From assembly GCA_905479985.1 (NCBI GenBank), contig CAJQOM010000008.1, positions 1 to 64,000 of the forward strand: DNA of 64,000 bases, written 5' to 3'. Position 1 is the stretch's first letter. Each line of letters begins with the position of its first letter. Both the position numbers and the translations under genes were made by a program. Shown here in pieces: positions 1-64,000 of this stretch. The notes below the pieces were generated by a model. That model made no database searches and was not told the DNA's origin. It was given only the letters and a program-made list of their open reading frames with translations. Source of the stretch: an uncultured Gammaproteobacteria bacterium (lineage in GTDB: Bacteria > Pseudomonadota > Gammaproteobacteria > Nitrosococcales > Methylophagaceae).

Positions 1-1000
1 CATTCGTATTTTCATTAGAACCCCGTTGCCAAGGGCTGCTTGGATCACAAAAGTACACATCAATATCCGTTTCCAACGTAAACCGTTTGTGGGCTGCCAT
101 CTCTTTTCCTCTATCCCATGTTAAGGATTTATAGAGCTCTCGCGGTAACTTATGAGCCTGTTTTATCAACGCATTAATGACACTCTTCGTATCTTTCCCC
201 TCAAGTTTGGCCAGCATCACATAACGTGAATGACGCTCAACCAATGTGGCGATGTGACTGTTGTTTGACCCTGAAATTAAATCACCTTCCCAGTGACCTG
301 GTACTGCACGATCTTCAACTGATGCAGGTCTTTCGCTTATTGATACCGTGTCAGTAATTCTGCCGTGATTATCTCTTTTCTGTGTGTGATGACGTGAACG
401 ACGCATACTGCGAGTGCGTCTCAAATACTGTAGTAACTCTTTCTTCAAGGCGCCACGGGCCTGAATATAAAGGCTACGGTAGATAGTTTCGTGTGACACT
501 TGTGCATTCTCCTTATCCGGTTGAGTACGCTTAAGCCATCCAGCAATTTGTGTGGGTGACCACGCCAGCTGAAGCTTTCTTGCCACAATACGGGCTAATG
601 ATAAGTTATCTACCAGCTTACAGACTTTCGGGCGATGTGCTCGGTCCCAAGCCGCCTGTTCTGCTTGATTTGCACGATACTCTTTCCGACCACCATTGCG
701 CTTGAACTCACGACAAATAGTAGAGGGAGAACGGCCGAGAACAGTGGCAATTGTTCGGATTGAATACCCTGCAACGACTGCCCGTGATATTTCTTCACGC
801 TCGGCTAAAGTCAGAGCCAATCTTGAGCGACTTCGTTGAATCGGCCGTATCCCTCCCGTCTCTGCCAAGATACGTTGTACTGAGGAATGGTGACGATCAA
901 ATAGCTGAGAAATCTGCTGGAGAGAGTCACCTTTCTGCCATCGATCCCACATCAGGGCTTTCTGAGTTTCCGTGTAATAAATCCGAGGTCTTTGTTTCAT
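1..1000 (-). CDS. IS30-family transposase, C-terminus outside window
   Basis: Reading from an ATG at 1000 toward base 1 gives an uninterrupted frame of about 333 codons that leaves the window. The N-terminus has a helix-turn-helix of the IS30 type, followed by a second one (STICREFKRNGG). The catalytic core shows the DDE pattern: GHWEGDLISG, then TWDRGKEMA, then QRGSNENTN close to the window edge. IS30 transposases are usually somewhat under 400 residues, so only the last few dozen residues are missing. The frame looks intact, so the element could be active. It bounds the accessory, gene-poor start of the window. Confidence 0.93.
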   Translation of the reverse strand, partial: MKQRPRIYYTETQKALMWDRWQKGDSLQQISQLFDRHHSSVQRILAETGGIRPIQRSRSRLALTLAEREEISRAVVAGYSIRTIATVLGRSPSTICREFKRNGGRKEYRANQAEQAAWDRAHRPKVCKLVDNLSLARIVARKLQLAWSPTQIAGWLKRTQPDKENAQVSHETIYRSLYIQARGALKKELLQYLRRTRSMRRSRHHTQKRDNHGRITDTVSISERPASVEDRAVPGHWEGDLISGSNNSHIATLVERHSRYVMLAKLEGKDTKSVINALIKQAHKLPRELYKSLTWDRGKEMAAHKRFTLETDIDVYFCDPSSPWQRGSNENTN

Positions 1001-1002
1001 TT

Positions 1003-1060
1003 GCAACACTCCTTTTACTTACGTAAATCTTATAGTGTTGCGTCGACCGGTTGAACTCAC
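1003..1060. mobile_element. Right-hand end region of the IS30-like element
   Basis: Directly upstream of the transposase start lie GCAACACT (1003-1010) and AGTGTTGC (1034-1041), an exact 8-bp inverted repeat around a TTACGTAA palindrome, followed by GTCGACCGGT. The terminal inverted repeat of the IS should fall here, roughly 1030-1055. The exact boundary and target duplication cannot be fixed because the other end is outside the window. Confidence 0.5.
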
Positions 1061-1156
1061 AACCCACAGCAGACATTGATTAATTCTTGATAAAAACACA
1101 ATTAACTAAATAACAAGGACTCAAAATGATTTTTGAAGTGACTTCTTTAATACTTA

Positions 1157-1179
1157 TTATGAAGCCACAAGCTTCATAA
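1157..1179 (+). repeat. Perfect 9-bp hairpin upstream of small membrane gene
   Basis: TTATGAAGC, a five-base spacer, then GCTTCATAA form a perfect stem ending 11 bases before the ATG of the next gene. No T-run follows on either strand, so it is not an obvious terminator. It may be a leader hairpin or an operator. Confidence 0.45.
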
Positions 1180-1190
1180 AATGCAGAGTT

Positions 1191-1556
1191 ATGTATAAAA
1201 AGAAACCCACCTCTGCTGCAATTAGCTTAATGCTTTATCAGCCTAGTGCTTGGGCATGTATGGTAGCTGATGGTAGTTATGAAAAAGCAGATAGTTATTT
1301 ATGGGTTAGTGTGCTTTTAGTTTGTCTCGGTTTGCTTATTTATCTAGTTAGCGCGCCGTCTAAATGGAAGCTTGCATTATCAATTTTATCGATTGTTCTT
1401 GTCGTGCCTGTAACGATGTACGTTGTAAACTCTCGAATATGTTGTGACTGCGGGCATGGGGAATTACTGTGGTCCCAATTTATTTTTGGCGGTTCAGTAT
1501 TGATATTAATTTTATCTATAATGTCTAGGTTATGGCTGCATCGTGCAAAAACATAA
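1191..1556 (+). CDS. Small membrane protein of unknown function
   Basis: 121 residues. I do not recognise a family. After a polar N-terminus there are three hydrophobic stretches, roughly residues 36-54, 60-80 and 95-112, giving a predicted three-pass inner-membrane protein. A cysteine cluster (RICCDCGHG, near residues 82-90) sits between the second and third segments and could bind metal or form disulfides. The start is uncertain: no clear ribosome binding site precedes the ATG at 1191. It lies alone between the IS30 element and the intergenic repeats, a typical accessory position, and is A+T-rich compared with the later genes. Confidence 0.5.
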   Translation: MYKKKPTSAAISLMLYQPSAWACMVADGSYEKADSYLWVSVLLVCLGLLIYLVSAPSKWKLALSILSIVLVVPVTMYVVNSRICCDCGHGELLWSQFIFGGSVLILILSIMSRLWLHRAKT

Positions 1557-1629
1557 CAATTTTTGAAGTATCGTTCCGGTCAAATGATCAATAGGGTCCG
1601 AGTTAATTCATAATTCGCTGCCGCGAGGG

Positions 1630-1806
1630 CGTTCATTTATTTTGCGTGGCCAAAATAAACAGAACCAAACAAAAGGCCAGCCCATGCTTGCCCTACGGGT
1701 TCCCTCGCTTTTCAATCTATTTGAGATACGACGAAAACTCGCTACGCTCAGACACTCGTCGCATTGATCTCAAATAGCTTTTCAAAGCTCGGCTTTGCAT
1801 AAGGGC
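1630..1806 (+). repeat. Intergenic repeat A, copy 1
   Basis: The first about 60 bases (1630-1690), including GCGTGGCCAAAATAAACAGA, are nearly identical to 2083-2142. A long hairpin follows: CTATTTGAGAT (1717-1727) pairs perfectly with ATCTCAAATAG (1767-1777) and encloses a GACGA/TCGTC inner stem. The inner stem loop is the reverse complement of the loop core found in repeat B. The unit ends in GCTCGGCTTTGCATAAGGGC, echoed at the end of copy 2. Confidence 0.8.
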
Positions 1807-1843
1807 ACTGTGTCTAGTTATTCCAGATCACCGTGAAGTTTCT

Positions 1844-2040
1844 CGGATCCCCATTTTGTACTGACGAATTATCTTTTGATCTCAGGTAAAAAGGCGACCA
1901 GTGTCTGAGCGTAGCGGGTTTTGGTCGCCTGCCTGAGATAAGAAGATGATGAGTGAAGCCGTAGGCCAGTACAAGGGGTGGCCTAGGATTGTTAAGGAAA
2001 TGGCCATGCATTTCCTTAACTCGACCTTAGTCGAAATAAG
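1844..2040 (+). repeat. Intergenic repeat B, copy 1 (nested palindromes)
   Basis: An element of about 197 bases, repeated at 2794-2990. Its outer arms CCCC..TTGTACTG (1849-1863) and CAGTACAAGGGG (1967-1978) can pair. Inside are ATCTCAGG/CCTGAGAT (1879-1886, 1932-1939) and AGGCGACCA/TGGTCGCCT (1892-1900, 1922-1930) around the loop core GTGTCTGAGCGTAGCG. Downstream is a perfect 11-bp hairpin TTAAGGAAATG/CATTTCCTTAA (1992-2019), then a small CGAC-CTTA-GTCG hairpin. Confidence 0.85.
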
Positions 2041-2082
2041 CTTAAAAAGTCAGCGACTTTGATTAATACCTTTGCCGCGGGA

Positions 2083-2220
2083 CGTTCATTTATTTTGCGT
2101 GGCCAAAATAAACAGAACCAAACAAAAAGGCAGCCCATACTTGTCGATATGCTCAAACAACCGTCATACTCTTCCAAATAGCTCTGCGATGCTCGGCTTG
2201 GTATTAGGGCGGTTGGGATT
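2083..2220 (+). repeat. Intergenic repeat A, copy 2
   Basis: Matches copy 1 over about 60 bases (2083-2142). It then diverges and lacks the long hairpin of copy 1, but ends with a matching GCTCGGCTTGGTATTAGGGC segment. The following bases, ATTCACAGTTTAGG (2222-2235), recur just before repeat B copy 2 (2771-2784), so the A and B units seem to share flanking modules. Confidence 0.75.
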
Positions 2221-2345
2221 TATTCACAGTTTAGGGTGTTTTCCGTAGATTTAAGGCGAAAGAAAATAATCTACAGTTGCCTTTTGAAATTAATGGGGAA
2301 GGAATGATATGAGTGAAGAAGAGAACACAGAAAATAGGAGAAAAT

Positions 2346-2735
2346 ATGACTTTTGCTGAATTAGTGACGCTTTCAACAGAAATTCATACCCAAATTTACG
2401 AGCACTGGAGTATGTTTATTAGTTTTCATTTGGCTTTGTTAGGAGGTTTATTTGCCTTTGATCTGAATGTAAGAACGAGTTTTAAGTGGGGTTTTTTACT
2501 ATTTTATTTACTTTTCGCAGGGGTGAATTTTTTTATCAGTCTTAATTTACTGAATCAGGTAGATGCCATTACCCATGATATTCAAGCATTAGCTGGCGAT
2601 AACGTAACTTATTTAGAAACATATTTATTACGCGATAAGCTGCAATTAGCTCAACCCGTTCTTATTGTTGCTCACTTTATATCTGGTTTAATGGTGCTAA
2701 TCGGTGTATTTATTCCAAGTAAAAAATTAGTATAA
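2346..2735 (+). CDS. Small multi-pass membrane protein of unknown function
   Basis: 129 residues from the ATG at 2346, chosen because AGGAG (2336-2340) stands five bases upstream. A GTG at 2313 would add 11 residues. Three hydrophobic helices are visible: about residues 26-42, 50-70 and 106-124. Between helices two and three is a polar stretch (VDAITHDIQALAGDN) likely to be helical. No family recognised. It lies between copies of the repeats, upstream of repeat B copy 2, in the accessory segment next to the IS30 element. Confidence 0.6.
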   Translation: MTFAELVTLSTEIHTQIYEHWSMFISFHLALLGGLFAFDLNVRTSFKWGFLLFYLLFAGVNFFISLNLLNQVDAITHDIQALAGDNVTYLETYLLRDKLQLAQPVLIVAHFISGLMVLIGVFIPSKKLV

Positions 2736-3011
2736 AAAAGAATAAATTCCTGAGAGGATGGATGGGAATTATTCACAGTTTAGGATATTTTCCCGGATCC
2801 CCATGTTGTACTGACGGAGCTATGTAGCCAAATTAGATAAAAAGGGGATCAGTGTTTGAGCGTAGCGAGTTTTAGCCGACTGCCTGAGATAAATAGATAA
2901 TTCGTGAAGCCGTAGGCCAGTACAAGGGGTGGCCTAGGATTGTTAAGGAAATGGCCACGCATTTCCTTAACTCGACCTTAGTCGAAATAAAGCTATTAAA
3001 GAATTGATAAC
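2736..3011. other. Intergenic stretch carrying repeat B copy 2
   Basis: The gap between the small membrane gene and the convergent NAD(P)-binding protein gene is almost completely taken up by repeat B copy 2 and its ATTCACAGTTTAGG flank. I see no gene in it. Confidence 0.7.
2794..2990 (+). repeat. Intergenic repeat B, copy 2
   Basis: Same length and order of parts as 1844-2040. The outer arms (2799-2813 with 2918-2929) and the 11-bp hairpin TTAAGGAAATG/CATTTCCTTAA (2943-2970) are kept exactly; the hairpin loop differs (GCCACG instead of GCCATG). The central hairpin is degraded (GGGGATCA against AGCCGACT) although the loop core GTGTTTGAGCGTAGCG remains. Confidence 0.85.
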
Positions 3012-3749
3012 CTAAATACTGTTTTCAGCTACCTTATTATAAATAACCGGCATTTGCCCTTTCCATTGCTCCCATAAAGAATCATCAGTCACTAACTCAG
3101 CCATAAAACACCCAACATTAATACGACTAGTCTGCCCAGCATCAAAAATAGCACTCCGCGTTGGAGAAGGGTGAAGCTCATAATCACTCACATCATCCAA
3201 ATCAATCAAACCATCAGGCCGAACAGCTGCCCACTCGATACATTTATGATTTTGTCCTATTTCAGTTCGTAAAAAATCAGCCGCTTGTTCATTATCAACA
3301 TGTGGTGGTAGCAATAAACGCAGTAAGCCAATGACTAAATGTTGAGCAAATGAAATAGGTTCAACCAAGTCCCGATTGCGGTTACCGGTGGTATTCATTA
3401 AGACGAGCTTAATAGGCTGAGCCGGGTTGTTAGCTTCAATCGCTTGGCATAAATGTCGTACAGACTCGGTAACGAGTCGTCGAGGCTGACCATAAATACC
3501 TTTAAACGATAATGTATGGCCCAAGCAGGACAGAACGGCATGACAATCAATCAGATGGTTTTGTAGCTCTTTAATGCTCATTTCGGAGATATTGCCAACA
3601 ATTAGCGACAAGTTAGTATGATCCCTGATGTCTTGTGGTAATCGACCTGTTGTCCGAATAACCGCTTTAACGTGTTCACCTCGATCGAGTAACTGAGCCA
3701 GAAGGTGCGCTCCGGTTGCACCGCTCGCACCTACAACTAGAACTGACAT
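3012..3749 (-). CDS. NAD(P)-binding atypical SDR (NmrA/YwnB-like)
   Basis: 245 residues with an N-terminal Rossmann nucleotide-binding motif VVGASGATGAHLL (residues 5-17) and the next strand carrying Arg32, consistent with NADP(H) preference. No YxxxK catalytic pair of classical short-chain dehydrogenases is obvious, which fits the atypical SDR group (NmrA-like or flavin-reductase-like proteins). Substrate unknown. It is transcribed divergently from the glycoside-hydrolase/kinase fusion gene with a 99-base gap, and convergently toward the repeat region. Probably not part of LPS synthesis. Confidence 0.75.
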   Translation of the reverse strand: MSVLVVGASGATGAHLLAQLLDRGEHVKAVIRTTGRLPQDIRDHTNLSLIVGNISEMSIKELQNHLIDCHAVLSCLGHTLSFKGIYGQPRRLVTESVRHLCQAIEANNPAQPIKLVLMNTTGNRNRDLVEPISFAQHLVIGLLRLLLPPHVDNEQAADFLRTEIGQNHKCIEWAAVRPDGLIDLDDVSDYELHPSPTRSAIFDAGQTSRINVGCFMAELVTDDSLWEQWKGQMPVIYNKVAENSI

Positions 3750-3848
3750 TTAAACTCCCATTAATGTTGAAATAACAGAGACATAGAAAAAGTACGTTTT
3801 TTAGCTTTTATCGTCATGGTACACTTTAACCATATATTATAATTAGGC

Positions 3849-6086
3849 TTGGCGTCGACTTTGAACCCCCGTATCCATTATTATTTTCGTTCAGCAAAGA
3901 ACATTTCTCATTCCATCCTTAAATCACGGTTCTGGGCAGTACATTCGCCGCAAATCCAGCCCGGTGTAACGGTCGAAAATGATTTCTTTGGTATCAATAT
4001 CGCACCGGCTGCCGATCCGCTAGTCGACGACTTTATCATCGAACGGTGTCAAGAGTTAGGTCTACAACATGTTCGAATGAATTTCACTTATGATTCATTA
4101 GACGGCCATGCAGAGAGACTGTTACAAAAGGTTATCGCAGCGGACTTTAAAGTCTTATTGGATTTAATCCCACCTTTTGAAGATGCCAAAACCTTTACGA
4201 TGGCAGCACAACAACGTTGGGTTGATTTCTTAAATACCATCGCTGAGAAATATGGCGATAAAGTGATGTGTATTGAGATTGGTTCAACACCGAACCGAGG
4301 CCGTTGGTCTGGGTTTGAGCCCGCGGATTATTTGATTGCATGGCGTATTGCGAATGAGCAATTAAAACCGCTTGGCATCACATTAGCTGGGCCAAATGTC
4401 TCTGACTTTGAACCGTTGTGCAGTATTCAATTGCTGAGTGAAATGCAATTACAAGGTAATGCACCGGATATTTATACCAATAATTTATTTGTAGAGCGGG
4501 TCATTCAACCCGAAGCGTTTGATCATCGTGTATTAGGCAAGGCGATGACCAAAGTTATGAAGCTCAACTTGGTCAAAAAAGCCCGGGTTTTGAAAGCGAT
4601 TGGTCATGATTATGGTGTCGATAACATCATTTGTACCTATAAATGCTGGTCAAGCAAGCGCTTACGTCGTTGGTCGGTGACGCCAGAACGTAAAAAGTCA
4701 GATTACTTGATTCGCTATTTGGTCATTGCAGCCACAACGGGCGCATTAGGCAAGGTTTATTGGGGCCCATTGATTTGTAGTCGAGATGGCTTGATCAATG
4801 ATGGCTCAACAGGTTATCCCGTCATTGATAATGTGACATTTTATAAACAAATTCGCGGTGATATATCGGACTTTGAAATCCGTGAAGCCTTTTATGCCTA
4901 TGCCAATATTATTAAATTACTGTCGGGGGCGACGTGCATTCAAGCGGTGAATGCAGACAAAGGGCTCCATCATTTCATTTTTGATACCAAAGAAGGCAAG
5001 CAACTCCATATTGCGTGGACGACGGATCGAGGCTGTATTGATGCCGAACGACTCTATACGCGGGCACAATTAGATGGAAGCCAAGCAGTTGATGCCTTGG
5101 GTGAAGTAATAGAAGACGAAATACTGAGCATCACTGAACGTCCGATCTTTCTCCAATTTGATCAGCCTGAATCATTAAAACTAAATGACCAGGAAATGGC
5201 TGAGATTGAGCCGCAATCCCAGGGTGCGGTATTCGGCATAATGGATAAAGTGAGGTTTATCTCATGGGCAGAAGGCAAGTGGCGTGGTGCTGTAGCAGCA
5301 AAACCGGGAGAAGATGCCGGAGCAAAGGCGCAAGCCTTATTGCCAGATCAATTGCTAAGCGCGACCCAACTGTCCGTTCACAGAGATCAGCGTAATAAAG
5401 TTTGGAGTATTCAGCACCCATTAGATCAAAATGACACCATTGTTGTAAAAGAAAACCGAGCGCAAGGGATTAAGAAATTTACTTACCGCTTTAAAGCAAG
5501 CAAAGGCCAGCGGCATTGGGATAATGCGTGGGAGATGTTGCGCCGCGGTGTTAAAAGCCCCACCCCAATTGCTTATTTCGAACAAACAGAAAACACCGGT
5601 ATCACCCATAATTATTATGTCTGTGAATATGTTGATGCGGCTTTTTCTGTACGCCAAGCCTTTACAGCATTTGGAGAAGGGCAAGAGAGTTTCAAAGGCT
5701 TTAGCAAAGAAAAAATTATCAAAGCGGTAGCAGATTTCAGTTGCAATATGCACGATGAGAAAATCATTCATCATGATCTGACTGGCGGTAATTTATTAGT
5801 CACAACCGAAAATGATGAGATTAATATCACAGCCATTGATATCGGTAGAGCGTCGATTAACATGAAGGACGGGGTCACTGAGCGCCAACGGTTACTTGAC
5901 TTAATGCGCTGCTGTTATAAATTAAACTGGCCGAATCGTGAATTGTTTATGGATTATTACTTTGTGGCGTATGGCGGGAAGTTTTCTCACCGTTGGAAAA
6001 CATCGCTCAGCTATTATGATTGGAAATTAAGAACTAAGAAAAAGTTAAAACGAATTTTAAAAGGTAAGTGGAAAAAAGCGAAATAG
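3849..6086 (+). CDS. Fusion of glycoside-hydrolase-like barrel and LPS-type kinase
   Basis: 745 residues from a TTG start; the first in-frame ATG lies about 75 codons later and would cut into the conserved part. Residues about 45-400 resemble a clan-A glycoside hydrolase barrel: FFGINIAP near the start, strand/loop IEIGSTPNRG at 141-150. There the usual acid/base NEP is replaced by STP (146-148), so hydrolysis is doubtful. Residues about 510-740 form a kinase of the WaaP/InaA/RIO type: VVKEN lysine, catalytic HHDLTGGN with Asp643, and AIDIGR as metal-binding segment. It probably acts on LPS core heptose or sugar at the cytoplasmic face, judging from its neighbours. The two stop codons of this and the next gene face each other with a two-base gap. 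The assignment of the N-terminal half is an inference from motif appearance. Confidence 0.7.
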   Translation: MASTLNPRIHYYFRSAKNISHSILKSRFWAVHSPQIQPGVTVENDFFGINIAPAADPLVDDFIIERCQELGLQHVRMNFTYDSLDGHAERLLQKVIAADFKVLLDLIPPFEDAKTFTMAAQQRWVDFLNTIAEKYGDKVMCIEIGSTPNRGRWSGFEPADYLIAWRIANEQLKPLGITLAGPNVSDFEPLCSIQLLSEMQLQGNAPDIYTNNLFVERVIQPEAFDHRVLGKAMTKVMKLNLVKKARVLKAIGHDYGVDNIICTYKCWSSKRLRRWSVTPERKKSDYLIRYLVIAATTGALGKVYWGPLICSRDGLINDGSTGYPVIDNVTFYKQIRGDISDFEIREAFYAYANIIKLLSGATCIQAVNADKGLHHFIFDTKEGKQLHIAWTTDRGCIDAERLYTRAQLDGSQAVDALGEVIEDEILSITERPIFLQFDQPESLKLNDQEMAEIEPQSQGAVFGIMDKVRFISWAEGKWRGAVAAKPGEDAGAKAQALLPDQLLSATQLSVHRDQRNKVWSIQHPLDQNDTIVVKENRAQGIKKFTYRFKASKGQRHWDNAWEMLRRGVKSPTPIAYFEQTENTGITHNYYVCEYVDAAFSVRQAFTAFGEGQESFKGFSKEKIIKAVADFSCNMHDEKIIHHDLTGGNLLVTTENDEINITAIDIGRASINMKDGVTERQRLLDLMRCCYKLNWPNRELFMDYYFVAYGGKFSHRWKTSLSYYDWKLRTKKKLKRILKGKWKKAK

Positions 6087-6088
6087 CC

Positions 6089-6898
6089 TTACGCTAAAGC
6101 CTGAATCATTTTTTGAACATTATCACGTAAATGCAACGGTGTGATGGTACCAACAATCACACTGGCGACGGCAGGATTTTGATAAATAAAATCAAAGTTG
6201 GCTTGGACAGGATCAGTATCGCTACTTGACTCAGTTAAGTGGCCACTGCCTAGGGCCTTTTTAATAAAAATTGCCTTATTTGAAATGGCAGCGTGTTCAA
6301 TGACGGCCTGTTCATCTCGGTAGGCAAGGTTATGCATCACCATGGCTATGTCAGCCTGTTGCAGCGTCAATAAACCGCCTTCAACCGTTTTAGTCGACAT
6401 ACCAGTGGCACGTACGAGGCCTTGTTGTTTTAAGTCATTTAAAACGTCTAAAACACCATATTGCTCGATAATGGTTTTATCCTGACCATCAGAATGAATG
6501 AGCACGATATCTAACACATCACGTTTGAGGTTTTTTAAACTGGTTTCAACACTGTGTTGAATAAATTCAGGTGTAAAGTTGTATGCTGAACCAGCCGTAT
6601 CAGGGTTAAATGTTTCGCCCACTTTAGTGGCAATAACCCAGTCTTTATTAAGTTTAGGCAACAGTTCCCCCAAACGTTGTTCGCTATTGCCATAGGCAGG
6701 TGCGGTATCCAATAAATTGATGCCTAAATCCCAAGCTTGTTCCAGTAAAGTGAGTGCCTGCTTGTCATCTGGGATTTTAAAGGCAGCAGGATATTTGACG
6801 CCAGTATTTCGTCCTAATTTAACGGTACCCAGCCCTAGCGGCGAAACAGACAAGCCTGTTTCGGCAATAGTATAACGTTGCGCTAAATAAGGACTCAT
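6089..6898 (-). CDS. Aldo/keto reductase
   Basis: 269 residues. NAD(P)H-dependent carbonyl reductase fold with the tetrad visible: Asp and Tyr in DTAPAYGNSE, Lys in WVIATKVG, His in VLIHSDG. The ATG at 6898 overlaps the stop of the upstream FAD gene as ATGA, suggesting translational coupling; another ATG at 6916 would add six residues. The substrate is not evident. Being the third gene of a gmhA - FAD oxidoreductase - reductase run inside an LPS locus, it may act on a sugar or lipid precursor, but this is only context. Confidence 0.85.
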   Translation of the reverse strand: MSPYLAQRYTIAETGLSVSPLGLGTVKLGRNTGVKYPAAFKIPDDKQALTLLEQAWDLGINLLDTAPAYGNSEQRLGELLPKLNKDWVIATKVGETFNPDTAGSAYNFTPEFIQHSVETSLKNLKRDVLDIVLIHSDGQDKTIIEQYGVLDVLNDLKQQGLVRATGMSTKTVEGGLLTLQQADIAMVMHNLAYRDEQAVIEHAAISNKAIFIKKALGSGHLTESSSDTDPVQANFDFIYQNPAVASVIVGTITPLHLRDNVQKMIQALA

Positions 6899-8088
6899 TG
6901 AAAAGCGTGATCCCAAAGCGGTTGACCAAAGGGTGCGGGTGTTAACAAGACTTGATCAGCATGCGGTTGTTTTCTCAACCCTTGGTTTTGCAATTGAGTA
7001 ATGACTTTATCGGCTAAATCTGGTGCCAAAGCCAATTTTGTTGGCCAAGCAATATGGACGTTTTCTCTCGATTTAACGAAGGCCGTATCGGGACGGGTCA
7101 GGTTGGATTGTTTTGGTTCAGCTCGGTCAACAGCGTGCACAGCCCATTCCAGTTCGGGTAATGGATACCAAGGCATGATCTCGGACAATAAAGCACGAGC
7201 TTCTACTATCAATATATCAATAGATTTTCCAACCCCATTCTCGGCAATATTGCCGCCAATATACCAAACGATATTGTCATTTTTATCTGCGTGGCTGGTG
7301 ATCGTCGCAATCGGTTTAGAGCCAGAGCCAAGGCTATGAGCGTAAATAGCTGGCAAAGTTTGCTTAGGATCTTTTGATTTACACAACACCATTTGCAGTG
7401 GTCGCCGTTGCATGGCTGGCTTTTTAATATTGAGCGAATTTAACAGCGCCTCATTACCTTCACCAGCTGTAAGCACAAAATGTTGGGCTTTGATGGTGAC
7501 ATCGCCTATTTGCATAGCGGTAACGTGTTTGCCATCTTGTTGCCATGACACGGGTTGTTCTGGCGGGCAATGCAAAATGCGATCTCGATAGGGCTTTGCC
7601 AAACTTTTTAATACGGACGTCACTTCTAAAACGGGTTCATCAAGCTGATAGAGCACGCCTTTAAAGCCGACATGTTGAAACAATGGCGGACGAGCTGAAT
7701 CAGAAACAGGCTGCATACGACTTGCGAGGGCTTTACTGGCAAAAAAAGACAACATTTTTGAAGAAAGTTGCTCTTTTGACCACATCAATTGGTGACTGGC
7801 CAAGACTTTAACTGAGCTTAAATCGACGTCACCTTGTCCATCGAGGCAAGACTGCCAACGGGCAGGCATATCACCAATGGCTTGCGTCGCTTTAGATAAA
7901 ATGCCATTTAGAGCATATTTAGCGCCGCCATGAATGATGCCTTGCGAACTCAAGGTTTGGGCATTACCAATGGCTTTGTTTTCCAGTAAAAGCGCATGAA
8001 AACCCATTTTATTCAGACGGTGGTGTAACCATAGGCCAGCAATACCAGCACCAATGATCACGACATCTGTTGAAAGCGTGTCAGTCAT
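6895..8088 (-). CDS. FAD-dependent oxidoreductase, DAO family
   Basis: 397 residues. An N-terminal dinucleotide-binding motif VVIIGAGIAGLWLHHRL (residues 9-25) followed by the acidic end of strand two (LLLEN) indicates FAD binding as in glycine/D-amino-acid oxidase-like proteins. The motif SSQGIIHGGAKY, typical for the FAD-contacting region of DAO proteins (L-2-hydroxyglutarate or glycerol-3-phosphate oxidase types), is present. No signal peptide or membrane segment, so cytoplasmic. It is followed with overlap by the aldo/keto reductase and preceded nine bases away by gmhA, so the three are likely one operon. Substrate unknown. Confidence 0.8.
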   Translation of the reverse strand: MTDTLSTDVVIIGAGIAGLWLHHRLNKMGFHALLLENKAIGNAQTLSSQGIIHGGAKYALNGILSKATQAIGDMPARWQSCLDGQGDVDLSSVKVLASHQLMWSKEQLSSKMLSFFASKALASRMQPVSDSARPPLFQHVGFKGVLYQLDEPVLEVTSVLKSLAKPYRDRILHCPPEQPVSWQQDGKHVTAMQIGDVTIKAQHFVLTAGEGNEALLNSLNIKKPAMQRRPLQMVLCKSKDPKQTLPAIYAHSLGSGSKPIATITSHADKNDNIVWYIGGNIAENGVGKSIDILIVEARALLSEIMPWYPLPELEWAVHAVDRAEPKQSNLTRPDTAFVKSRENVHIAWPTKLALAPDLADKVITQLQNQGLRKQPHADQVLLTPAPFGQPLWDHAFQ

Positions 8089-8097
8089 AACGGAGGT

Positions 8098-8661
8098 TTA
8101 ATTGGTTTCGAGTTGAAGATCTAGTGCTTCACAGAGCCAATGGCCGATAATAATATGACCTTCCTGTACGCGTGCTGTTTCTTGCGAAGGTACTTGGATA
8201 CAGCTATCAGCCTGCGCCAATAATTGACCGCCGGATTGTCCGGTAAAAGCACACGTCCAACAACCTGCTTCCTTAGCGACTTTAAAGCCATTAATGACAT
8301 TATCGCTATTGCCGGATGTTGATAGACCAATCGCAATATCTCCGGGTTTGGCTAAGGCTTCAATTTGGCGATCGAAGATAGTACTAAAGTCGAAATCATT
8401 GCCATGGGCGGTGAGGATAGAAGTATCTGTCGTTAAGGCAATCGCAGCATAGGGCTTGCGGTGTTCTTTATAACGCACAACAAATTCGGCTGCCAGATGT
8501 TGGGCATCTGAGGCACTGCCGCCATTACCGAAAAAAAGCACTTTATTGCCTTTGGCTAAAGCTTGACTCACTTGCGACACTAAAGCGTCAATTTGGGGCG
8601 TTAAGGCAAATAAGCCTTCGACCATCGTTTGGTGGCGAATAACGGTAGCTTTAAATGACAC
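8098..8661 (-). CDS. gmhA: Phosphoheptose isomerase
   Basis: 187 residues, close to the usual about 192 of GmhA. It converts sedoheptulose 7-phosphate to D-glycero-D-manno-heptose 7-phosphate, the first step of ADP-heptose synthesis for the LPS inner core. The SIS-domain phosphate/metal region GNGGSASDAQHLAAE (residues 46-60) and the C-terminal TARVQEGHIIIGHWLCE contain the His/Glu and Gln/His residues that bind zinc in the family. Other SIS sugar isomerases (DiaA-like) are alternatives, but the location beside waaP, waaG and waaF favours GmhA. It is the first gene of the minus-strand operon and diverges from the triple-kinase gene with 47 bases between. Confidence 0.85.
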   Translation of the reverse strand: MSFKATVIRHQTMVEGLFALTPQIDALVSQVSQALAKGNKVLFFGNGGSASDAQHLAAEFVVRYKEHRKPYAAIALTTDTSILTAHGNDFDFSTIFDRQIEALAKPGDIAIGLSTSGNSDNVINGFKVAKEAGCWTCAFTGQSGGQLLAQADSCIQVPSQETARVQEGHIIIGHWLCEALDLQLETN

Positions 8662-8708
8662 GGTTTACCTCTTTATGCTGGTCAGATGGTATTATTTGGT
8701 GCTGAATA

Positions 8709-11012
8709 ATGATTATACAATATAAGTTATCGCCCAAGCCCGCGCTATCAAAATTTAAAAGAACAGAGGCATTACCCTTAAAAATGACGTTATCGGATAT
8801 CTACCTTAGATTAGAGCTAGGCAAGCTATGGCGTGGCCGAGATGTTTTCGCGACAGTAGAGCAGCTTGAAGGTGAGGTTTTTCGGCATAAAGAAGGCCGA
8901 AGAACCTTACGGTTTCAATTAGCAGGAAAAAGTTACTTTCTCAAATACCACCGCGGTATTGGCTGGTTAGAAATCATTAAAAACCTCTTGCAATTGAGAG
9001 CGCCGATTATCAGTGCAAAAAATGAGTGGCAAGCTGTCAAGTTTTTAGAAAAACACGGCATCGAAACCATGACGTTAGCGGGTTATGGCGAAAAAGGCTT
9101 AAACCCGGCAGCCAAACAATCTTTTGTGATTACGGATGATTTAAGCGATACCGTCGATTTAGAATTACTGGGTGAGCAATGGCATGATCGACCACCAACA
9201 TTTGCGGCCAAAAAAGCCTTAATCGAAAAACTGGCGAGCATCAGCAAAAACATGCACGAGAACGGCATGAATCATCGTGATTTTTATCTTGTCCATTTTT
9301 TACTGGATAAAAGTTTTGTTGAACACAATACATTCACCCCTGACACACCACTATTCTTAATTGATTTACACCGGGCATTAATCAACGAAGGAAAGCCGGT
9401 TAAACCGCGCTGGTTAATTAAGGATATCGGCAGTCTCTATTTTTCAGCGATGGATGTGCCGTTAACACGGCGCGATATTTTCCGGTTTATGAAAATTTAT
9501 TCTGGCAAGTCACTACGCGACACACTGTCATCACATGGTTTGTTTTGGAAAAAAGTCAGGCAACGGGCATTAACATTACGTAATGCAGATAATGCCGTTG
9601 TCATCGAGAGTTTAAATCCAATCCACAGCTTTTTAAAAGGCAAGACATTACCGATTCCATTCAAGATTGACATGGCAGGGCAATCCTATACCTGTACTAA
9701 AATCTTACGCTTGTTGCCGAAAAAGAGGCTGGTGGTCGAAGCCCAGTCTGAACAGCAGCATGCCGTCATTAAGCTATTTTCAGCAGCACAAAAAGGCCGC
9801 CGTGAAATAGATCGAGAACATGATGGTCACCGCATAGCCAAGGGAGCAGGCGTTAACCTACCTGAGCTATTATTTGCAGCCGGCAATCAAACGGGCTGTC
9901 TGAGTATTGGCTACCAATATATTGAGAATGCTAGGACGCTGTTGTCTGTTTCAGCAGAACAAAGACAAGCGCAATTGCCGGCATTATTTGAGATCGTCGC
10001 TAAACTACATATTTATGGTGCTTATCAAAGTGACATTCACTTAGATAACTTTTTGCTGGCTGATAACAAGCTTTATCTCATCGATCTAGGGTCGGTAAAA
10101 CAACAAGAGGTTGGACAGGGACTCAGCCCAAGAAAGAGCCTGCAAAACTTAGCCCATTTGGTATCTGAATTTAGTCCTGAAGAGCAAGCCACATTAACAC
10201 CGCATATTGAACACTATTACCACCAACGTCGGAGTGTCTATAACGACACAGAGAAAGGTTATTTTGCCAAATATTGTAAAAAAGCGTGGCAACGAAGAAA
10301 GCGGAACTACCTGAAAAAGCAATTTAGAAATTGTACTATGACACGCTACCAGTCAAGCCTGTCACAGCAAAGTGCTTTTCGCAGTGATTTTTTAAAAGGC
10401 GAAACAGCAGATTTTATCAACAACATTGAGCAACTGATGGCAGCAGGCCAAGCCTTAAAAGAAGGCAATTCTGCTACCGTGGTTAAAGCAGAAATTGATG
10501 GTAAGCAGATTGTTATCAAGCGGTACAATATGAAAAGTACCGGACATTTTTTGCGTCGTTGCTTACGCCCAAGCCGGGCCGCGGTATCATGGCGTAATGC
10601 CAATCTATTAGAGTTTATAGGTCTGCCTACCACTAAACCATTGGGATTTATTGAACAAAGGCGGCTTGGATTACGCCATCAAGCCTATTTCATTACTGAA
10701 TATACACCAGCAGAAGAGCTATCTGCTGCGTATGCTGAGCGTGAGCCGACAGAATCAGAATTAGAACAGCTTAAAACAATTTTTATGACGTTAGAACGTG
10801 AACAAATTAGCCACGGTGATCTAAAAGCCAGTAATTTTTTAGTTAACGCGCAAGGTGACATCTCACTGATTGATTTAGATGCTATGAATGGGGCACATCA
10901 CTGCAGCCAGACTTTTAAGAAAGCATTCGAGGAAGATAAAAAAAGATTTATGGCTAATTGGCAAGATAACCAGTCACACCACTTTAGCTTTATAGAGCAA
11001 CATCAGGGTTAA
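8709..11012 (+). CDS. waaP: LPS core kinase with three kinase domains (WaaP plus two)
   Basis: 767 residues; single-domain WaaP is about 265. Residues about 26-290 are a clear WaaP (heptose I kinase): LWRGRDVF, GEVFRHKEGRRTLRF, YFLKYHRGIGW, NHRDFYLVHF with the catalytic Asp191. Residues about 300-530 hold a second kinase with SDIHLDNFLL (Asp442) and LIDLGS. Residues about 555-760 hold a third with SHGDLKASNFLV (Asp704) and LIDLDAM. In Pseudomonas aeruginosa separate neighbouring genes (waaP, wapP, wapQ) encode core kinases, so this looks like a fused equivalent; that correspondence is inferred. All three sites keep the catalytic Asp and the metal-binding Asp. The protein should phosphorylate inner-core heptoses in the cytoplasm. 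waaG follows after five bases. Confidence 0.9.
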   Translation: MIIQYKLSPKPALSKFKRTEALPLKMTLSDIYLRLELGKLWRGRDVFATVEQLEGEVFRHKEGRRTLRFQLAGKSYFLKYHRGIGWLEIIKNLLQLRAPIISAKNEWQAVKFLEKHGIETMTLAGYGEKGLNPAAKQSFVITDDLSDTVDLELLGEQWHDRPPTFAAKKALIEKLASISKNMHENGMNHRDFYLVHFLLDKSFVEHNTFTPDTPLFLIDLHRALINEGKPVKPRWLIKDIGSLYFSAMDVPLTRRDIFRFMKIYSGKSLRDTLSSHGLFWKKVRQRALTLRNADNAVVIESLNPIHSFLKGKTLPIPFKIDMAGQSYTCTKILRLLPKKRLVVEAQSEQQHAVIKLFSAAQKGRREIDREHDGHRIAKGAGVNLPELLFAAGNQTGCLSIGYQYIENARTLLSVSAEQRQAQLPALFEIVAKLHIYGAYQSDIHLDNFLLADNKLYLIDLGSVKQQEVGQGLSPRKSLQNLAHLVSEFSPEEQATLTPHIEHYYHQRRSVYNDTEKGYFAKYCKKAWQRRKRNYLKKQFRNCTMTRYQSSLSQQSAFRSDFLKGETADFINNIEQLMAAGQALKEGNSATVVKAEIDGKQIVIKRYNMKSTGHFLRRCLRPSRAAVSWRNANLLEFIGLPTTKPLGFIEQRRLGLRHQAYFITEYTPAEELSAAYAEREPTESELEQLKTIFMTLEREQISHGDLKASNFLVNAQGDISLIDLDAMNGAHHCSQTFKKAFEEDKKRFMANWQDNQSHHFSFIEQHQG

Positions 11013-11017
11013 TGTAG

Positions 11018-12175
11018 ATGAAACTGGCTGTGTGTTTATATAAATTATTCCCGTTCGGCGGTTTAGCGCGAGATTGTGTTCGTATTTTAAGTTTATGCTA
11101 TGCCAAAGGGGCACAGATTGATGTGTTCGTGATGGAGTGCGAAGGCGAGATACCGGAAGGCTTTAACGTCGAAGTGCTTAAGCCAAAAGGCCTCACAAAT
11201 CACAGCAAAGTCGCTAACTACATTGAACAAGTTAAACCCAAAATAGCAAAGGGAAATTACGACTTAGTTATTGGTTTTAATAAAATGCCAGGGCTGGATC
11301 TCTATTACGCGGCTGATCCTTGTTATATCGATAAGGTAAAAAAACAGTCAAACTACCCCGTGATGAAATTTAGTGGTCGGGTAAAGTTCTATTGTAAAAA
11401 CGAACGTGCGGTATTTGGAGCCGAGAGCCAAACTGTTGGCCTAATGATCTCTGATATAGAGCGTGATAAGTTTAAACAACATTACGAGACACCGGAACAT
11501 CGTCTTGTGATGTTACCACCGGGTATTGATCCCAATCGGAAACGCAGTGATGACTGGCAAATTAGACGTGCTCGGTTTAGAACAGAGTTTCAAGTCAAAG
11601 ATGACGATATTGTCATGTTAATGGTCGGCAGTGGTTTTAAGCGAAAAGGCGTTGATCGGGTTATTTTGGGCCTAGCTGCATTATCGCCACCGTTACGTGA
11701 GAAAACGAAGTTATTTGTCTTAGGTGAAGATACCATCCCAGTTTTCGAGCGTTTGGCTAAACAGCACGGTGTGGCCGAGCAAGTGACCTTTTTTGGCGGC
11801 CGAAGTGATGTGCCAGAGTTTTTGCTAGGCACGGATCTATTCTTACATCCAGCCAGAAAAGAGAATACCGGAACGGTTATTTTAGAAGCCTTAGTAGCTG
11901 GTTTACCCGCTTTTGTTTCCGGTGCATGTGGCTATGCTGGCCATATTGTAAAATCAGGTGCCGGCTTGGTATCATCAGAACCCTTTGACCAGCAGGCGTT
12001 TAATCAACAATTAGCGAGTATGCTGGATAAAGATAAGTTAAATCAATGGTCCGAACAAGCGTTGCTTTATGCTGACACCGAAGATTTGTATAGTATGCCT
12101 CAGAAAGTGGCTAGAATTATTGAGACAATGGTGAAAGTAAAATCATTGAATTATGAAAAGCAGGGAAAAGAATGA
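11018..12175 (+). CDS. waaG: LPS core glucosyltransferase I, GT4 family
   Basis: 385 residues. GT-B fold enzyme adding the first outer-core hexose to heptose II. The donor/acceptor loop FPFGGLARDCVRI (residues 11-23) and the Glu-x7-Glu motif in KENTGTVILEAL are those of WaaG/RfaG. The N-terminal half contains the LPGxD-like region NKMPGLDLYYAADPCY typical for WaaG. No signal peptide; peripheral at the cytoplasmic membrane. It begins five bases after the triple kinase gene and overlaps galE by four bases, so kinase, waaG, galE and yrbL-like genes form one operon. Confidence 0.93.
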   Translation: MKLAVCLYKLFPFGGLARDCVRILSLCYAKGAQIDVFVMECEGEIPEGFNVEVLKPKGLTNHSKVANYIEQVKPKIAKGNYDLVIGFNKMPGLDLYYAADPCYIDKVKKQSNYPVMKFSGRVKFYCKNERAVFGAESQTVGLMISDIERDKFKQHYETPEHRLVMLPPGIDPNRKRSDDWQIRRARFRTEFQVKDDDIVMLMVGSGFKRKGVDRVILGLAALSPPLREKTKLFVLGEDTIPVFERLAKQHGVAEQVTFFGGRSDVPEFLLGTDLFLHPARKENTGTVILEALVAGLPAFVSGACGYAGHIVKSGAGLVSSEPFDQQAFNQQLASMLDKDKLNQWSEQALLYADTEDLYSMPQKVARIIETMVKVKSLNYEKQGKE

Positions 12176-13203
12176 GTAAAACGGTTTTAGTAGCAGGTGG
12201 GGCGGGCTATATCGGCAGCCATATATGTATAGAGTTGCTTGATGCTGATTTCAAGATTATTGTGGTTGATAATTTATCGAATAGTGATAAAAAATCACTT
12301 GAACGGGTAACACAAATTTCTGGCAAACAATTTGAGTTTTATCAGATAGATTTGAGAGATGAAGGGGCATTAAATGACGTCTTCATAAACCATAAAATTG
12401 ATGCTGTTATCCACTTAGCAGGCTTGAAAGCTGTTGGGGAGTCATGTGAACAGCCATTGATGTATTATCAAAATAACATCAATGCCAGCTTAGTTTTATT
12501 TGAACTGATGCAAAAGCACGGTGTGACGGATCTTGTCTTTAGTTCATCGGCAACAGTTTACGGCGATCCTGCTACTGTGCCCATCGATGAAAACTTCCCC
12601 TTAACGGCAACAAATCCCTATGGTCGGACTAAACTGATGATTGAGGAAATGTTAAAAGATATTGCGGCAGCAACGTCTTTTAATGTTGTATTACTACGTT
12701 ATTTCAATCCTGCCGGGGCTCATGAAAGTGGCCTCATAGGCGAAGATCCTAATGGTATTCCAAACAATTTATTACCTTATGTATCTCAAGTCGCTATTGG
12801 TAAAAGAGACAAAGTATCAGTATTTGGCGGAGACTACGCTACTCCAGATGGGACGGGCGTAAGAGACTACATTCATGTTGTCGATTTAGCAAAAGGGCAT
12901 GTTAAAGCATTACAAACGATGAAGCAGCCAAAAGATAATAAAGGAGTCTGCAAAGTTTATAACTTAGGTACTGGCCAAGGCTATAGTGTATTGGAAGCGA
13001 TATCAGCATTTGAGCAAGCATGCGGACATGAAATTGCTTATGAAATAGTGGATAGGCGACCTGGCGATATCGCCGAATGTTATGCCGAGCCGACTTTAGC
13101 AAATCAAGAATTGGGCTGGCAAGCAGAGAAATCTATAAGTGACATGATGAAAGATGCCTGGCGCTGGCAAACACAAAACCCCAATGGTTACCAAGATGAT
13201 TGA
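12172..13203 (+). CDS. galE: UDP-glucose 4-epimerase
   Basis: 343 residues, the usual GalE length. It interconverts UDP-glucose and UDP-galactose with bound NAD. Visible are the Rossmann motif GGAGYIGSHI (residues 9-18), FSSSATVYGDP with the catalytic Ser/Thr, NPYGRTK with the Tyr/Lys pair, and LLRYFNPAGAHESG. The ATG overlaps the waaG stop (ATGA). Its place between waaG and a kinase gene suggests it supplies UDP-galactose for the LPS core. The C-terminus overlaps the next gene by eight bases. Confidence 0.95.
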   Translation: MSKTVLVAGGAGYIGSHICIELLDADFKIIVVDNLSNSDKKSLERVTQISGKQFEFYQIDLRDEGALNDVFINHKIDAVIHLAGLKAVGESCEQPLMYYQNNINASLVLFELMQKHGVTDLVFSSSATVYGDPATVPIDENFPLTATNPYGRTKLMIEEMLKDIAAATSFNVVLLRYFNPAGAHESGLIGEDPNGIPNNLLPYVSQVAIGKRDKVSVFGGDYATPDGTGVRDYIHVVDLAKGHVKALQTMKQPKDNKGVCKVYNLGTGQGYSVLEAISAFEQACGHEIAYEIVDRRPGDIAECYAEPTLANQELGWQAEKSISDMMKDAWRWQTQNPNGYQDD

Positions 13204-13807
13204 ACTCAAGCCAGAAGCGATGGTTGGCAAGGGCTTACACCGAGAGTGTTATGTCCATCCTGATAATCCCAACCGTTGTATTAAGGTTGTTGTGTTGCGT
13301 GGCGAAGAAGAGACCCGTCGGGAACAAGCGTATTATAAGTTTCTACAAAAACGCCAGATTACCTGGGAAATGTTACCGCAGTTTTATGGGGTAGAGCCGA
13401 CTTCAATCGGCCCCGGCGCCGTTTTTGATTTAGTTAGGGATGCCAATGGCGAAGTAGGAAAAACGTTTGAGTATTACTTCGAATCTGCCGACCTGACAGC
13501 ACAAAATATAGAAGGCCTTATAAGCGCATTACAAGCGTTAAAAACCTATTTATTCAGTCAAAACATCATCACCATGTCAATTAAGCCGAAAAATATTATT
13601 TACCAAAGACAAGATGAACACACTGGAACTGCTGTTATTATCGATAATATTGGTAACTCAGATGCCATCCCGTTAGCGAGTTATTGCCGCACTTTTGGTA
13701 AGATCAAAATGACGCGAAAATGGCATAAGTTTATTGCCTTACTGCAAAAAGACTATCCTGAAAACAGTTTGTTACAAGCGCAATTAGCCAATAAGCTAGT
13801 CAAATAA
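13196..13807 (+). CDS. yrbL: YrbL-like kinase-fold protein
   Basis: About 203 residues from the ATG at 13196, which overlaps the galE stop; ATGs at 13184 and 13154 are alternatives. It matches the PhoP regulatory network protein YrbL family: GKGLHRECYVHP near the N-terminus, CIKVVV with the ATP-binding lysine, YGVEPTSIGPGAVFDLV in the middle. In place of an HRD loop there is ITMSIKPKNIIY followed by AVIIDNIGNSD. Kinase activity for YrbL proteins is not established. Here it ends the waaP-waaG-galE operon and is followed by a strong stem-loop. Confidence 0.85.
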   Translation: MIELKPEAMVGKGLHRECYVHPDNPNRCIKVVVLRGEEETRREQAYYKFLQKRQITWEMLPQFYGVEPTSIGPGAVFDLVRDANGEVGKTFEYYFESADLTAQNIEGLISALQALKTYLFSQNIITMSIKPKNIIYQRQDEHTGTAVIIDNIGNSDAIPLASYCRTFGKIKMTRKWHKFIALLQKDYPENSLLQAQLANKLVK

Positions 13808-13818
13808 AACGCTAAACG

Positions 13819-13847
13819 GCTCGGGGGATAGCTTTCAACCCCCGAGC
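13819..13847. terminator. Bidirectional stem-loop between yrbL-like and alkB-like genes
   Basis: GCTCGGGGG (13819-13827) and CCCCCGAGC (13839-13847) form a perfect nine-pair GC-rich stem with an 11-base loop, exactly between two convergent genes. Only a short T-rich tail (TATTT) follows on the plus strand, so termination strength is uncertain. Confidence 0.75.
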
Positions 13848-13864
13848 TATTTAAGGTAAAGCAT

Positions 13865-15043
13865 TTAGATTTTAGCGTAAGAGTCATGCTCTTCTGGCAT
13901 TGTATAACCTGCTTGGTCATTGATTCTTGCCGCTATTTCACGTTCACCTTCAGTAGCGAAGTCTCTATCCCATGTAGCTAGTTTTTTCTTGTACACGGCA
14001 TGCCACAATGGTGGAATTAACGCGATGGTGAACTCTGTAAAGTAACCCCAGCTTGGGTCAGGAGAACCAACAACATCTAATTCCCAGAAGTGGGTTTCAC
14101 CACGATCATGGTGATCACCTTGACGACCAATTTCAATAAAGAACCAGCTTGTGAATAAGTTACTGTTATCCCATGAATGACGGTAATCAATAGGTTGGCC
14201 TTTTTCACGAATAAGACCGTAATGCTCCATATAGTTCAATGCTTCTAACTCAAAGTTAGAGATTGTCCAGACTAAGAACATAGCGGCAATACCAACGGCA
14301 CCACCCACCCATGTGAATAGCACCATAGTAGGTAGGCTCATAAAGTAACCTCTGATCCACCGGTTTTCAAAGCTTAGGAAAGGCTTTTCTAGTTTCGCTA
14401 AACGTGTTTGCTCCATTTTGTACAGGAATTTAGATTGCCCCATATGAGACAACCAAAAATGTCTGTAAATAGAACGACCACGTGGTGAAGTAGCAGGATC
14501 ATCTTCATGTGCTAACTCTAAATGATGGTTATAGACATGCGCATAACTAAAGTGAGAAGCACCGCTTAAGCCCATTATGAGACGAGAAATAACGAAGCTA
14601 AAACCTTTAGTATGAGCCAGTTCATGACCATAGATAATACCGATACCAGCAAAGATACCTGCTGAGATTGTGGCACCGACAAGTTCAACACCCGTGATAC
14701 CCATTTGAATAGGAACCATGCCGAACATGACCGTTTCAAATAACGTTCCGTCGACATACTGCATAACACGCCATGCTAACGCTACTTGTAAGAAAACAAA
14801 CACGGGCAACATCAGATACATGACAGCATTTTGTAGTGCTGGGATACCCATCGTATCACCGTTGTCATCAAAGCCAGCACCACGTGGATGAAATGGCATT
14901 GTTAGTGTATCGAGGAGAATGCCGACACCAAACAGTGCCACACCAACCCATACAAACATGCCGCCCATTATGATACTGACCAGCGTCACGATAATTAACA
15001 GCGGTGCCATCCAGTATCTAACATTAATTAAAATTTTCTTCAT
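13865..15043 (-). CDS. alkB: AlkB-type membrane di-iron hydroxylase
   Basis: 392 residues, typical for alkane 1-monooxygenase. Six or so hydrophobic helices and the histidine boxes are visible: HELAH (140-144), HVYNHH (169-174) followed by EDDPATSPRG, and NYMEHYGL (270-277). The last box, HSDHH in classical AlkB, reads QGDHH here (308-312), so one expected iron ligand is Gln. The reaction would be terminal hydroxylation of an alkane or related hydrocarbon chain with electrons from a rubredoxin, which is not encoded nearby. A strong Shine-Dalgarno AGGAGG precedes the ATG. It stands alone with a long upstream region. A XylM-like or other hydroxylase of the same superfamily is possible. Confidence 0.85.
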   Translation of the reverse strand: MKKILINVRYWMAPLLIIVTLVSIIMGGMFVWVGVALFGVGILLDTLTMPFHPRGAGFDDNGDTMGIPALQNAVMYLMLPVFVFLQVALAWRVMQYVDGTLFETVMFGMVPIQMGITGVELVGATISAGIFAGIGIIYGHELAHTKGFSFVISRLIMGLSGASHFSYAHVYNHHLELAHEDDPATSPRGRSIYRHFWLSHMGQSKFLYKMEQTRLAKLEKPFLSFENRWIRGYFMSLPTMVLFTWVGGAVGIAAMFLVWTISNFELEALNYMEHYGLIREKGQPIDYRHSWDNSNLFTSWFFIEIGRQGDHHDRGETHFWELDVVGSPDPSWGYFTEFTIALIPPLWHAVYKKKLATWDRDFATEGEREIAARINDQAGYTMPEEHDSYAKI

Positions 15044-15409
15044 GGCAATACACCTCCTGAAAAAAACTATTTTTATGGTTATGTTAAAAAGACAGTGAGC
15101 AACACCTAAGTTTTTATGTGAGTAGGTATCGCACTACTTTGTAGTGCAAACCTAGTGGGTTTATCACCCATTTTCCTCAGTATTGCACCAAAGACGAACT
15201 CCCATAAAATGAGTTCTATTAATATAGAAATCTTTATTAGGAAATAGTTCCAGTATTTAATGTTGGACTGAGGGGTACTACAACGATCTACCGAAACCTT
15301 TCTAACTATGAGTAATGACCTATTTGGGTAAAACTAAAAGGGCTAGGAAAGGCTGAGGTGTGTTGGCTTACTGCAGGGAGGACATCCTATTCTTCCCATT
15401 TTGCAGTGT
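15044..15409. other. 366-base non-coding region upstream of alkB-like gene
   Basis: Lies between two minus-strand genes. It holds an imperfect long inverted repeat at 15121-15156, a GAACTC/GAGTTC inverted repeat (15196-15201 and 15211-15216), and a stem-rich segment at about 15370-15406 (ACTGCA/TGCAGT with inner GGGA/TCCC and AGGA/TCCT) just after the carbamoyltransferase stop. No open reading frame worth naming. It probably contains the end of the upstream operon and the promoter and 5' leader of the hydroxylase gene. Confidence 0.6.
15121..15156. promoter_or_regulatory. Long inverted repeat in alkB-like leader
   Basis: GCACTAC-TTT-GTAGTGC (15131-15147) is a perfect seven-pair palindrome, extended outward by AGTAGGT and ACCTAGT with one mismatch. 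It lies about 80 bases upstream of the alkB-like start codon. It could be a regulator binding site or an RNA hairpin in the leader. Confidence 0.5.
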
Positions 15410-17140
15410 CTAATTTGAGTTTTTAGTCACTAATATATCTTCCATAACCAAATATTCCAGATCAGAGCCAAAAAACATATTCAAGGCATCAGTTGGACTA
15501 CAGACCATGGGTTCGCCACGACGGTTCAGCGATGTATTCAGTACAACACCATTACCAGAGAGCTTTTCCATTTCCTGTAGTAAGGCGTAATAGCGAGGAT
15601 TAGTGGCTTCAGTCACAATTTGGGCGCGCGCAGTGCCATCTTCATGAACTACTTCAGGTATGCGTGACTTCCATTCTTCCGCAACATCAAAAGTAAAAGT
15701 CATATAAGGGCTAGGATGTTCGGTTTGCAATATCTCAGATGCCACAGTATCCAATATACTTGGGCAGAATGGGCGCCAGCGCTCACGATATTTAATTTGA
15801 GCATTAATACGGTCAGCAACACCAGAATGATTAGGGCTACCTAAAATGCTGCGGTTTCCTAAAGCACGAGGGCCAAACTCCATTTTGCCTTGGAACCAAG
15901 AAACGGGATTACCATCATGAAGGATTTCAGCTGTTTGTTTGCAGACATCGTCTAGCTTAGTCCAGGTGACATCTTGCTCATGGGCATCACAAGCAGCGAT
16001 GCATTCGTCGGTCGTATAGGATGGGCCTAAATAGACATGTTCCATTTTCTCGACAGGAACGCCCGCCATATGTGATGCATAACTGGCGGCACCAATAGCA
16101 GTACCTGCATCGCTTGCTGCAGGTTGAACAAACAGTTCTTTAACGCCATCCATCGCGATAATGCGTTGGTTAAGTTTGACATTGAGTGCGACGCCACCGG
16201 CAAAACACACTTTACCGGTTTCGCGAATAATATCGCCAAGATGGTACTCAATTAAGTGCAGCGCTGTTTTTTCTAATAAGTCTTGAATGCTGGCGGCATA
16301 ATCAATATAAGGGTCATCAATTTCATCACCAGATCGCATAGGACCGAGCCATTCCAACAGTTTTTTGCTGAAGAAGTAACCCTTGCCATCCTTTTTATAG
16401 CGTCTTGCGCCTAAGGTGTTAACAAGCTCAGTATTCACTTTAAATTCGCCATCACCAAATTCAATGAGTTGAGAAAAGTCAAAACGTGTGGGATCGCCGT
16501 AAGGTGCCATCCCCATCACTTTGAACTCGCCATCAAGCATTTCAAAGCCAAGAAATTCCGTCAGCGCGCCGTACATGCCACCGAGCGAATCTGGATCATA
16601 AAACTCTTTAATTTTATGGATTTGACCATTCTCGCCATAGCCAAAAAAGGTCGTGGCATATTCACCTTTACCATCAATACCGATAATAGCCGTTTTTTCT
16701 TTAAAACCACTTAAATGATAAGCACTACTGGCATGGGCTAAATGATGCTCGACGGGCACAAATTTAACACGATCGGCACCAATACCCAGATCATCGAGTA
16801 ACTTCATCACACTTTCATGATTGCGCTTATAGCGGCGGTTACCATTAAAGAGTGCTGTCAAACCGCGGTCAGGCGCGTACCAATAGCGTTTAGCGTAGTG
16901 CCAGCGGGCAGGAGATTCGAGACCAATTTCAGAATAGGGAAAAGCAACGATATCAATGTCTTTCGGCGTAATCCCGGCCTGTTTCATACAGAATTGCGTA
17001 GCATGATAAGCCATACGGCCTTTAGCATGTTTATCGCGAAGGAAGCGTTCTTCTTCGGCAGCGGCAATTAATTTTCCATCAATATAAAGTGCTGCTGAAG
17101 CATCGTGGTTTACAGCACCAGATAAGCCTAATACGATCAT
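15410..17140 (-). CDS. Carbamoyltransferase, NodU/CmcH family
   Basis: 576 residues, normal for the family. These enzymes transfer carbamoyl from carbamoyl phosphate to a hydroxyl of a sugar or other acceptor. The N-terminal Kae1-like domain shows HDASAAL, EHHLAHASSAYHLSGF and IIGIDGKGEY. The C-terminal part carries the signature MEFGPRALGNRSILG and the later NTSLNRRGEPMV. In Pseudomonas aeruginosa a homologous gene in the core LPS cluster (wapO) carbamoylates heptose II, and the neighbourhood of waaF and LPS kinases suggests the same role here; this is an inference. The next gene upstream (InaA-type kinase) ends about 70 bases away. Confidence 0.9.
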   Translation of the reverse strand: MIVLGLSGAVNHDASAALYIDGKLIAAAEEERFLRDKHAKGRMAYHATQFCMKQAGITPKDIDIVAFPYSEIGLESPARWHYAKRYWYAPDRGLTALFNGNRRYKRNHESVMKLLDDLGIGADRVKFVPVEHHLAHASSAYHLSGFKEKTAIIGIDGKGEYATTFFGYGENGQIHKIKEFYDPDSLGGMYGALTEFLGFEMLDGEFKVMGMAPYGDPTRFDFSQLIEFGDGEFKVNTELVNTLGARRYKKDGKGYFFSKKLLEWLGPMRSGDEIDDPYIDYAASIQDLLEKTALHLIEYHLGDIIRETGKVCFAGGVALNVKLNQRIIAMDGVKELFVQPAASDAGTAIGAASYASHMAGVPVEKMEHVYLGPSYTTDECIAACDAHEQDVTWTKLDDVCKQTAEILHDGNPVSWFQGKMEFGPRALGNRSILGSPNHSGVADRINAQIKYRERWRPFCPSILDTVASEILQTEHPSPYMTFTFDVAEEWKSRIPEVVHEDGTARAQIVTEATNPRYYALLQEMEKLSGNGVVLNTSLNRRGEPMVCSPTDALNMFFGSDLEYLVMEDILVTKNSN

Positions 17141-17211
17141 AGAAAGATTCTTTTAATATAAGTAATGTCAGTTAAAGTGGTGACAGTATAGCAAGGGATA
17201 AAACCTTGGGA

Positions 17212-17988
17212 CTATTTTGATTTGCTCAGAACACGATCCTGAATTTGATACCAAAGCTTTTTAGATTTTGATGAAAGCCGAGACTCATTGACATAAGCCT
17301 TGAAGAAAGTGACCTGTTCTTTCGTCGTCCAGTCTAAGGTATGGCGCCGTAAAGTGCCCAAATCCCTAAGGATTGCCGTGTTTTTAAATAGGCGCCGTTT
17401 CGCCTTTTCCAAGTCAATGATTTTGATATCCCAGCTATCACCGACAGGCTTAGCAAAAATATGCTTAGGGTAAAGGCTATTATGCTGGAGGTGATGCTGA
17501 TGCATTTGATTGAGCACCGTCGCGGTCGCTTTTAATAAAGCTTGTCGATCTGACCAGCTTTTAACTACCTTAGAAGAGGAAGTCGGTAGTAATACATCAA
17601 GGGGAAAATAGCCTTCAAGATCTTGAGTCGCAATAATCGCCTGACGGTTGCCATTATAAGATCGCGTGCCAAAATAGACTAACTCGAGCGTCGGAATTTG
17701 ATAGCGGTGAAAAAGTTGGATGTTATCGTATTCTTTTTGAAAAGTAGCAATGCCTGAAATAGGGTGAAGCCAAGTACGACTCATGTGATTTTCTTGGCGC
17801 TTGATAAAAATAAAAACAGGTGTGTCGTTGAGTTGTTCGAGGGGTATTTTTATAACTCCACTCCAGCCACCACGTCGAATATTAGGTTCCTCGAACCAAT
17901 CAGTTTTAAGGGACCAAAAAGCATTGAACTCTGATAAGTTATTTGCCTTTAATGTGAGTTCCCATCCGGTTAGAAATTGTCCAATCAT
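17212..17988 (-). CDS. InaA/WapQ-type LPS kinase
   Basis: 258 residues, the usual length of single-domain InaA/WapQ proteins. Characteristic are RRGGWSGV (residues 38-45), FIKRQENH with the ATP lysine, the degenerate catalytic loop HHLQHNSLYPKHIF instead of HRDxxxxN, and IIDLEKAKRR. In this family the HN.LYPKHIF loop is normal, so it is not necessarily inactive. It most likely phosphorylates a core sugar, possibly a heptose. It starts two bases after the stop of the membrane glycosyltransferase-like gene, so it belongs to the waaF-GT-kinase(-carbamoyltransferase) minus-strand operon. Confidence 0.85.
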   Translation of the reverse strand: MIGQFLTGWELTLKANNLSEFNAFWSLKTDWFEEPNIRRGGWSGVIKIPLEQLNDTPVFIFIKRQENHMSRTWLHPISGIATFQKEYDNIQLFHRYQIPTLELVYFGTRSYNGNRQAIIATQDLEGYFPLDVLLPTSSSKVVKSWSDRQALLKATATVLNQMHQHHLQHNSLYPKHIFAKPVGDSWDIKIIDLEKAKRRLFKNTAILRDLGTLRRHTLDWTTKEQVTFFKAYVNESRLSSKSKKLWYQIQDRVLSKSK

Positions 17989-17990
17989 TC

Positions 17991-19547
17991 TTAATGATGT
18001 TTTACTTTATAAATAGATGCACTATCATTAAGCTGCTCATTAGAGTTTGAGTGAATACGCTTGATAGGAAGTGCTTCCAGAAAAGTGATAAGCTCAGAGT
18101 TCCGCTCCTTTTCAACGACAAGAATGTAATCATAGTTACGATAGTCATTAGCTCTTTTTTCTGAACAAAAGCCGGAGGTATACGGGTTTTTATAAGCATG
18201 CTCACTAGTAAAGTCATTAGGCTCTAATATTGGTTTAACACAAAGGGTTATAGGTACTTTTTCTCTTTCAAAATAGTAGAAAGTAAATTCATCATCGGTT
18301 ATTACTCGACTGTCAATCGGCAAGTTATGAGCAGCCCATAACGCGGTGTCTCGGATATAAGTTTTAGAGCTTGAAAGTGTAGCAGTATCGGCCACGCTGT
18401 AGAATAGCGCTAACCCAATTAAAGTTAAGGGCAATAATTTTCTATTTAACCAGAACTGTTCAATATTGTGACAAAATCGTGGAATGACGATTAATAAGAG
18501 CCCGATTAGGGCTAAGACGGCATAACGGCCTGAAACAAAATATTGTTTAAATAAGAAAATTGTTAAGATTAAAATATTGAGTGAGAAGAAATACAGCAGT
18601 AGTGATTGGTGGCGAGATGTAATAACGTTACCTAATCGAGTGGTAAGGTAAATAATAAGGTAACTTACTGAAAATAATTTCAAAACTTTATAAGTTAGCA
18701 TTGCCAAGAGACCTGCGACAATCATAAGTGGTGCATAGTCTTTAGAGTACTTATTTAGGATATGAGTTTTTATAATTTCACTGTTAGTGATTAATTTTTC
18801 AACATATTCATTGAAATTAAGGTAGGTCGATGGTATTGAGGCAAGTTTGGCAAAAGCTGTGACTATATCTGTTTGGCTAAGCACAAATACAACGACTATT
18901 ATTGAGCTAATGATCAATAAATAATAGGTTTGAAATAATTGTTTAAAGGCGGCAGGCAGCGGGTGGACGAAGAGTAAAAAAGCAGGCAGACCCAATAAAA
19001 TAACACTACCTTCGATACGGAATAAAATTGCAACCAGCATCAAGGCCTGCCAGAGCGAAGCGGCGCAATAGGAAGGAGACTGTAGAAACTTCATAAATTG
19101 ATACAATGCGAGACTACAAAAAGCCCAATACCCAACATCTCGGATAATAAAGTCGCGGTATTCATTAATGGGGGTAAAGCCAAGAATCAGTATCGAAGCA
19201 ATAATAAGCTGGCGTTGCGAGGAAACAATTAAGCTACTGATTAGTACAAGGGCATCAGTGAGTAACAAGAATAAAATGCTATTAGTAACAAAGGCACTTG
19301 TTTCAATGGAAAAGGGGGTAATTTGAGATACCCAAGCCACAAGGATAGAAAATGCTGGCCAATCAAAAATAGTGCGGGTAGCTGCTAAACCACCGGACAA
19401 GTATGCTTCGACCATCTGAAGGTACATAACGCCATCACGATTAAGAATGTCGTCAAAATAAACCGCTTGAAGCGAGAGCAATAAGCTTACTAGAACAGTA
19501 AAAAGTCGAATGCGAGTGATATTTAGATTAGATAGTTGAATATCCAT
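17991..19547 (-). CDS. Polytopic membrane protein, GT-C glycosyltransferase-like
   Basis: 518 residues with about ten hydrophobic helices, and a soluble C-terminal part from about residue 400. The first periplasmic loop has FDDILNRDGVMYLQMVEAY, where acidic residues just after the first helix match the catalytic position of PMT/ArnT-type GT-C enzymes that use polyprenyl-phosphate sugars. The specific sugar is unknown. Its position directly after waaF (one-base gap) and before an LPS kinase suggests it adds a residue to LPS core or lipid A in the periplasm. Base use is more A+T-rich than its neighbours, as often for such genes. Confidence 0.7.
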   Translation of the reverse strand: MDIQLSNLNITRIRLFTVLVSLLLSLQAVYFDDILNRDGVMYLQMVEAYLSGGLAATRTIFDWPAFSILVAWVSQITPFSIETSAFVTNSILFLLLTDALVLISSLIVSSQRQLIIASILILGFTPINEYRDFIIRDVGYWAFCSLALYQFMKFLQSPSYCAASLWQALMLVAILFRIEGSVILLGLPAFLLFVHPLPAAFKQLFQTYYLLIISSIIVVVFVLSQTDIVTAFAKLASIPSTYLNFNEYVEKLITNSEIIKTHILNKYSKDYAPLMIVAGLLAMLTYKVLKLFSVSYLIIYLTTRLGNVITSRHQSLLLYFFSLNILILTIFLFKQYFVSGRYAVLALIGLLLIVIPRFCHNIEQFWLNRKLLPLTLIGLALFYSVADTATLSSSKTYIRDTALWAAHNLPIDSRVITDDEFTFYYFEREKVPITLCVKPILEPNDFTSEHAYKNPYTSGFCSEKRANDYRNYDYILVVEKERNSELITFLEALPIKRIHSNSNEQLNDSASIYKVKHH

Positions 19548-19548
19548 T

Positions 19549-20589
19549 TTAGTATTGGGTGTTCTGAGATTGAGAAATTTGAATGGATGTTAGCACATTC
19601 TTACTGCCTATACCCTGCATACAATTATGATGTTGTTCAGGGCAAGTTCGCTGAAAACAAGGGCCACATTCAACCTCTATTTGGAGGGTATGTGCATTAT
19701 CAGACAATGGCGGTGTGAAGTTAGGTGAAGTTGGTCCATAAATAGCGACCAATGGTTTTTGCAATGCAGCGGCAATATGCATTAATCCTGAATCATTTGA
19801 AATGACGGCATCAGCTGTGGACAATAAGTCGATGGCATCTTGCAGTTGTGTTAGACCGCACAGGTTAATGAAGTTGTCAGCATGTCTATTATCGGTCTTG
19901 TTTTCTATTTCATCAGCGATGGTGTTATCAGCTTCAGAACCGAGCACGAGCACTTGCCAGCCTTCACCAATTAAAGTCGTTGTGACCTCAGCATAGGATT
20001 GAGCGGGCCATTGCTTAGCGGGTCCAAATTCAGCACCCGGACAGAGAATTAATCTTTTTTGTCCTGAGGCCAAAGCAGGCACGGCAAAACTAGCCGGATT
20101 TGCGACCATTTTCGGAATAGGGTAGCTCGGGGCAATCTGTGATTGTTCAGAGGGGCAAGCCAAGGAAACAAAACGCTGCACCATCATAGGTAAAGCGTCT
20201 TTGTCTAGCGTACGAATGTCATTCAACAAGCCGTAACGCGCTTCCCCTTTCCAGCCAGTCCGTACAGGAATATTGGCAAAGAATGGAATTAACGCCGATT
20301 TCCAAGAATTAGGTAACACAATAGCTTGGTCATATTGTGCAGCCTGAAGCTGCTTGCCCAGAGCTCGACGCATTTTAAAGCCAAAAACACCGTGGCTAAT
20401 TGGCATTGGAATAGCTTCATTGACTTCAGGCATGCGGTCGAGCAACGGCTTAGTCCAAGCTAGTGCCAAGACATCAATAATCGAATTGGGATGTTCTGCT
20501 TTGAGCGCCATAAATAGCGACTGTGCCATGACCATATCGCCGATCCATGAAGGACCAATGATCAGTATTTTATAGGGCTTAACCGACAT
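19549..20589 (-). CDS. waaF: LPS heptosyltransferase II
   Basis: 346 residues from the ATG at 20589; an upstream ATG at 20643 would add 18 residues and overlap the ZIP gene, and is less likely because WaaF begins with KILIIGPSWIGDMVMAQSL. It transfers heptose from ADP-heptose to the first heptose of the inner core (GT9 family). Visible are GPSWIGD, LPNSWKSAL, IPVRTGWKGEARYGLLND, CPGAEFGPAKQWP and SNDSGLMHIAAAL. The C-terminal GPCFQRTCPEQHHNCM cysteine-rich tail is also typical. First gene of the minus-strand LPS operon. Confidence 0.93.
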   Translation of the reverse strand: MSVKPYKILIIGPSWIGDMVMAQSLFMALKAEHPNSIIDVLALAWTKPLLDRMPEVNEAIPMPISHGVFGFKMRRALGKQLQAAQYDQAIVLPNSWKSALIPFFANIPVRTGWKGEARYGLLNDIRTLDKDALPMMVQRFVSLACPSEQSQIAPSYPIPKMVANPASFAVPALASGQKRLILCPGAEFGPAKQWPAQSYAEVTTTLIGEGWQVLVLGSEADNTIADEIENKTDNRHADNFINLCGLTQLQDAIDLLSTADAVISNDSGLMHIAAALQKPLVAIYGPTSPNFTPPLSDNAHTLQIEVECGPCFQRTCPEQHHNCMQGIGSKNVLTSIQISQSQNTQY

Positions 20590-20593
20590 GCGC

Positions 20594-21388
20594 TTAATGC
20601 AAAGTACTATGTGTAATGAAAATAAACACAGTACCGGCAGCAATTAAGAGTACTTGTTGCAACGTTTCAGAGGGTTTAACTTTATTGTGTAAGCCTGGAA
20701 TTAAATCAGCGACAGCGATATAAATAAAGCTAGAGGCTGCGATAATGAGAATATAAGGCAAGACATGCTGCATATCACTGAGAGCAAAATAAGCTAATAA
20801 GGCACCGACAACGGTGCCGAGACTAGCCAAGATATTGTAAAAGAGTGCTTTTTTACGGTTAAAGCCGCTGTGAAGTAAGATAACAAAGTCACCCAGCTCT
20901 TGAGGGATTTCATGAGCGGCAATGGCCAATGCCGTCACAATACCCAAGTGAATATCGGTCATAAAAGCAGCAGCAATGAGAATACCGTCGACAAAATTAT
21001 GGATCGTATCGCCGATTAAGATTAAGGTGCCCGCGGCTTGTTTGCGATTGTTCGTATGCTGAGGATTATCCTCTGGTAAATGACCGTCGCAATGATCATG
21101 GTGACAATGACGCCACAGCACCAGCTTTTCTAACAGAAAAAAAGTGAGCAAGCCTAATAACAAGGTGAGTCCGACATTGTGGGCGTCAACAGGGTATTCA
21201 TGCTCAAGCGCATGAGGCAAGAGTCCAAGAAAAGAAGCACCAAGTAATGCGCCGACAGCAAAGCTGACGAGATGAGGGACGGCGACCGTGCGTGAGTTTT
21301 CTGATAACAGTAGAAAACTAGAGGCCAAAATAACGCTGGCTATACCGCCTAATAGGCTAAAACCGATAATCCAGAGCAATAAATCCAT
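20594..21388 (-). CDS. ZIP-family metal transporter
   Basis: 264 residues, about eight hydrophobic helices. The central pair of helices carries the metal motifs IGDTIHNFVDG and AAHEIPQELGDF, which form the binuclear zinc/iron site of ZIP importers. A histidine-rich cytoplasmic loop (WRHCHHDHCDGH, about residues 92-103) is typical too. It imports divalent metals such as zinc, iron or manganese across the inner membrane; the exact metal cannot be read from sequence. Only four bases separate it from waaF, so co-transcription is likely although functions differ. Confidence 0.9.
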   Translation of the reverse strand: MDLLLWIIGFSLLGGIASVILASSFLLLSENSRTVAVPHLVSFAVGALLGASFLGLLPHALEHEYPVDAHNVGLTLLLGLLTFFLLEKLVLWRHCHHDHCDGHLPEDNPQHTNNRKQAAGTLILIGDTIHNFVDGILIAAAFMTDIHLGIVTALAIAAHEIPQELGDFVILLHSGFNRKKALFYNILASLGTVVGALLAYFALSDMQHVLPYILIIAASSFIYIAVADLIPGLHNKVKPSETLQQVLLIAAGTVFIFITHSTLH

Positions 21389-21447
21389 AAAGTACTAAAC
21401 ACGCAAATTAATCATGGAATTATACCTTAATTTAACTGGAAACAGTG

Positions 21448-22254
21448 TTATGGCGATGCTATCCAAATTAACGATGCCATTCGACCAGTTGTTACGTCGC
21501 GGCGATAAGAAAAAAAGCGTTTAGCGTCACGAACGGTACACTGGTCACCGCCATAGACAGCAGTAATGCCTAAAGCGTGGAGACGCTGGCGGGCTAACAG
21601 GTAAATATCAGCCATAAAGTGCGAGTTATCGATTTGCGTAAAAGCCTGTTCAGCTTCTATAGCATGCGTTGTAAAAGCGGTCACAACATCATGGCCAACT
21701 TCAAAGTGCGAGGGGCCAATAGCCGGACCAAGCCAGATGAGTAAGTCATTGTTACCACTAGTGAACTGAGTAACCGCTCGCTCAAGAATACCATCTGCTA
21801 AGCCCCGCCAACCCGCATGAACAGCCGCAACCTGTTTACCCTCACGATCACAAATCAAAACTGGTAAACAATCGGCCGTCATTACTGTGCAAACATGATT
21901 GTGTTGGGTTGTGTAAATGCCATCGGCAGGCACATTGCGTGTCCAGTTAAGACTGTTAATTACATCAACGCTGTGGTGTTGTGATAACCAGCGTGGTGAC
22001 TCAGGTAAGCGGGCTATTTGTACTAGGCGTTGTCGATTTTGTGCAACATTGTCAGATTTATCTCCAACATGATCGGCTAAATTAAAGCTGTTATAAGGCG
22101 GGAGGCTGACGCCACCAGCACGCGTTGTGGTGAAGGCTTGAATGTGTTTTGGCGCTGGCCAATCAGGGACAATAAAATGAGGTGTCACGATGCAGCCATC
22201 CGCTTTATAATGGCGTTTAATCTCCTTGAAATGGGAAATAACAAGGTATCGCAC
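21448..22254 (-). CDS. pgeF: Peptidoglycan editing factor PgeF / YfiH (laccase-domain)
   Basis: Up to 268 residues. The recognised protein starts near PDWPAPKHIQAFTTTRAGGVS; an in-frame GTG at 22188 would give 246 residues, nearer to E. coli YfiH (243), so the ATG at 22254 may be too early. Zinc-site residues are visible in MTADCLPVLI and AAVHAGWRGLADGIL. The family hydrolyses L-Ser wrongly placed in peptidoglycan precursors, and is also annotated polyphenol oxidase or purine nucleoside-cleaving enzyme. It stands alone, diverging from rsmE. Confidence 0.9.
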   Translation of the reverse strand: MRYLVISHFKEIKRHYKADGCIVTPHFIVPDWPAPKHIQAFTTTRAGGVSLPPYNSFNLADHVGDKSDNVAQNRQRLVQIARLPESPRWLSQHHSVDVINSLNWTRNVPADGIYTTQHNHVCTVMTADCLPVLICDREGKQVAAVHAGWRGLADGILERAVTQFTSGNNDLLIWLGPAIGPSHFEVGHDVVTAFTTHAIEAEQAFTQIDNSHFMADIYLLARQRLHALGITAVYGGDQCTVRDAKRFFSYRRDVTTGRMASLIWIASP

Positions 22255-22390
22255 GCAGTGATAATAATCTGTTGGGGTGTGGCGATATTGTTAAGCATGA
22301 TTTGAGTATAAAGGCTGCTCGTTAACTTATCCAATACCGACGGTTTTGGATAAAGTAGACTGAGTGCAAAACACTAAAAATGAGATTTAA

Positions 22391-23119
22391 ATGCGAGTGC
22401 CGCGATTTTATTGTCCAGAGTTAAACCAAGATAACGACATCGTTGCGTTGCCGACAGAAGCGCATCGCCATGCGGTACAAGTTTTGAGGTTAAAGCAAGG
22501 CGCCGACATAACATTATTTGACGGCAAGGGCCGAGAAGTGAGCGCAGTGTTGCGTGACGTCAGTAAGCGTGAATCTTTTGTTCAACTAACAGGTCAAAGC
22601 ACAGCAGACAACGAATCTCCGCTGTCAATTACGCTGATTCAAGGCGTGTCAAAAGGCGATAGAATGGATTTCGCATTGCAAAAAGCCGTTGAACTAGGTG
22701 TTAATAAGATCGTGCCGGTCATCACCGCACGTTGTAATGTCCAACTTTCTGGCCCGCGTGCCGATAAAAAGAGAGCGCATTGGCAAGGTGTGATGATCAG
22801 CGCCTGTGAACAAAGCGGCCGAAATGTGCTGCCGGAATTAACGGAAATTCAACAATATGATGCAATGCTGGCAGATTATGACCAAGGTACAAGGCTGATT
22901 TTAGAGCCAACTGCACAACAAGGCTTTAAGACCTTAGCCATGCAAACAGCGGTGAGTTTATTAATAGGACCAGAAGGTGGCTTTAGTGATGAAGAGGTAC
23001 AACAAGCCAGCGCATCCGGTTTTCAAACGATACAATTTGGCCCAAGAATATTACGAACAGAAACAGCGGCGGTCTCTGCAATCGCTGTTTTACAAACATT
23101 ATGGGGTGATTTAGGCTAA
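22391..23119 (+). CDS. rsmE: 16S rRNA m3U1498 methyltransferase
   Basis: 242 residues, the standard RsmE length. SPOUT-class methyltransferase that methylates N3 of U1498 of 16S rRNA. An N-terminal PUA-like part (MRVPRFYCPE, HAVQVLRLKQGADITLFDG) is followed by the knot region ALQKAVELGVNKIVPV and LLIGPEGGFSDEEV, where SAM binds. The gene overlaps the following DUF3301 gene by one base (TAATG). Confidence 0.95.
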   Translation: MRVPRFYCPELNQDNDIVALPTEAHRHAVQVLRLKQGADITLFDGKGREVSAVLRDVSKRESFVQLTGQSTADNESPLSITLIQGVSKGDRMDFALQKAVELGVNKIVPVITARCNVQLSGPRADKKRAHWQGVMISACEQSGRNVLPELTEIQQYDAMLADYDQGTRLILEPTAQQGFKTLAMQTAVSLLIGPEGGFSDEEVQQASASGFQTIQFGPRILRTETAAVSAIAVLQTLWGDLG

Positions 23120-23427
23120 TGGATAGTGGAATAATCCTTGTATTTATTCTAGCGCTATTATGGTTTTGGTGGGATAGCAGAGGCGTGGCAGAAATAGCCA
23201 TTCAGGCCGCAAGAAGAAAGTGCGAACACGCTGATCTGACTTTTTTAAATGACACAGTCGGTTGGAAAAAAATTCGTTTACGACGCAATCGTCAGGGCCG
23301 AATGCAGCTCCAAAGGACATATTTTTTCGAGTTTGCCAGCGACATGGCAGAACGTTATAAAGGCGAAGTGGTGATGTTAGGTCGGCAAGTAACCAACATC
23401 AGTATGGATGTACATCGTGTTGGCTAG
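23119..23427 (+). CDS. DUF3301 family small membrane protein
   Basis: 102 residues. One N-terminal transmembrane helix (about 3-18, rich in Leu/Trp) followed by a soluble basic domain beginning RGVAEIAIQAARRKCEHADLTFLND, which is the pattern of the uncharacterised DUF3301 family of gammaproteobacteria. Function unknown. Start overlaps rsmE stop; the receiver gene follows after nine bases. Confidence 0.8.
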   Translation: MDSGIILVFILALLWFWWDSRGVAEIAIQAARRKCEHADLTFLNDTVGWKKIRLRRNRQGRMQLQRTYFFEFASDMAERYKGEVVMLGRQVTNISMDVHRVG

Positions 23428-23436
23428 GGGAAAACA

Positions 23437-24483
23437 ATGCAAAAACAAGCATTAATTGTCGACGATTCGCGGGTAGCGCGGATGTCACTCAAAAAGGCCT
23501 TATTGTCGCACGATGTCGACATCACAGAGGCAAGTAGTGCCGAGGAAGCCATTAGCTACCTAGAAACCAGTCAGTCGCATCCGGACATCATCTTTATGGA
23601 TGTCATGATGGACGGCATGGATGGTTTACAGGCAACAAAACAGCTCAAAGGGGATTCCAAATTCAACAACATTCCCATCGTTATATGTACCGGAAATGAA
23701 ACGGCGTTAGATAACGAGAATGCCCTTGCAGCATGGGCTATATCGGTATTAAGCAAGCCAGCCAGATCAGATGTGGTGAGTGACATTATGACGGCATTGA
23801 AGCAACAACAAGCTGTATTACCAAAACAACAGTCCGTCGTCGTCAAAGTTGATAAAGCGACCATGACAGCCAAAGTCGTGGAGATTATCGAGCAAAAACT
23901 ATTGCCGAAGCTGACGCAGCAGGCACAACAGATCGCGACTGAAGCAATACAAAATGCCAAAGCGGATACCCATCTTCAATTAACCAATGAGATTGATAAG
24001 GCATTGCCGGCCTTGAAAGAGCAGCTGCTGGCCACAGTAACTCAAGACAGCCTGACAGCAATACAGCCGATGATTGAGCAACAAATCAACGCATCTGTTG
24101 CAGTCAATGCGCAACAAGCAATTGAATCAATGACGGCAAACTTAGATGTTTCTAAGCAAGCCTCTGACGCCTTAGCCATTCAAGCGCAAACATGGTTGGC
24201 AAAACAAGAGCATCAGTTACAGGTAGAGCTGGGTATGCAAATTGGGCCGAAAGTGATGGGAGCCGTCGAGCAACACCTAGATAATTCGCTGGCAGCAATG
24301 ATTGCACCACTGGTGACATTGCAAGTCGAGCAACACTTGGCGAACCAGCAAAACGTCACAGATATAGAGATTCACAATGACGAAAAGCACGATCTGATGG
24401 CCAAGCGTATAGGGCAATTGAATACGGTCGTTATTGGGCTTGCAGCAACAGTGGTGTGTTTAGCCATCGTCGTTTTAATCTAA
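23437..24483 (+). CDS. Receiver-domain protein with C-terminal membrane anchor
   Basis: 348 residues. Residues 1-125 are a complete CheY-like receiver: acidic pair Asp9/Asp10 (LIVDDSRVAR), phospho-acceptor Asp in IIFMDVMMDGMDG, Thr in ICTGNE, Lys in LSKPA. Residues about 130-315 are Gln/Ala-rich and predicted helical, with repeated hydrophobic spacing like a coiled coil. A single hydrophobic helix at about 327-347 ends the protein, so it is probably tail-anchored with the receiver in the cytoplasm. No output domain is recognised and no histidine kinase is adjacent. It may be a scaffold, phosphate sink or localisation protein. Confidence 0.8.
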   Translation: MQKQALIVDDSRVARMSLKKALLSHDVDITEASSAEEAISYLETSQSHPDIIFMDVMMDGMDGLQATKQLKGDSKFNNIPIVICTGNETALDNENALAAWAISVLSKPARSDVVSDIMTALKQQQAVLPKQQSVVVKVDKATMTAKVVEIIEQKLLPKLTQQAQQIATEAIQNAKADTHLQLTNEIDKALPALKEQLLATVTQDSLTAIQPMIEQQINASVAVNAQQAIESMTANLDVSKQASDALAIQAQTWLAKQEHQLQVELGMQIGPKVMGAVEQHLDNSLAAMIAPLVTLQVEQHLANQQNVTDIEIHNDEKHDLMAKRIGQLNTVVIGLAATVVCLAIVVLI

Positions 24484-24498
24484 ACGTTAAATTACAAG

Positions 24499-25329
24499 AT
24501 GAATATTGAGCAAGCTTTGGCGACAGGGCGACAAACCTTGTCAAATTCAGACAGCCCGGAAAGTGATTGCCAAGCCTTACTGTGTTATGCACTAGATTGT
24601 AATCCGACCTATTTACACACTTGGCGGGATCAATTGTTAACGGGCCAGCAACAACACAATTATGCTGATTATTTACAACAGCGTGTCAGTGGTCAGCCTA
24701 TTGCCCATATTATTGGCCAACGTGGTTTTTGGTCGCTGGACTTAAAAGTGACCTCAAACACCTTAATTCCAAGGCCCGATACTGAAACATTAGTCCGTAT
24801 CGCATTAGGTAAAGTCACGTCAGAAATGTTGATTGTCGATCTCGGTACAGGGTCAGGTGCTATTGCACTGGCATTGGCATCAGAAAGAGCAGATATTAAA
24901 GTGATCGGAGCTGATTATTCAGCATCAGCACTAGCCGTGGCCAAAGAAAATAGGGATCAATGTCAGCTTAATCATGTTGTATTTTGGCAAGGGGATTGGC
25001 TCTCGGCTGTCGCCAGTCGCAGTTTAGATATGATTGTCAGTAACCCACCTTATATCGAATCTGAGGACCCACATTTACAACAAGGCGACGTCCGCTTTGA
25101 GCCGTTATCCGCACTGGTGTCAGGTCATGATGGGCTTGATGATATCCGTACGATAGCGCAACAAGCACAACGTTGTTTAAAACCAAACGCATGGCTGATG
25201 GTCGAACATGGTTACCAACAAGCTGAACTCGTAACCGTGATTTTTCAGCAAGCTGATTTCGCGGAAATCACAACGTTCAAAGACTATGGTGATAACGATC
25301 GCGTCACGATTGGGCAACAGCCGTTATAA
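24499..25329 (+). CDS. prmC: Release factor glutamine methyltransferase
   Basis: 276 residues. It methylates the Gln of the GGQ motif of peptide chain release factors RF1/RF2 using SAM. The N-terminal helical domain is followed by LIPRPDTETLV, the SAM-binding VDLGTGSGAIALALA and the catalytic NPPY motif in VSNPPYIES. prfA, its usual neighbour, is not here; moeB follows after 33 bases. Confidence 0.95.
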   Translation: MNIEQALATGRQTLSNSDSPESDCQALLCYALDCNPTYLHTWRDQLLTGQQQHNYADYLQQRVSGQPIAHIIGQRGFWSLDLKVTSNTLIPRPDTETLVRIALGKVTSEMLIVDLGTGSGAIALALASERADIKVIGADYSASALAVAKENRDQCQLNHVVFWQGDWLSAVASRSLDMIVSNPPYIESEDPHLQQGDVRFEPLSALVSGHDGLDDIRTIAQQAQRCLKPNAWLMVEHGYQQAELVTVIFQQADFAEITTFKDYGDNDRVTIGQQPL

Positions 25330-25362
25330 TAACCAGATGAAAGTCATCGTAAACAGTGTCAA

Positions 25363-26127
25363 ATGAACGACGAACAATTACTGCGTTATAGCCGACAAGT
25401 CTTGCTGCCCCAAATTGACTTTGATGGACAGCAGCGGTTGTTAGATAGCCACGTTGCCATTATTGGCCTAGGGGGCCTCGGCTCGCCAGTGGCACTTTAT
25501 CTCGCAGCGGCTGGCGTTGGGCAATTAACCCTAGTGGATGATGATGAGGTTGAATTATCAAACTTACAACGCCAAATTATTCATCGAGAGAGCACTATTG
25601 GCGACGCTAAAGTCACGTCTGCGGCTGCCAGCATAGCGGCAATCAATAGTGAGATAAGCGTTAACACCGTAACAAAACGTCTAGAAGGTGCCGAACTGGA
25701 ACAGCTGGTATCAACGGTCGATGTGGTCGTAGACTGCAGTGATAATTTTGCAACCCGTTTTCTCCTTAATACTGTGACGCAACAACTGAAAAAACCCTTA
25801 GTATCAGGGGCTGCGATTAGGATGGAAGGTCAAGTCACGGTATATGATGCAAGACAAGAAAACAGCAGTTGTTATCGTTGCCTGTATCAAGACCAGGGCG
25901 AATTACAACAAACCTGTTCTGAAGCGGGCGTATTGTCGCCGTTACTGGGTGTAATAGGCAGTATTCAAGCAATAGAAACAGTTAAACTGATTGCACAAGT
26001 GGGGCAATCATTGGCGGGTCGATTATTGATTTTAGATGCGGCGACAATGGCTTGGCGTGATATAAAATTAAAACCAAACCCAGATTGTCCGGTATGCCAA
26101 TCAAACACTACGCATGCACTTAATTAA
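25363..26127 (+). CDS. moeB: Molybdopterin-synthase adenylyltransferase (MoeB/ThiF)
   Basis: 254 residues. E1-like enzyme that adenylates the C-terminal Gly-Gly of the sulfur carrier MoaD (or ThiS). It begins with LLRYSRQVLLPQID, has the ATP-binding GLGGLGSPVALYLAAAG, the Arg-finger-like LSNLQRQIIH, and two CxxC zinc pairs: CYRC and CPVC. MoeB, HesA and ThiF are hard to separate by sequence; the prmC-moeB neighbourhood favours MoeB as in many gammaproteobacteria. Confidence 0.88.
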   Translation: MNDEQLLRYSRQVLLPQIDFDGQQRLLDSHVAIIGLGGLGSPVALYLAAAGVGQLTLVDDDEVELSNLQRQIIHRESTIGDAKVTSAAASIAAINSEISVNTVTKRLEGAELEQLVSTVDVVVDCSDNFATRFLLNTVTQQLKKPLVSGAAIRMEGQVTVYDARQENSSCYRCLYQDQGELQQTCSEAGVLSPLLGVIGSIQAIETVKLIAQVGQSLAGRLLILDAATMAWRDIKLKPNPDCPVCQSNTTHALN

Positions 26128-26145
26128 CAAGATAATGAGAACACA

Positions 26146-27474
26146 ATGACAAACTCTGTAAAACCAGCAGCATTACAACGTGCTGCCGAGATGGTATTAG
26201 AACAGGCTAAAAAACAAGGTGCGACAGCGTCTGAAGCCGGTGTGAGTCACAGCACAGGATTGTCCGTTACCGTACGACACGGTGATGTTGAAACATTAGA
26301 ATATAATAATGATACCAGCCTCGGTTTAACGGTGTATTTTGGCGACAGTAAAGCCTCTGCCAGTACATCAGACTTATCAGAACAAGCGATTAAAGATGCC
26401 GTGACAGCAGCCTGTGGCATTGCGAAACATACAGAAGCTGATCAGTCTGCAGGTCTAGCGGATAAAGCCTTAATGGCAACCGACTTTCCTGATCTGTCGA
26501 CCACCCATCCATGGGATATCAATGCTGAACAAGCCATTGAGCTGGCAACTGAATGTGAACAAGCCGGTTTCGATGTCGATACGCGAATCAGTAACTCCGA
26601 GGGAGGAAGTGTCTCAAGCCACCAAGGTGAACGCATTTATGCTAACAGCCATGGTTTTATGGGCAGCAGCACTGGCACACGTCATAGCGTGTCATGTACG
26701 TTAATCAGTGAAGACAGTAACGGCATGCAACGTGATTATTGGTATGACTTAGCGAGAGATGCCAGAGATTTAGCTTCTGCCAAAAGTATTGGGCAACGAG
26801 CAGCAGAAAATACGCTTAGTCGCTTAAATCCGCAAACGGTCCCAACGGGCAGTTATCCGGTGGTGTTTGCGGCTGATATTGCACCATCGCTATTTGGCCA
26901 ATTTATTTCTGCCATTCGGGGTGGTGCGTTATACCGACAGTCCTCATTTTTAATCGATCATCTAGGCAAACAAATCTTCCCAGAATTTATGCACATTCAT
27001 GAGCAGCCACACTTGATTAAAGGGCTAGGGAGCGCAACATTTGATAGTGAAGGTGTTTCAACCACGCCGCGCGACATCATCCGGGATGGGGTGTTACAAG
27101 GTTATGTCTTAGACAGCTATTCTGCCCGTAAATTAAACATGACAACGACCGGTAATGCTGGCGGCGTTCACAATCTAACGATTGAGCACAATGACATCGG
27201 CTTTGAGGCAATGCTAAAGGAAATGGGCACGGGTGTCTTAGTCACTGAAACGATGGGAATGGGTGTGAATATTGTGACCGGTGATTATTCACAGGGTGCT
27301 GCAGGGTTTTGGATTGAAAATGGCGAGATTCAACACGCGATTGATGAATTTACTATTGCCAGTAATCTACGCGATATGTTTATGGGCATTCAAGCCGTGG
27401 CCAATAATATTGAAACCAGAAGCAGCACCAGAACAGGCGCGGTTTGGATCGACAATATGATGGTGGCAAGTTAA
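26146..27474 (+). CDS. pmbA: Metalloprotease PmbA (TldE)
   Basis: 442 residues, close to E. coli PmbA (450). It forms with TldD a metallopeptidase that degrades unfolded peptides and matures some ribosomal peptides and CcdA. Typical segments: SVTVRHGDVETLEYNND near the N-terminus, GYVLDSYSARKLNMTTTGNAGGVHN, and the C-terminal NLRDMFMGIQAVANNI. The TldD partner is not in the window. Last gene of the rsmE-to-pmbA plus-strand run, meeting the PilZ gene tail to tail. Confidence 0.93.
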   Translation: MTNSVKPAALQRAAEMVLEQAKKQGATASEAGVSHSTGLSVTVRHGDVETLEYNNDTSLGLTVYFGDSKASASTSDLSEQAIKDAVTAACGIAKHTEADQSAGLADKALMATDFPDLSTTHPWDINAEQAIELATECEQAGFDVDTRISNSEGGSVSSHQGERIYANSHGFMGSSTGTRHSVSCTLISEDSNGMQRDYWYDLARDARDLASAKSIGQRAAENTLSRLNPQTVPTGSYPVVFAADIAPSLFGQFISAIRGGALYRQSSFLIDHLGKQIFPEFMHIHEQPHLIKGLGSATFDSEGVSTTPRDIIRDGVLQGYVLDSYSARKLNMTTTGNAGGVHNLTIEHNDIGFEAMLKEMGTGVLVTETMGMGVNIVTGDYSQGAAGFWIENGEIQHAIDEFTIASNLRDMFMGIQAVANNIETRSSTRTGAVWIDNMMVAS

Positions 27475-27487
27475 GCTGAGATAGATC

Positions 27488-29707
27488 TTAAGCTTGGTAA
27501 ACGGCTTCAATAATCGGGGTAATATCGGTTAAATCACCAACGGCAAATAAGCTCTTCATCATGCTCCTAATCCGACGGATATGATGGGGGTTGTGTCGAC
27601 GTAATCGAGAAAGCTGTTGCTCTAAATCCGGTTCTTGTTCGATTGAGACGTTTTTGGTGGCCGTTAGGTCGCAATGGAAAAACCGGTATTCTTTTTGCAA
27701 CAAAGCACGGTTAATTAAGACCGATTTTTGTTCAGGCGATAACAAATCGTGGTCTGTTTGAATGTGCCATTGTGCGGCATTATCTCGATAACAATAGATG
27801 CCAAAGTCAGTGACAGGCGTGAAATTATCAAGCGTGACGTGGAGGAGTTCTGACATATCCATCGCCAAAGCATTCAATGCCTGCCACAGCTCGGTATAGG
27901 CGGCGGCTTGGTTAGTCTCGGTATTGGCAATCGCTTGTATACCGCGCTTCTTTTCTTTATCAATCCCGAGGAAAAAAGGCAGATTAGGCATCGCATGTGT
28001 GAGGCGGCTGCCTAAAAGTTTGGATTCCTGAATCACAAAGCGATCACGGCTATCTAATGCTAATTGGGCTTTATTTTCTTCGATAGTGGACGCAAAAAAC
28101 TGATTTAATTTTTCACCGCAAGCCATCACATTGCGCTCTAGACCAAGCGATGTAACTCCTTCCCAGTATTGCATGCGGCGGACAATAAAGGGCACGTCAT
28201 TCAGCTTCACTTTTGACGTTTTATTCTGCCAGCGAATAAAACTAAGTCGAATGAGCGTTCCTTGAGTTACAGGAAAATGGCCTAATAATTCAAGTGATAG
28301 CCCTGTTTCAGAGACATCGTTAGTAGACACAGTAAGGTGCTCATTCATCAAATAAAGAGAGATATCAGTATTAATCAAAAAGCGCTGTTTCTTGCGTTCA
28401 ATATGATGATGAAAAGGTTTAGGCTTGGGTAAGCGAGCAGATAATATTTGCTTATTCGTGAGTAAAGATAAGTCAGAAGGGGAATCCGATAACGAGGCAG
28501 GTAAGTGACGACAACTCTGGCTAATGTCAGACACCGTCATTAAGTGGCTAAGACCAGACAGCCGCAGTTGTAAACTCGTCGCTTGGGCTTCATTAAGTTC
28601 AAATAAGTGAGCCAATTGCTGTTTAAAGTCATCACTAGAAAATGACATAGCGTGACTTTGTAGTAATAAAACTTGTTCAAAAGGGTGTGATAAAGCCAAA
28701 GCAACACGTGTTTTATCCTGGCAAGGGATAACAATGCTGCTTGTCACCTCATTTTCAATTGAAATAATAGCTAAATAATCGCGTTGCTCGGTAATCACCT
28801 GCTGAATAGGGAGCAGTGATAAATTGAGGTTCCCTTTTGTATCAAGTAGTTCGGCAATTATTTTTCTAGATTCAGGGTTTAGATGAATGGCCTTAATGGG
28901 ATCAGGAAAATTAAGCTTACTGAGCCAAATGAGCGTTTTTTTAGTTTTTTGAAGGTATAAGCGAAGATAAAACTCATGCACAGTATTGAGCAATTGGTGT
29001 TCTACATCTAGGCGACTGAGGCTTTGGTGTTGCTCTGTCCAGTCTGTGAACCAAGCGGTGACAGCGACATTATCATCGACGCGTTTTAAAGTAATATAGG
29101 TACGTAGGTCGTCATGATCGATTTTGACAATTTCATGGGGTATTTTCACCAGCAATCCAGGATCAGAAGCCGGTGCGAATTCTGTATAGCTGATGAGAAC
29201 AATATCTTCTTTACTTAAGGTATAAGCGCGCTTTAATACAATGCGGATTGCTGTGCTAGAAATATCGATTGTCGTCGCATGATACATAATATCGTTGAGA
29301 TGTATTTCAAGCTGTGTCGTGTAGAGGATACGCAGTGCTTCACGTTGAAAAAGCTTATCAAGATGAAGCAATTGAATGTGTTCGTCATCTCGGTTGAGAA
29401 CACTTTGGGCTGTTTTAATAGGGGGTAAAGTGGAATCTGTCTGCGCAAGCGTTTTAATGGCTTTTAGAACTAATTCGTATACGCCGATGGTATAACGGCC
29501 GTCGAAACGTTCCATTAAACGTTTGGCTAATAAATAACCGCGGTCATCGAGATAATGTGTCACACCGCCAAACTGGTAAGGCTGACATTCACCAATGACT
29601 TTATTACGTAAATCGATAGCCAAGCTCGAGGGTTTACTCATTCTCAAGCGTTCTTGTTGCTGTAAAAACGCTTTATTCTTAGCTAGGCGGTCGCTCTGTT
29701 CTGCCAT
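27488..29707 (-). CDS. Large PilZ-domain protein
   Basis: 739 residues. A PilZ domain at about residues 425-530 shows the c-di-GMP binding signature: an arginine-containing ERKKQRF followed about 30 residues later by NDVSETGLSL (D/NxSxxG). The long N-terminal part (about 1-420) and the C-terminal part (about 540-739) match nothing I recognise; no signal peptide or clear membrane helix. Probably a cytoplasmic c-di-GMP effector acting on motility or surface attachment. It is followed three bases later by bolA, but they are likely functionally separate. A c-di-GMP metabolism gene lies 6 kb away (GGDEF/EAL). Confidence 0.82.
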   Translation of the reverse strand: MAEQSDRLAKNKAFLQQQERLRMSKPSSLAIDLRNKVIGECQPYQFGGVTHYLDDRGYLLAKRLMERFDGRYTIGVYELVLKAIKTLAQTDSTLPPIKTAQSVLNRDDEHIQLLHLDKLFQREALRILYTTQLEIHLNDIMYHATTIDISSTAIRIVLKRAYTLSKEDIVLISYTEFAPASDPGLLVKIPHEIVKIDHDDLRTYITLKRVDDNVAVTAWFTDWTEQHQSLSRLDVEHQLLNTVHEFYLRLYLQKTKKTLIWLSKLNFPDPIKAIHLNPESRKIIAELLDTKGNLNLSLLPIQQVITEQRDYLAIISIENEVTSSIVIPCQDKTRVALALSHPFEQVLLLQSHAMSFSSDDFKQQLAHLFELNEAQATSLQLRLSGLSHLMTVSDISQSCRHLPASLSDSPSDLSLLTNKQILSARLPKPKPFHHHIERKKQRFLINTDISLYLMNEHLTVSTNDVSETGLSLELLGHFPVTQGTLIRLSFIRWQNKTSKVKLNDVPFIVRRMQYWEGVTSLGLERNVMACGEKLNQFFASTIEENKAQLALDSRDRFVIQESKLLGSRLTHAMPNLPFFLGIDKEKKRGIQAIANTETNQAAAYTELWQALNALAMDMSELLHVTLDNFTPVTDFGIYCYRDNAAQWHIQTDHDLLSPEQKSVLINRALLQKEYRFFHCDLTATKNVSIEQEPDLEQQLSRLRRHNPHHIRRIRSMMKSLFAVGDLTDITPIIEAVYQA

Positions 29708-29710
29708 GAT

Positions 29711-29980
29711 TTAGTCTGTTTGGTACTCTTTCGGTGTTTTGGCCTGAATGCTCAAAGCATGAATATCGTGCTTCATTAAAGCAGATGCAGCATCGTAGAC
29801 GAGGCGGTGGCGCTTGAGCAATGATAAGCCATCAAATTTTGTACAGACAATCGTCACGGTGTAATGACCGCCCCCGGTATTACCAGCGTGCCCAGCATGA
29901 AGTGCACTGTCATCTTGAATAGCCAGATGATCGGGCTCAAGTGTGGCTAAAGCGGCTTCTAATTGTACAATTGTTGTCAC
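29711..29980 (-). CDS. bolA: BolA-family protein
   Basis: 89 residues, one BolA domain. Small stress and iron-sulfur trafficking protein that pairs with monothiol glutaredoxins. The [18 protein letters not shown] stretch and the helix [15 protein letters not shown] are diagnostic. Overlaps yciI by four bases; together with yciB the three form a small operon. Confidence 0.93.
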
Positions 29981-30276
29981 GGCAAGACCTTTTTAAAAGG
30001 CTTAACAGTGACATTAGCATAAACGCCAGCAGCAACATAAGGATCGGCATCAGCCCACGCTTGTGCTGAGACTAGATCGGTAAATTCAGCAACCACCAAA
30101 CTACCCGTAAAACCCGCATCACCCGGCTCATCGGAGTCGATAGCGGGATGTGGCCCTGCTAACACCAAGCGACCTTCAGAGCGTAAAGCTTGTAATCGAG
30201 CAATGTGGTCAGGTCTTGCACTTAAACGCAAAGGGAGACTATTAGCAACATCTTCACTGAGGATGGCATAGTGCAT
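29977..30276 (-). CDS. yciI: YciI-family protein
   Basis: 99 residues, one YciI ferredoxin-like domain of unknown enzymatic role. The conserved His of [18 protein letters not shown] and the Asp of WADADPYV form the putative catalytic dyad of the family. In enterobacteria yciI sits next to yciB (ispZ), as here, where it shares one base with the yciB stop/start junction. Confidence 0.92.
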
Positions 30277-30872
30277 TAGGATTTTTCCTCGGTTGGCTCA
30301 ACCGGTTCAATAATATGCTTACTTAAATAGAAGGATTGACCAATAATAAACACAATTGTTAAACCGAGTAAGCCAAAGAGTTTAAAGTTGACCCAAGTCG
30401 CTTCATCAAAATTAAAGGCGACATAGAGATTGGCTACACCCGATAAAATAAAGAACACAATCCAAGCAACGTTAAGGCGAGACCAAACGGCACTAGGCAG
30501 CTGCATGTGTTCAGACATCATTCTTTCCAATAAAGATTTATTCGTAAAGAGTTGAGCACCCAAAAAGCCAGCGGCAAACAGCCAGTTGACGACAGTTGGC
30601 TTCCACATAATAAAGTTAGGATCTTGCAGCCAAAGTGTCGCACCGCCTAAAAAGACAACAAAAACCAGCGTAATGACATGTGATTTTTCCAGCTTGCCAT
30701 GGCGAAACCAAGAATAGGCATTTTGACAAATCGTCGCCACAATCATCACAGCCGTGGCGACATAAATACCTTTTATATCATACTCTTGCCCATCAAAATG
30801 ATAGAACCCACCACCGAACTTATAAGCGATAAAAAATAAGACGATAGGTAAAAAATCAAAAAATAGTTTCAT
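30276..30872 (-). CDS. yciB: Inner-membrane septation protein YciB/IspZ
   Basis: 198 residues from the ATG at 30872, the recognisable start [18 protein letters not shown]. An open frame extends 74 codons further upstream but overlaps the divergent rnm gene and shows no YciB-like sequence. Five or so hydrophobic helices. YciB affects cell-envelope synthesis and division, and interacts with divisome and elongation proteins. Regions [19 protein letters not shown] and [13 protein letters not shown] are typical for the family. Confidence 0.93.
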
Positions 30873-30925
30873 AAGGTGCCGTGTTAATACAATGTTAGCG
30901 CGTATTCTAACGTAAAATAACGTCC

Positions 30926-31753
30926 ATGACTTGTTATGACTTACATTGTCATTCGACAGCATCGGATGGCAGTTTATCCCCTGAAAGCTTGATCGCAAGA
31001 GCGGTCGAGCAAGGCGTTGATGTATTAGCGCTAACCGACCATGACGGCACAGAAGGTATTGCACAAGCACAACAAGCAGCTCTAAATACACCATTATCTG
31101 TGATCCCCGGCGTTGAGATATCAGTGACGTGGGGCAGTAATACCGTTCATATTCTTGGGTTAAATGTTGATAAGAACAATGTTGAACTCGAACAAGGGCT
31201 AAAAGAAATACGGCATTATCGTCAACAACGTGCCGAAAAAATTGCTGAACGTCTAGAAAAATCTGGAATAAGTGGTGCTTATGAGGGCGCTAGCCAATAT
31301 GCCTCCCCCGTGATGCTAGGCCGCGTCCATTTTGCTAAATTTTTAGTTGAAGCAGGGCATGCTAAAAGTATCAACGATGTGTTTAAGCGTTTTATGGTTC
31401 GCAATAAACCGGGTTATGTATCGGGCGAATGGGCGAGCCTAGAACAGGCAGTAACATGGATTAACCAAGCGGGCGGCCAAGCGGTTATTGCTCACCCTGC
31501 GCGCTATAAGATGACGGCAACAAAATTAAAACGGTTAATCGCCGAGTTTAAAACGCATGGCGGCGCAGGGATTGAAGTTGTTTCGGGCCGACAGCATCCA
31601 GAAGAAATAAAAACCTTAGCCAAATTGGCCAACGATTTTGAGCTGCTGGCATCACGGGGCTCGGATTTTCATTCACCAGACAATACCTGGGTCGAATTAG
31701 GCCGTATTCCTGAATTGCCAAAAGGCGTCACGCCAATATGGCAAACTTGGTAA
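30926..31753 (+). CDS. rnm: 5'-3' exoribonuclease, RNase AM (YciV), PHP domain
   Basis: 275 residues. PHP-family metallophosphoesterase that matures the 5' ends of rRNAs and degrades short RNAs and 3',5'-nucleotide bisphosphates. Three-metal site residues are visible: YDLHCHSTASDG, LTDHDGTEG, PGVEIS, VIAHPARY and ASRGSDFHSP. Divergent from yciB with 53 bases between. yciO follows 86 bases downstream, the order known from enterobacteria. Confidence 0.93.
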   Translation: MTCYDLHCHSTASDGSLSPESLIARAVEQGVDVLALTDHDGTEGIAQAQQAALNTPLSVIPGVEISVTWGSNTVHILGLNVDKNNVELEQGLKEIRHYRQQRAEKIAERLEKSGISGAYEGASQYASPVMLGRVHFAKFLVEAGHAKSINDVFKRFMVRNKPGYVSGEWASLEQAVTWINQAGGQAVIAHPARYKMTATKLKRLIAEFKTHGGAGIEVVSGRQHPEEIKTLAKLANDFELLASRGSDFHSPDNTWVELGRIPELPKGVTPIWQTW

Positions 31754-31839
31754 GGCCTTGTTAATAAAATAAATTTAACTAACTATCTGGGCTTCTGTAT
31801 CATGCAGTGTTCACTTTTGAATGGCAGTAGATAAAAAAT

Positions 31840-32466
31840 ATGGGCCAACGTTTTCATATTCACCCGGATAATCCGCAAAAACGACTGATCAACCAAGCTT
31901 GCGATATCATTCGCCGAGGTGGCTTGGTGGTCTATCCAACCGATTCAGGCTATGCCTTGGGCTGTCATATTGGTGATAAGAACGCGATGGACAAAATCCG
32001 CCGGCTTCGTCAATTAGATGACGACCATAATTTCACTTTAGTGTGTCGTGATTTATCCGAGATTTCACTTTACGCCAAAGTCAATAATGCGGTATTCCGA
32101 AGTATTAAAGCCAATACACCTGGTGCCTACACCTTTGTTCTACCAGCGACTAAAGAGGTGCCTCGCAGGCTACAACATCCCAAGCGCAAAACCATTGGTT
32201 TAAGAATCCCAGATAATAAAATTGCCTTAGCCTTATTAGAAGAACTCAATGAACCGCTGATGAGCTCAACCTTAATTTTGCCGGGTGAATCAATGCCAAT
32301 GACCGACGTTGACGATATCGTTGACCAAATCGGCAAACAAGTTGATTTAGTCTTGGATGCTGATTATTGTGGCAGTGAGCCAACAACGGTCATCGAGTTT
32401 ATTGATGATACGCCAGAGATAATGCGCGTTGGGCTTGGTGACCCAGCGCCATTTGAAATGGCATAA
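31840..32466 (+). CDS. yciO: YciO/Sua5 family L-threonylcarbamoyladenylate synthase-like
   Basis: 208 residues. YrdC-type RNA-binding/ATP-binding fold: RGGLVVYPTDSGYALGC, KIRRLRQLD, PGAYTFVLPATKEVP, RIPDN and LSTLI-like SSTLILPGE. YciO is a paralogue of TsaC; its role in tRNA t6A synthesis is weak. Shares its last base with plsC start. Confidence 0.92.
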   Translation: MGQRFHIHPDNPQKRLINQACDIIRRGGLVVYPTDSGYALGCHIGDKNAMDKIRRLRQLDDDHNFTLVCRDLSEISLYAKVNNAVFRSIKANTPGAYTFVLPATKEVPRRLQHPKRKTIGLRIPDNKIALALLEELNEPLMSSTLILPGESMPMTDVDDIVDQIGKQVDLVLDADYCGSEPTTVIEFIDDTPEIMRVGLGDPAPFEMA

Positions 32467-33140
32467 TGTCATGGACAGTCCTTACGTTTATCGTTTTATT
32501 ACCACTGGTATTAGTGCCTTATTTTGGCCATCGCGCAGCCAAAGTCGATTGGCAACAAAAAGGGATTAATTGGGTTGATGGCCTAGTTCGCCTTCTGTGT
32601 AAACATGTCCATGGCCTAGATGTATCACAACAAATTCCATTACCTGCCACTGGCCCAGCAATTGTGGTCGCCAACCATGTGTCGGGCGTAGATCCTTTTC
32701 TATTAATCAGCGCTTGTCGGCGGCCATTACGCTTCTTAATCGCCAGAGAAGAATATGAGCGGCCCGGTTTACATTGGCTATTTAAAGCGTCGGGCTGTAT
32801 TCCAGTGGATCGGACTGGCCGACCTGAAAAAGCGTTACGACAAGCATTACGTGCGTTAGAACAAGGCGAAGTCGTCGCATTATTTCCCCATGGCAAAATT
32901 CATCTAGATAGCGAGCCGTCGCTTAAAATAAAAGGTGGTGTTGCACGATTGGCTGCTTGGTCACAGGCCGAGATTTATCCTGTCAGAATAACGGGTGTTA
33001 AAGGTGAGGGAAAAGTAGCGTTAGCGCCTTTTATACCCAGCCAAGTGCAACTGATAATGCATAAACCATTGTCTTTTGAAGCAACAGAAATGAAAGCATG
33101 CTCAGCTGAAATAACCAAGGCGATTTCAGCTGAGGCCTAG
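32466..33140 (+). CDS. plsC: PlsC-type 1-acylglycerol-3-phosphate acyltransferase
   Basis: 224 residues. An N-terminal hydrophobic helix is followed by the acyltransferase motif NHVSGVDPFL (HxxxxD, about residues 71-80) and the GCIPVDRTGR motif. Where most PlsC proteins have FPEGTR this one has FPHGKIH (about 140-146), so the glycerophosphate-binding Glu is His. It could acylate lysophosphatidate or a different lysophospholipid. Overlaps yciO by one base; clpB follows 70 bases later behind its own heat-shock-type promoter. Confidence 0.85.
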   Translation: MSWTVLTFIVLLPLVLVPYFGHRAAKVDWQQKGINWVDGLVRLLCKHVHGLDVSQQIPLPATGPAIVVANHVSGVDPFLLISACRRPLRFLIAREEYERPGLHWLFKASGCIPVDRTGRPEKALRQALRALEQGEVVALFPHGKIHLDSEPSLKIKGGVARLAAWSQAEIYPVRITGVKGEGKVALAPFIPSQVQLIMHKPLSFEATEMKACSAEITKAISAEA

Positions 33141-33147
33141 ATAAAAA

Positions 33148-33176
33148 CTTGATTTTTAGTTTTACTCACCCCATTT
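33148..33176 (+). promoter_or_regulatory. Sigma32 (heat-shock) promoter for clpB
   Basis: CTTGATT (33148-33154), 14 bases, then CCCCATTT (33169-33176) closely match the sigma32 consensus CTTGAAA-N13/14-CCCCATNT. It lies 35 bases upstream of the clpB ATG, and a strong GGGAGG ribosome binding site is in between. Confidence 0.82.
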
Positions 33177-33210
33177 GTAAATCACATACTTTTTATAAGG
33201 GAGGTTAATC

Positions 33211-35784
33211 ATGCAAGCCGATAAATTAACCAGCAAATTCCAAGCAGCATTGAGTGATGCCCAAAGCATGGCCTTGGGTCGAGATCATCAATTTATAGAG
33301 CCAGCCCATTTAATGTTGGCATTGATTGATCAGCAAGGCGGCACGGTAAAACCGTTATTGATGCAAAGCGGCGTTAATATTGCGGCTTATAGGACTGAGC
33401 TAGCGGGTCAATTAGGTCGGCTTGCACAAGTAGAAGGTGGCAGCGGTGATATCCATATATCGCAAGATCTAAGTCGGCTCTTCAATCAAGTCGATAAGTT
33501 TATGCAAAAGCGCCAAGATCAGTATGCATCGAGTGAGTTATTTGTCTTAGCAGTGATCGAAGATAAAACCCAGTCAGGTGAGTGTTTACGAGCGAATGGC
33601 GGTAATAAAAAAGCGATTGAATTAGCAGTAGAAAAAATGCGGGGCGGAGAAAACGTGACAGATCAAAATGCCGAGGAACAACGACAAGCACTAGAAAAAT
33701 ACACCATTGATCTGACTGCCTATGCTGAAAGTGGCAAGTTGGATCCGGTGATTGGCCGTGATGATGAAATTCGTCGCACGATTCAAGTATTACAACGCCG
33801 AACTAAGAATAACCCGGTATTGATCGGGGAGCCAGGCGTAGGGAAAACAGCCATCGCAGAAGGCTTGGCACAACGAATCATCAATGGCGAAGTGCCGGAA
33901 GGTATGAAACACAAACGGCTATTATCGCTCGATATGGGGGCTTTGATTGCCGGTGCTAAATTTCGTGGTGAATTTGAAGAGCGCTTAAAAGCAGTATTAA
34001 AAGATCTGTCCAAGCAAGAAGGCCAGATCATCTTATTCATTGATGAAATCCACACCATGGTCGGCGCAGGTAAAGCAGAAGGTGCAATGGATGCCGGCAA
34101 TATGTTGAAACCAGCTTTAGCACGAGGTGAACTTCACTGTATTGGTGCAACAACATTAGATGAATACCGCCAATATATTGAAAAAGATGGCGCGTTGGAA
34201 CGTCGCTTCCAAAAAGTGCTGGTCGGCGAGCCAAGTGTCGAAGATACCATTGGTATTTTACGCGGCTTGAGTGAGCGCTATGCATTGCATCACAATGTCG
34301 ATATTACAGACCCCGCAATCGTCGCGGCAGCAACGTTATCACACCGCTATATCAGTGACCGTATGTTGCCTGATAAAGCAATTGATCTCATTGATGAAGC
34401 AGGAAGCCGAATTCGAATGGAGATGGACTCTAAACCGGAGTCTATGGATCGTATGGATCGGCGATTAATTCAATTGAAGATAGAACGTATCGCGTTAGGT
34501 AAAGAAACGGATGATGCTTCAAAAAAACGGCTTAAAACCTTGGAAGACGAAATCGTCTCATTAGAGCGTGAATCGGCTGATTTAGATGAAGTATGGAAGT
34601 CAGAAAAAGCGATGATGCATGGCAGTCAAGACGTTAAAGGTCGATTAGAAAAGGCCAGAATGGAGCTCGAGGTTGCAACGCGTAATAATGAATTAGATAA
34701 AATGTCTGAACTCCGATTTGGCATTATTCCAGAACTCGAAAAACAACGCGATTTAGCAGATCAAGTTGATACGCAACAGTTCACACTATTACGGAATAAA
34801 GTAGGCGAAGAGGAAATTGCCGAAGTAGTGTCGAAGTGGACAGGCATTCCGGTCTCTAAGATGTTGGAAGGCGAGCGCGACAAACTGTTGAAAATGGACG
34901 AGGCGTTACATCAACGCGTGATAGGCCAAGAAGAGGCCGTTAATTCAGTCTCCAATGCGATTAGACGCTCACGCGCAGGCCTATCCGATCCGAATAAGCC
35001 CAACGGCTCTTTCTTGTTTTTAGGGCCAACAGGCGTAGGTAAAACCGAGTTATGTAAAGCCTTGGCAACCTTCTTATTCGACACAGAAGAAGCCATGGTG
35101 CGAATAGATATGTCTGAGTTTATGGAAAAGCACAGTGTGGCAAGATTAGTCGGCGCACCACCGGGCTATGTCGGGTACGAAGAGGGTGGTTATTTAACTG
35201 AGGCTGTACGGCGGAAACCGTATTCTGTCATCTTGTTAGATGAGGTCGAAAAAGCCCATCCAGATGTGTTTAATATCTTATTACAAGTCTTAGATGATGG
35301 CCGTTTAACGGATGGCCAGGGTCGGACAGTTGACTTCAGAAATACTGTTATTGTGATGACATCAAATCTAGGGTCAAATGTGATTCAAGAATTGGCTAGC
35401 GAAGCGCAATATGATGAAATGAAATCCACAGTCATGGAGATAGTCGGCCAACATTTCAGACCTGAGTTTATTAACCGAGTTGATGACGTGGTGGTGTTCC
35501 ATCCATTACAGCGTCAGCAAATTCATGCGATTGCCAAAATTCAATTAGCGCACTTAAAACAGCGTTTACTCGAACAGGACATGGGCTTTGATATCAGCGA
35601 TGCGGCTTTGGACTTAATAGCGGAAGCAGGGTTCGACCCTGTCTATGGCGCCAGACCCCTTAAACGGGTTATCCAACAGCAATTAGAAAATACCTTGGCA
35701 CAGGACCTATTATCCGGCCATTTTAAAGCGGGCGATAAGATTAAGGTGGACGTACAAGACGGCGCGCTGATATTTAAAACTTAA
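33211..35784 (+). CDS. clpB: ATP-dependent disaggregase ClpB
   Basis: 857 residues, exact family size. AAA+ hexamer that resolves protein aggregates with DnaK/DnaJ/GrpE. Order: N-terminal Clp repeat domain (1-145), first AAA module with [13 protein letters not shown], a coiled-coil middle domain (about 405-530, with the charged [16 protein letters not shown] stretch), second AAA module with [15 protein letters not shown], and a small C-terminal domain ending in [16 protein letters not shown] good sigma32 promoter lies upstream. Tail to tail with the GGDEF/EAL gene. Confidence 0.97.
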
Positions 35785-35806
35785 AGTGCTGTGAAGGAAA
35801 GCGCCA

Positions 35807-37973
35807 TCAATTAATTTGCAATAATGGTTCTTCCAGCTTGTCGGGAGCCAAGCCCCATTCTTCGGCATAGTCACTTTCAGGTTTTGGCCGGCCAATATGA
35901 TAGCCCTGAGCGTGATCGACACCAAAGTCTTTTAGCATCGCCAGGATGTTTCCATTCTCGACGAATTCTGCCGTCGTTTTCTTACCCATCCCTTTTGCGA
36001 CATCAATCAAGGCTTTGACGAATAATTGGTCATCAGCATTTTGGTCTAAATTTTTAATGAAAATACCATCAACTTTGATAATATCGACAGGCAATTCTCG
36101 TATATAGCCGAACGATGAAAAGCCGGCACCAAAGTCATCAAGTGCAAATTGGCAACCAAGCGATTTAATATCAATCATCATTTTCTTAGCTTGCTGTAAG
36201 TTTGAGACAGCAGCTGTTTCAGTAATTTCAAAAATTAATCCTTCAGGTCGAACGCCAGAGCTTTTAATCAATTGTTTAAGCATCGGAATAAGCAATGGAT
36301 CGTCCGCAATGGCCCCTGATAAATTGATTGAAAAGGTCGCGTTCATACCAGATTTTTGCAATTCCGCGAGTTTATAAATTGCCCGTTGCATAACATAGTG
36401 ATCGATACGGTTAATGAGACCGGCTTGTTCGGCAATTTCAATAAATTTCCCCGGCATGGTTAATTCGCCATTGTCAGGGTTACGGAGTCGAATCAGCACT
36501 TCATAGTGCTTCACCTTGTCTGATTCAATATCCAAAATAGGTTGAAAATGTAAGACAAAATTGTTTTGCTGTAAGGCACGTTCAATTTCATGTTTCCAGA
36601 AAACCCTAGTCTGTAATTGATCCTGGGTATTATCGTCAGCTGAAAATGTGTGATAAGTGCTTTTACCATCAGCTTTCGCTTTATACATCGCCAAGTCAGC
36701 AAACCCCCATGAGTTCATGAATACTCGCGTCATGTAGTGGGTAATGCACAATGCCAATACTGGTTGAAACAGTGTGCTGAACGTGACCATACTGCAGCTT
36801 AATTTGCCCCAATTCCTGAATGATTTTTTGGGATAATACTTCTGCTCCATGCTCATTACTTTCAGGCATTAAAATAGCGAACTCATCACCGCCTAAGCGC
36901 GCAACTAAGTCAGTAAAGCGCGTGACCCGTATCAAGGTATTGGCAACAGATTGGAGTAATTCATCGCCAGCTTGGTGGCCGCTAGTATCGTTAATATCTT
37001 TGAACTGATCCAAGTCGAGGAATAATAGGGTGTTTTTATGGTTATAACGGACAGCGGTACGCAATGACTTTTCAAATTCCTGAGTAAATTTTCGACGGTT
37101 AAACAAATCAGTTAAGGGATCATGCTCAGCCATCCAAATGACCCGTTTATCTGCTTTTTTCTTTTCTGTCATATCGAGGCCGACACAGAGAACGGCATTG
37201 GTGTCAGAGTCGATGATAATGGGAGAATGTAACCATGAGATTTGTTTGATATTGCCTTGAGCATCAATTAATTCTGCTTCTTGTTGGGCAATCGGCATAT
37301 TACCGGCGAATAATTCAATAAAGAGGCTTTGAGCTTCTGTCCAGTTGCCCGACGGGAACATGCGCGCAGCATTATCACCAATCAAGTCTGCTTCATTATG
37401 GCCGGTAATATCTTGAGCATGCTGATTGAATAAAGTGATTTTAAACTGGCTATCAACGGTTAAAATAATCAGTTGTGCTGTATTCACTAAGTTTTTAGCA
37501 AAGTCTCGTTCAGCTTCGAGTTCGGTATTTTTTGTCTTAATAGAATGCGAACGCTGTGCCATATCAACATCTAATTTTTCCAATAAACTGGTTAATTGGA
37601 AGGAGGCATGTTGTAAATGGTTGATTTCATGATGCAGAGAATCGTCAGTAATGCCTTGAAAAGTGGTTTTAGCCTCATCGTATCGCTTAGCGGATAATAA
37701 GGGCAAAGTGCGAGTAATCAGTGCTAAGTTTTCAAGCGGTTGAGAGAGTGAAATATAAGTTCTAATCGAAAGTAATACGGCGAGAACCAATAACAAACCG
37801 ACGGCTAAGCTATAATATAGAATCAAATCTGTTTCGGAAATGCCAAGAACGACAGCTTGTGAAAATGTGGCATAAGCAGAAGTCGATACAGCGATTAAAC
37901 CAGCGATCATAATGCTGGTAAATGTATTAACCGCCGTTTGCCACTGCAAACTATTACGTGAAAGTTTAGCCAT
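35807..37973 (-). pseudogene. PAS-GGDEF-EAL c-di-GMP protein, broken by a single-base frameshift
   Basis: Two frames complete one protein. The first (36696-37973) has two N-terminal membrane helices (about 13-35 and 50-70), a HAMP-like linker, a PAS domain (about 155-270), and a GGDEF domain with intact ARLGGDEFAIL. It ends abruptly after HELMGVC. The second frame continues exactly where the GGDEF fold needs it (GFADLAMYKAKADGKSTY) and contains a full EAL domain with EVLIR (EVL variant), DDFGAGFSSFGYI and KVDGIFIK. The switch is at a run of five G on the coding strand (36704-36708); four G would restore one reading frame of about 720 codons. Either a sequencing error, a recent mutation or slippage at the G run. 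If intact it would make or degrade c-di-GMP at the inner membrane. Confidence 0.85.
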
Positions 37974-38052
37974 CGATATCCTTCGTTTAGTGTTTAGCGC
38001 CTAAAAACAACTTTAGGAATGCTATTATCCGAGGAATGGGCCAAGAATTATG

Positions 38053-38883
38053 TTAACTATCCGAGACTTTGGCTAATATCCAATCTAAACTACGAGCAGG
38101 CAATAAGCGTTTTAAAGTCGCAAACAAGTAAGTAGGGAACGTCACATAGTAACGAATTTTTGGACGCTTACTTTCGATGACATGAAGCAGTTTATCGACG
38201 ACAGCATCAGCCGGTAGGGTGAAAGGTGCTGCAGGTCCTGATTTTGTTAAGCGACGTTCCATTGCATCATAAGTGTCGCGATGTGCACTCTGTGTTTTAT
38301 CAATATTTTGTTGATATTTAGCAAAGGCATTGGCGCGAAACTGACTGACAATTGGGCCGGGTTCGATAAGACTGATATGGATATTGCTACCACGCAGTTC
38401 TAACCGCAAGGTATCGGCCAAGCCCTCTATGGCATATTTGCTGGCATTATAAGCACCACGATAGGCAAGAGAAATAATGCCTAAGACCGAGCTGTTATAA
38501 GCGATGCGGCCATGCCCTTGCTGACGCATTTGAGCAATAACCAAATTAGTGAGTTCTTGAGTGCCAAAGACATTAGTTTCAAATTGCTCACGTAATACGG
38601 ATCGGGACAAATCTTCCACAGCGCCAGGTTGACCAAAAGCCCCATTATTAAATAACACATCAATGCGGCCGTTACAGTGTTCAAGGGCACAGTTGAAGGC
38701 AGTAACAATAGAATGGCTATCAGTCAGATCGAGCTCGAGACAGGTAATACCAAGTGCTTGTAATGTTTGCGCATCGGACAGTTTTCTAACCGTAGCAATG
38801 ACGCGGTAGCCTTTTTGGTGCAAAATAGTAGCAGCACAATAACCAATGCCCGTTGAGCAACCCGTAATAAGGACGTTTTTCAT
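38053..38883 (-). CDS. Short-chain dehydrogenase/reductase
   Basis: 276 residues, classical SDR. NAD(P)-binding TGCSTGIGYCAA (residues 7-18), NNGAFG, and the active-site YNASKYAIEG giving the Tyr-x3-Lys pair. The C-terminal part ends in a basic, amphipathic stretch (YVTFPTYLFATLKRLLPARSL), as in SDRs acting on lipid or hydrophobic substrates (retinol dehydrogenase-like/SDR family group). Substrate unknown. Stands alone between the GGDEF/EAL gene and cheR. Confidence 0.9.
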   Translation of the reverse strand: MKNVLITGCSTGIGYCAATILHQKGYRVIATVRKLSDAQTLQALGITCLELDLTDSHSIVTAFNCALEHCNGRIDVLFNNGAFGQPGAVEDLSRSVLREQFETNVFGTQELTNLVIAQMRQQGHGRIAYNSSVLGIISLAYRGAYNASKYAIEGLADTLRLELRGSNIHISLIEPGPIVSQFRANAFAKYQQNIDKTQSAHRDTYDAMERRLTKSGPAAPFTLPADAVVDKLLHVIESKRPKIRYYVTFPTYLFATLKRLLPARSLDWILAKVSDS

Positions 38884-39004
38884 AATGTATTAACTCTTGG
38901 AGGAGTGGGTGAGCGAGTAAATAACTCAAGGGGTTGAATATCTACTATACTCCCGAAAATGCGCAGAGGTGGAAGCCTAACTTCGTGATCAATTATAAAG
39001 TAAT

Positions 39005-39844
39005 ATGCCGAACACAAATAAAATAAACGCCAATGAATATCAACAGTTCAAGTCTTTTTTAGAAGAGACATGTGGCATTTTATTGGGTGACGGAAAGCAA
39101 TACCTTATCGTTAGCCGCCTGGCTAAATTATTGAGAGCTGAACAAGTCAGTGATCTCGGTGAATTGTTGACGCAGATAAGACAACCGGGGCAACAACGTT
39201 TACGTGATGCCGTTATCGATGCGATGACCACCAACGAAACGTCTTGGTTTAGAGATCAAAGCCCATTCAATGTGTTGGAACAAAGCATTTTTCCTCAAAT
39301 AGAGGAAAAGCAGGGACAGATAGGGTATCGCATTTGGTCGGCGGCATGTTCGTCAGGTCAAGAGCCATATACCATCAGTATCACCTTGAGCGAATACTTA
39401 GCATCAGCGCCACAGAGTAAATTACGAAATATGCAGGTTGTGGCGACTGATATCTCAGAAAGCATGCTTGATGAAGCGAAGTTAGCCCATTATCAAGATG
39501 CAAATTTAGACCGTGGTTTATCAGAAACCAGAAAACGCAGCTATTTTAAAAAGGCGGCGGGCGGCTGGACAGTCAGTGATGAAATCAAGCGTCGGGTCAG
39601 CTTTAAACCCCAAAATTTACTGACTAGCTATGCCGGTCTCGGTAAATTTGACATCATATTTTGCCGAAATGTGCTGTTCTACTTTTCGCCCGAACGCAAA
39701 ACTGACATTCTTAAACGCATGGCGGCGATAATGAGCCCGGGCGGTTACTTATTTTTAGGTGCCTCAGAAACGACAATGGGGTACAGCGATGACTTTGACA
39801 TGATCCGTAGTCCTGCTGGCGTATTTTTCCAACTAAAAAGTTAA
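39005..39844 (+). CDS. cheR: Chemotaxis protein methyltransferase
   Basis: 279 residues, the normal CheR length. It methylates Glu residues of chemoreceptors with SAM. The N-terminal helical domain is followed by MTTNETSWFRDQSPF (the TxxETxFFR signature), the SAM site IWSAACSSGQEPYTI, and FDIIFCRNVLFYF. No other chemotaxis genes are next to it; it is about 9 kb from the flagellar cluster. Its stop overlaps the convergent DUF4126 gene by four bases. Confidence 0.93.
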   Translation: MPNTNKINANEYQQFKSFLEETCGILLGDGKQYLIVSRLAKLLRAEQVSDLGELLTQIRQPGQQRLRDAVIDAMTTNETSWFRDQSPFNVLEQSIFPQIEEKQGQIGYRIWSAACSSGQEPYTISITLSEYLASAPQSKLRNMQVVATDISESMLDEAKLAHYQDANLDRGLSETRKRSYFKKAAGGWTVSDEIKRRVSFKPQNLLTSYAGLGKFDIIFCRNVLFYFSPERKTDILKRMAAIMSPGGYLFLGASETTMGYSDDFDMIRSPAGVFFQLKS

Positions 39845-40515
39845 GGCTTAAAATCAGCGTCTTGCTCTGAGCTAATGATGGACGTACCCATTGTATTTTT
39901 TGTCAGCGGTGCAGGGGCTTCACAAAAGCCTAACCAGCTGCCAATTCGACGGAATAAAAACTTAATAATGCGCCAGAGTTTGGGCAGTACCCAAATCATA
40001 AACAAGATAAAGACGATCAGGCCAATAATAAACAAGACTGGGTGATTCAGAGCCGCCCACAGTCCGCCAACCACGATCAAGTCTTCGGCGATCGACGCTG
40101 TCCAGTTGCTCACGGGCTCTGGTGAGGTGTTAATGAGCAACCGTGTTCCGGCTTTAGTGGTGTGTGTCCCTGCTGCTAAAGCACCCCCTAATAAAGCAGT
40201 GGTTAATTCAAGTGCAGGTGTGACATCACCAACAGCACTCGCCGCTAACATGGCACCAGCTGGAATACGAATAAAGGTATGAATAGAGTCCCAAGCCGAG
40301 TCAACACCAGGGATTTTATCGGCAAAAAACTCAATGCAATACATCACACCCGCGGCAGTCATGACCATCGGGTTTGTGACAATCTCGAGTTCTGCAGGCA
40401 GTGATATATGTCCCGTTGAACCCATATAACCCAGCATAAATAAAGTGGCGTAGAGGTTGATACCACTTGCCCAAGCAGCGCCCATACTGAGCGCGATAAT
40501 ACTCGCTACTTCCAT
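39841..40515 (-). CDS. DUF4126 membrane protein
   Basis: 224 residues with about five hydrophobic helices (roughly 5-25, 50-65, 88-105, 130-145, 152-175). The start [22 protein letters not shown] and the [19 protein letters not shown] segment are those of the DUF4126 family, which has no known function. Divergent from the Nif3-like gene; tail-to-tail with cheR. Confidence 0.8.
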
Positions 40516-40572
40516 TTACTTGTCCTCAGTTTTGTTATAGTGACAGCTTTATCTGCTGCGGGTGAAGTGATT

Positions 40573-41331
40573 ATGATAACGCGAACAGAGTGTCTATCCT
40601 ATATTGAGACCGTATTAGAGCCTGCAAGGTTCCATGATTACTGCCCTAACGGGCTACAAGTGGCGGGCAATGAACAGGTACAAAACATTGTTACAGGCGT
40701 CACCGCGAGTCAGGCATTAATCGATGCCGCATTAGATACGCAAGCCGATACCATCATAGTCCATCATGGTTATTTTTGGCGAGGGGAGGATCCGCGCGTC
40801 ATCGGCATTAAACAACGGCGCCTTAAGCAATTGCTCATTAATGACATCAATTTAATCGCCTATCATTTGCCGCTCGATGGGCATCCAACATTGGGTAATA
40901 ACGCACAATTAGCAGCGCAGCTATCTTTAGAGATTGATGGTCGTATATCAGGCACCGGTGATCCGGCTATTGGCCTATGTGGCTGCTTCGCGATGCCAAA
41001 AACGGTACCAGAATTCGCAGACGATCTCAGACAAACTTTAGGGCGAGAGCCAATGGTGATTCAAGGGCATAACCGGCCGATGACTACCATTGGTTGGTGT
41101 ACCGGTGCAGCCCAAGGCTATATTGAACAAGCAGCCGAGTTAGGATTAGACGCTTATCTCAGTGGTGAAGTATCTGAACAAACGGCACATTTAGCACGTG
41201 AACTCGGTATTAACTATTTTGCGGCGGGTCATCATGCGACAGAGCGATACGGCGTTCAAGCATTAGGCGAACATTTGGCTGCTCAATTTGGTGTCACACA
41301 TCAATTTATTGATATCGATAATCCAGTATAG
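40573..41331 (+). CDS. ybgI: Nif3-like dinuclear metal-centre protein (YbgI)
   Basis: 252 residues from the ATG at 40573; a GTG at 40540 would add 11 residues without family similarity. E. coli YbgI has 247. The hexameric toroid fold carries a dinuclear metal site: IIVHHGYFW (His pair), [11 protein letters not shown]-like [11 protein letters not shown], and C-terminal GHHATERYG. The biochemical role is unproven (GTP cyclohydrolase type 2 homologue, or metal/iron homeostasis). Confidence 0.92.
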
Positions 41332-41377
41332 TGGCGACAGAATCTTAAATTAGGCAAAGTGACCGAAAAGTATCGCA

Positions 41378-42709
41378 ATGGACTTCATAACAAAATTAAA
41401 GCAATTTTTTCAAGTGACGCTGTGGCAAGAAACAGCTGAGCAATCCAGCGCGTTAGTACGTGCCGTGATGAATACTTTGAAGGTGAGTTACATTGTCATT
41501 CGGGAGTTGGCAAAAGGTGAGTTAAACCTGCGTGCAATGAGTTTGGTATTCACCACGCTACTGTCTTTAGTGCCTTTAATCGCTGTGGCATTCTCTGTTT
41601 TAAAAGCGTTTGGTGTTCACAATCAAATAGAACCTTTCCTACTGGGTGTGCTGGAGCCATTAGGTCCTAAAGGGCCTGAAATAACCGCTAATATTATTGG
41701 CTTTGTGCAAAACGTCAAAGTAGGTGTGCTCGGATCTTTAGGTGTAGCGATGTTGTTCTATACCATTATTTCATTAATACAAAAGATCGAATACGCGTTT
41801 AACTTTGTATGGCGAGTGAAAAGGGCGAGAACCTTAGCCAGAAGATTCACAGATTACCTCAGCGTCGTGATGATTGGTCCGATATTAGTCGTTGCAGCGA
41901 TGGGGGTGGCCGCAACCGTCCTGAATCATAATGTCGTATTGACCCTACAGGCAATTGAACCTTTTGGGACTTTAATTCTGACAGCGACTAAATTATTACC
42001 TTATTTAATGATCATTACTGCCTTTACGTTCTTATATAAGTTTATCCCGAATACTAACGTTAAATTTGGTCCAGCATTAATGGGGGCAACCGTAGCAGGT
42101 GTATTGTGGATAGGCGTGGGAACGCTCTTTGCTTCCTTTGTCGCATCATCATCAAATTACACTGCCATTTATTCTAGTTTTGCCATTTTGTTTTTCTTTA
42201 TGATTTGGCTTTACTTAGCTTGGTTTATATTACTGACCGGCTCTCAAGTGGCCTTTTATTTACAACACCCTAAATTGGTGAGTTACGGTGGTGAGCAATA
42301 TGAATTGAGCCCACGGTTACGTGAAAAGGTTGGGGTGAGCCTGATGACAAGAATTGGCAAGCGGTTCTATGAACAAAAATCAGCACTGACAGTAAATGAA
42401 CTAGAAGCTGAGATGGCATTAACCAATAATATTTTGCAAGATTTGTTAAATAAATTAGAGCAAGGTGGGTTATTAGTAGAGTTGCAAGGTGATGAACCGA
42501 GCTATCAACCCGCACAAGATATCGCTAATATCAGTGTGAGTGAGATCTTAACGTGTCTACGAACGGCAGAAGAATCCCAAGGAATGGGGGGGAAAGTAGC
42601 GATCGCGGGTGAGGTTAATCGTTTATTGGATCAATTAGAACAAGTACAACAATCAACCCTGCAGGACGTGAGCTTGCGTGAACTAGTGGCTGGAACAACG
42701 AAAGCATGA
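41378..42709 (+). CDS. yihY: YihY/BrkB family inner-membrane protein
   Basis: 443 residues. Residues about 45-300 contain six hydrophobic helices of the YihY (formerly RNase BN) family; ELNLRAMSLVFTTLLSLVPLIAV-type start is diagnostic (about residues 46-68). The C-terminal about 130 residues are soluble and look like a winged-helix-type extension (LTVNELEAEMALTNNILQDLLNKLEQGGLL). Function unknown; earlier assignment as a nuclease is not supported. Overlaps coaBC by four bases (ATGA). Confidence 0.88.
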   Translation: MDFITKLKQFFQVTLWQETAEQSSALVRAVMNTLKVSYIVIRELAKGELNLRAMSLVFTTLLSLVPLIAVAFSVLKAFGVHNQIEPFLLGVLEPLGPKGPEITANIIGFVQNVKVGVLGSLGVAMLFYTIISLIQKIEYAFNFVWRVKRARTLARRFTDYLSVVMIGPILVVAAMGVAATVLNHNVVLTLQAIEPFGTLILTATKLLPYLMIITAFTFLYKFIPNTNVKFGPALMGATVAGVLWIGVGTLFASFVASSSNYTAIYSSFAILFFFMIWLYLAWFILLTGSQVAFYLQHPKLVSYGGEQYELSPRLREKVGVSLMTRIGKRFYEQKSALTVNELEAEMALTNNILQDLLNKLEQGGLLVELQGDEPSYQPAQDIANISVSEILTCLRTAEESQGMGGKVAIAGEVNRLLDQLEQVQQSTLQDVSLRELVAGTTKA

Positions 42710-43920
42710 CAGAACAGACGTCCTTAGCCGGCAAAAAAATCGTACTGGGTGTATCGGGCAGCATTGCGGCCTATAAGGCAGCAGATCTCGTACGTTTATG
42801 CACGAAAGCGGGCGCCGAAGTGAAAGTGGTCATGACGCAGGCTGCCAGTGAATTCATCACACCCCTAACCATGCAAACATTGAGTGGCAACCCTGTTGCA
42901 ATGACTTTGTTGGATGCAGATGAAGAAGCCGCCATGGGACATATTAAATTAGCCCGTTGGGCAGATTGGGTCCTCATTGCCCCTGCTACTGCCAATACGA
43001 TAGCGGGCTTAGCACAAGGCAGAACAGAAGATCTCTTATCTGCATTATGTTTGGCAACAACGGTACCCATAGCGTTAGCGCCTGCGATGAATAATAAAAT
43101 GTGGACCAACAAAGCCACACAAGCCAATTTAGCGGTTATTGCTGAAAGAGGCATGCATTTATTAGGCCCTGCCAGTGGCGACCAAGCGTGTGGTGAGCAG
43201 GGAGAAGGCCGCCTGTTAGAACCAGAGCAGATATTAGCCGAATTATCACAACTTGTTTTACCGCCAAAACTGGCAAAGAAACGCCTTGTCATTACGGCTG
43301 GCCCGACCCATGAACCGATTGATCCAGTTAGGTTTATCGGCAATCGGAGCTCTGGGAAAATGGGCTTTGCCATGGCAACGGCTGCGGCTGAAACAGGTGC
43401 CGAAGTTATATTGGTTACCGGTCCGGTGCACTTAGCGACACCACCGGGGGTAACACGAATAGATGTAGAAACCGCCAGCCAAATGCATGAGGCGGTAGAA
43501 AAAATCGAGTCGATAGATATTTTTATTGGCTGTGCGGCTGTCGCGGATTATCGACCGCAGCAATATCATGATAAGAAGATCAAGAAAACGGCTGAAAAAC
43601 AGCGTGAGATTTCGCTGATTGAGAATCCCGATATTCTTGCTGGTGTAAGCCAAAGGAAACAAAAACCTTTTATAGTTGGCTTTGCGGCAGAGACAGACAA
43701 TATTACCGATTATGCTAAAGAAAAAATGGTCCGTAAACAGTTGGATATGATCGCCGCCAATCAAGTCGGTAAAGGTCTGGGTTTTGCGGTCGATACAAAT
43801 GCATTGCAAGTGTTTTGGCATCAAGGTGATGCCGTTTTGCCACAGGCATTAAAAAGTCACTTGGCAAGAGAGTTAATGAGACTTATTATTGAACGCTATG
43901 ACGCAAAAAATTCAGCTTAA
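42706..43920 (+). CDS. coaBC: CoaBC (Dfp): phosphopantothenoylcysteine synthetase/decarboxylase
   Basis: 404 residues, the usual bifunctional length. The N-terminal flavoprotein decarboxylase (CoaC, about 1-190) shows [18 protein letters not shown], the active-site PAMNNKMW and [13 protein letters not shown]. The C-terminal synthetase (CoaB) shows [25 protein letters not shown] and the later KIKK of the CTP/Cys site. Makes 4'-phosphopantetheine for coenzyme A. Starts the conserved coaBC-dut-algC-argB series; the dut start lies within its last codons. Confidence 0.97.
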
Positions 43921-44356
43921 AATTCTCGACCCGCGACTAGGTGATTCAATTGAATTACCGAACTATGCGACAACAGGTTCTGCGGGACTAGACTTACGTG
44001 CCTGTCTCGATGAAAAAATCACCATCGCCCCACAGGAAACCGTGCTTATTCCAACCGGCATTGCAATTTATATCGGCGATCCGAGTTTAGCCGCTGTGCT
44101 GCTACCGCGTTCAGGCTTGGGGCATAAGCACGGTATTGTCCTAGGTAATTTAGTCGGCCTCATAGACAGTGATTACCAAGGACAACTCTTCGTTTCTTGT
44201 TGGAATCGCGGACAAACCGCATTTGATATCGGTATCGGCGATAGAATCGCACAAATGGTATTCGTACCCGTAGCGCAAGTTGATTTTGAACAGGTTGATG
44301 ATTTTTCGCTATCAGAACGAGGCAATGGTGGTTTTGGCCATACTGGGCAGCAATAA
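43898..44356 (+). CDS. dut: dUTP diphosphatase
   Basis: 152 residues from the ATG at 43898 (an alternative TTG lies at 43889); the same length as E. coli Dut. Trimeric dUTPase: motif 1 SAGLDLRA, motif 2 [11 protein letters not shown], motif 3 GLIDSDYQG, motif 4 GDRIAQMVF and motif 5 [10 protein letters not shown] are all present. It hydrolyses dUTP to dUMP. The start lies inside coaBC, and algC starts right after the stop. Confidence 0.97.
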
Positions 44357-46861
44357 ATGAAAGAATTAGCGAAACTAATGGGCAATCCGAGTATCGCTAT
44401 TTTAGTGATATTCTTAAGTTGCTTAGCCATTTTCGCGGGGTTTCTATGGCAGAATCAACATGTTTCTAAACAACATCAACTAGTAATAGAACAAAAGCAG
44501 CGTCATATTGCAGACATGATTCATGGTGCGATAGAAGACAAAATAGCCAGTTATAGTCTGCAGATGGCCTCGGCCGCAAAATCACCCCAGTTAGCCACGA
44601 TTATTGCGAGACAAGATCCCCGTCTAATTGCATCACAACAACGCGCACTGATGCGATTATTTCCAGAAGTAAACCAAGTTTGTTTGATTAAGGCCAGCGT
44701 TGATGAGCCGAATCCGAATGGGTGCATACCGATTACTTTTGCAACGTTGAACAGTCTGAGATTGGCCAAAAAAGACGACAGTGCCCCGATTGCAGTGATG
44801 CAAACAGCACAAGAAAATGCCTATCTTTTACTGACGCAAAGCATTAAGAACAGCCAAAATAAAGTGGTCGGTGTACTCGCGGTGACCTTGCCGAGCAGTA
44901 TCGTCCAAAACTTACTACAACCCACGTTTAGTACAGAGGGTTATGTTGAGTTACAACAAGGGACCAATACAGTCACAGCGCTGGCATCAAAAGGGGATAA
45001 GAAGTGGCGTCAAGGCCAGCCTTTATTCAATAAACCCTTGGCCAAAAGTCATTGGCGTATCGCATATTGGCCGCAGCAGACTGAGTCGTCTAATACATAT
45101 CTAGCTGTGCTGGGGATAGTCTTATCGCTTGTATTATTGATGTGGTTATTCAGAGAGCGATCTTATCGCTTTGTCTTACTGCATGATTTAGGCGTATTAA
45201 AGAACCAAATAATTGATCTGAATAACAGCCAGTTAAAAGCGACATATCCGACGGTCATCCCCGAAATGGACGCGATTACCGAGGAGATTAAAAGATTGGG
45301 CCAAACGCTACCCATTACGCGCAAAGGTAAAAAACTTAAGAGCAAGTCATCTGAGGAAGAGAGTGATGAGTTGCCCGTCGTTGAAATCGAGCCAAAAAGT
45401 AATTCGCTTGAATTTACGTCATCAGCAGCAAAAAACAATGAATCTGACGTTGAACCGATAGCGTTAGTAGCAGAAAAACCGGTAGACATTGTACCGACGA
45501 TTTTTAAAGCTTATGACATTCGCGGTATTGTTGGTGAAACAATTAATAAACAAGTCGTCAAAACGATTGGTCAAGCGATTGGTAGTGAAGCATTAGACAA
45601 GGAGCAGTCACGTTTGATCGTTGGCCGTGACGGCCGGCTGTCGAGTGATGAGTTAAGCCAAGCCCTAATAGAAGGGATTATGGCCAGTGGGTGCGAAGTC
45701 GTTGATATTGGTCTAGTGCCAACACCTTTGGTTTCTTTCGCTTGTGAACATCTGCATACCCACTCCGGCGTGATGGTTACAGCAAGCCATAACCCCGCAA
45801 ATTACAATGGTCTAAAAATCACCATAGCAGGTAAGCCAGTCTTTGGGGCCAGCTTACAACAACTTTATCAGCGCATTTTACAAGGTAACCTTCATACTGG
45901 CCAAGGCAGTGTTAGCACTGCTGATGTTATTGATGATTACATTGCCGAAGTCAGCGCTGACATACATCTAAGTAGACCATTAAAAGTGGTGGTTGACTGT
46001 GGCAATGGCGTTGGCGGGGTAGTTGCCCCGAAATTATTGGCCGCTTTGGGCTGTGAAGTAATCGAATTGTATTGTGATGTGAACGGCGAATTTCCAAATC
46101 ATCATCCTAATCCAAGTGAACCGGCAAACTTACAAGATTTGATTTTAGCCGTGCGCCGTTCAGGTGCTGAGTTAGGCATCGCTTTTGATGGCGATGGTGA
46201 TCGTCTAGGTACGGTTGATGCAGAAGGTAATATTATTTGGGCAGACCGTTTAATGATCATGTTTGCACAGGATATCTTGTCCCGATTACCAGGCTCACTG
46301 GTGATTTATGATGTGAAATGTAGCGGTTTATTAGAAGATGCGATCCTAGGTGCCGGTGGCGAAGCTTTGATGTGGCAATCAGGCTATGCGGTTATCAGAG
46401 ATAAAATGCAAGAAACCGGTGCACCATTAGCGGGAGAGTTGAGTGGTCATATTTTCTTCAAAGATCGCTGGTATGGCTTTGACGATGCAATGTACAGTGC
46501 CGCTCGCTTGATTGAATTATTAGGTCGTGACCCATTAGAGCGGAATTCGACAGAAATTTTTGCTGCGGTTCCAAACCGTGAAAACACACCGGAAATTATC
46601 GTCGATATGGACGAATTAGAATGCCAAAAATTTATTCAGAAATTTGTTGCTGAGGCGAGTTTTCAAGGAGCTAAAATTTCGACGATAGATGGACTGAGAG
46701 CTGATTTCCCTACTGGTTGGGGCTTGGTGCGTGCATCGAATACAGTGCCGGGTCTAACATTGCGTTTTGAAGCAGAAACGGAAGAAAATTTACAAGAAAT
46801 ACAGCAACAATTTAAACAGCAAATGTTGCAAGTTAAACCTACCATTACGCTGCTTTTCTAA
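44357..46861 (+). CDS. algC: Membrane-anchored phosphomannomutase/phosphoglucomutase
   Basis: 834 residues; the enzyme itself needs about 460. Residues about 14-32 and 248-264 are membrane helices bracketing a periplasmic domain of about 215 residues that looks like a sensor-type dCache fold. An acidic/basic linker (about 270-375) follows. From about residue 380 the mutase begins with FKAYDIRGIVG and has the phosphoserine loop VTASHNPANYNG, metal loop FDGDGDRLG, sugar loop GELSGHIFF and phosphate site RASNTVPGLTLRFE. It supplies mannose-1-P and glucose-1-P for LPS core and polysaccharide. The long membrane-attached form is also annotated in Pseudomonas. ATG follows the dut stop without a gap. 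Confidence 0.92.
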   Translation: MKELAKLMGNPSIAILVIFLSCLAIFAGFLWQNQHVSKQHQLVIEQKQRHIADMIHGAIEDKIASYSLQMASAAKSPQLATIIARQDPRLIASQQRALMRLFPEVNQVCLIKASVDEPNPNGCIPITFATLNSLRLAKKDDSAPIAVMQTAQENAYLLLTQSIKNSQNKVVGVLAVTLPSSIVQNLLQPTFSTEGYVELQQGTNTVTALASKGDKKWRQGQPLFNKPLAKSHWRIAYWPQQTESSNTYLAVLGIVLSLVLLMWLFRERSYRFVLLHDLGVLKNQIIDLNNSQLKATYPTVIPEMDAITEEIKRLGQTLPITRKGKKLKSKSSEEESDELPVVEIEPKSNSLEFTSSAAKNNESDVEPIALVAEKPVDIVPTIFKAYDIRGIVGETINKQVVKTIGQAIGSEALDKEQSRLIVGRDGRLSSDELSQALIEGIMASGCEVVDIGLVPTPLVSFACEHLHTHSGVMVTASHNPANYNGLKITIAGKPVFGASLQQLYQRILQGNLHTGQGSVSTADVIDDYIAEVSADIHLSRPLKVVVDCGNGVGGVVAPKLLAALGCEVIELYCDVNGEFPNHHPNPSEPANLQDLILAVRRSGAELGIAFDGDGDRLGTVDAEGNIIWADRLMIMFAQDILSRLPGSLVIYDVKCSGLLEDAILGAGGEALMWQSGYAVIRDKMQETGAPLAGELSGHIFFKDRWYGFDDAMYSAARLIELLGRDPLERNSTEIFAAVPNRENTPEIIVDMDELECQKFIQKFVAEASFQGAKISTIDGLRADFPTGWGLVRASNTVPGLTLRFEAETEENLQEIQQQFKQQMLQVKPTITLLF

Positions 46862-47779
<918 letters not shown>

Positions 47780-48397
47780 ATGAGTGAACTGGAAAAGCCA
47801 ACACGTGCAGAATTAAAGCTGTCTCGCCGCCAAGCGATTCTACAAGCGCTTGCCAGTGAGTTAGAAAATAACCCGGGCGAACGGGTCACCACTGCGCAAT
47901 TAGCCAAAAGCCTGAATGTGTCAGAAGCGGCACTTTATCGCCACTTTCCCAGTAAAGCGCGGATGTTCGAAGGCTTAATTGAATTTGCTGAGGAGACAAT
48001 TTTTGGCTTAATTAATCGCATTATTCAACAAGAAACGAGCGCAGTTACTCGATGTGAAAAAATAATGACGCTGTTACTTCAGTTCAGTGCGAAAAACCCA
48101 GGTATCAGTAGCATCCTTGTTGGGACTGCGCTGACAGGCGAAACAGAACGGTTAAGACATCGTGTTAACCAGTTTTTTGAACGTTTAGAGACCCAGTTTA
48201 GACAAATATTACGTGAAAGAGAGTTAACGATAACGGAAGCTGGCGGACGGCCAGTGAATGAAACGGCAAACTTATTGCTTACTATCGTTGAAGGACATCT
48301 ACAACAGTATGTTCGCAGTGGCTTTCGTCAATCACCGCTCGTTGTGTGGGAAAAGCAATGGCAGTTGTTGGCACCTTTATTAAAGGTTTACGTATGA
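47780..48397 (+). CDS. slmA: Nucleoid occlusion factor SlmA
   Basis: 205 residues (E. coli 198). TetR-type DNA-binding protein which, bound to SBS sites, blocks FtsZ-ring assembly over the nucleoid. HTH region: VTTAQLAKSLNVSEAALYRHFPSKARMFEGLIEF (split about residues 38-71). The rest is the dimerisation domain. Adjacent to argB; its stop overlaps the following receiver-like gene by ATGA. Confidence 0.93.
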   Translation: MSELEKPTRAELKLSRRQAILQALASELENNPGERVTTAQLAKSLNVSEAALYRHFPSKARMFEGLIEFAEETIFGLINRIIQQETSAVTRCEKIMTLLLQFSAKNPGISSILVGTALTGETERLRHRVNQFFERLETQFRQILRERELTITEAGGRPVNETANLLLTIVEGHLQQYVRSGFRQSPLVVWEKQWQLLAPLLKVYV

Positions 48398-48825
48398 TTA
48401 ATGTCGTAGTGATTAGTAATAATCCTGCTAACACGTTGGACGTCTTATCACAGCAAAATGATATGAGCGTGACAAAAATATTACCGACAACAATAGAAAA
48501 TATTGTTGAACAAATCGGTGGGCAGCATCCGGATATTGTTATTATTGCTGATAGCACAGAAGAAAATAGTAAAGATCTACTCTGCCGTTTTTTGGCTAAG
48601 CATTATCAGTATGCCCGTCATCTTATATTAACGGATAAAGCACTGACTTATGAGATCTTAGAAAACTCTGGGTTTCGGGCGCGCGGCTACATTACACCAG
48701 ACCAGCATTCTGCATTAGCAAAAGCGGTACGTGTCGTTTTTGATGGCGAAGCATGGTTACCCAGAAAATTAGTCACAGAAATGTTAAACTGCTACGCAGC
48801 GACTTTTTTAAAGCAGAACGCATAA
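48394..48825 (+). CDS. Degenerate NarL-type receiver lacking a DNA-binding domain
   Basis: 143 residues from the ATG at 48394 that overlaps the slmA stop. The fold pattern follows a response-regulator receiver: strand MINVVVISNNP, strand HPDIVIIADSTEE, and the linker GEAWLPRKLV that in NarL/LuxR regulators precedes the HTH. The acidic pair is replaced by Ser/Asn, the phospho-Asp position is shifted (Ala-Asp), and the conserved Lys is missing. No HTH follows; the gene ends. It is probably a pseudo-receiver working by protein contact. It lies between slmA and the flagellar cluster. Confidence 0.7.
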   Translation: MINVVVISNNPANTLDVLSQQNDMSVTKILPTTIENIVEQIGGQHPDIVIIADSTEENSKDLLCRFLAKHYQYARHLILTDKALTYEILENSGFRARGYITPDQHSALAKAVRVVFDGEAWLPRKLVTEMLNCYAATFLKQNA

Positions 48826-49006
48826 CAGTTTAAAACATCCCACCCTGAGGCTATCCCCTGGCATCAGTCTCAAGCGATAATATTTTGTTTCAAACAAAGT
48901 ATAACCTTTCATCACCTATCAGTAAAAACGACAAAATTTGCCGCTAAATTTTTGACACCCTTGCCGCTTTAATTATAAGTAATTGATAATTAACGGTTTA
49001 TATTTG

Positions 49007-49022
49007 TGGCATATTTGGTGCA
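49007..49022 (+). promoter_or_regulatory. Sigma54 promoter for the flgB operon
   Basis: TGGCATATTTGGTGCA matches the -24/-12 consensus TGGCAC-N5-TTGCW with both GG and GC at the right spacing. It is 36 bases before flgB. The flrA gene, a sigma54 activator, is in the same cluster, which supports this. Confidence 0.8.
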
Positions 49023-49058
49023 TAACTCTCTGCAACAAGATTAAAGTTGGAGCTAGAT

Positions 49059-49457
49059 ATGCCGATAAACTTCGATTCCGCTATTGGAATTCATGCTGAT
49101 GCATTACGTGTCCGTTCACAACGGGCAGAATTGCTGGCGTCGAATTTAAGCAATGCAGATACGCCGGGTTATAAGGCGCGAGATATTGATTTTAAATCAG
49201 CGTTAAAAATGGCGAGTAGCGGTGAGACAGGCATGATGAAAATGTCCCATCAAAACCATATGCAGCCGACAGCTACTTTGTCTAGCCAGCCACATGTTCA
49301 ATATCGCAGCACCCTTCAAGATTCATTAGATGGTAACTCTGTTGATGAGCAAATTGAACAAGCAGCCTTCATGCAAAACTCAATTCAGTATCAGGCCAGC
49401 CTTGATTTCTTAGGCGGTCGGTTCAACGGATTGCTGAAAGCAATTAAAGGGGAGTAA
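49059..49457 (+). CDS. flgB: Flagellar proximal rod protein FlgB
   Basis: 132 residues from the ATG at 49059 with GGAG six bases upstream (a TTG at 49047 would add four). N-terminal FlgB signature: LLASNLSNADTPGYKARDIDF (21-letter core, split here as LLASNLSNADTP/GYKARDIDF). C-terminal YQASLDFLGGRFNGL helix for rod assembly. First gene of the flagellar axial operon. Confidence 0.95.
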   Translation: MPINFDSAIGIHADALRVRSQRAELLASNLSNADTPGYKARDIDFKSALKMASSGETGMMKMSHQNHMQPTATLSSQPHVQYRSTLQDSLDGNSVDEQIEQAAFMQNSIQYQASLDFLGGRFNGLLKAIKGE

Positions 49458-49463
49458 CGGCCA

Positions 49464-49877
49464 ATGTCTCTATTTAATATATTCAATATTGCCAGCAGCG
49501 GCATGAGTGCGCAATCAGTTCGACTCAATGTGACTGCCAGTAATTTAGCCAATGTTGACAGTGTTGGTAGCAGCAAAGAAGAAATATACCGCGCCCGCCA
49601 ACCTGTTTTTGCAACAGTCATGAAAGAGGCACAAAACGGCATGTCGGTAGGCAGCGTTCAAGTCAAAGCAATAGTTGAGACACAAACAGATGGCCGAGAA
49701 GAATATAACCCTAGCCACCCAATGGCGAATGATAAGGGTTATATCTATCACTCGAATGTTGATCCTATGTCAGAAATGGCCAATATGATTTCGGCATCCC
49801 GTTCATATCAAAACAATGTCGAAGTAGCCAATACCTCGAAGCAGCTGTTGTTGCAAACATTGCAATTAGGCAAGTAG
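49464..49877 (+). CDS. flgC: Flagellar rod protein FlgC
   Basis: 137 residues. N-terminal SLFNIFNIASSGMSAQSVRL and NLANVDSVGSSKEEIYRARQPVF, C-terminal SASRSYQNNVEVANTSKQ, the typical coiled terminal helices of a rod protein. Located six bases after flgB, as usual. Confidence 0.96.
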   Translation: MSLFNIFNIASSGMSAQSVRLNVTASNLANVDSVGSSKEEIYRARQPVFATVMKEAQNGMSVGSVQVKAIVETQTDGREEYNPSHPMANDKGYIYHSNVDPMSEMANMISASRSYQNNVEVANTSKQLLLQTLQLGK

Positions 49878-49889
49878 CCTGGGAGGTTA

Positions 49890-50561
49890 ATGATGGAAAT
49901 TGATAATAGCTTCGCATTTTTAAATACTGGACAAGCTGCCGCGACCGAGGCAAAGAAAGATGATGGCGCATTATCAACGGCAGATTTCTTGTCGTTGATG
50001 ACGACACAGTTACAAAATCAGGATCCACTTAAACCATTGGAAAGTGGTGACTTTTTAGGCCAAATCGCCCAGTTTAGCACGGTCAGCGGTATCGGTGATT
50101 TAAATAGTTCGTTTGATGGGTTTGCGCAATCAATGCAATCGGACCAAGCCCTTCGCGGTTCTGCTTTGGTAGGCCGAAATGTATTAGTCCCTTCTTCAAT
50201 TGGCAACCTATCAACAGAAGACGGCTTCAAAGGCCAAATCAATGTGGCGAGACCCGTTGGCGACTTAAAAGTACAAATTTCTACCGAAGCAGGTGTGCCG
50301 ATCAGAACGATACCGTTGGGTACCGCATCGGGTTATACCAATTTCACCTGGGATGGCTTGGATGATAATGGCGAAGCTTTACCACCTGGCGTGTATCAAT
50401 ACAGAGCGACGGGCACGGTAGATGGCGATAACACCGCATTTGGCACCGCGACTGTCGCAAAAGTAGACAGTGTTTTAGTAGGAAATGGGCAGCAAGGTTT
50501 AACGATCAATTTAGCGGGCATTGGCTCAGTACCATTTAGCGAAGTACAAGAAATTATTTAA
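49890..50561 (+). CDS. flgD: Flagellar hook-capping scaffold FlgD
   Basis: 223 residues. FLSLMTTQLQNQDPLKP and FLGQIAQFSTVSGI are the N-terminal conserved core of hook-cap proteins, followed by the FlgD Ig-like domain (FTWDGLDDNGEALPPG). It caps the growing hook and is replaced by FlgK. A strong GGGAGG ribosome binding site precedes the ATG pair. Confidence 0.95.
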   Translation: MMEIDNSFAFLNTGQAAATEAKKDDGALSTADFLSLMTTQLQNQDPLKPLESGDFLGQIAQFSTVSGIGDLNSSFDGFAQSMQSDQALRGSALVGRNVLVPSSIGNLSTEDGFKGQINVARPVGDLKVQISTEAGVPIRTIPLGTASGYTNFTWDGLDDNGEALPPGVYQYRATGTVDGDNTAFGTATVAKVDSVLVGNGQQGLTINLAGIGSVPFSEVQEII

Positions 50562-50573
50562 GAGGAAAGTAAT

Positions 50574-51860
50574 ATGTCTTTCAATACAGCATTAAGTGGT
50601 TTGAATGCAGCATCAGCTGATTTAAACGTGAAATCAAATAATATTGCTAACGTGAATACAACGGGCTTTAAAGAATCTCGTGCCGAGTTTGCCGATATAT
50701 TTGCCGTATCAGCATTTGGTAGTAGTGACACCGCAATTGGTAACGGTACTGTCTTAAATAATGTCGCACAGCAATTCGAACAAGGTAACTTAGAGTTTAC
50801 CGACAACGCATTAGATTTAGGGATCAGTGGCCAAGGCTTCTTCGCATTAGCACCTAACCAAACCAGTAACGAAGTGGTTTACACACGTGCTGGGGCATTC
50901 AATGTGAACAGTGATGGCTTTGTGGTTAATAGTGCCGGTCAATTTCTAAGAACGTTCCCAGTGAACCCAGACGGCACAGTGTCTTCGACCAGTATTTCAA
51001 GTACCACAGCATTACAATTGCCGAGCACAGCGGGCACACCACAAGCGACAGCGAACGTTGCAATAGCGAACAACCTACCCTCAACATCGGCATCACTAAC
51101 AGGGGCGATTGACCCAGAAAATCCAACAACCTATACCAATTCGACGTCAGTAACGGTGTATGACTCCTTAGGTAATGAGCATATTGTCTCGCTGTTTTAT
51201 CAAAAAAAAGCAACAGTGAATGAATGGGCTGTTGAGGCGTATATTGGAGGGGCGGATATTGCCCCTGCAACAGATACCGATCCTGTTCAACTCGGTGGGC
51301 TAATAACCTTAGAGTTTGACCCAACATTAGGTGGAGCATTAGCAGCAGCAAGTGTCTTTGAATTACCTTTTACTTTGCCAGCTACGGGTGTTGGGAGCTT
51401 GGTCAGTGGTGCTGCTGCGCAATCAGCCACCATCAACTTCCAGGGTTCAACACAAAATTCAGGCGGGTTTAATGTCACAGCGTTAACACAAGATGGTTTC
51501 CCAACAGGGCGTTTAAGTGGCTTAGATATCAGTGATGATGGTTTGGTAAGAGCCACATTTACTAACGGCCAAGCAACGCCATTGGGCAAAATCACCCTAG
51601 CTAACTTTTCAAACCCACAAGGCCTGAAACAAATAGGGAATACATCTTGGACTGAAACTTTGGATTCAGGCCAGGTGTTAGCCGGTGAAGCAGGTACTGG
51701 GGTTTTCGGTTTAGTGCAATCCGGGGCTTTAGAAGCATCCAATGTGGATTTGACGGCAGAGTTGGTTGGTTTGATTACAGCACAACGAAATTTCCAAGCC
51801 AACTCAAAAGCCATTGAAACCAATAATGCCATTACCCAAACAATTATTAACTTACGTTAA
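50574..51860 (+). CDS. flgE: Flagellar hook protein FlgE
   Basis: 428 residues. N-terminal [32 protein letters not shown] (split), and the C-terminal NVDLTAELVGLITAQRNFQANSKAIETNNA, which form the coiled inner domains; the middle is the variable hook domain. The length is in the usual range of 400-450. Confidence 0.96.
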   Translation: MSFNTALSGLNAASADLNVKSNNIANVNTTGFKESRAEFADIFAVSAFGSSDTAIGNGTVLNNVAQQFEQGNLEFTDNALDLGISGQGFFALAPNQTSNEVVYTRAGAFNVNSDGFVVNSAGQFLRTFPVNPDGTVSSTSISSTTALQLPSTAGTPQATANVAIANNLPSTSASLTGAIDPENPTTYTNSTSVTVYDSLGNEHIVSLFYQKKATVNEWAVEAYIGGADIAPATDTDPVQLGGLITLEFDPTLGGALAAASVFELPFTLPATGVGSLVSGAAAQSATINFQGSTQNSGGFNVTALTQDGFPTGRLSGLDISDDGLVRATFTNGQATPLGKITLANFSNPQGLKQIGNTSWTETLDSGQVLAGEAGTGVFGLVQSGALEASNVDLTAELVGLITAQRNFQANSKAIETNNAITQTIINLR

Positions 51861-51912
51861 TGAAAACTGACTTTAGCAGGTTGCTGAAGGGACCTGCTTT
51901 AGGAGAATAGCG

Positions 51913-52656
51913 ATGGATAAAATGCTTTATATTTCGATGAGCACTGCGCAGCAAACAATGCGTGCGCAGGCCGCGAACAGTAATAATTTAGCGAATCTGA
52001 ATACCACGGGTTTTAGAGCTGATTTTGAACAGTTTAGAAGTATTCCTGTACTGGGCGAAGGTGTTCCTTCGCGGGTTTATTCAGCCAGTGAGCGGATCGC
52101 TACTAATTTTCAACAAGGTACGTTGCAATCAACGGGCCGTGAGTTAGATATCTCGGTACAAGGCGAAGGTTTTATTGCCGTTCAAGGTAAAGATGGCCGA
52201 GAAGGTTACACCCGTGCCGGCGATTTAAGGGTGACCTCATCAGGTCAATTAATAACAGGGACGGGCTTAGTGGTATTGGGAGAAGGTGGCCCAATTTCTA
52301 TTCCCGCTGCTGAAAAAGTTGAAATTGGTTCTGATGGCACGATCTCAATTCGACCATTAGGCTCAGCAGCTAGCGCATTAGCGCAGCTCGACAGAATTAA
52401 GTTAGTGAAACCAGAGATCGGTCAATTACAAAAAAGTGCTGATGGTCTGATAAGGCTGGTTGATGGAACAGATGCGCCATCAGATGCCAGTGTCAAAGTG
52501 GCGTCAGGCACATTAGAAAGCAGTAATGTGAATGCGGTCGGTGCTTTAGTCAATATGATCAGCTTACAGCGCCAATATGAAATGCAGATAAAAATGATGT
52601 CGACAGCGCAAGAAAATAGTACAGCATCAGCGCGTTTGCTCCAGTTGGGTAGCTAG
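51913..52656 (+). CDS. flgF: Flagellar basal-body rod protein FlgF
   Basis: 247 residues. Proximal rod component. LYISMSTAQQTMRAQAANSNN with NLANLNTTGFRADFEQF at the start, VALVNMISLQRQYEMQIKMM-like tail. Its ATG follows an AGGAG ribosome binding site, with 52 bases from flgE. Confidence 0.95.
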   Translation: MDKMLYISMSTAQQTMRAQAANSNNLANLNTTGFRADFEQFRSIPVLGEGVPSRVYSASERIATNFQQGTLQSTGRELDISVQGEGFIAVQGKDGREGYTRAGDLRVTSSGQLITGTGLVVLGEGGPISIPAAEKVEIGSDGTISIRPLGSAASALAQLDRIKLVKPEIGQLQKSADGLIRLVDGTDAPSDASVKVASGTLESSNVNAVGALVNMISLQRQYEMQIKMMSTAQENSTASARLLQLGS

Positions 52657-52698
52657 CATGCTCATATTAATAACAATAATTAATTTAGGAGGCTAGCC

Positions 52699-53484
52699 AT
52701 GCAACAAGCGTTATGGATTGCCAAAACAGGGCTCGATGCACAACAAACACGGATGACCGTTATCTCAAATAACTTGGCGAACGTCAATACCACGGGATTT
52801 AAGCAGGATCGTGCTGTTTTTGAAGATTTGTTATATCAAACAATTCGTCAACCGGGGGCGCAATCCTCAACCAGTACGCAATTGCCTTCTGGTCTGATGT
52901 TAGGGACAGGTGTTCGAACGGTTGCAACAGAAAAAATGCATACCCAAGGTAATGTGTTGACGACCGGTAATGCACTGGATGTCGCAATACAAGGCAGGGG
53001 ATTTTTTCAAGTGCTTAAACCGGAAGGGGACATCGGCTATACCCGGGATGGCACATTCCAAGTCGATTCCAATGGCCAAGTTGTGATGTCAAATGGCTAT
53101 CCTCTAGAGCCTGCCATCACGATTCCGGCACAATCGACCAGTATTACAGTTGGATCGGATGGCACTGTCAGTGTTTCACAAGCAGGTCAAGCTGCTCCTT
53201 CAATTGTAGGTAATATTCAATTGGCTGACTTCGTTAACCCAACAGGTTTACAACCATTGGGTGAGAACCTGTTTTCTGAAACAGCAGCCAGCGGTTCTGC
53301 GACAACTGCGGTGCCAGGTACAAGTGGCCTTGGCAGTGTGATTGGTGGTGCATTAGAAACATCCAACGTCAATGTGGTGACTGAGCTGATTAGCATGATC
53401 GAAACGCAGCGCGCTTACGAGATGAACTCAAAAGCCATTTCGACAGCAGATCAAATGCTGCAATATGCGAGTCAAAACCTATAG
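52699..53484 (+). CDS. flgG: Flagellar distal rod protein FlgG
   Basis: 261 residues, exact family length. [37 protein letters not shown], and the tail [21 protein letters not shown]. It makes the distal rod through the P and L rings. A GTGACC-G-GGTCAC inverted repeat straddles its stop codon. Confidence 0.97.
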
Positions 53485-53512
53485 TGACCGGGTCACAATA
53501 GGAGGAATTATC

Positions 53513-54220
53513 ATGAAAAATTTAACGCGTTTTCTTATTCTAATCTGCGTATTGTTGCAGACGGCATGTATGACCAATACGGTCAAACGTGACCCAGCGT
53601 ATGCCGCGGTCAGACCGGTTGCGATTCCGCTTCCTGAGCAAAATAATGGGGTGATATTTAATTCAAGCAATAATATTTTATTATTTGAAGATTATCGCGC
53701 CCGTCGCCCAGGCGATATATTAACAGTGCAATTGCAAGAGCAAACCAACGCTGAGAAAGAAACAGAAACAACGATTAGTAAAAATAACAGTAACAGTATT
53801 ACTAACCCGACGCTCTTTGGCACGACGCCTCAGTTTAGTTTACCGAGCCAATTACCCTTTGTTAATACCAGCGACAATACTTTGGCCTTTAATCTAAGCT
53901 CAGATTCCGACTTTAGTGGACAAGGCGATAGTGATCAAAGCAATAAATTAACAGGTGATGTCAGCGTGTCAGTCGTTGAAGTATTGCCTAATGGTAACTT
54001 GGTGATTCGCGGTGAAAAAGTCATTACGATTAACCAAGGCAACGAATACATCCGGATTGCTGGCGTGATTAACCCACGGGATATTGATGCCAATAATTCG
54101 GTGTCATCAAAACGGGTCGCCAATGCCCAGATTTCTTATGTCGGTGATGGCCCAACGCAAGACGCCAATGTCATGGGTTGGTTAGGCCGGTTCTTCATTA
54201 GCGCCATCATGCCGTTTTAG
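53513..54220 (+). CDS. flgH: Flagellar L-ring lipoprotein FlgH
   Basis: 235 residues from the ATG at 53513 with GGAGG eight bases upstream; the open frame reaches back to 53465 inside flgG but the extension lacks function. Lipobox LLQTAC puts the lipidated Cys at 19. The body shows ARRPGDILTVQLQE and LPNGNLVIRGEKVITINQGNEYI. Forms the ring in the outer membrane. Confidence 0.95.
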   Translation: MKNLTRFLILICVLLQTACMTNTVKRDPAYAAVRPVAIPLPEQNNGVIFNSSNNILLFEDYRARRPGDILTVQLQEQTNAEKETETTISKNNSNSITNPTLFGTTPQFSLPSQLPFVNTSDNTLAFNLSSDSDFSGQGDSDQSNKLTGDVSVSVVEVLPNGNLVIRGEKVITINQGNEYIRIAGVINPRDIDANNSVSSKRVANAQISYVGDGPTQDANVMGWLGRFFISAIMPF

Positions 54221-54229
54221 GAGCTACTG

Positions 54230-55324
54230 ATGACAAAAACTATTTTAATTATTTTATGCGCATTGTTAGTTTTGCCTTCAATGGCATTTGCGGAGCGGGT
54301 GAAAGATCTGGCCTCGATCGCTGGCGTTCGTGCCAATCAACTTGTCGGTTTTGGTTTAGTCGTTGGCTTAAATGGCACGGGCGATAAAACCAGTTTTACC
54401 GGTCAGAGTTTAAGAACCATGTTGCGAGAACTTGGGGTAACACTGCCACCAGGAGTGGATCCAGGCAGTAAAAATGTTGCTGCAGTTTCAATCCATACAG
54501 ATTTACCCCCTTTTATGAAGCCGGGACAAACCATTGATGTGAGTATCTCATCACTAGGCGATGCCAAAAGCTTACGTGGCGGTAGCTTACTCATGACTCC
54601 TTTAAAAGGGGCCGACGGCAAAATCTATGCGATAGCACAAGGCAATTTGGTGGTCGGTGGTTTCGGTGCCGAGGCCGGTGATGGTTCGCGCGTGACAGTC
54701 AATATTCCCAGTGCAGGTCGAATCCCAAATGGTGCGACGGTAGAGCGTACAGTCCGCAATGCCTTTAATGTCGGCGATCATATTATTCTTAATTTACATC
54801 AGCCAGACTTCACGACAGCCAGCCGTTTAGCTGATTCAATCAACCATACCTTAGGCAAAGGGTCTGCCAGATCAATTGACGCGTCATCCATTAAAGTGAA
54901 TGCCCCGCGTGATCCAAGTCAACGAGTGCCTTTCCTTTCACTAGTTGAAAATTTACAATTAACACCGGGTGAAGCGGCAGCAAGAATTGTTGTTAATTCA
55001 CGGACCGGGACTATTGTCATCGGCCAAAATGTCCGAGTAAGTCCAGCCGCCGTCACCCATGGTAATTTATCCGTCACGATTTCAGCCAATACCGAAGTCA
55101 GTCAGCCGAATGCATTTTCTGATGGCGAAACGGTGATTAGCCCTAATTTTGATGTTGAAATCACCGAAGAAGACAGCCGGATGTTCGTCTTTAATCCCGG
55201 TATCTCGTTAGATGAAATTGTCCGTGCTGTGAATCAAGTAGGCGCGGCGCCTGGTGATTTAGTGGCGATTCTTGAAGCCTTAAAACAAGCTGGTGCCCTC
55301 AGCGCTGATTTAGTGATTATCTAG
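54230..55324 (+). CDS. flgI: Flagellar P-ring protein FlgI
   Basis: 364 residues. A Sec signal peptide ending ...PSMAFA before [19 protein letters not shown]; typical core [13 protein letters not shown] and the C-terminal [20 protein letters not shown]. Exported to the periplasm and assembled round the rod. Ten bases after flgH. Confidence 0.97.
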
Positions 55325-55326
55325 TC

Positions 55327-56292
55327 ATGAGTTTAAATACAGGTGTTGCCCAAACAGCCCTTGATTCTCGAGGATTAGCTGAATTACGCTACGATGCGGG
55401 ACAAAATAAAGATAGTGAAGAAACCCTAGAAAAAGTCGCAGGGCAATTTGAAGCTATATTTTTGAACATGATGTTAAAGAGTATGCGTCAGGCCAGCTTG
55501 GCAGATGGCGCGTTTGATAGTTCTCAAAGTGATCTTTACCGTGATATGGCGGATCAACAACTGTCGATTGATATTTCATCACGTGGTGGCTTAGGTTTGA
55601 AACAGGTCATCATGCGTCAGTTAGGTAGCCAAGCAGCAGAAAAAATTGAAGGCACTAGAGCACCTGAAAGCTTCAGTACTGACACTGTTAGTAGAAGAAG
55701 TGCATTACCGGAAGTTAATAGAGACCAGTTATTAACCGCCGCACAACAAGAGCTGCCAGCATTACAACAATCGAGCGCTATTGCTGAGCAAAGCAAGATG
55801 ACGTTTGACTCCCCAGAAAGTTTTGTTAGGCAGCTCTGGTCTATGGCTGAGAAAGCCGCCCAGAAAATTGGCGTGACGCCGGAAGTGATTTTGTCCCAAG
55901 CCGCTTTAGAAACAGGTTGGGGAAAACACGTGATTCAGAAAGATGCTGATAAATCGAGTCATAACCTATTCAACATCAAAGCAGATAAGCGCTGGGAAGG
56001 TGATTCTGCCGCCATTGGTACAGTAGAATATCGGGATGGCGTGGCGGTAAAGGAACAAGCTAAATTCAGGGTTTATGACTCATATCAAGATAGCTTTAAT
56101 GATTACATTAAATTCTTACAAACCCAACCTCGCTATCGAGAAGCACTAAAGCAAACTGCTGATCCTGAAGCCTTTATCGAAGGTCTACATAAAGCGGGTT
56201 ATGCAACAGATCCTGCTTATGCAGACAAAATTAAACGCATTATGAATAGCGATACATTGGCTGTCATATCTAGCATGTCGGGTACCGTTTAA
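55327..56292 (+). CDS. flgJ: Peptidoglycan hydrolase / rod cap FlgJ
   Basis: 321 residues, two domains. Residues 1-110 are the rod-capping domain (GQFEAIFLNMMLKSMRQASL). Residues about 165-320 are a GH73 glucosaminidase-like domain; LSQAALETGWGKHVI contains the catalytic Glu and SHNLFNIKADKRW the following conserved segment. It opens the peptidoglycan for the rod. Confidence 0.96.
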   Translation: MSLNTGVAQTALDSRGLAELRYDAGQNKDSEETLEKVAGQFEAIFLNMMLKSMRQASLADGAFDSSQSDLYRDMADQQLSIDISSRGGLGLKQVIMRQLGSQAAEKIEGTRAPESFSTDTVSRRSALPEVNRDQLLTAAQQELPALQQSSAIAEQSKMTFDSPESFVRQLWSMAEKAAQKIGVTPEVILSQAALETGWGKHVIQKDADKSSHNLFNIKADKRWEGDSAAIGTVEYRDGVAVKEQAKFRVYDSYQDSFNDYIKFLQTQPRYREALKQTADPEAFIEGLHKAGYATDPAYADKIKRIMNSDTLAVISSMSGTV

Positions 56293-56330
56293 ATGAACGG
56301 GTTAAATAGCAATACTAATGGAGTGAAGGC

Positions 56331-58010
56331 ATGAGTTTATTATCAACCGGTGTGTCAGCACTCAATACTAGCCAGACGTCATTAGCAACGGTTGGCCATA
56401 ACATTAGTAATGTCAATACTGAGGGTTATAGTCGCCAACGCGTCAATCAGGTCACTTTACCGGCCAATTTTGCGGGTTCGCAGTATATTGGTTCTGGTGT
56501 CACAGTTGGCAGTATAGAACGAATTTATAACGAGTTTCTTTCTGTTCAGGTGCGGACATTTACTTCACAACAGGCACAACATGAAGCCTTTGCGGAGGTT
56601 GCTGGGCAAATCAGTACAGTTTTAGGTTCTTCCACATCGAGTTTGGCTGGTGGTTTAGAGGCCTTTTTCAATGCAGCTAACGCTGTTGCTAACGATCCAA
56701 CGTCAATTGCTGCACGCCAGGTATTATTATCGGAAGGACAATCACTGGCCAACCGATTTAAGACTTTAGATAACCAATTAACACAAATAGATAGCCAGCT
56801 TGATGGCCAATTAGCAGTTTCAATAACTGAAATTAACGTTATTACCGAAGGAATTGCTGAGCTGAATGCGGCGATTATCAACCTGAGTACGGGTAGTGGC
56901 GGTCAACCAAATGATTTACTTGATCAACGTGATGAGCTGATTAACCGCTTATCAGAATATACCTCAGTGAGTACCCTTCAAGATGATCTTGGTGCGATTA
57001 GTATTTTTGTGGGTAGTGGTCAAGCTTTAGTTGTAGGTTCAACGCAGACTGATTTAACCACAATCACGGATCTATCGACAGATCCATCGCGGTTGGGTGT
57101 TGGTTATGGGCCGAATGCGATTGAGATAACAGCTGAAATATCTGGTGGGAGCTTAGGTGGCATCCTTCAGGTACGTGGTGAGGTGATTGATTCTGCAAAG
57201 GCGGAATTAAATGCCTTAGCAACAAACCTTATTGATAATGCGAATACCATTCATCAACAAGGCGTGACACTTGATGGCAATATAGGGGGCAATTTATTCG
57301 GTCCTATTCCACCAGCAACGACAGTGGCTGGTGCCGGTACTATTTTTGTCGCGATAAGTGATCCTAGAGATGTTGCTGCTGCTTTTCCTGCAAGGGTAAC
57401 AACCAATGTCAATGCGACGGGTACAGGGTCAATTGAAATAAGTAGTATTGAGTCGTCACCCCCAATTACTTTGCCTTTATTTGGTGTTGGTGCGGATATT
57501 CAATTTACGTTTGATGCGACCAATAATCAGTACACCGTCACGGATGGTGTCAATAACACCATCATCGCTTATGACCCGGCTGTGGATAGCGGAAAAACAT
57601 TTAGTTTAACAGCGCCATTTGTTGAACTAACGGTTAAGTTATCTGGCGTACCAGCCGATACAGATCAATATGCAATTGGGAATAATACGGCAGTTGGCGA
57701 TAATAGAAACGCATTGGCCTTAGGCGATTTGCGGTCGGAAAAAATATTAGGGGCAGGAACACAGTCCTTAGCTGATGCTTACGACATCCTAATCGCCGAT
57801 GTCGCGACACGAACAAATAGGGCGGATATTAATCAACAGACCCAGCAAGGGTTACTTGAGCAAACACAAGCGAGATTTGACAGTATTTCTGGCGTTAATT
57901 TGGACGAAGAAGCGGCTAATTTAATTCGGTTTCAACAGGCATACCAAGCCGCCTCCCAAATTATCACTGTATCGAATACCGTCTTTAATTCATTGCTTCA
58001 AGCCTTATAA
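56331..58010 (+). CDS. flgK: Flagellar hook-filament junction protein FlgK (HAP1)
   Basis: 559 residues. LLSTGVSALNTSQTSLATVG, HNISNVNTEGYSRQRV, and the C-terminal LDEEAANLIRFQQAYQAASQ are the family ends. It is the first hook-associated protein after the hook. Start has only a weak purine box (GGAG at 56321-ish). Confidence 0.96.
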   Translation: MSLLSTGVSALNTSQTSLATVGHNISNVNTEGYSRQRVNQVTLPANFAGSQYIGSGVTVGSIERIYNEFLSVQVRTFTSQQAQHEAFAEVAGQISTVLGSSTSSLAGGLEAFFNAANAVANDPTSIAARQVLLSEGQSLANRFKTLDNQLTQIDSQLDGQLAVSITEINVITEGIAELNAAIINLSTGSGGQPNDLLDQRDELINRLSEYTSVSTLQDDLGAISIFVGSGQALVVGSTQTDLTTITDLSTDPSRLGVGYGPNAIEITAEISGGSLGGILQVRGEVIDSAKAELNALATNLIDNANTIHQQGVTLDGNIGGNLFGPIPPATTVAGAGTIFVAISDPRDVAAAFPARVTTNVNATGTGSIEISSIESSPPITLPLFGVGADIQFTFDATNNQYTVTDGVNNTIIAYDPAVDSGKTFSLTAPFVELTVKLSGVPADTDQYAIGNNTAVGDNRNALALGDLRSEKILGAGTQSLADAYDILIADVATRTNRADINQQTQQGLLEQTQARFDSISGVNLDEEAANLIRFQQAYQAASQIITVSNTVFNSLLQAL

Positions 58011-58021
58011 GAGAGGGCGTT

Positions 58022-59206
58022 ATGCGTATATCGACTGGCCAAATATTTCAGCAAGGTTTAACAGCAATGTTGAATCAACAGAGTGAATTAGCCAAAACCC
58101 AACAGCAAATCGCAACGGGTAAGAAACTGTCGAGCCCGTCTGATGATCCGGTGGCTGCTGTTCAAATATTGAATTTTGAACGCGAATCGAATTTATTAAA
58201 TCAATACATTGGCAATTCGAATACTGCGACGAGTAAGCTGCGCGTTGAAGAAGGCGTATTACAAGGGGCGGGTAATGTCTTACAACGTATTAGGGAGTTA
58301 GCCGTTCAAGGGTTAAATGACACCAATACTCAAAGTGATCGCGCCGATATTGCCCAAGAAATTATCCAACTTAATGAAGAATTATTATCTTTGGCCAATA
58401 GGCAAGATGCCAACGGCGATTATTTGTTTTCTGGTTTTAGTTCTAATACACAACCCTATACATCAACGGGAGCAAGTTATGCCGGTGATGAAGGCCAACG
58501 CAATATTCGAGTTGGCCCTAATGTGCTCGTTGAAACAAACGATCCAGGCAATGCTATTTTTGAAGCACAATACAATGAAACAATAGTGACCGATAATGCC
58601 GGCCCTAGTTCAGCCACTTTGAATATCCTGTCAACAGGGACAAATGAACTTATTTCACCGCCTATAACGGTGAGCTTTACCGCTCCAGATACATTAACTG
58701 TCAATGATGGTACTAATACGGCTGCTGTGACACCTTATACTGCAGGAACACCGCTGCGCCTAACGGACTTAGATACCAATTTCAGCGATCTCACTTTACA
58801 ATTAGACGGTGCGCTGGGAGGGGCGGATTCCTATACGATTGAAACACAAGTCACGCCTAAAAGAACCGTCTTCAGTACAGTGAATGACTTTGCCAATGCC
58901 TTGATTGTAGATAACGTGGGCGGTAATGATTCTCCTAATAATGGTCAATTCTTGACTAATATCACAAGCGCGCTTGAAACGGTGATCGATGTCCGCGCTA
59001 AGATTGGCGCTAGAATTAATGTGGTTGAACAACAAGAATCAGTCAGTCAAGACTTAGCCCTGACGGTGCAAGAAACCTTATCTGGCTTGCAAGACTTAGA
59101 TTATGCAGAAGCCATATCAAGATTATCACTACAAACCACCGCGCTACAGGCAGCACAACAAACCTTTGCACGGGTACAAGGGTTAAACTTGTTTAACTTC
59201 TTATAA
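58022..59206 (+). CDS. flgL: Flagellar hook-filament junction protein FlgL (HAP3)
   Basis: 394 residues. MRISTGQIFQQGLTAMLNQQ, SELAKTQQQIATGKKLSSPS, DDPVAAVQIL are the typical start, flagellin-like. Ends with TTALQAAQQTFARVQGLNLF. A stem-loop overlaps its stop codon; end of the axial operon. Confidence 0.96.
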   Translation: MRISTGQIFQQGLTAMLNQQSELAKTQQQIATGKKLSSPSDDPVAAVQILNFERESNLLNQYIGNSNTATSKLRVEEGVLQGAGNVLQRIRELAVQGLNDTNTQSDRADIAQEIIQLNEELLSLANRQDANGDYLFSGFSSNTQPYTSTGASYAGDEGQRNIRVGPNVLVETNDPGNAIFEAQYNETIVTDNAGPSSATLNILSTGTNELISPPITVSFTAPDTLTVNDGTNTAAVTPYTAGTPLRLTDLDTNFSDLTLQLDGALGGADSYTIETQVTPKRTVFSTVNDFANALIVDNVGGNDSPNNGQFLTNITSALETVIDVRAKIGARINVVEQQESVSQDLALTVQETLSGLQDLDYAEAISRLSLQTTALQAAQQTFARVQGLNLFNFL

Positions 59207-59224
59207 GGAGTTAAACAAGTTATT
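59188..59224 (+). terminator. Stem-loop terminator overlapping the flgL stop
   Basis: CTTGTTTAACT (59188-59198) and AGTTAAACAAG (59209-59219) form a perfect 11-pair stem with a 10-base loop that contains the flgL stop, followed by a short TTATT. Likely a (weak) terminator separating the axial operon from flagellin. Confidence 0.65.
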
Positions 59225-59281
59225 CATAACTATAGAAAACAGGTGGGTACAAAAAGTGTGAACACCATCACAAAATAGTTC

Positions 59282-59308
59282 TAAAGTTCTCTTATGGTGG
59301 GTCGTTAA
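59282..59308 (+). promoter_or_regulatory. Sigma28 promoter for flagellin
   Basis: TAAAGTTC (59282-59289), 11 bases, GTCGTTAA (59301-59308): one or two differences to TAAAGTTT-N11-GCCGATAA. Lies 89 bases before the flagellin start. Class IV promoters for fliC are expected in this hierarchy. Confidence 0.82.
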
Positions 59309-59397
59309 CAGGTGCGGAGACAGTGAATACGTCATTTGAATGTATATCTGTTAATTATAAGTCGGATTGGCGTCCGAACCCTTAGAGGAGAATAGCC

Positions 59398-60633
59398 GTG
59401 GCTCAAGTCATTAATACAAACATTGCATCTTTAAATGCACAACGTAACCTAAACACATCACAAAATGCGCTAGCAACATCATTACAGCGTTTATCTACTG
59501 GTCTTAGAATCAATAGTGCAAAAGATGATGCGGCGGGTCTTGCGATTTCTGAACGTTTTACATCTCAAATTCAAGGTCTAAACCAAGCTAGCCGTAACGC
59601 GAATGATGGTATTTCATTCTCACAAACTGCTGAAGGCGCACTCGCAACAGTAGGCGATGGACTTCAACGTATCCGTGAACTCGCAGTACAAGCAGCGAAT
59701 GATTCTAACTCAGCATCAGATCGTCAAGCATTAAACAATGAAATCGGCGAGTTGGTTGAAGAAGTTAACCGTGTCGCATTAAATACAGAGTTTAACGGTG
59801 GTCGTGTTCTAGATGGCACACAATCAAGCTTATTCTTCCAAGTGGGTGCTAATCAAGGTCAAACCATTGCAGTAAGTGCTGTTGATGCACGTGCTAATCA
59901 ATTAGGTTCGACTATTTCAGTGGGCGGCGCAGGCTTAACACAAGCTAACATTGATACAGGAATTGCCACTATTAGTGATGTGGTGCTTACACCTACAGGA
60001 GTTTCAGCACTTGCAGTAGCCATTACTGCGGGTGCAGGTGGTCTAGCTGGAGCGACAAATCTAGGGACTACTCTAGAAAATGCGGTCCGTGGCATCAATG
60101 AAGAAATTGATTTCCGAATTGCGCAAGGTAATGCCGATTCAATATTGATTGCTGAAGCGGGCTATAAAGCCTCTTTAAATGTGGCCAATGACGGTACCAC
60201 TTCGATTGCAATCACAGGTTCTTTTGATAGTGTCTTTGCCGCAACAGGTGGCGATGTCGTCTTGGATAATGTTGCTGCTACCGCGATAGCAGGTACTGCT
60301 GCAGGAACAGGTACGCAAGTTAACTTAACTGATATCTCAGTAGCAACACGAGCAGAAGCCACAGAAACCATTGCTGCCGTTACCGGCGCATTGACTCAAG
60401 TCAGTGATTTAAGAGCACAATTAGGTGCGGTCCAAACACGTTTTGAATCTGCAATTGGTAATTTAGCGATTACTTCTGAAAACTTATCAGCAGCACGGAG
60501 TCGTATTTTAGATGCTGACTTTGCTGCCGAAACAGCGAACTTAACACGAGGCCAAATCTTGCAACAAGCAGGTACAGCTATTTTGTCGCAAGCAAATGCA
60601 TTGCCACAAAACGTATTAAGCTTGTTAGGATAA
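59398..60633 (+). CDS. fliC: Flagellin
   Basis: 411 residues from a GTG start with GAGGAG seven bases upstream; the following AQVINTNIASLNAQRNL is exactly a flagellin N-terminus. Conserved D0/D1 parts at both ends (LSTGLRINSAKDDAAGLAIS; ARSRILDADFAAETANLT and the end ANALPQNVLSLLG), variable Ala/Gly/Thr-rich centre (about 180-320). It forms the filament. Only one flagellin is seen in the window. Confidence 0.97.
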   Translation: MAQVINTNIASLNAQRNLNTSQNALATSLQRLSTGLRINSAKDDAAGLAISERFTSQIQGLNQASRNANDGISFSQTAEGALATVGDGLQRIRELAVQAANDSNSASDRQALNNEIGELVEEVNRVALNTEFNGGRVLDGTQSSLFFQVGANQGQTIAVSAVDARANQLGSTISVGGAGLTQANIDTGIATISDVVLTPTGVSALAVAITAGAGGLAGATNLGTTLENAVRGINEEIDFRIAQGNADSILIAEAGYKASLNVANDGTTSIAITGSFDSVFAATGGDVVLDNVAATAIAGTAAGTGTQVNLTDISVATRAEATETIAAVTGALTQVSDLRAQLGAVQTRFESAIGNLAITSENLSAARSRILDADFAAETANLTRGQILQQAGTAILSQANALPQNVLSLLG

Positions 60634-60647
60634 GAAGTTTTTTAACG

Positions 60648-60690
60648 GATGAGCCTGAAAAATTAATTTCAGGCTCATCATTTCTTTCTT
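60648..60690 (+). terminator. Rho-independent terminator after flagellin
   Basis: GATGAGCCTGAAA (60648-60660) and TTTCAGGCTCATC (60667-60679) form a perfect 13-pair stem, six-base loop, followed by ATTTCTTTCTT. A strong terminator behind a strongly expressed gene. Confidence 0.92.
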
Positions 60691-60713
60691 ATCGATAAGG
60701 AAGGAGACATGTG

Positions 60714-61115
60714 ATGGATATTACGAATAAACCAACGAGTTCAGCAGCGATAGAGGTCAGTGTGGTCGCTAAGGCTCAACAGGCTGTGCAAGTGGAAAAA
60801 GTGAAAGTTGCCTCGGTGACGCCGGCTGAAAAAACGGCACAAGTTGAGGCGGCTGAGCCAAAAGAAGAAAGTGTCTCGACCGAAAACTTAGAGCAAGCTG
60901 TCAGTCAGATCAATGACTATGTGCAAAATTTACAACGCACTCTTCAATTTACAGTTGATGAGGAGAGTGGTAAAGATGTGGTTACTGTGTCGGATGTGGA
61001 GACGAAAGAGATTATTCGTCAATACCCTTCGGAAGAAGTGTTGGCGATCGCAAGGCAGATCTCACAAGAAAAGGATGAGGCTGTTAGACTATTTAGTTCG
61101 CGTACTTATAAATAG
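60714..61115 (+). CDS. flaG: FlaG-family flagellar protein
   Basis: 133 residues from the ATG at 60714 with AAGGAG seven bases upstream; a GTG one codon earlier is possible. The N-terminal half is low-complexity (Val/Ala/Lys/Glu), the C-terminal half has the FlaG domain: LQFTVDEESGKDVVTVSD and IRQYPSEEVLAIARQ. FlaG affects filament length in several bacteria. Between flagellin and fliD, as in Vibrio and Pseudomonas. Confidence 0.9.
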   Translation: MDITNKPTSSAAIEVSVVAKAQQAVQVEKVKVASVTPAEKTAQVEAAEPKEESVSTENLEQAVSQINDYVQNLQRTLQFTVDEESGKDVVTVSDVETKEIIRQYPSEEVLAIARQISQEKDEAVRLFSSRTYK

Positions 61116-61130
61116 CGCGAGGAGCAGTTT

Positions 61131-62519
61131 ATGGCGATTACAGTATCAGGTATAGGTTCAGGGATTGATACAGCAAGTCTAGTATCACAACTGGTTAATG
61201 CTGAAAGACAACCGGCGGAGCTACGCTTTAATACTAAAGAAGCGGGCTTGCAGTCTGAACTGTCATCATTTGGTACCTTGAGTAGTGCTTTAAGCCAGTT
61301 CCAAGAAAGCGTTCAAAAATTGAATGATATTACTTTATTCCAAGCCCGAACAGCGAGTTCGAGCAATGAAGATATTTTTTCTGTCTCGGCAACCAGTACT
61401 GCTGTATCAGGAAGTTATGAGCTTGAAGTAACGCAATTAGCCGCTGCAGAAAAATTACGTTCGGGAGATTTTGCTTCAGAAACCGATACCGTCGGTACTG
61501 GCACTTTAGATATCTCTCTTGGAACCGATACTTTTCAGGTCACAATCGACACCGATAACAGTAGTTTAGCAGGTGTCCGTGATGCGATTAATTCTGCGAG
61601 CGATAATCCAGGAATATCAGCTGCGATCATCAATGTAGATGATGGTGTGGGCGGCACAATTTCAAGACTGGTTTTAACGAGCGAAGAGACAGGCAGTGCG
61701 AATACGATTGATGTTGTTGCCGTCGACGACGACGCTGGCGATGGCTTTGATTTGACGCAATTAAATACGGCCAACTTAACAACGATTCGAGCAGCGCAAG
61801 ATGCGATCATTGAGCTGGATGGCCAAACCGCAACGCGATCAAGTAACAGTTTATCTGATGTCATTTCAGGGATAACAATTGACCTCAATACCGCTGAAAT
61901 TGGTACAGTAGAAACCTTGACCATAGCACTTGATAGAGACAGCGTTAAGACCAATGTCGTTAACTTTGTTGCTGCCTATAATAATTTGGCCGATACGGTG
62001 ACCTCTCTTGGGGCTTATGATGCCGCAAGCGGCGCTGCTGGTGGTCTACAAGGTGATAGCACATTGCGAAATGTCGAAAACCAGATTCGTGCTGCATTAA
62101 CGACGGGTATTGAAGGCCTGGCTTTTGGCACATTAGCTGAAATCGGCGTGACAACAGAAAGTACTGGTAAATTAGCCATTGATACTGATAAATTAGACAG
62201 TGTTATCGATACTGACTTTAATGCTGTTGCGCAATTATTTTCCTCAGAAAATGGCTTAGCGACGACATTAGATGACATCATCGAACGTTATACGTCAGCC
62301 GATGGTAGTCTCAGTGCACAGACCGCGAATATCCAAGAAAGGATCAATGGTCTTGATGATGATAGAGCGAGACTCGACGACCGTATAGCGTCCCTTGAAG
62401 CACGCCTGCAAGCCCAATTTGTTGCTTTAGATGGCTTGGTAGCGAGTCTACAATCTATTGGTAGCTTTTTAACGCAACAGTTAGCAAACTTGCCCAAACC
62501 CAATTCTATTGGTAATTAG
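61131..62519 (+). CDS. fliD: Flagellar filament cap FliD (HAP2)
   Basis: 462 residues. ITVSGIGSGIDTASLVSQLV is the N-terminal signature of filament caps; the C-terminus has the coiled stretch DDRIASLEARLQAQFVALDG and ends LTQQLANLPKP. It helps flagellin fold at the filament tip. The length is normal. Confidence 0.95.
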   Translation: MAITVSGIGSGIDTASLVSQLVNAERQPAELRFNTKEAGLQSELSSFGTLSSALSQFQESVQKLNDITLFQARTASSSNEDIFSVSATSTAVSGSYELEVTQLAAAEKLRSGDFASETDTVGTGTLDISLGTDTFQVTIDTDNSSLAGVRDAINSASDNPGISAAIINVDDGVGGTISRLVLTSEETGSANTIDVVAVDDDAGDGFDLTQLNTANLTTIRAAQDAIIELDGQTATRSSNSLSDVISGITIDLNTAEIGTVETLTIALDRDSVKTNVVNFVAAYNNLADTVTSLGAYDAASGAAGGLQGDSTLRNVENQIRAALTTGIEGLAFGTLAEIGVTTESTGKLAIDTDKLDSVIDTDFNAVAQLFSSENGLATTLDDIIERYTSADGSLSAQTANIQERINGLDDDRARLDDRIASLEARLQAQFVALDGLVASLQSIGSFLTQQLANLPKPNSIGN

Positions 62520-62550
62520 CCAAGAGGTCTAAAATACGGATCTTTTTATT

Positions 62551-62577
62551 AAAGCTTTAGACTCTCCTGACGATAAT
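62551..62577 (+). promoter_or_regulatory. Sigma28-type promoter before fliS
   Basis: TAAAGCTT (62551-62558), 11 bases, GACGATAA (62570-62577), very close to TAAAGTTT-N11-GCCGATAA. It lies 61 bases before the fliS ATG, in the fliD-fliS gap, and would give fliS-fliT a transcript of their own. Confidence 0.75.
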
Positions 62578-62637
62578 GTGTATGTAGGCAAGAACTGATG
62601 AGGTTGTTGTATGGTTGACCCAAATAAGGAAGAAAAT

Positions 62638-63045
62638 ATGAACGCCAGTGTCGCAATGCAGCAATACCGTCATAATCACATCCAGGGTGGTATTGAAACA
62701 GCTTCTCCCCATCGTTTAGTGCAAATGTTGATGGAAGGTGCACTTGAAAAGCTAATGGCTGCAAAAGGCTTCATGGCTACGAAGGACATTGCTAAAAAAG
62801 GCGAACATATTAGTTGGGCTATATCAATTATTGATAGTTTAAGATCATGCCTCAATGTCGAAGTTGGCGGTGATTTTGCTCTAAACTTACTAGACCTCTA
62901 CAACTATATGGAAAAGCGACTAGTAGAAGCAAATATCAATAATGATCCAGCCATGCTTGATGAAGTAGCACAATTAATTATTGAAATAAAATCAGGCTGG
63001 GATGCGATTCCGGCGGAATTTCATAGCCCAGTTAAACCAAGCTAA
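62638..63045 (+). CDS. fliS: Flagellar export chaperone FliS
   Basis: 135 residues from the ATG at 62638 (AAGGAAG just upstream); an ATG at 62611 would add nine residues. FliS binds the flagellin C-terminus before export. Typical are ASPHRLVQMLMEGALEKL and SWAISIIDSLRSCLNVEVGGDFALNL (in parts). Upstream is a sigma28-type promoter. Confidence 0.95.
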   Translation: MNASVAMQQYRHNHIQGGIETASPHRLVQMLMEGALEKLMAAKGFMATKDIAKKGEHISWAISIIDSLRSCLNVEVGGDFALNLLDLYNYMEKRLVEANINNDPAMLDEVAQLIIEIKSGWDAIPAEFHSPVKPS

Positions 63046-63057
63046 GTAAGATTAATA

Positions 63058-63366
63058 ATGTCATCAGCGCTGGATTTAGTGACAACATTAATATCAGAAA
63101 GCGAGCAATTAGTGTCGCTCGCAGAATCAGAGGAATGGGGCGCGTTTTCTGAATTAGAACAAGAAAGGCAAAGCCACGTCAAACAGCTCGATTTACGCAG
63201 TGTAGATTTACCTGAGCAGCAAAACCTCGAACTCCGTAACCAAATGGCAGTTTTAATTGTATTAAATGATAAAATTGAAGCTATTTGCCGTGAAAAACGT
63301 AGTAAGACAGTCAAAGATCTTAAGACATTAAATCAAGGCAATAAAGCAAAAAAAGCCTATACCTAG
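63058..63366 (+). CDS. fliT: FliT-like flagellar chaperone
   Basis: 102 residues, all predicted helical, charged. Short sequence with the FliT pattern (SEEWGAFSELEQERQSHV, then LNDKIEAICREKR). FliT binds FliD and, in enterobacteria, FlhDC; in polar flagellates its second role is unclear. The assignment rests mainly on size, fold and its position after fliS. Confidence 0.8.
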   Translation: MSSALDLVTTLISESEQLVSLAESEEWGAFSELEQERQSHVKQLDLRSVDLPEQQNLELRNQMAVLIVLNDKIEAICREKRSKTVKDLKTLNQGNKAKKAYT

Positions 63367-63405
63367 TAGAAAAAAGCCAAACAGAATTCCCAAAGCGTCA
63401 TTTTT

Positions 63406-63434
63406 TTGACAATCTTCGCCATTAGTGGTTAACT
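63406..63434 (+). promoter_or_regulatory. Possible sigma70 promoter for flrA
   Basis: TTGACA (63406-63411), 17 bases, TTAACT (63429-63434): a perfect -35 with a weak -10. An inverted repeat TTGATC-N6-GATCAA (63457-63474) follows between it and the flrA start. Either could regulate flrA. Confidence 0.4.
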
Positions 63435-63503
63435 TCATAGTTCTGAATAACTTACATTGATCATTAAAGATCAAATCTTAACTTATTCATTTATGGAGAA
63501 GCA

Positions 63504-64000
63504 ATGAGTTCGAATAATGTATTAGTCATCGATAACAATACAGAGCGGCGTAATGTGCTGTCGACATTAATCGAATTCATTAACTGTCGCCCAGTGATGG
63601 TTGACACACCTGATATGTGGTTTGAAGAAGCCGGGTCAATGCATGATGTTGTGATGGCCATCGTTGGCGAATGCGAGGACAAGCATCAAACTAAGCAAGT
63701 ATTACGTGAGTTGGTGAACCACGAAGTGCCATTGGCCGTTTTCACCCTCGAATTACCTGAAGCAGATTGGCTAGACTTCCCGGGCACATTAGGGTCACTC
63801 CGTTTCCCAGTGAAATATCCCCAGCTAAGTAATGCACTGCAACAAGCAACAGTTTATCGAGGCCAACACGATAGAAGACAATCTCCTGATACAGAAATAA
63901 GACAGCTGGTCGGCAATAGCCGAAAAATGAAACAAGTGGCACAGATGATTGATCAAGTGTCAGATTCAGAAGCCAATGTACTTATTCTTGGTGAGTCTGG
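63504..64000 (+). CDS. flrA: Sigma54-dependent flagellar master regulator FlrA/FleQ, N-terminal part
   Basis: The first 165 codons are in the window. ATG at 63504 preceded by GGAGAAGC. The receiver-like N-terminal domain (NVLVIDNNTERRNVLSTLIE) has Asn in place of the second acidic residue and no obvious phospho-Asp, as in FleQ. Then LVGNSRKMKQVAQMIDQV and the beginning of the AAA+ module VLILGESG (Walker A) where the window ends. It is the top activator of the flagellar genes, also a c-di-GMP sensor in Pseudomonas; the sigma54 promoter before flgB fits as a target of this cascade. Confidence 0.9.
   Translation, partial: MSSNNVLVIDNNTERRNVLSTLIEFINCRPVMVDTPDMWFEEAGSMHDVVMAIVGECEDKHQTKQVLRELVNHEVPLAVFTLELPEADWLDFPGTLGSLRFPVKYPQLSNALQQATVYRGQHDRRQSPDTEIRQLVGNSRKMKQVAQMIDQVSDSEANVLILGES

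Follow-up and report, generated by a model that had tools for sequence, protein, structure and literature searches.

The window, that is, the whole 64,000-nucleotide stretch of DNA analysed here, from an uncultured gammaproteobacterium, carries an LPS-core gene cluster that includes a gene for a protein with three kinase domains (Table 1). Its divergent neighbour codes for what we take, from sequence recognition, to be a GmhA-like isomerase. The carbamoyltransferase gene is located ~4 kb from the fused kinase gene.

Table 1. Features of the fused kinase gene and the surrounding LPS-core cluster in the window.
Feature	Coordinates	Strand	Remarks
GmhA-like sedoheptulose-7-phosphate isomerase, divergent neighbour	8098..8661	-	adjoins waaP across the family
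Fused kinase gene	8784..11012	+	742 aa from probable start ATG 8784 (ORF from 8709)
Domain 1, WaaP/RfaP LPS heptose(I) kinase (aa 1-265)	8784..9578	+	NF011703, 6dfl
Fusion linker (aa 266-277)	9579..9614	+	no in-frame ATG/GTG/TTG before codon 297
Domain 2, Bud32/Rio/WaaP-like kinase (about aa 278-504)	9615..10295	+	K330, D417, H419, N422, D434
Domain 3, Kdo/WaaP-family kinase (about aa 531-742)	10374..11009	+	K559, G561, K579, H677-G678-D679, K681, N684, D697
Glycosyltransferase group 1 (WaaG/WapG-like), downstream, same cluster	11018..12175	+	PF00534; adjoins waaP in relatives
galE-like UDP-glucose 4-epimerase	12172..13203	+	TIGR01179, 448 bits
YrbL-like kinase-fold protein	13154..13807	+	PF10707, 143 bits
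Carbamoyltransferase, WapO-like	15410..17140	-	PF02543/PF16861; adjoins tandem kinase in Pseudomonas-type clusters
Separate WapQ/InaA-like LPS kinase	17212..17988	-	PF06293, 136 bits; 32-43% identity to the wapQ-position gene of Pseudomonas-type clusters
waaF-like heptosyltransferase II	19549..20643	-	TIGR02195, 451 bits

The frame from 8709 to 11012 on the forward strand is open over 767 codons and contains no internal stops, either between the domains or elsewhere. The initial annotation, which had described it as a full WaaP domain followed by two more kinase domains, was confirmed on this point: a single frame encodes a WaaP heptose kinase and, behind it, two other kinase domains. In the relative L007 (85% identical; 86% over the 742 aa), stops in the same frame closely precede the codon that corresponds to ATG 8784, so the start at 8709 probably lies 75 bases too far upstream. 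The homologous ATG is also the ORF start in most fused relatives, and the true start is probably ATG 8784, which yields a product of 742 aa; residue numbers given here are counted from it. The catalytic aspartates had been placed at 191, 442, and 704 of the longer ORF, and these positions are exact. In our numbering they become D166, D417, and D679, and downstream of each lies another conserved aspartate (D194, D434, and D697, respectively), in agreement with the metal-binding residue that had been noted in every domain.

Domain 1 matched the NCBIfam WaaP/RfaP equivalog NF011703 with 353 bits (cut-off, 170) and the Pfam family PF06293 with 142.9 bits (gathering cut-off, 21.3), and was aligned nearly over its whole length with the P. 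aeruginosa WaaP structure (PDB 6dfl; E-value of 2e-71). The catalytic residues of the P. aeruginosa enzyme are K51, E78, H161-R162-D163, H168, which is the histidine for the second Mg, and D188-L189-H190 (PMC6147952). All of them have counterparts in domain 1 (K54, E81, H164-R165-D166, H171, and D194-L195-H196), and these were invariant in 62/62 WaaP sequences. The alignment extends through most of the C-terminal subdomain II, the acyl-ACP-binding part of WaaP with a basic surface; several basic positions are kept there, but Gly and Ile stand in place of R233 and K224. The assignment of domain 1 rests on sequence, since a full-length AlphaFold model built from a five-row alignment gave poor confidence in this part (pLDDT of 30-45). 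WaaP acts in the cytosol, where it phosphorylates heptose I, a step apparently required for later core phosphorylation (PMC6147952); by analogy, we infer that domain 1 also phosphorylates heptose I. Unlike known WaaP, a single-domain protein of ~260-270 aa, the window protein has ~475 more residues, which comprise two kinase domains.

When the segments were searched separately against kinase profiles, domain 3 behaved as domain 1 did and scored above the PF06293 cut-off of 21.3 on its own (45.7 bits), while domain 2 alone remained below it (16.2 bits) and was recognized as a kinase through a profile-profile comparison with WaaP (hhalign, E-value of 3.5e-14). In a predicted model of domains 2-3 (mean pLDDT of 70.6), the fold over domain 2 matched PRPK/Bud32 with a Z-score of 16.7 and WaaP (6dfl) with 14.4, the best structural neighbours being PRPK/Bud32 and Rio1. 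Profile comparison and predicted fold together thus identify domain 2 as a kinase. The residues listed in Table 1 for domains 2 and 3 were invariant in 44/44 tandem kinases, and the idea that either domain is a pseudokinase was rejected because this set includes the catalytic residues. On this sequence evidence, all three domains would be expected to be active. The best NCBIfam match of domain 3 was the Kdo kinase KdkA, below the cut-off; an identification as KdkA was discarded, as the NF002475 score was 41 bits against a cut-off of 142.

Domains 2 and 3 could be aligned end to end with the product of a single gene, a tandem kinase of ~470-490 aa elsewhere, and 34 separate tandem proteins matched domain 2 and then domain 3, in that order. 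In members of the family, WaaP (~270 aa) and the tandem kinase (~470 aa) are usually encoded by two neighbouring genes, the tandem kinase directly downstream, and the gap was -38 to +7 bases in the split relatives for which it was measured. Domains 2 and 3 are 33-63% identical to the product that family members encode immediately downstream of waaP. In five more distant genomes (L086-L090), the order is waaF, waaC, a wapG-like glycosyltransferase gene, waaP, the wapP-position gene, a WapQ/InaA-like gene (present in two copies in L088), and the tandem kinase; a carbamoyltransferase gene then follows in three of the five stretches. The same order is known from PA5012 to PA5005 of P. aeruginosa (PMC8005017), where the tandem kinase occupies the place of PA5006. 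Proteins at the PA5006 position (470-490 aa) are 26-32% identical to domain 2 and 35-41% identical to domain 3; PA5006 (~490 aa) is likened here by its cluster position, the sequences compared being those of Pseudomonas-type clusters. PA5006 has been described as a putative kinase only; in two-hybrid assays it self-associated and bound the membrane protein PA2576 (PMC8707732). Domains 2 and 3 thus correspond to one ancestral gene product, a known but uncharacterised tandem kinase, which in the window version has no start of its own and forms the C-terminal part of a WaaP protein. Since this tandem gene existed beforehand, the event joined two genes, not three. The initial annotation had likened the protein to a fusion of the three separate, adjacent kinases of Pseudomonas: the three kinase domains with intact catalytic sets were upheld, and their derivation from three Pseudomonas genes was not.

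The host genus is one group of small-genome Gammaproteobacteria. Among its 29 genomes, eight (G000, G003, G010, G011, G012, G016, G018, and G022) had the fused form, eight had the split form, and 13 gave no match. The seven other species with the same fusion have products without internal stops that are 61-86% identical to the window protein. The fused sequences of the genus form one clade in both the tandem-kinase tree (94/80) and the WaaP tree (0.992), pointing to a single origin of the fusion inside the genus. Two more triple-kinase proteins, that of G196 (727 aa) and that of G403 (805 aa), each known from one genome, fall on other branches of the tandem-kinase tree, whose starred branches require the fused state to have changed at least twice. 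The tree positions suggest that the fusion probably arose independently in these two distant lineages. It was not found in other species near G196 and G403 among the few family members examined. As to the taxonomic spread of the triple fusion, about which the initial annotation had asked, a class-wide draw of 369 genomes contained it only in three members of the genus and in G196 and G403.

The genomes without any WaaP or tandem-kinase match are G001, G002, G004, G006, G007, G009, G019-G021, G024-G026, and G028, several of them ~99% complete. These genomes seem to have lost inner-core phosphorylation by the WaaP/tandem-kinase route, or to have replaced it; as they make up 13 of 29, the pair is dispensable in part of the genus.

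In L014, L015, and L016, both genes lie in one frame, separated by no more than one or two stop codons plus, at most, a single additional codon. As little but a stop separates the genes in these relatives, loss of the stop codon between waaP and the in-frame downstream gene is the simplest route, and probably the actual one, by which the fusion arose. Other joins that involve WaaP were also observed. WaaP followed by a single domain-3-like kinase (460-554 aa) is encoded in L030 (745-2244), L091 (1962-3344), L092 (1794-3377), L093 (1898-3469), and L094 (1836-3500), apparently on several independent branches. A WaaG-like glycosyltransferase fused to WaaP (635-717 aa) is encoded in L055 (352-2259), L062 (1140-3293), L063 (337-2427), L064 (325-2430), and L071 (1468-3426). 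The view that WaaP is always a single-domain enzyme does not hold in light of these proteins. They resemble the window protein in that WaaP is joined to an LPS-core enzyme encoded beside it, and differ in having one extra kinase only, or a glycosyltransferase in front of WaaP, and in occurring in different lineages. In the open-access literature that was searched, which lacks most subscription journals, no WaaP multi-kinase fusion is described. The window fusion is a new single-chain arrangement of known families, with a clear evolutionary route.

The length of the linker is stable across the fused species. Because the linker of the window protein has no in-frame start, domains 2-3 are unlikely to be made separately. 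Internal re-initiation that would produce a separate tandem kinase was considered and rejected: the first in-frame start does not come before codon 297, and relatives have no conserved in-frame start in the linker region.

The integrity of the outer membrane depends on inner-core phosphates, and P. aeruginosa cannot live without WaaP. The fused product is most likely a multi-site LPS inner-core kinase, in keeping with its glycosyltransferase, carbamoyltransferase, waaF-like, and WapQ-like neighbours. The explanation that we prefer, and consider fairly probable as a whole, is that the waaP stop was lost and a same-frame, PA5006-type tandem kinase gene was joined to it, so that a single polypeptide now carries three separate kinase active sites. 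Acting on the cytoplasmic side, domain 1 would phosphorylate heptose I of the nascent lipid A-core; domains 2 and 3 would then, most likely, phosphorylate one or two other inner-core positions of the same molecule, with tethering keeping the substrate at one site. The coupling of core phosphorylations by the fused domains, as first proposed for this gene, is plausible. Since independent fusions of this pair have apparently occurred more than once, WaaP and the tandem kinase are likely to cooperate as separate proteins too; fusion is not needed for activity, because WaaP works unfused in most relatives. A natural fusion that apparently recurs in unrelated lineages constitutes independent evidence that WaaP acts with the uncharacterised tandem kinase, and it offers a single construct for testing where, and in which order, phosphates are added. 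A more far-reaching version, in which the protein is a single-chain LPS phosphorylation machine that uses its three sites in sequence on one lipid A-core molecule and the recurrent joins reflect a general complex of WaaP and the tandem kinase in Gammaproteobacteria, is tentative and on balance rather doubtful. If true, it would provide the first functional assignment for the PA5006 family.

The strongest competitor of cooperative, multi-site phosphorylation is a neutral fusion, in which co-transcribed genes simply lost a stop and the linked protein does the work of two separate proteins, with no coupling. We give it somewhat less than an even chance. Such a join would be mutationally easy, given the short distances between the genes in split relatives and the three relatives that are about one stop codon away from it, but the fused state has been kept in eight species at the divergence given above, with a linker of stable length, and this join, or one like it, has turned up in unrelated lineages as well.

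Another reading, which we regard as unlikely, accepts only one of domains 2 and 3 as an LPS kinase; the other (domain 2, most likely) would be Bud32/Rio-like and, as a regulator or protein kinase, control WaaP or the assembly. Domain 2 is divergent, and its predicted fold is as close to Bud32/Rio protein kinases as to sugar kinases; its PF06293 score below the cut-off and its closest structural neighbours agree with such a role, and the existence of proteins in which WaaP is joined to a domain-3-like kinase only indicates that domain 2 can be missing. Against this, the catalytic Lys, Asp, and Asn and the metal-binding Asp of domain 2 are invariant in all 44 tandem kinases, and the structural resemblance does not discriminate, because the Rio family is also the nearest structural relative of WaaP (PMC6147952).

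That the three domains are the Pseudomonas WaaP, WapP, and WapQ joined together is very improbable: all these kinases belong to one superfamily, and a WapP-position protein weakly matches domain 3 (29% identity, E-value of 3e-9) and domain 1, but domains 2 and 3 both resemble the tandem gene far more, clusters that contain this gene have wapP- and wapQ-position genes as well, and the window itself has a separate WapQ-like gene, so that synteny contradicts the assignment. An assembly or frameshift artefact of a metagenome-derived genome has a negligible likelihood, for although the relatives of stated origin are MAGs, they already refute it, with an uninterrupted fusion common to eight species and purifying selection throughout (dN/dS between the window and its nearest fused relative of 0.02-0.06 per domain and 0.08 in the linker).

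Several additional genes were observed in and around these clusters. In L099 (4685-5476) and L103 (5720-6520), which are split-gene relatives, an additional WaaP-like kinase of ~265 aa is encoded beside galE and/or yrbL; it was not seen in the window cluster. A 518-aa protein without a Pfam or NCBIfam match is encoded on the reverse strand at 17991-19547 of the window, inside the LPS-core cluster, and a distant relative of it (26% identity) is found at 7942-9438 of L095, near another triple-kinase fusion. Positions 3849-6086 of the forward strand of the window code for another large protein (745 aa), with a C-terminal Kdo/WaaP kinase domain (residues 515-698); the ~500 residues at its N-terminus had no match in Pfam or NCBIfam. 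L103 encodes a 44%-identical copy at 2247-4475.
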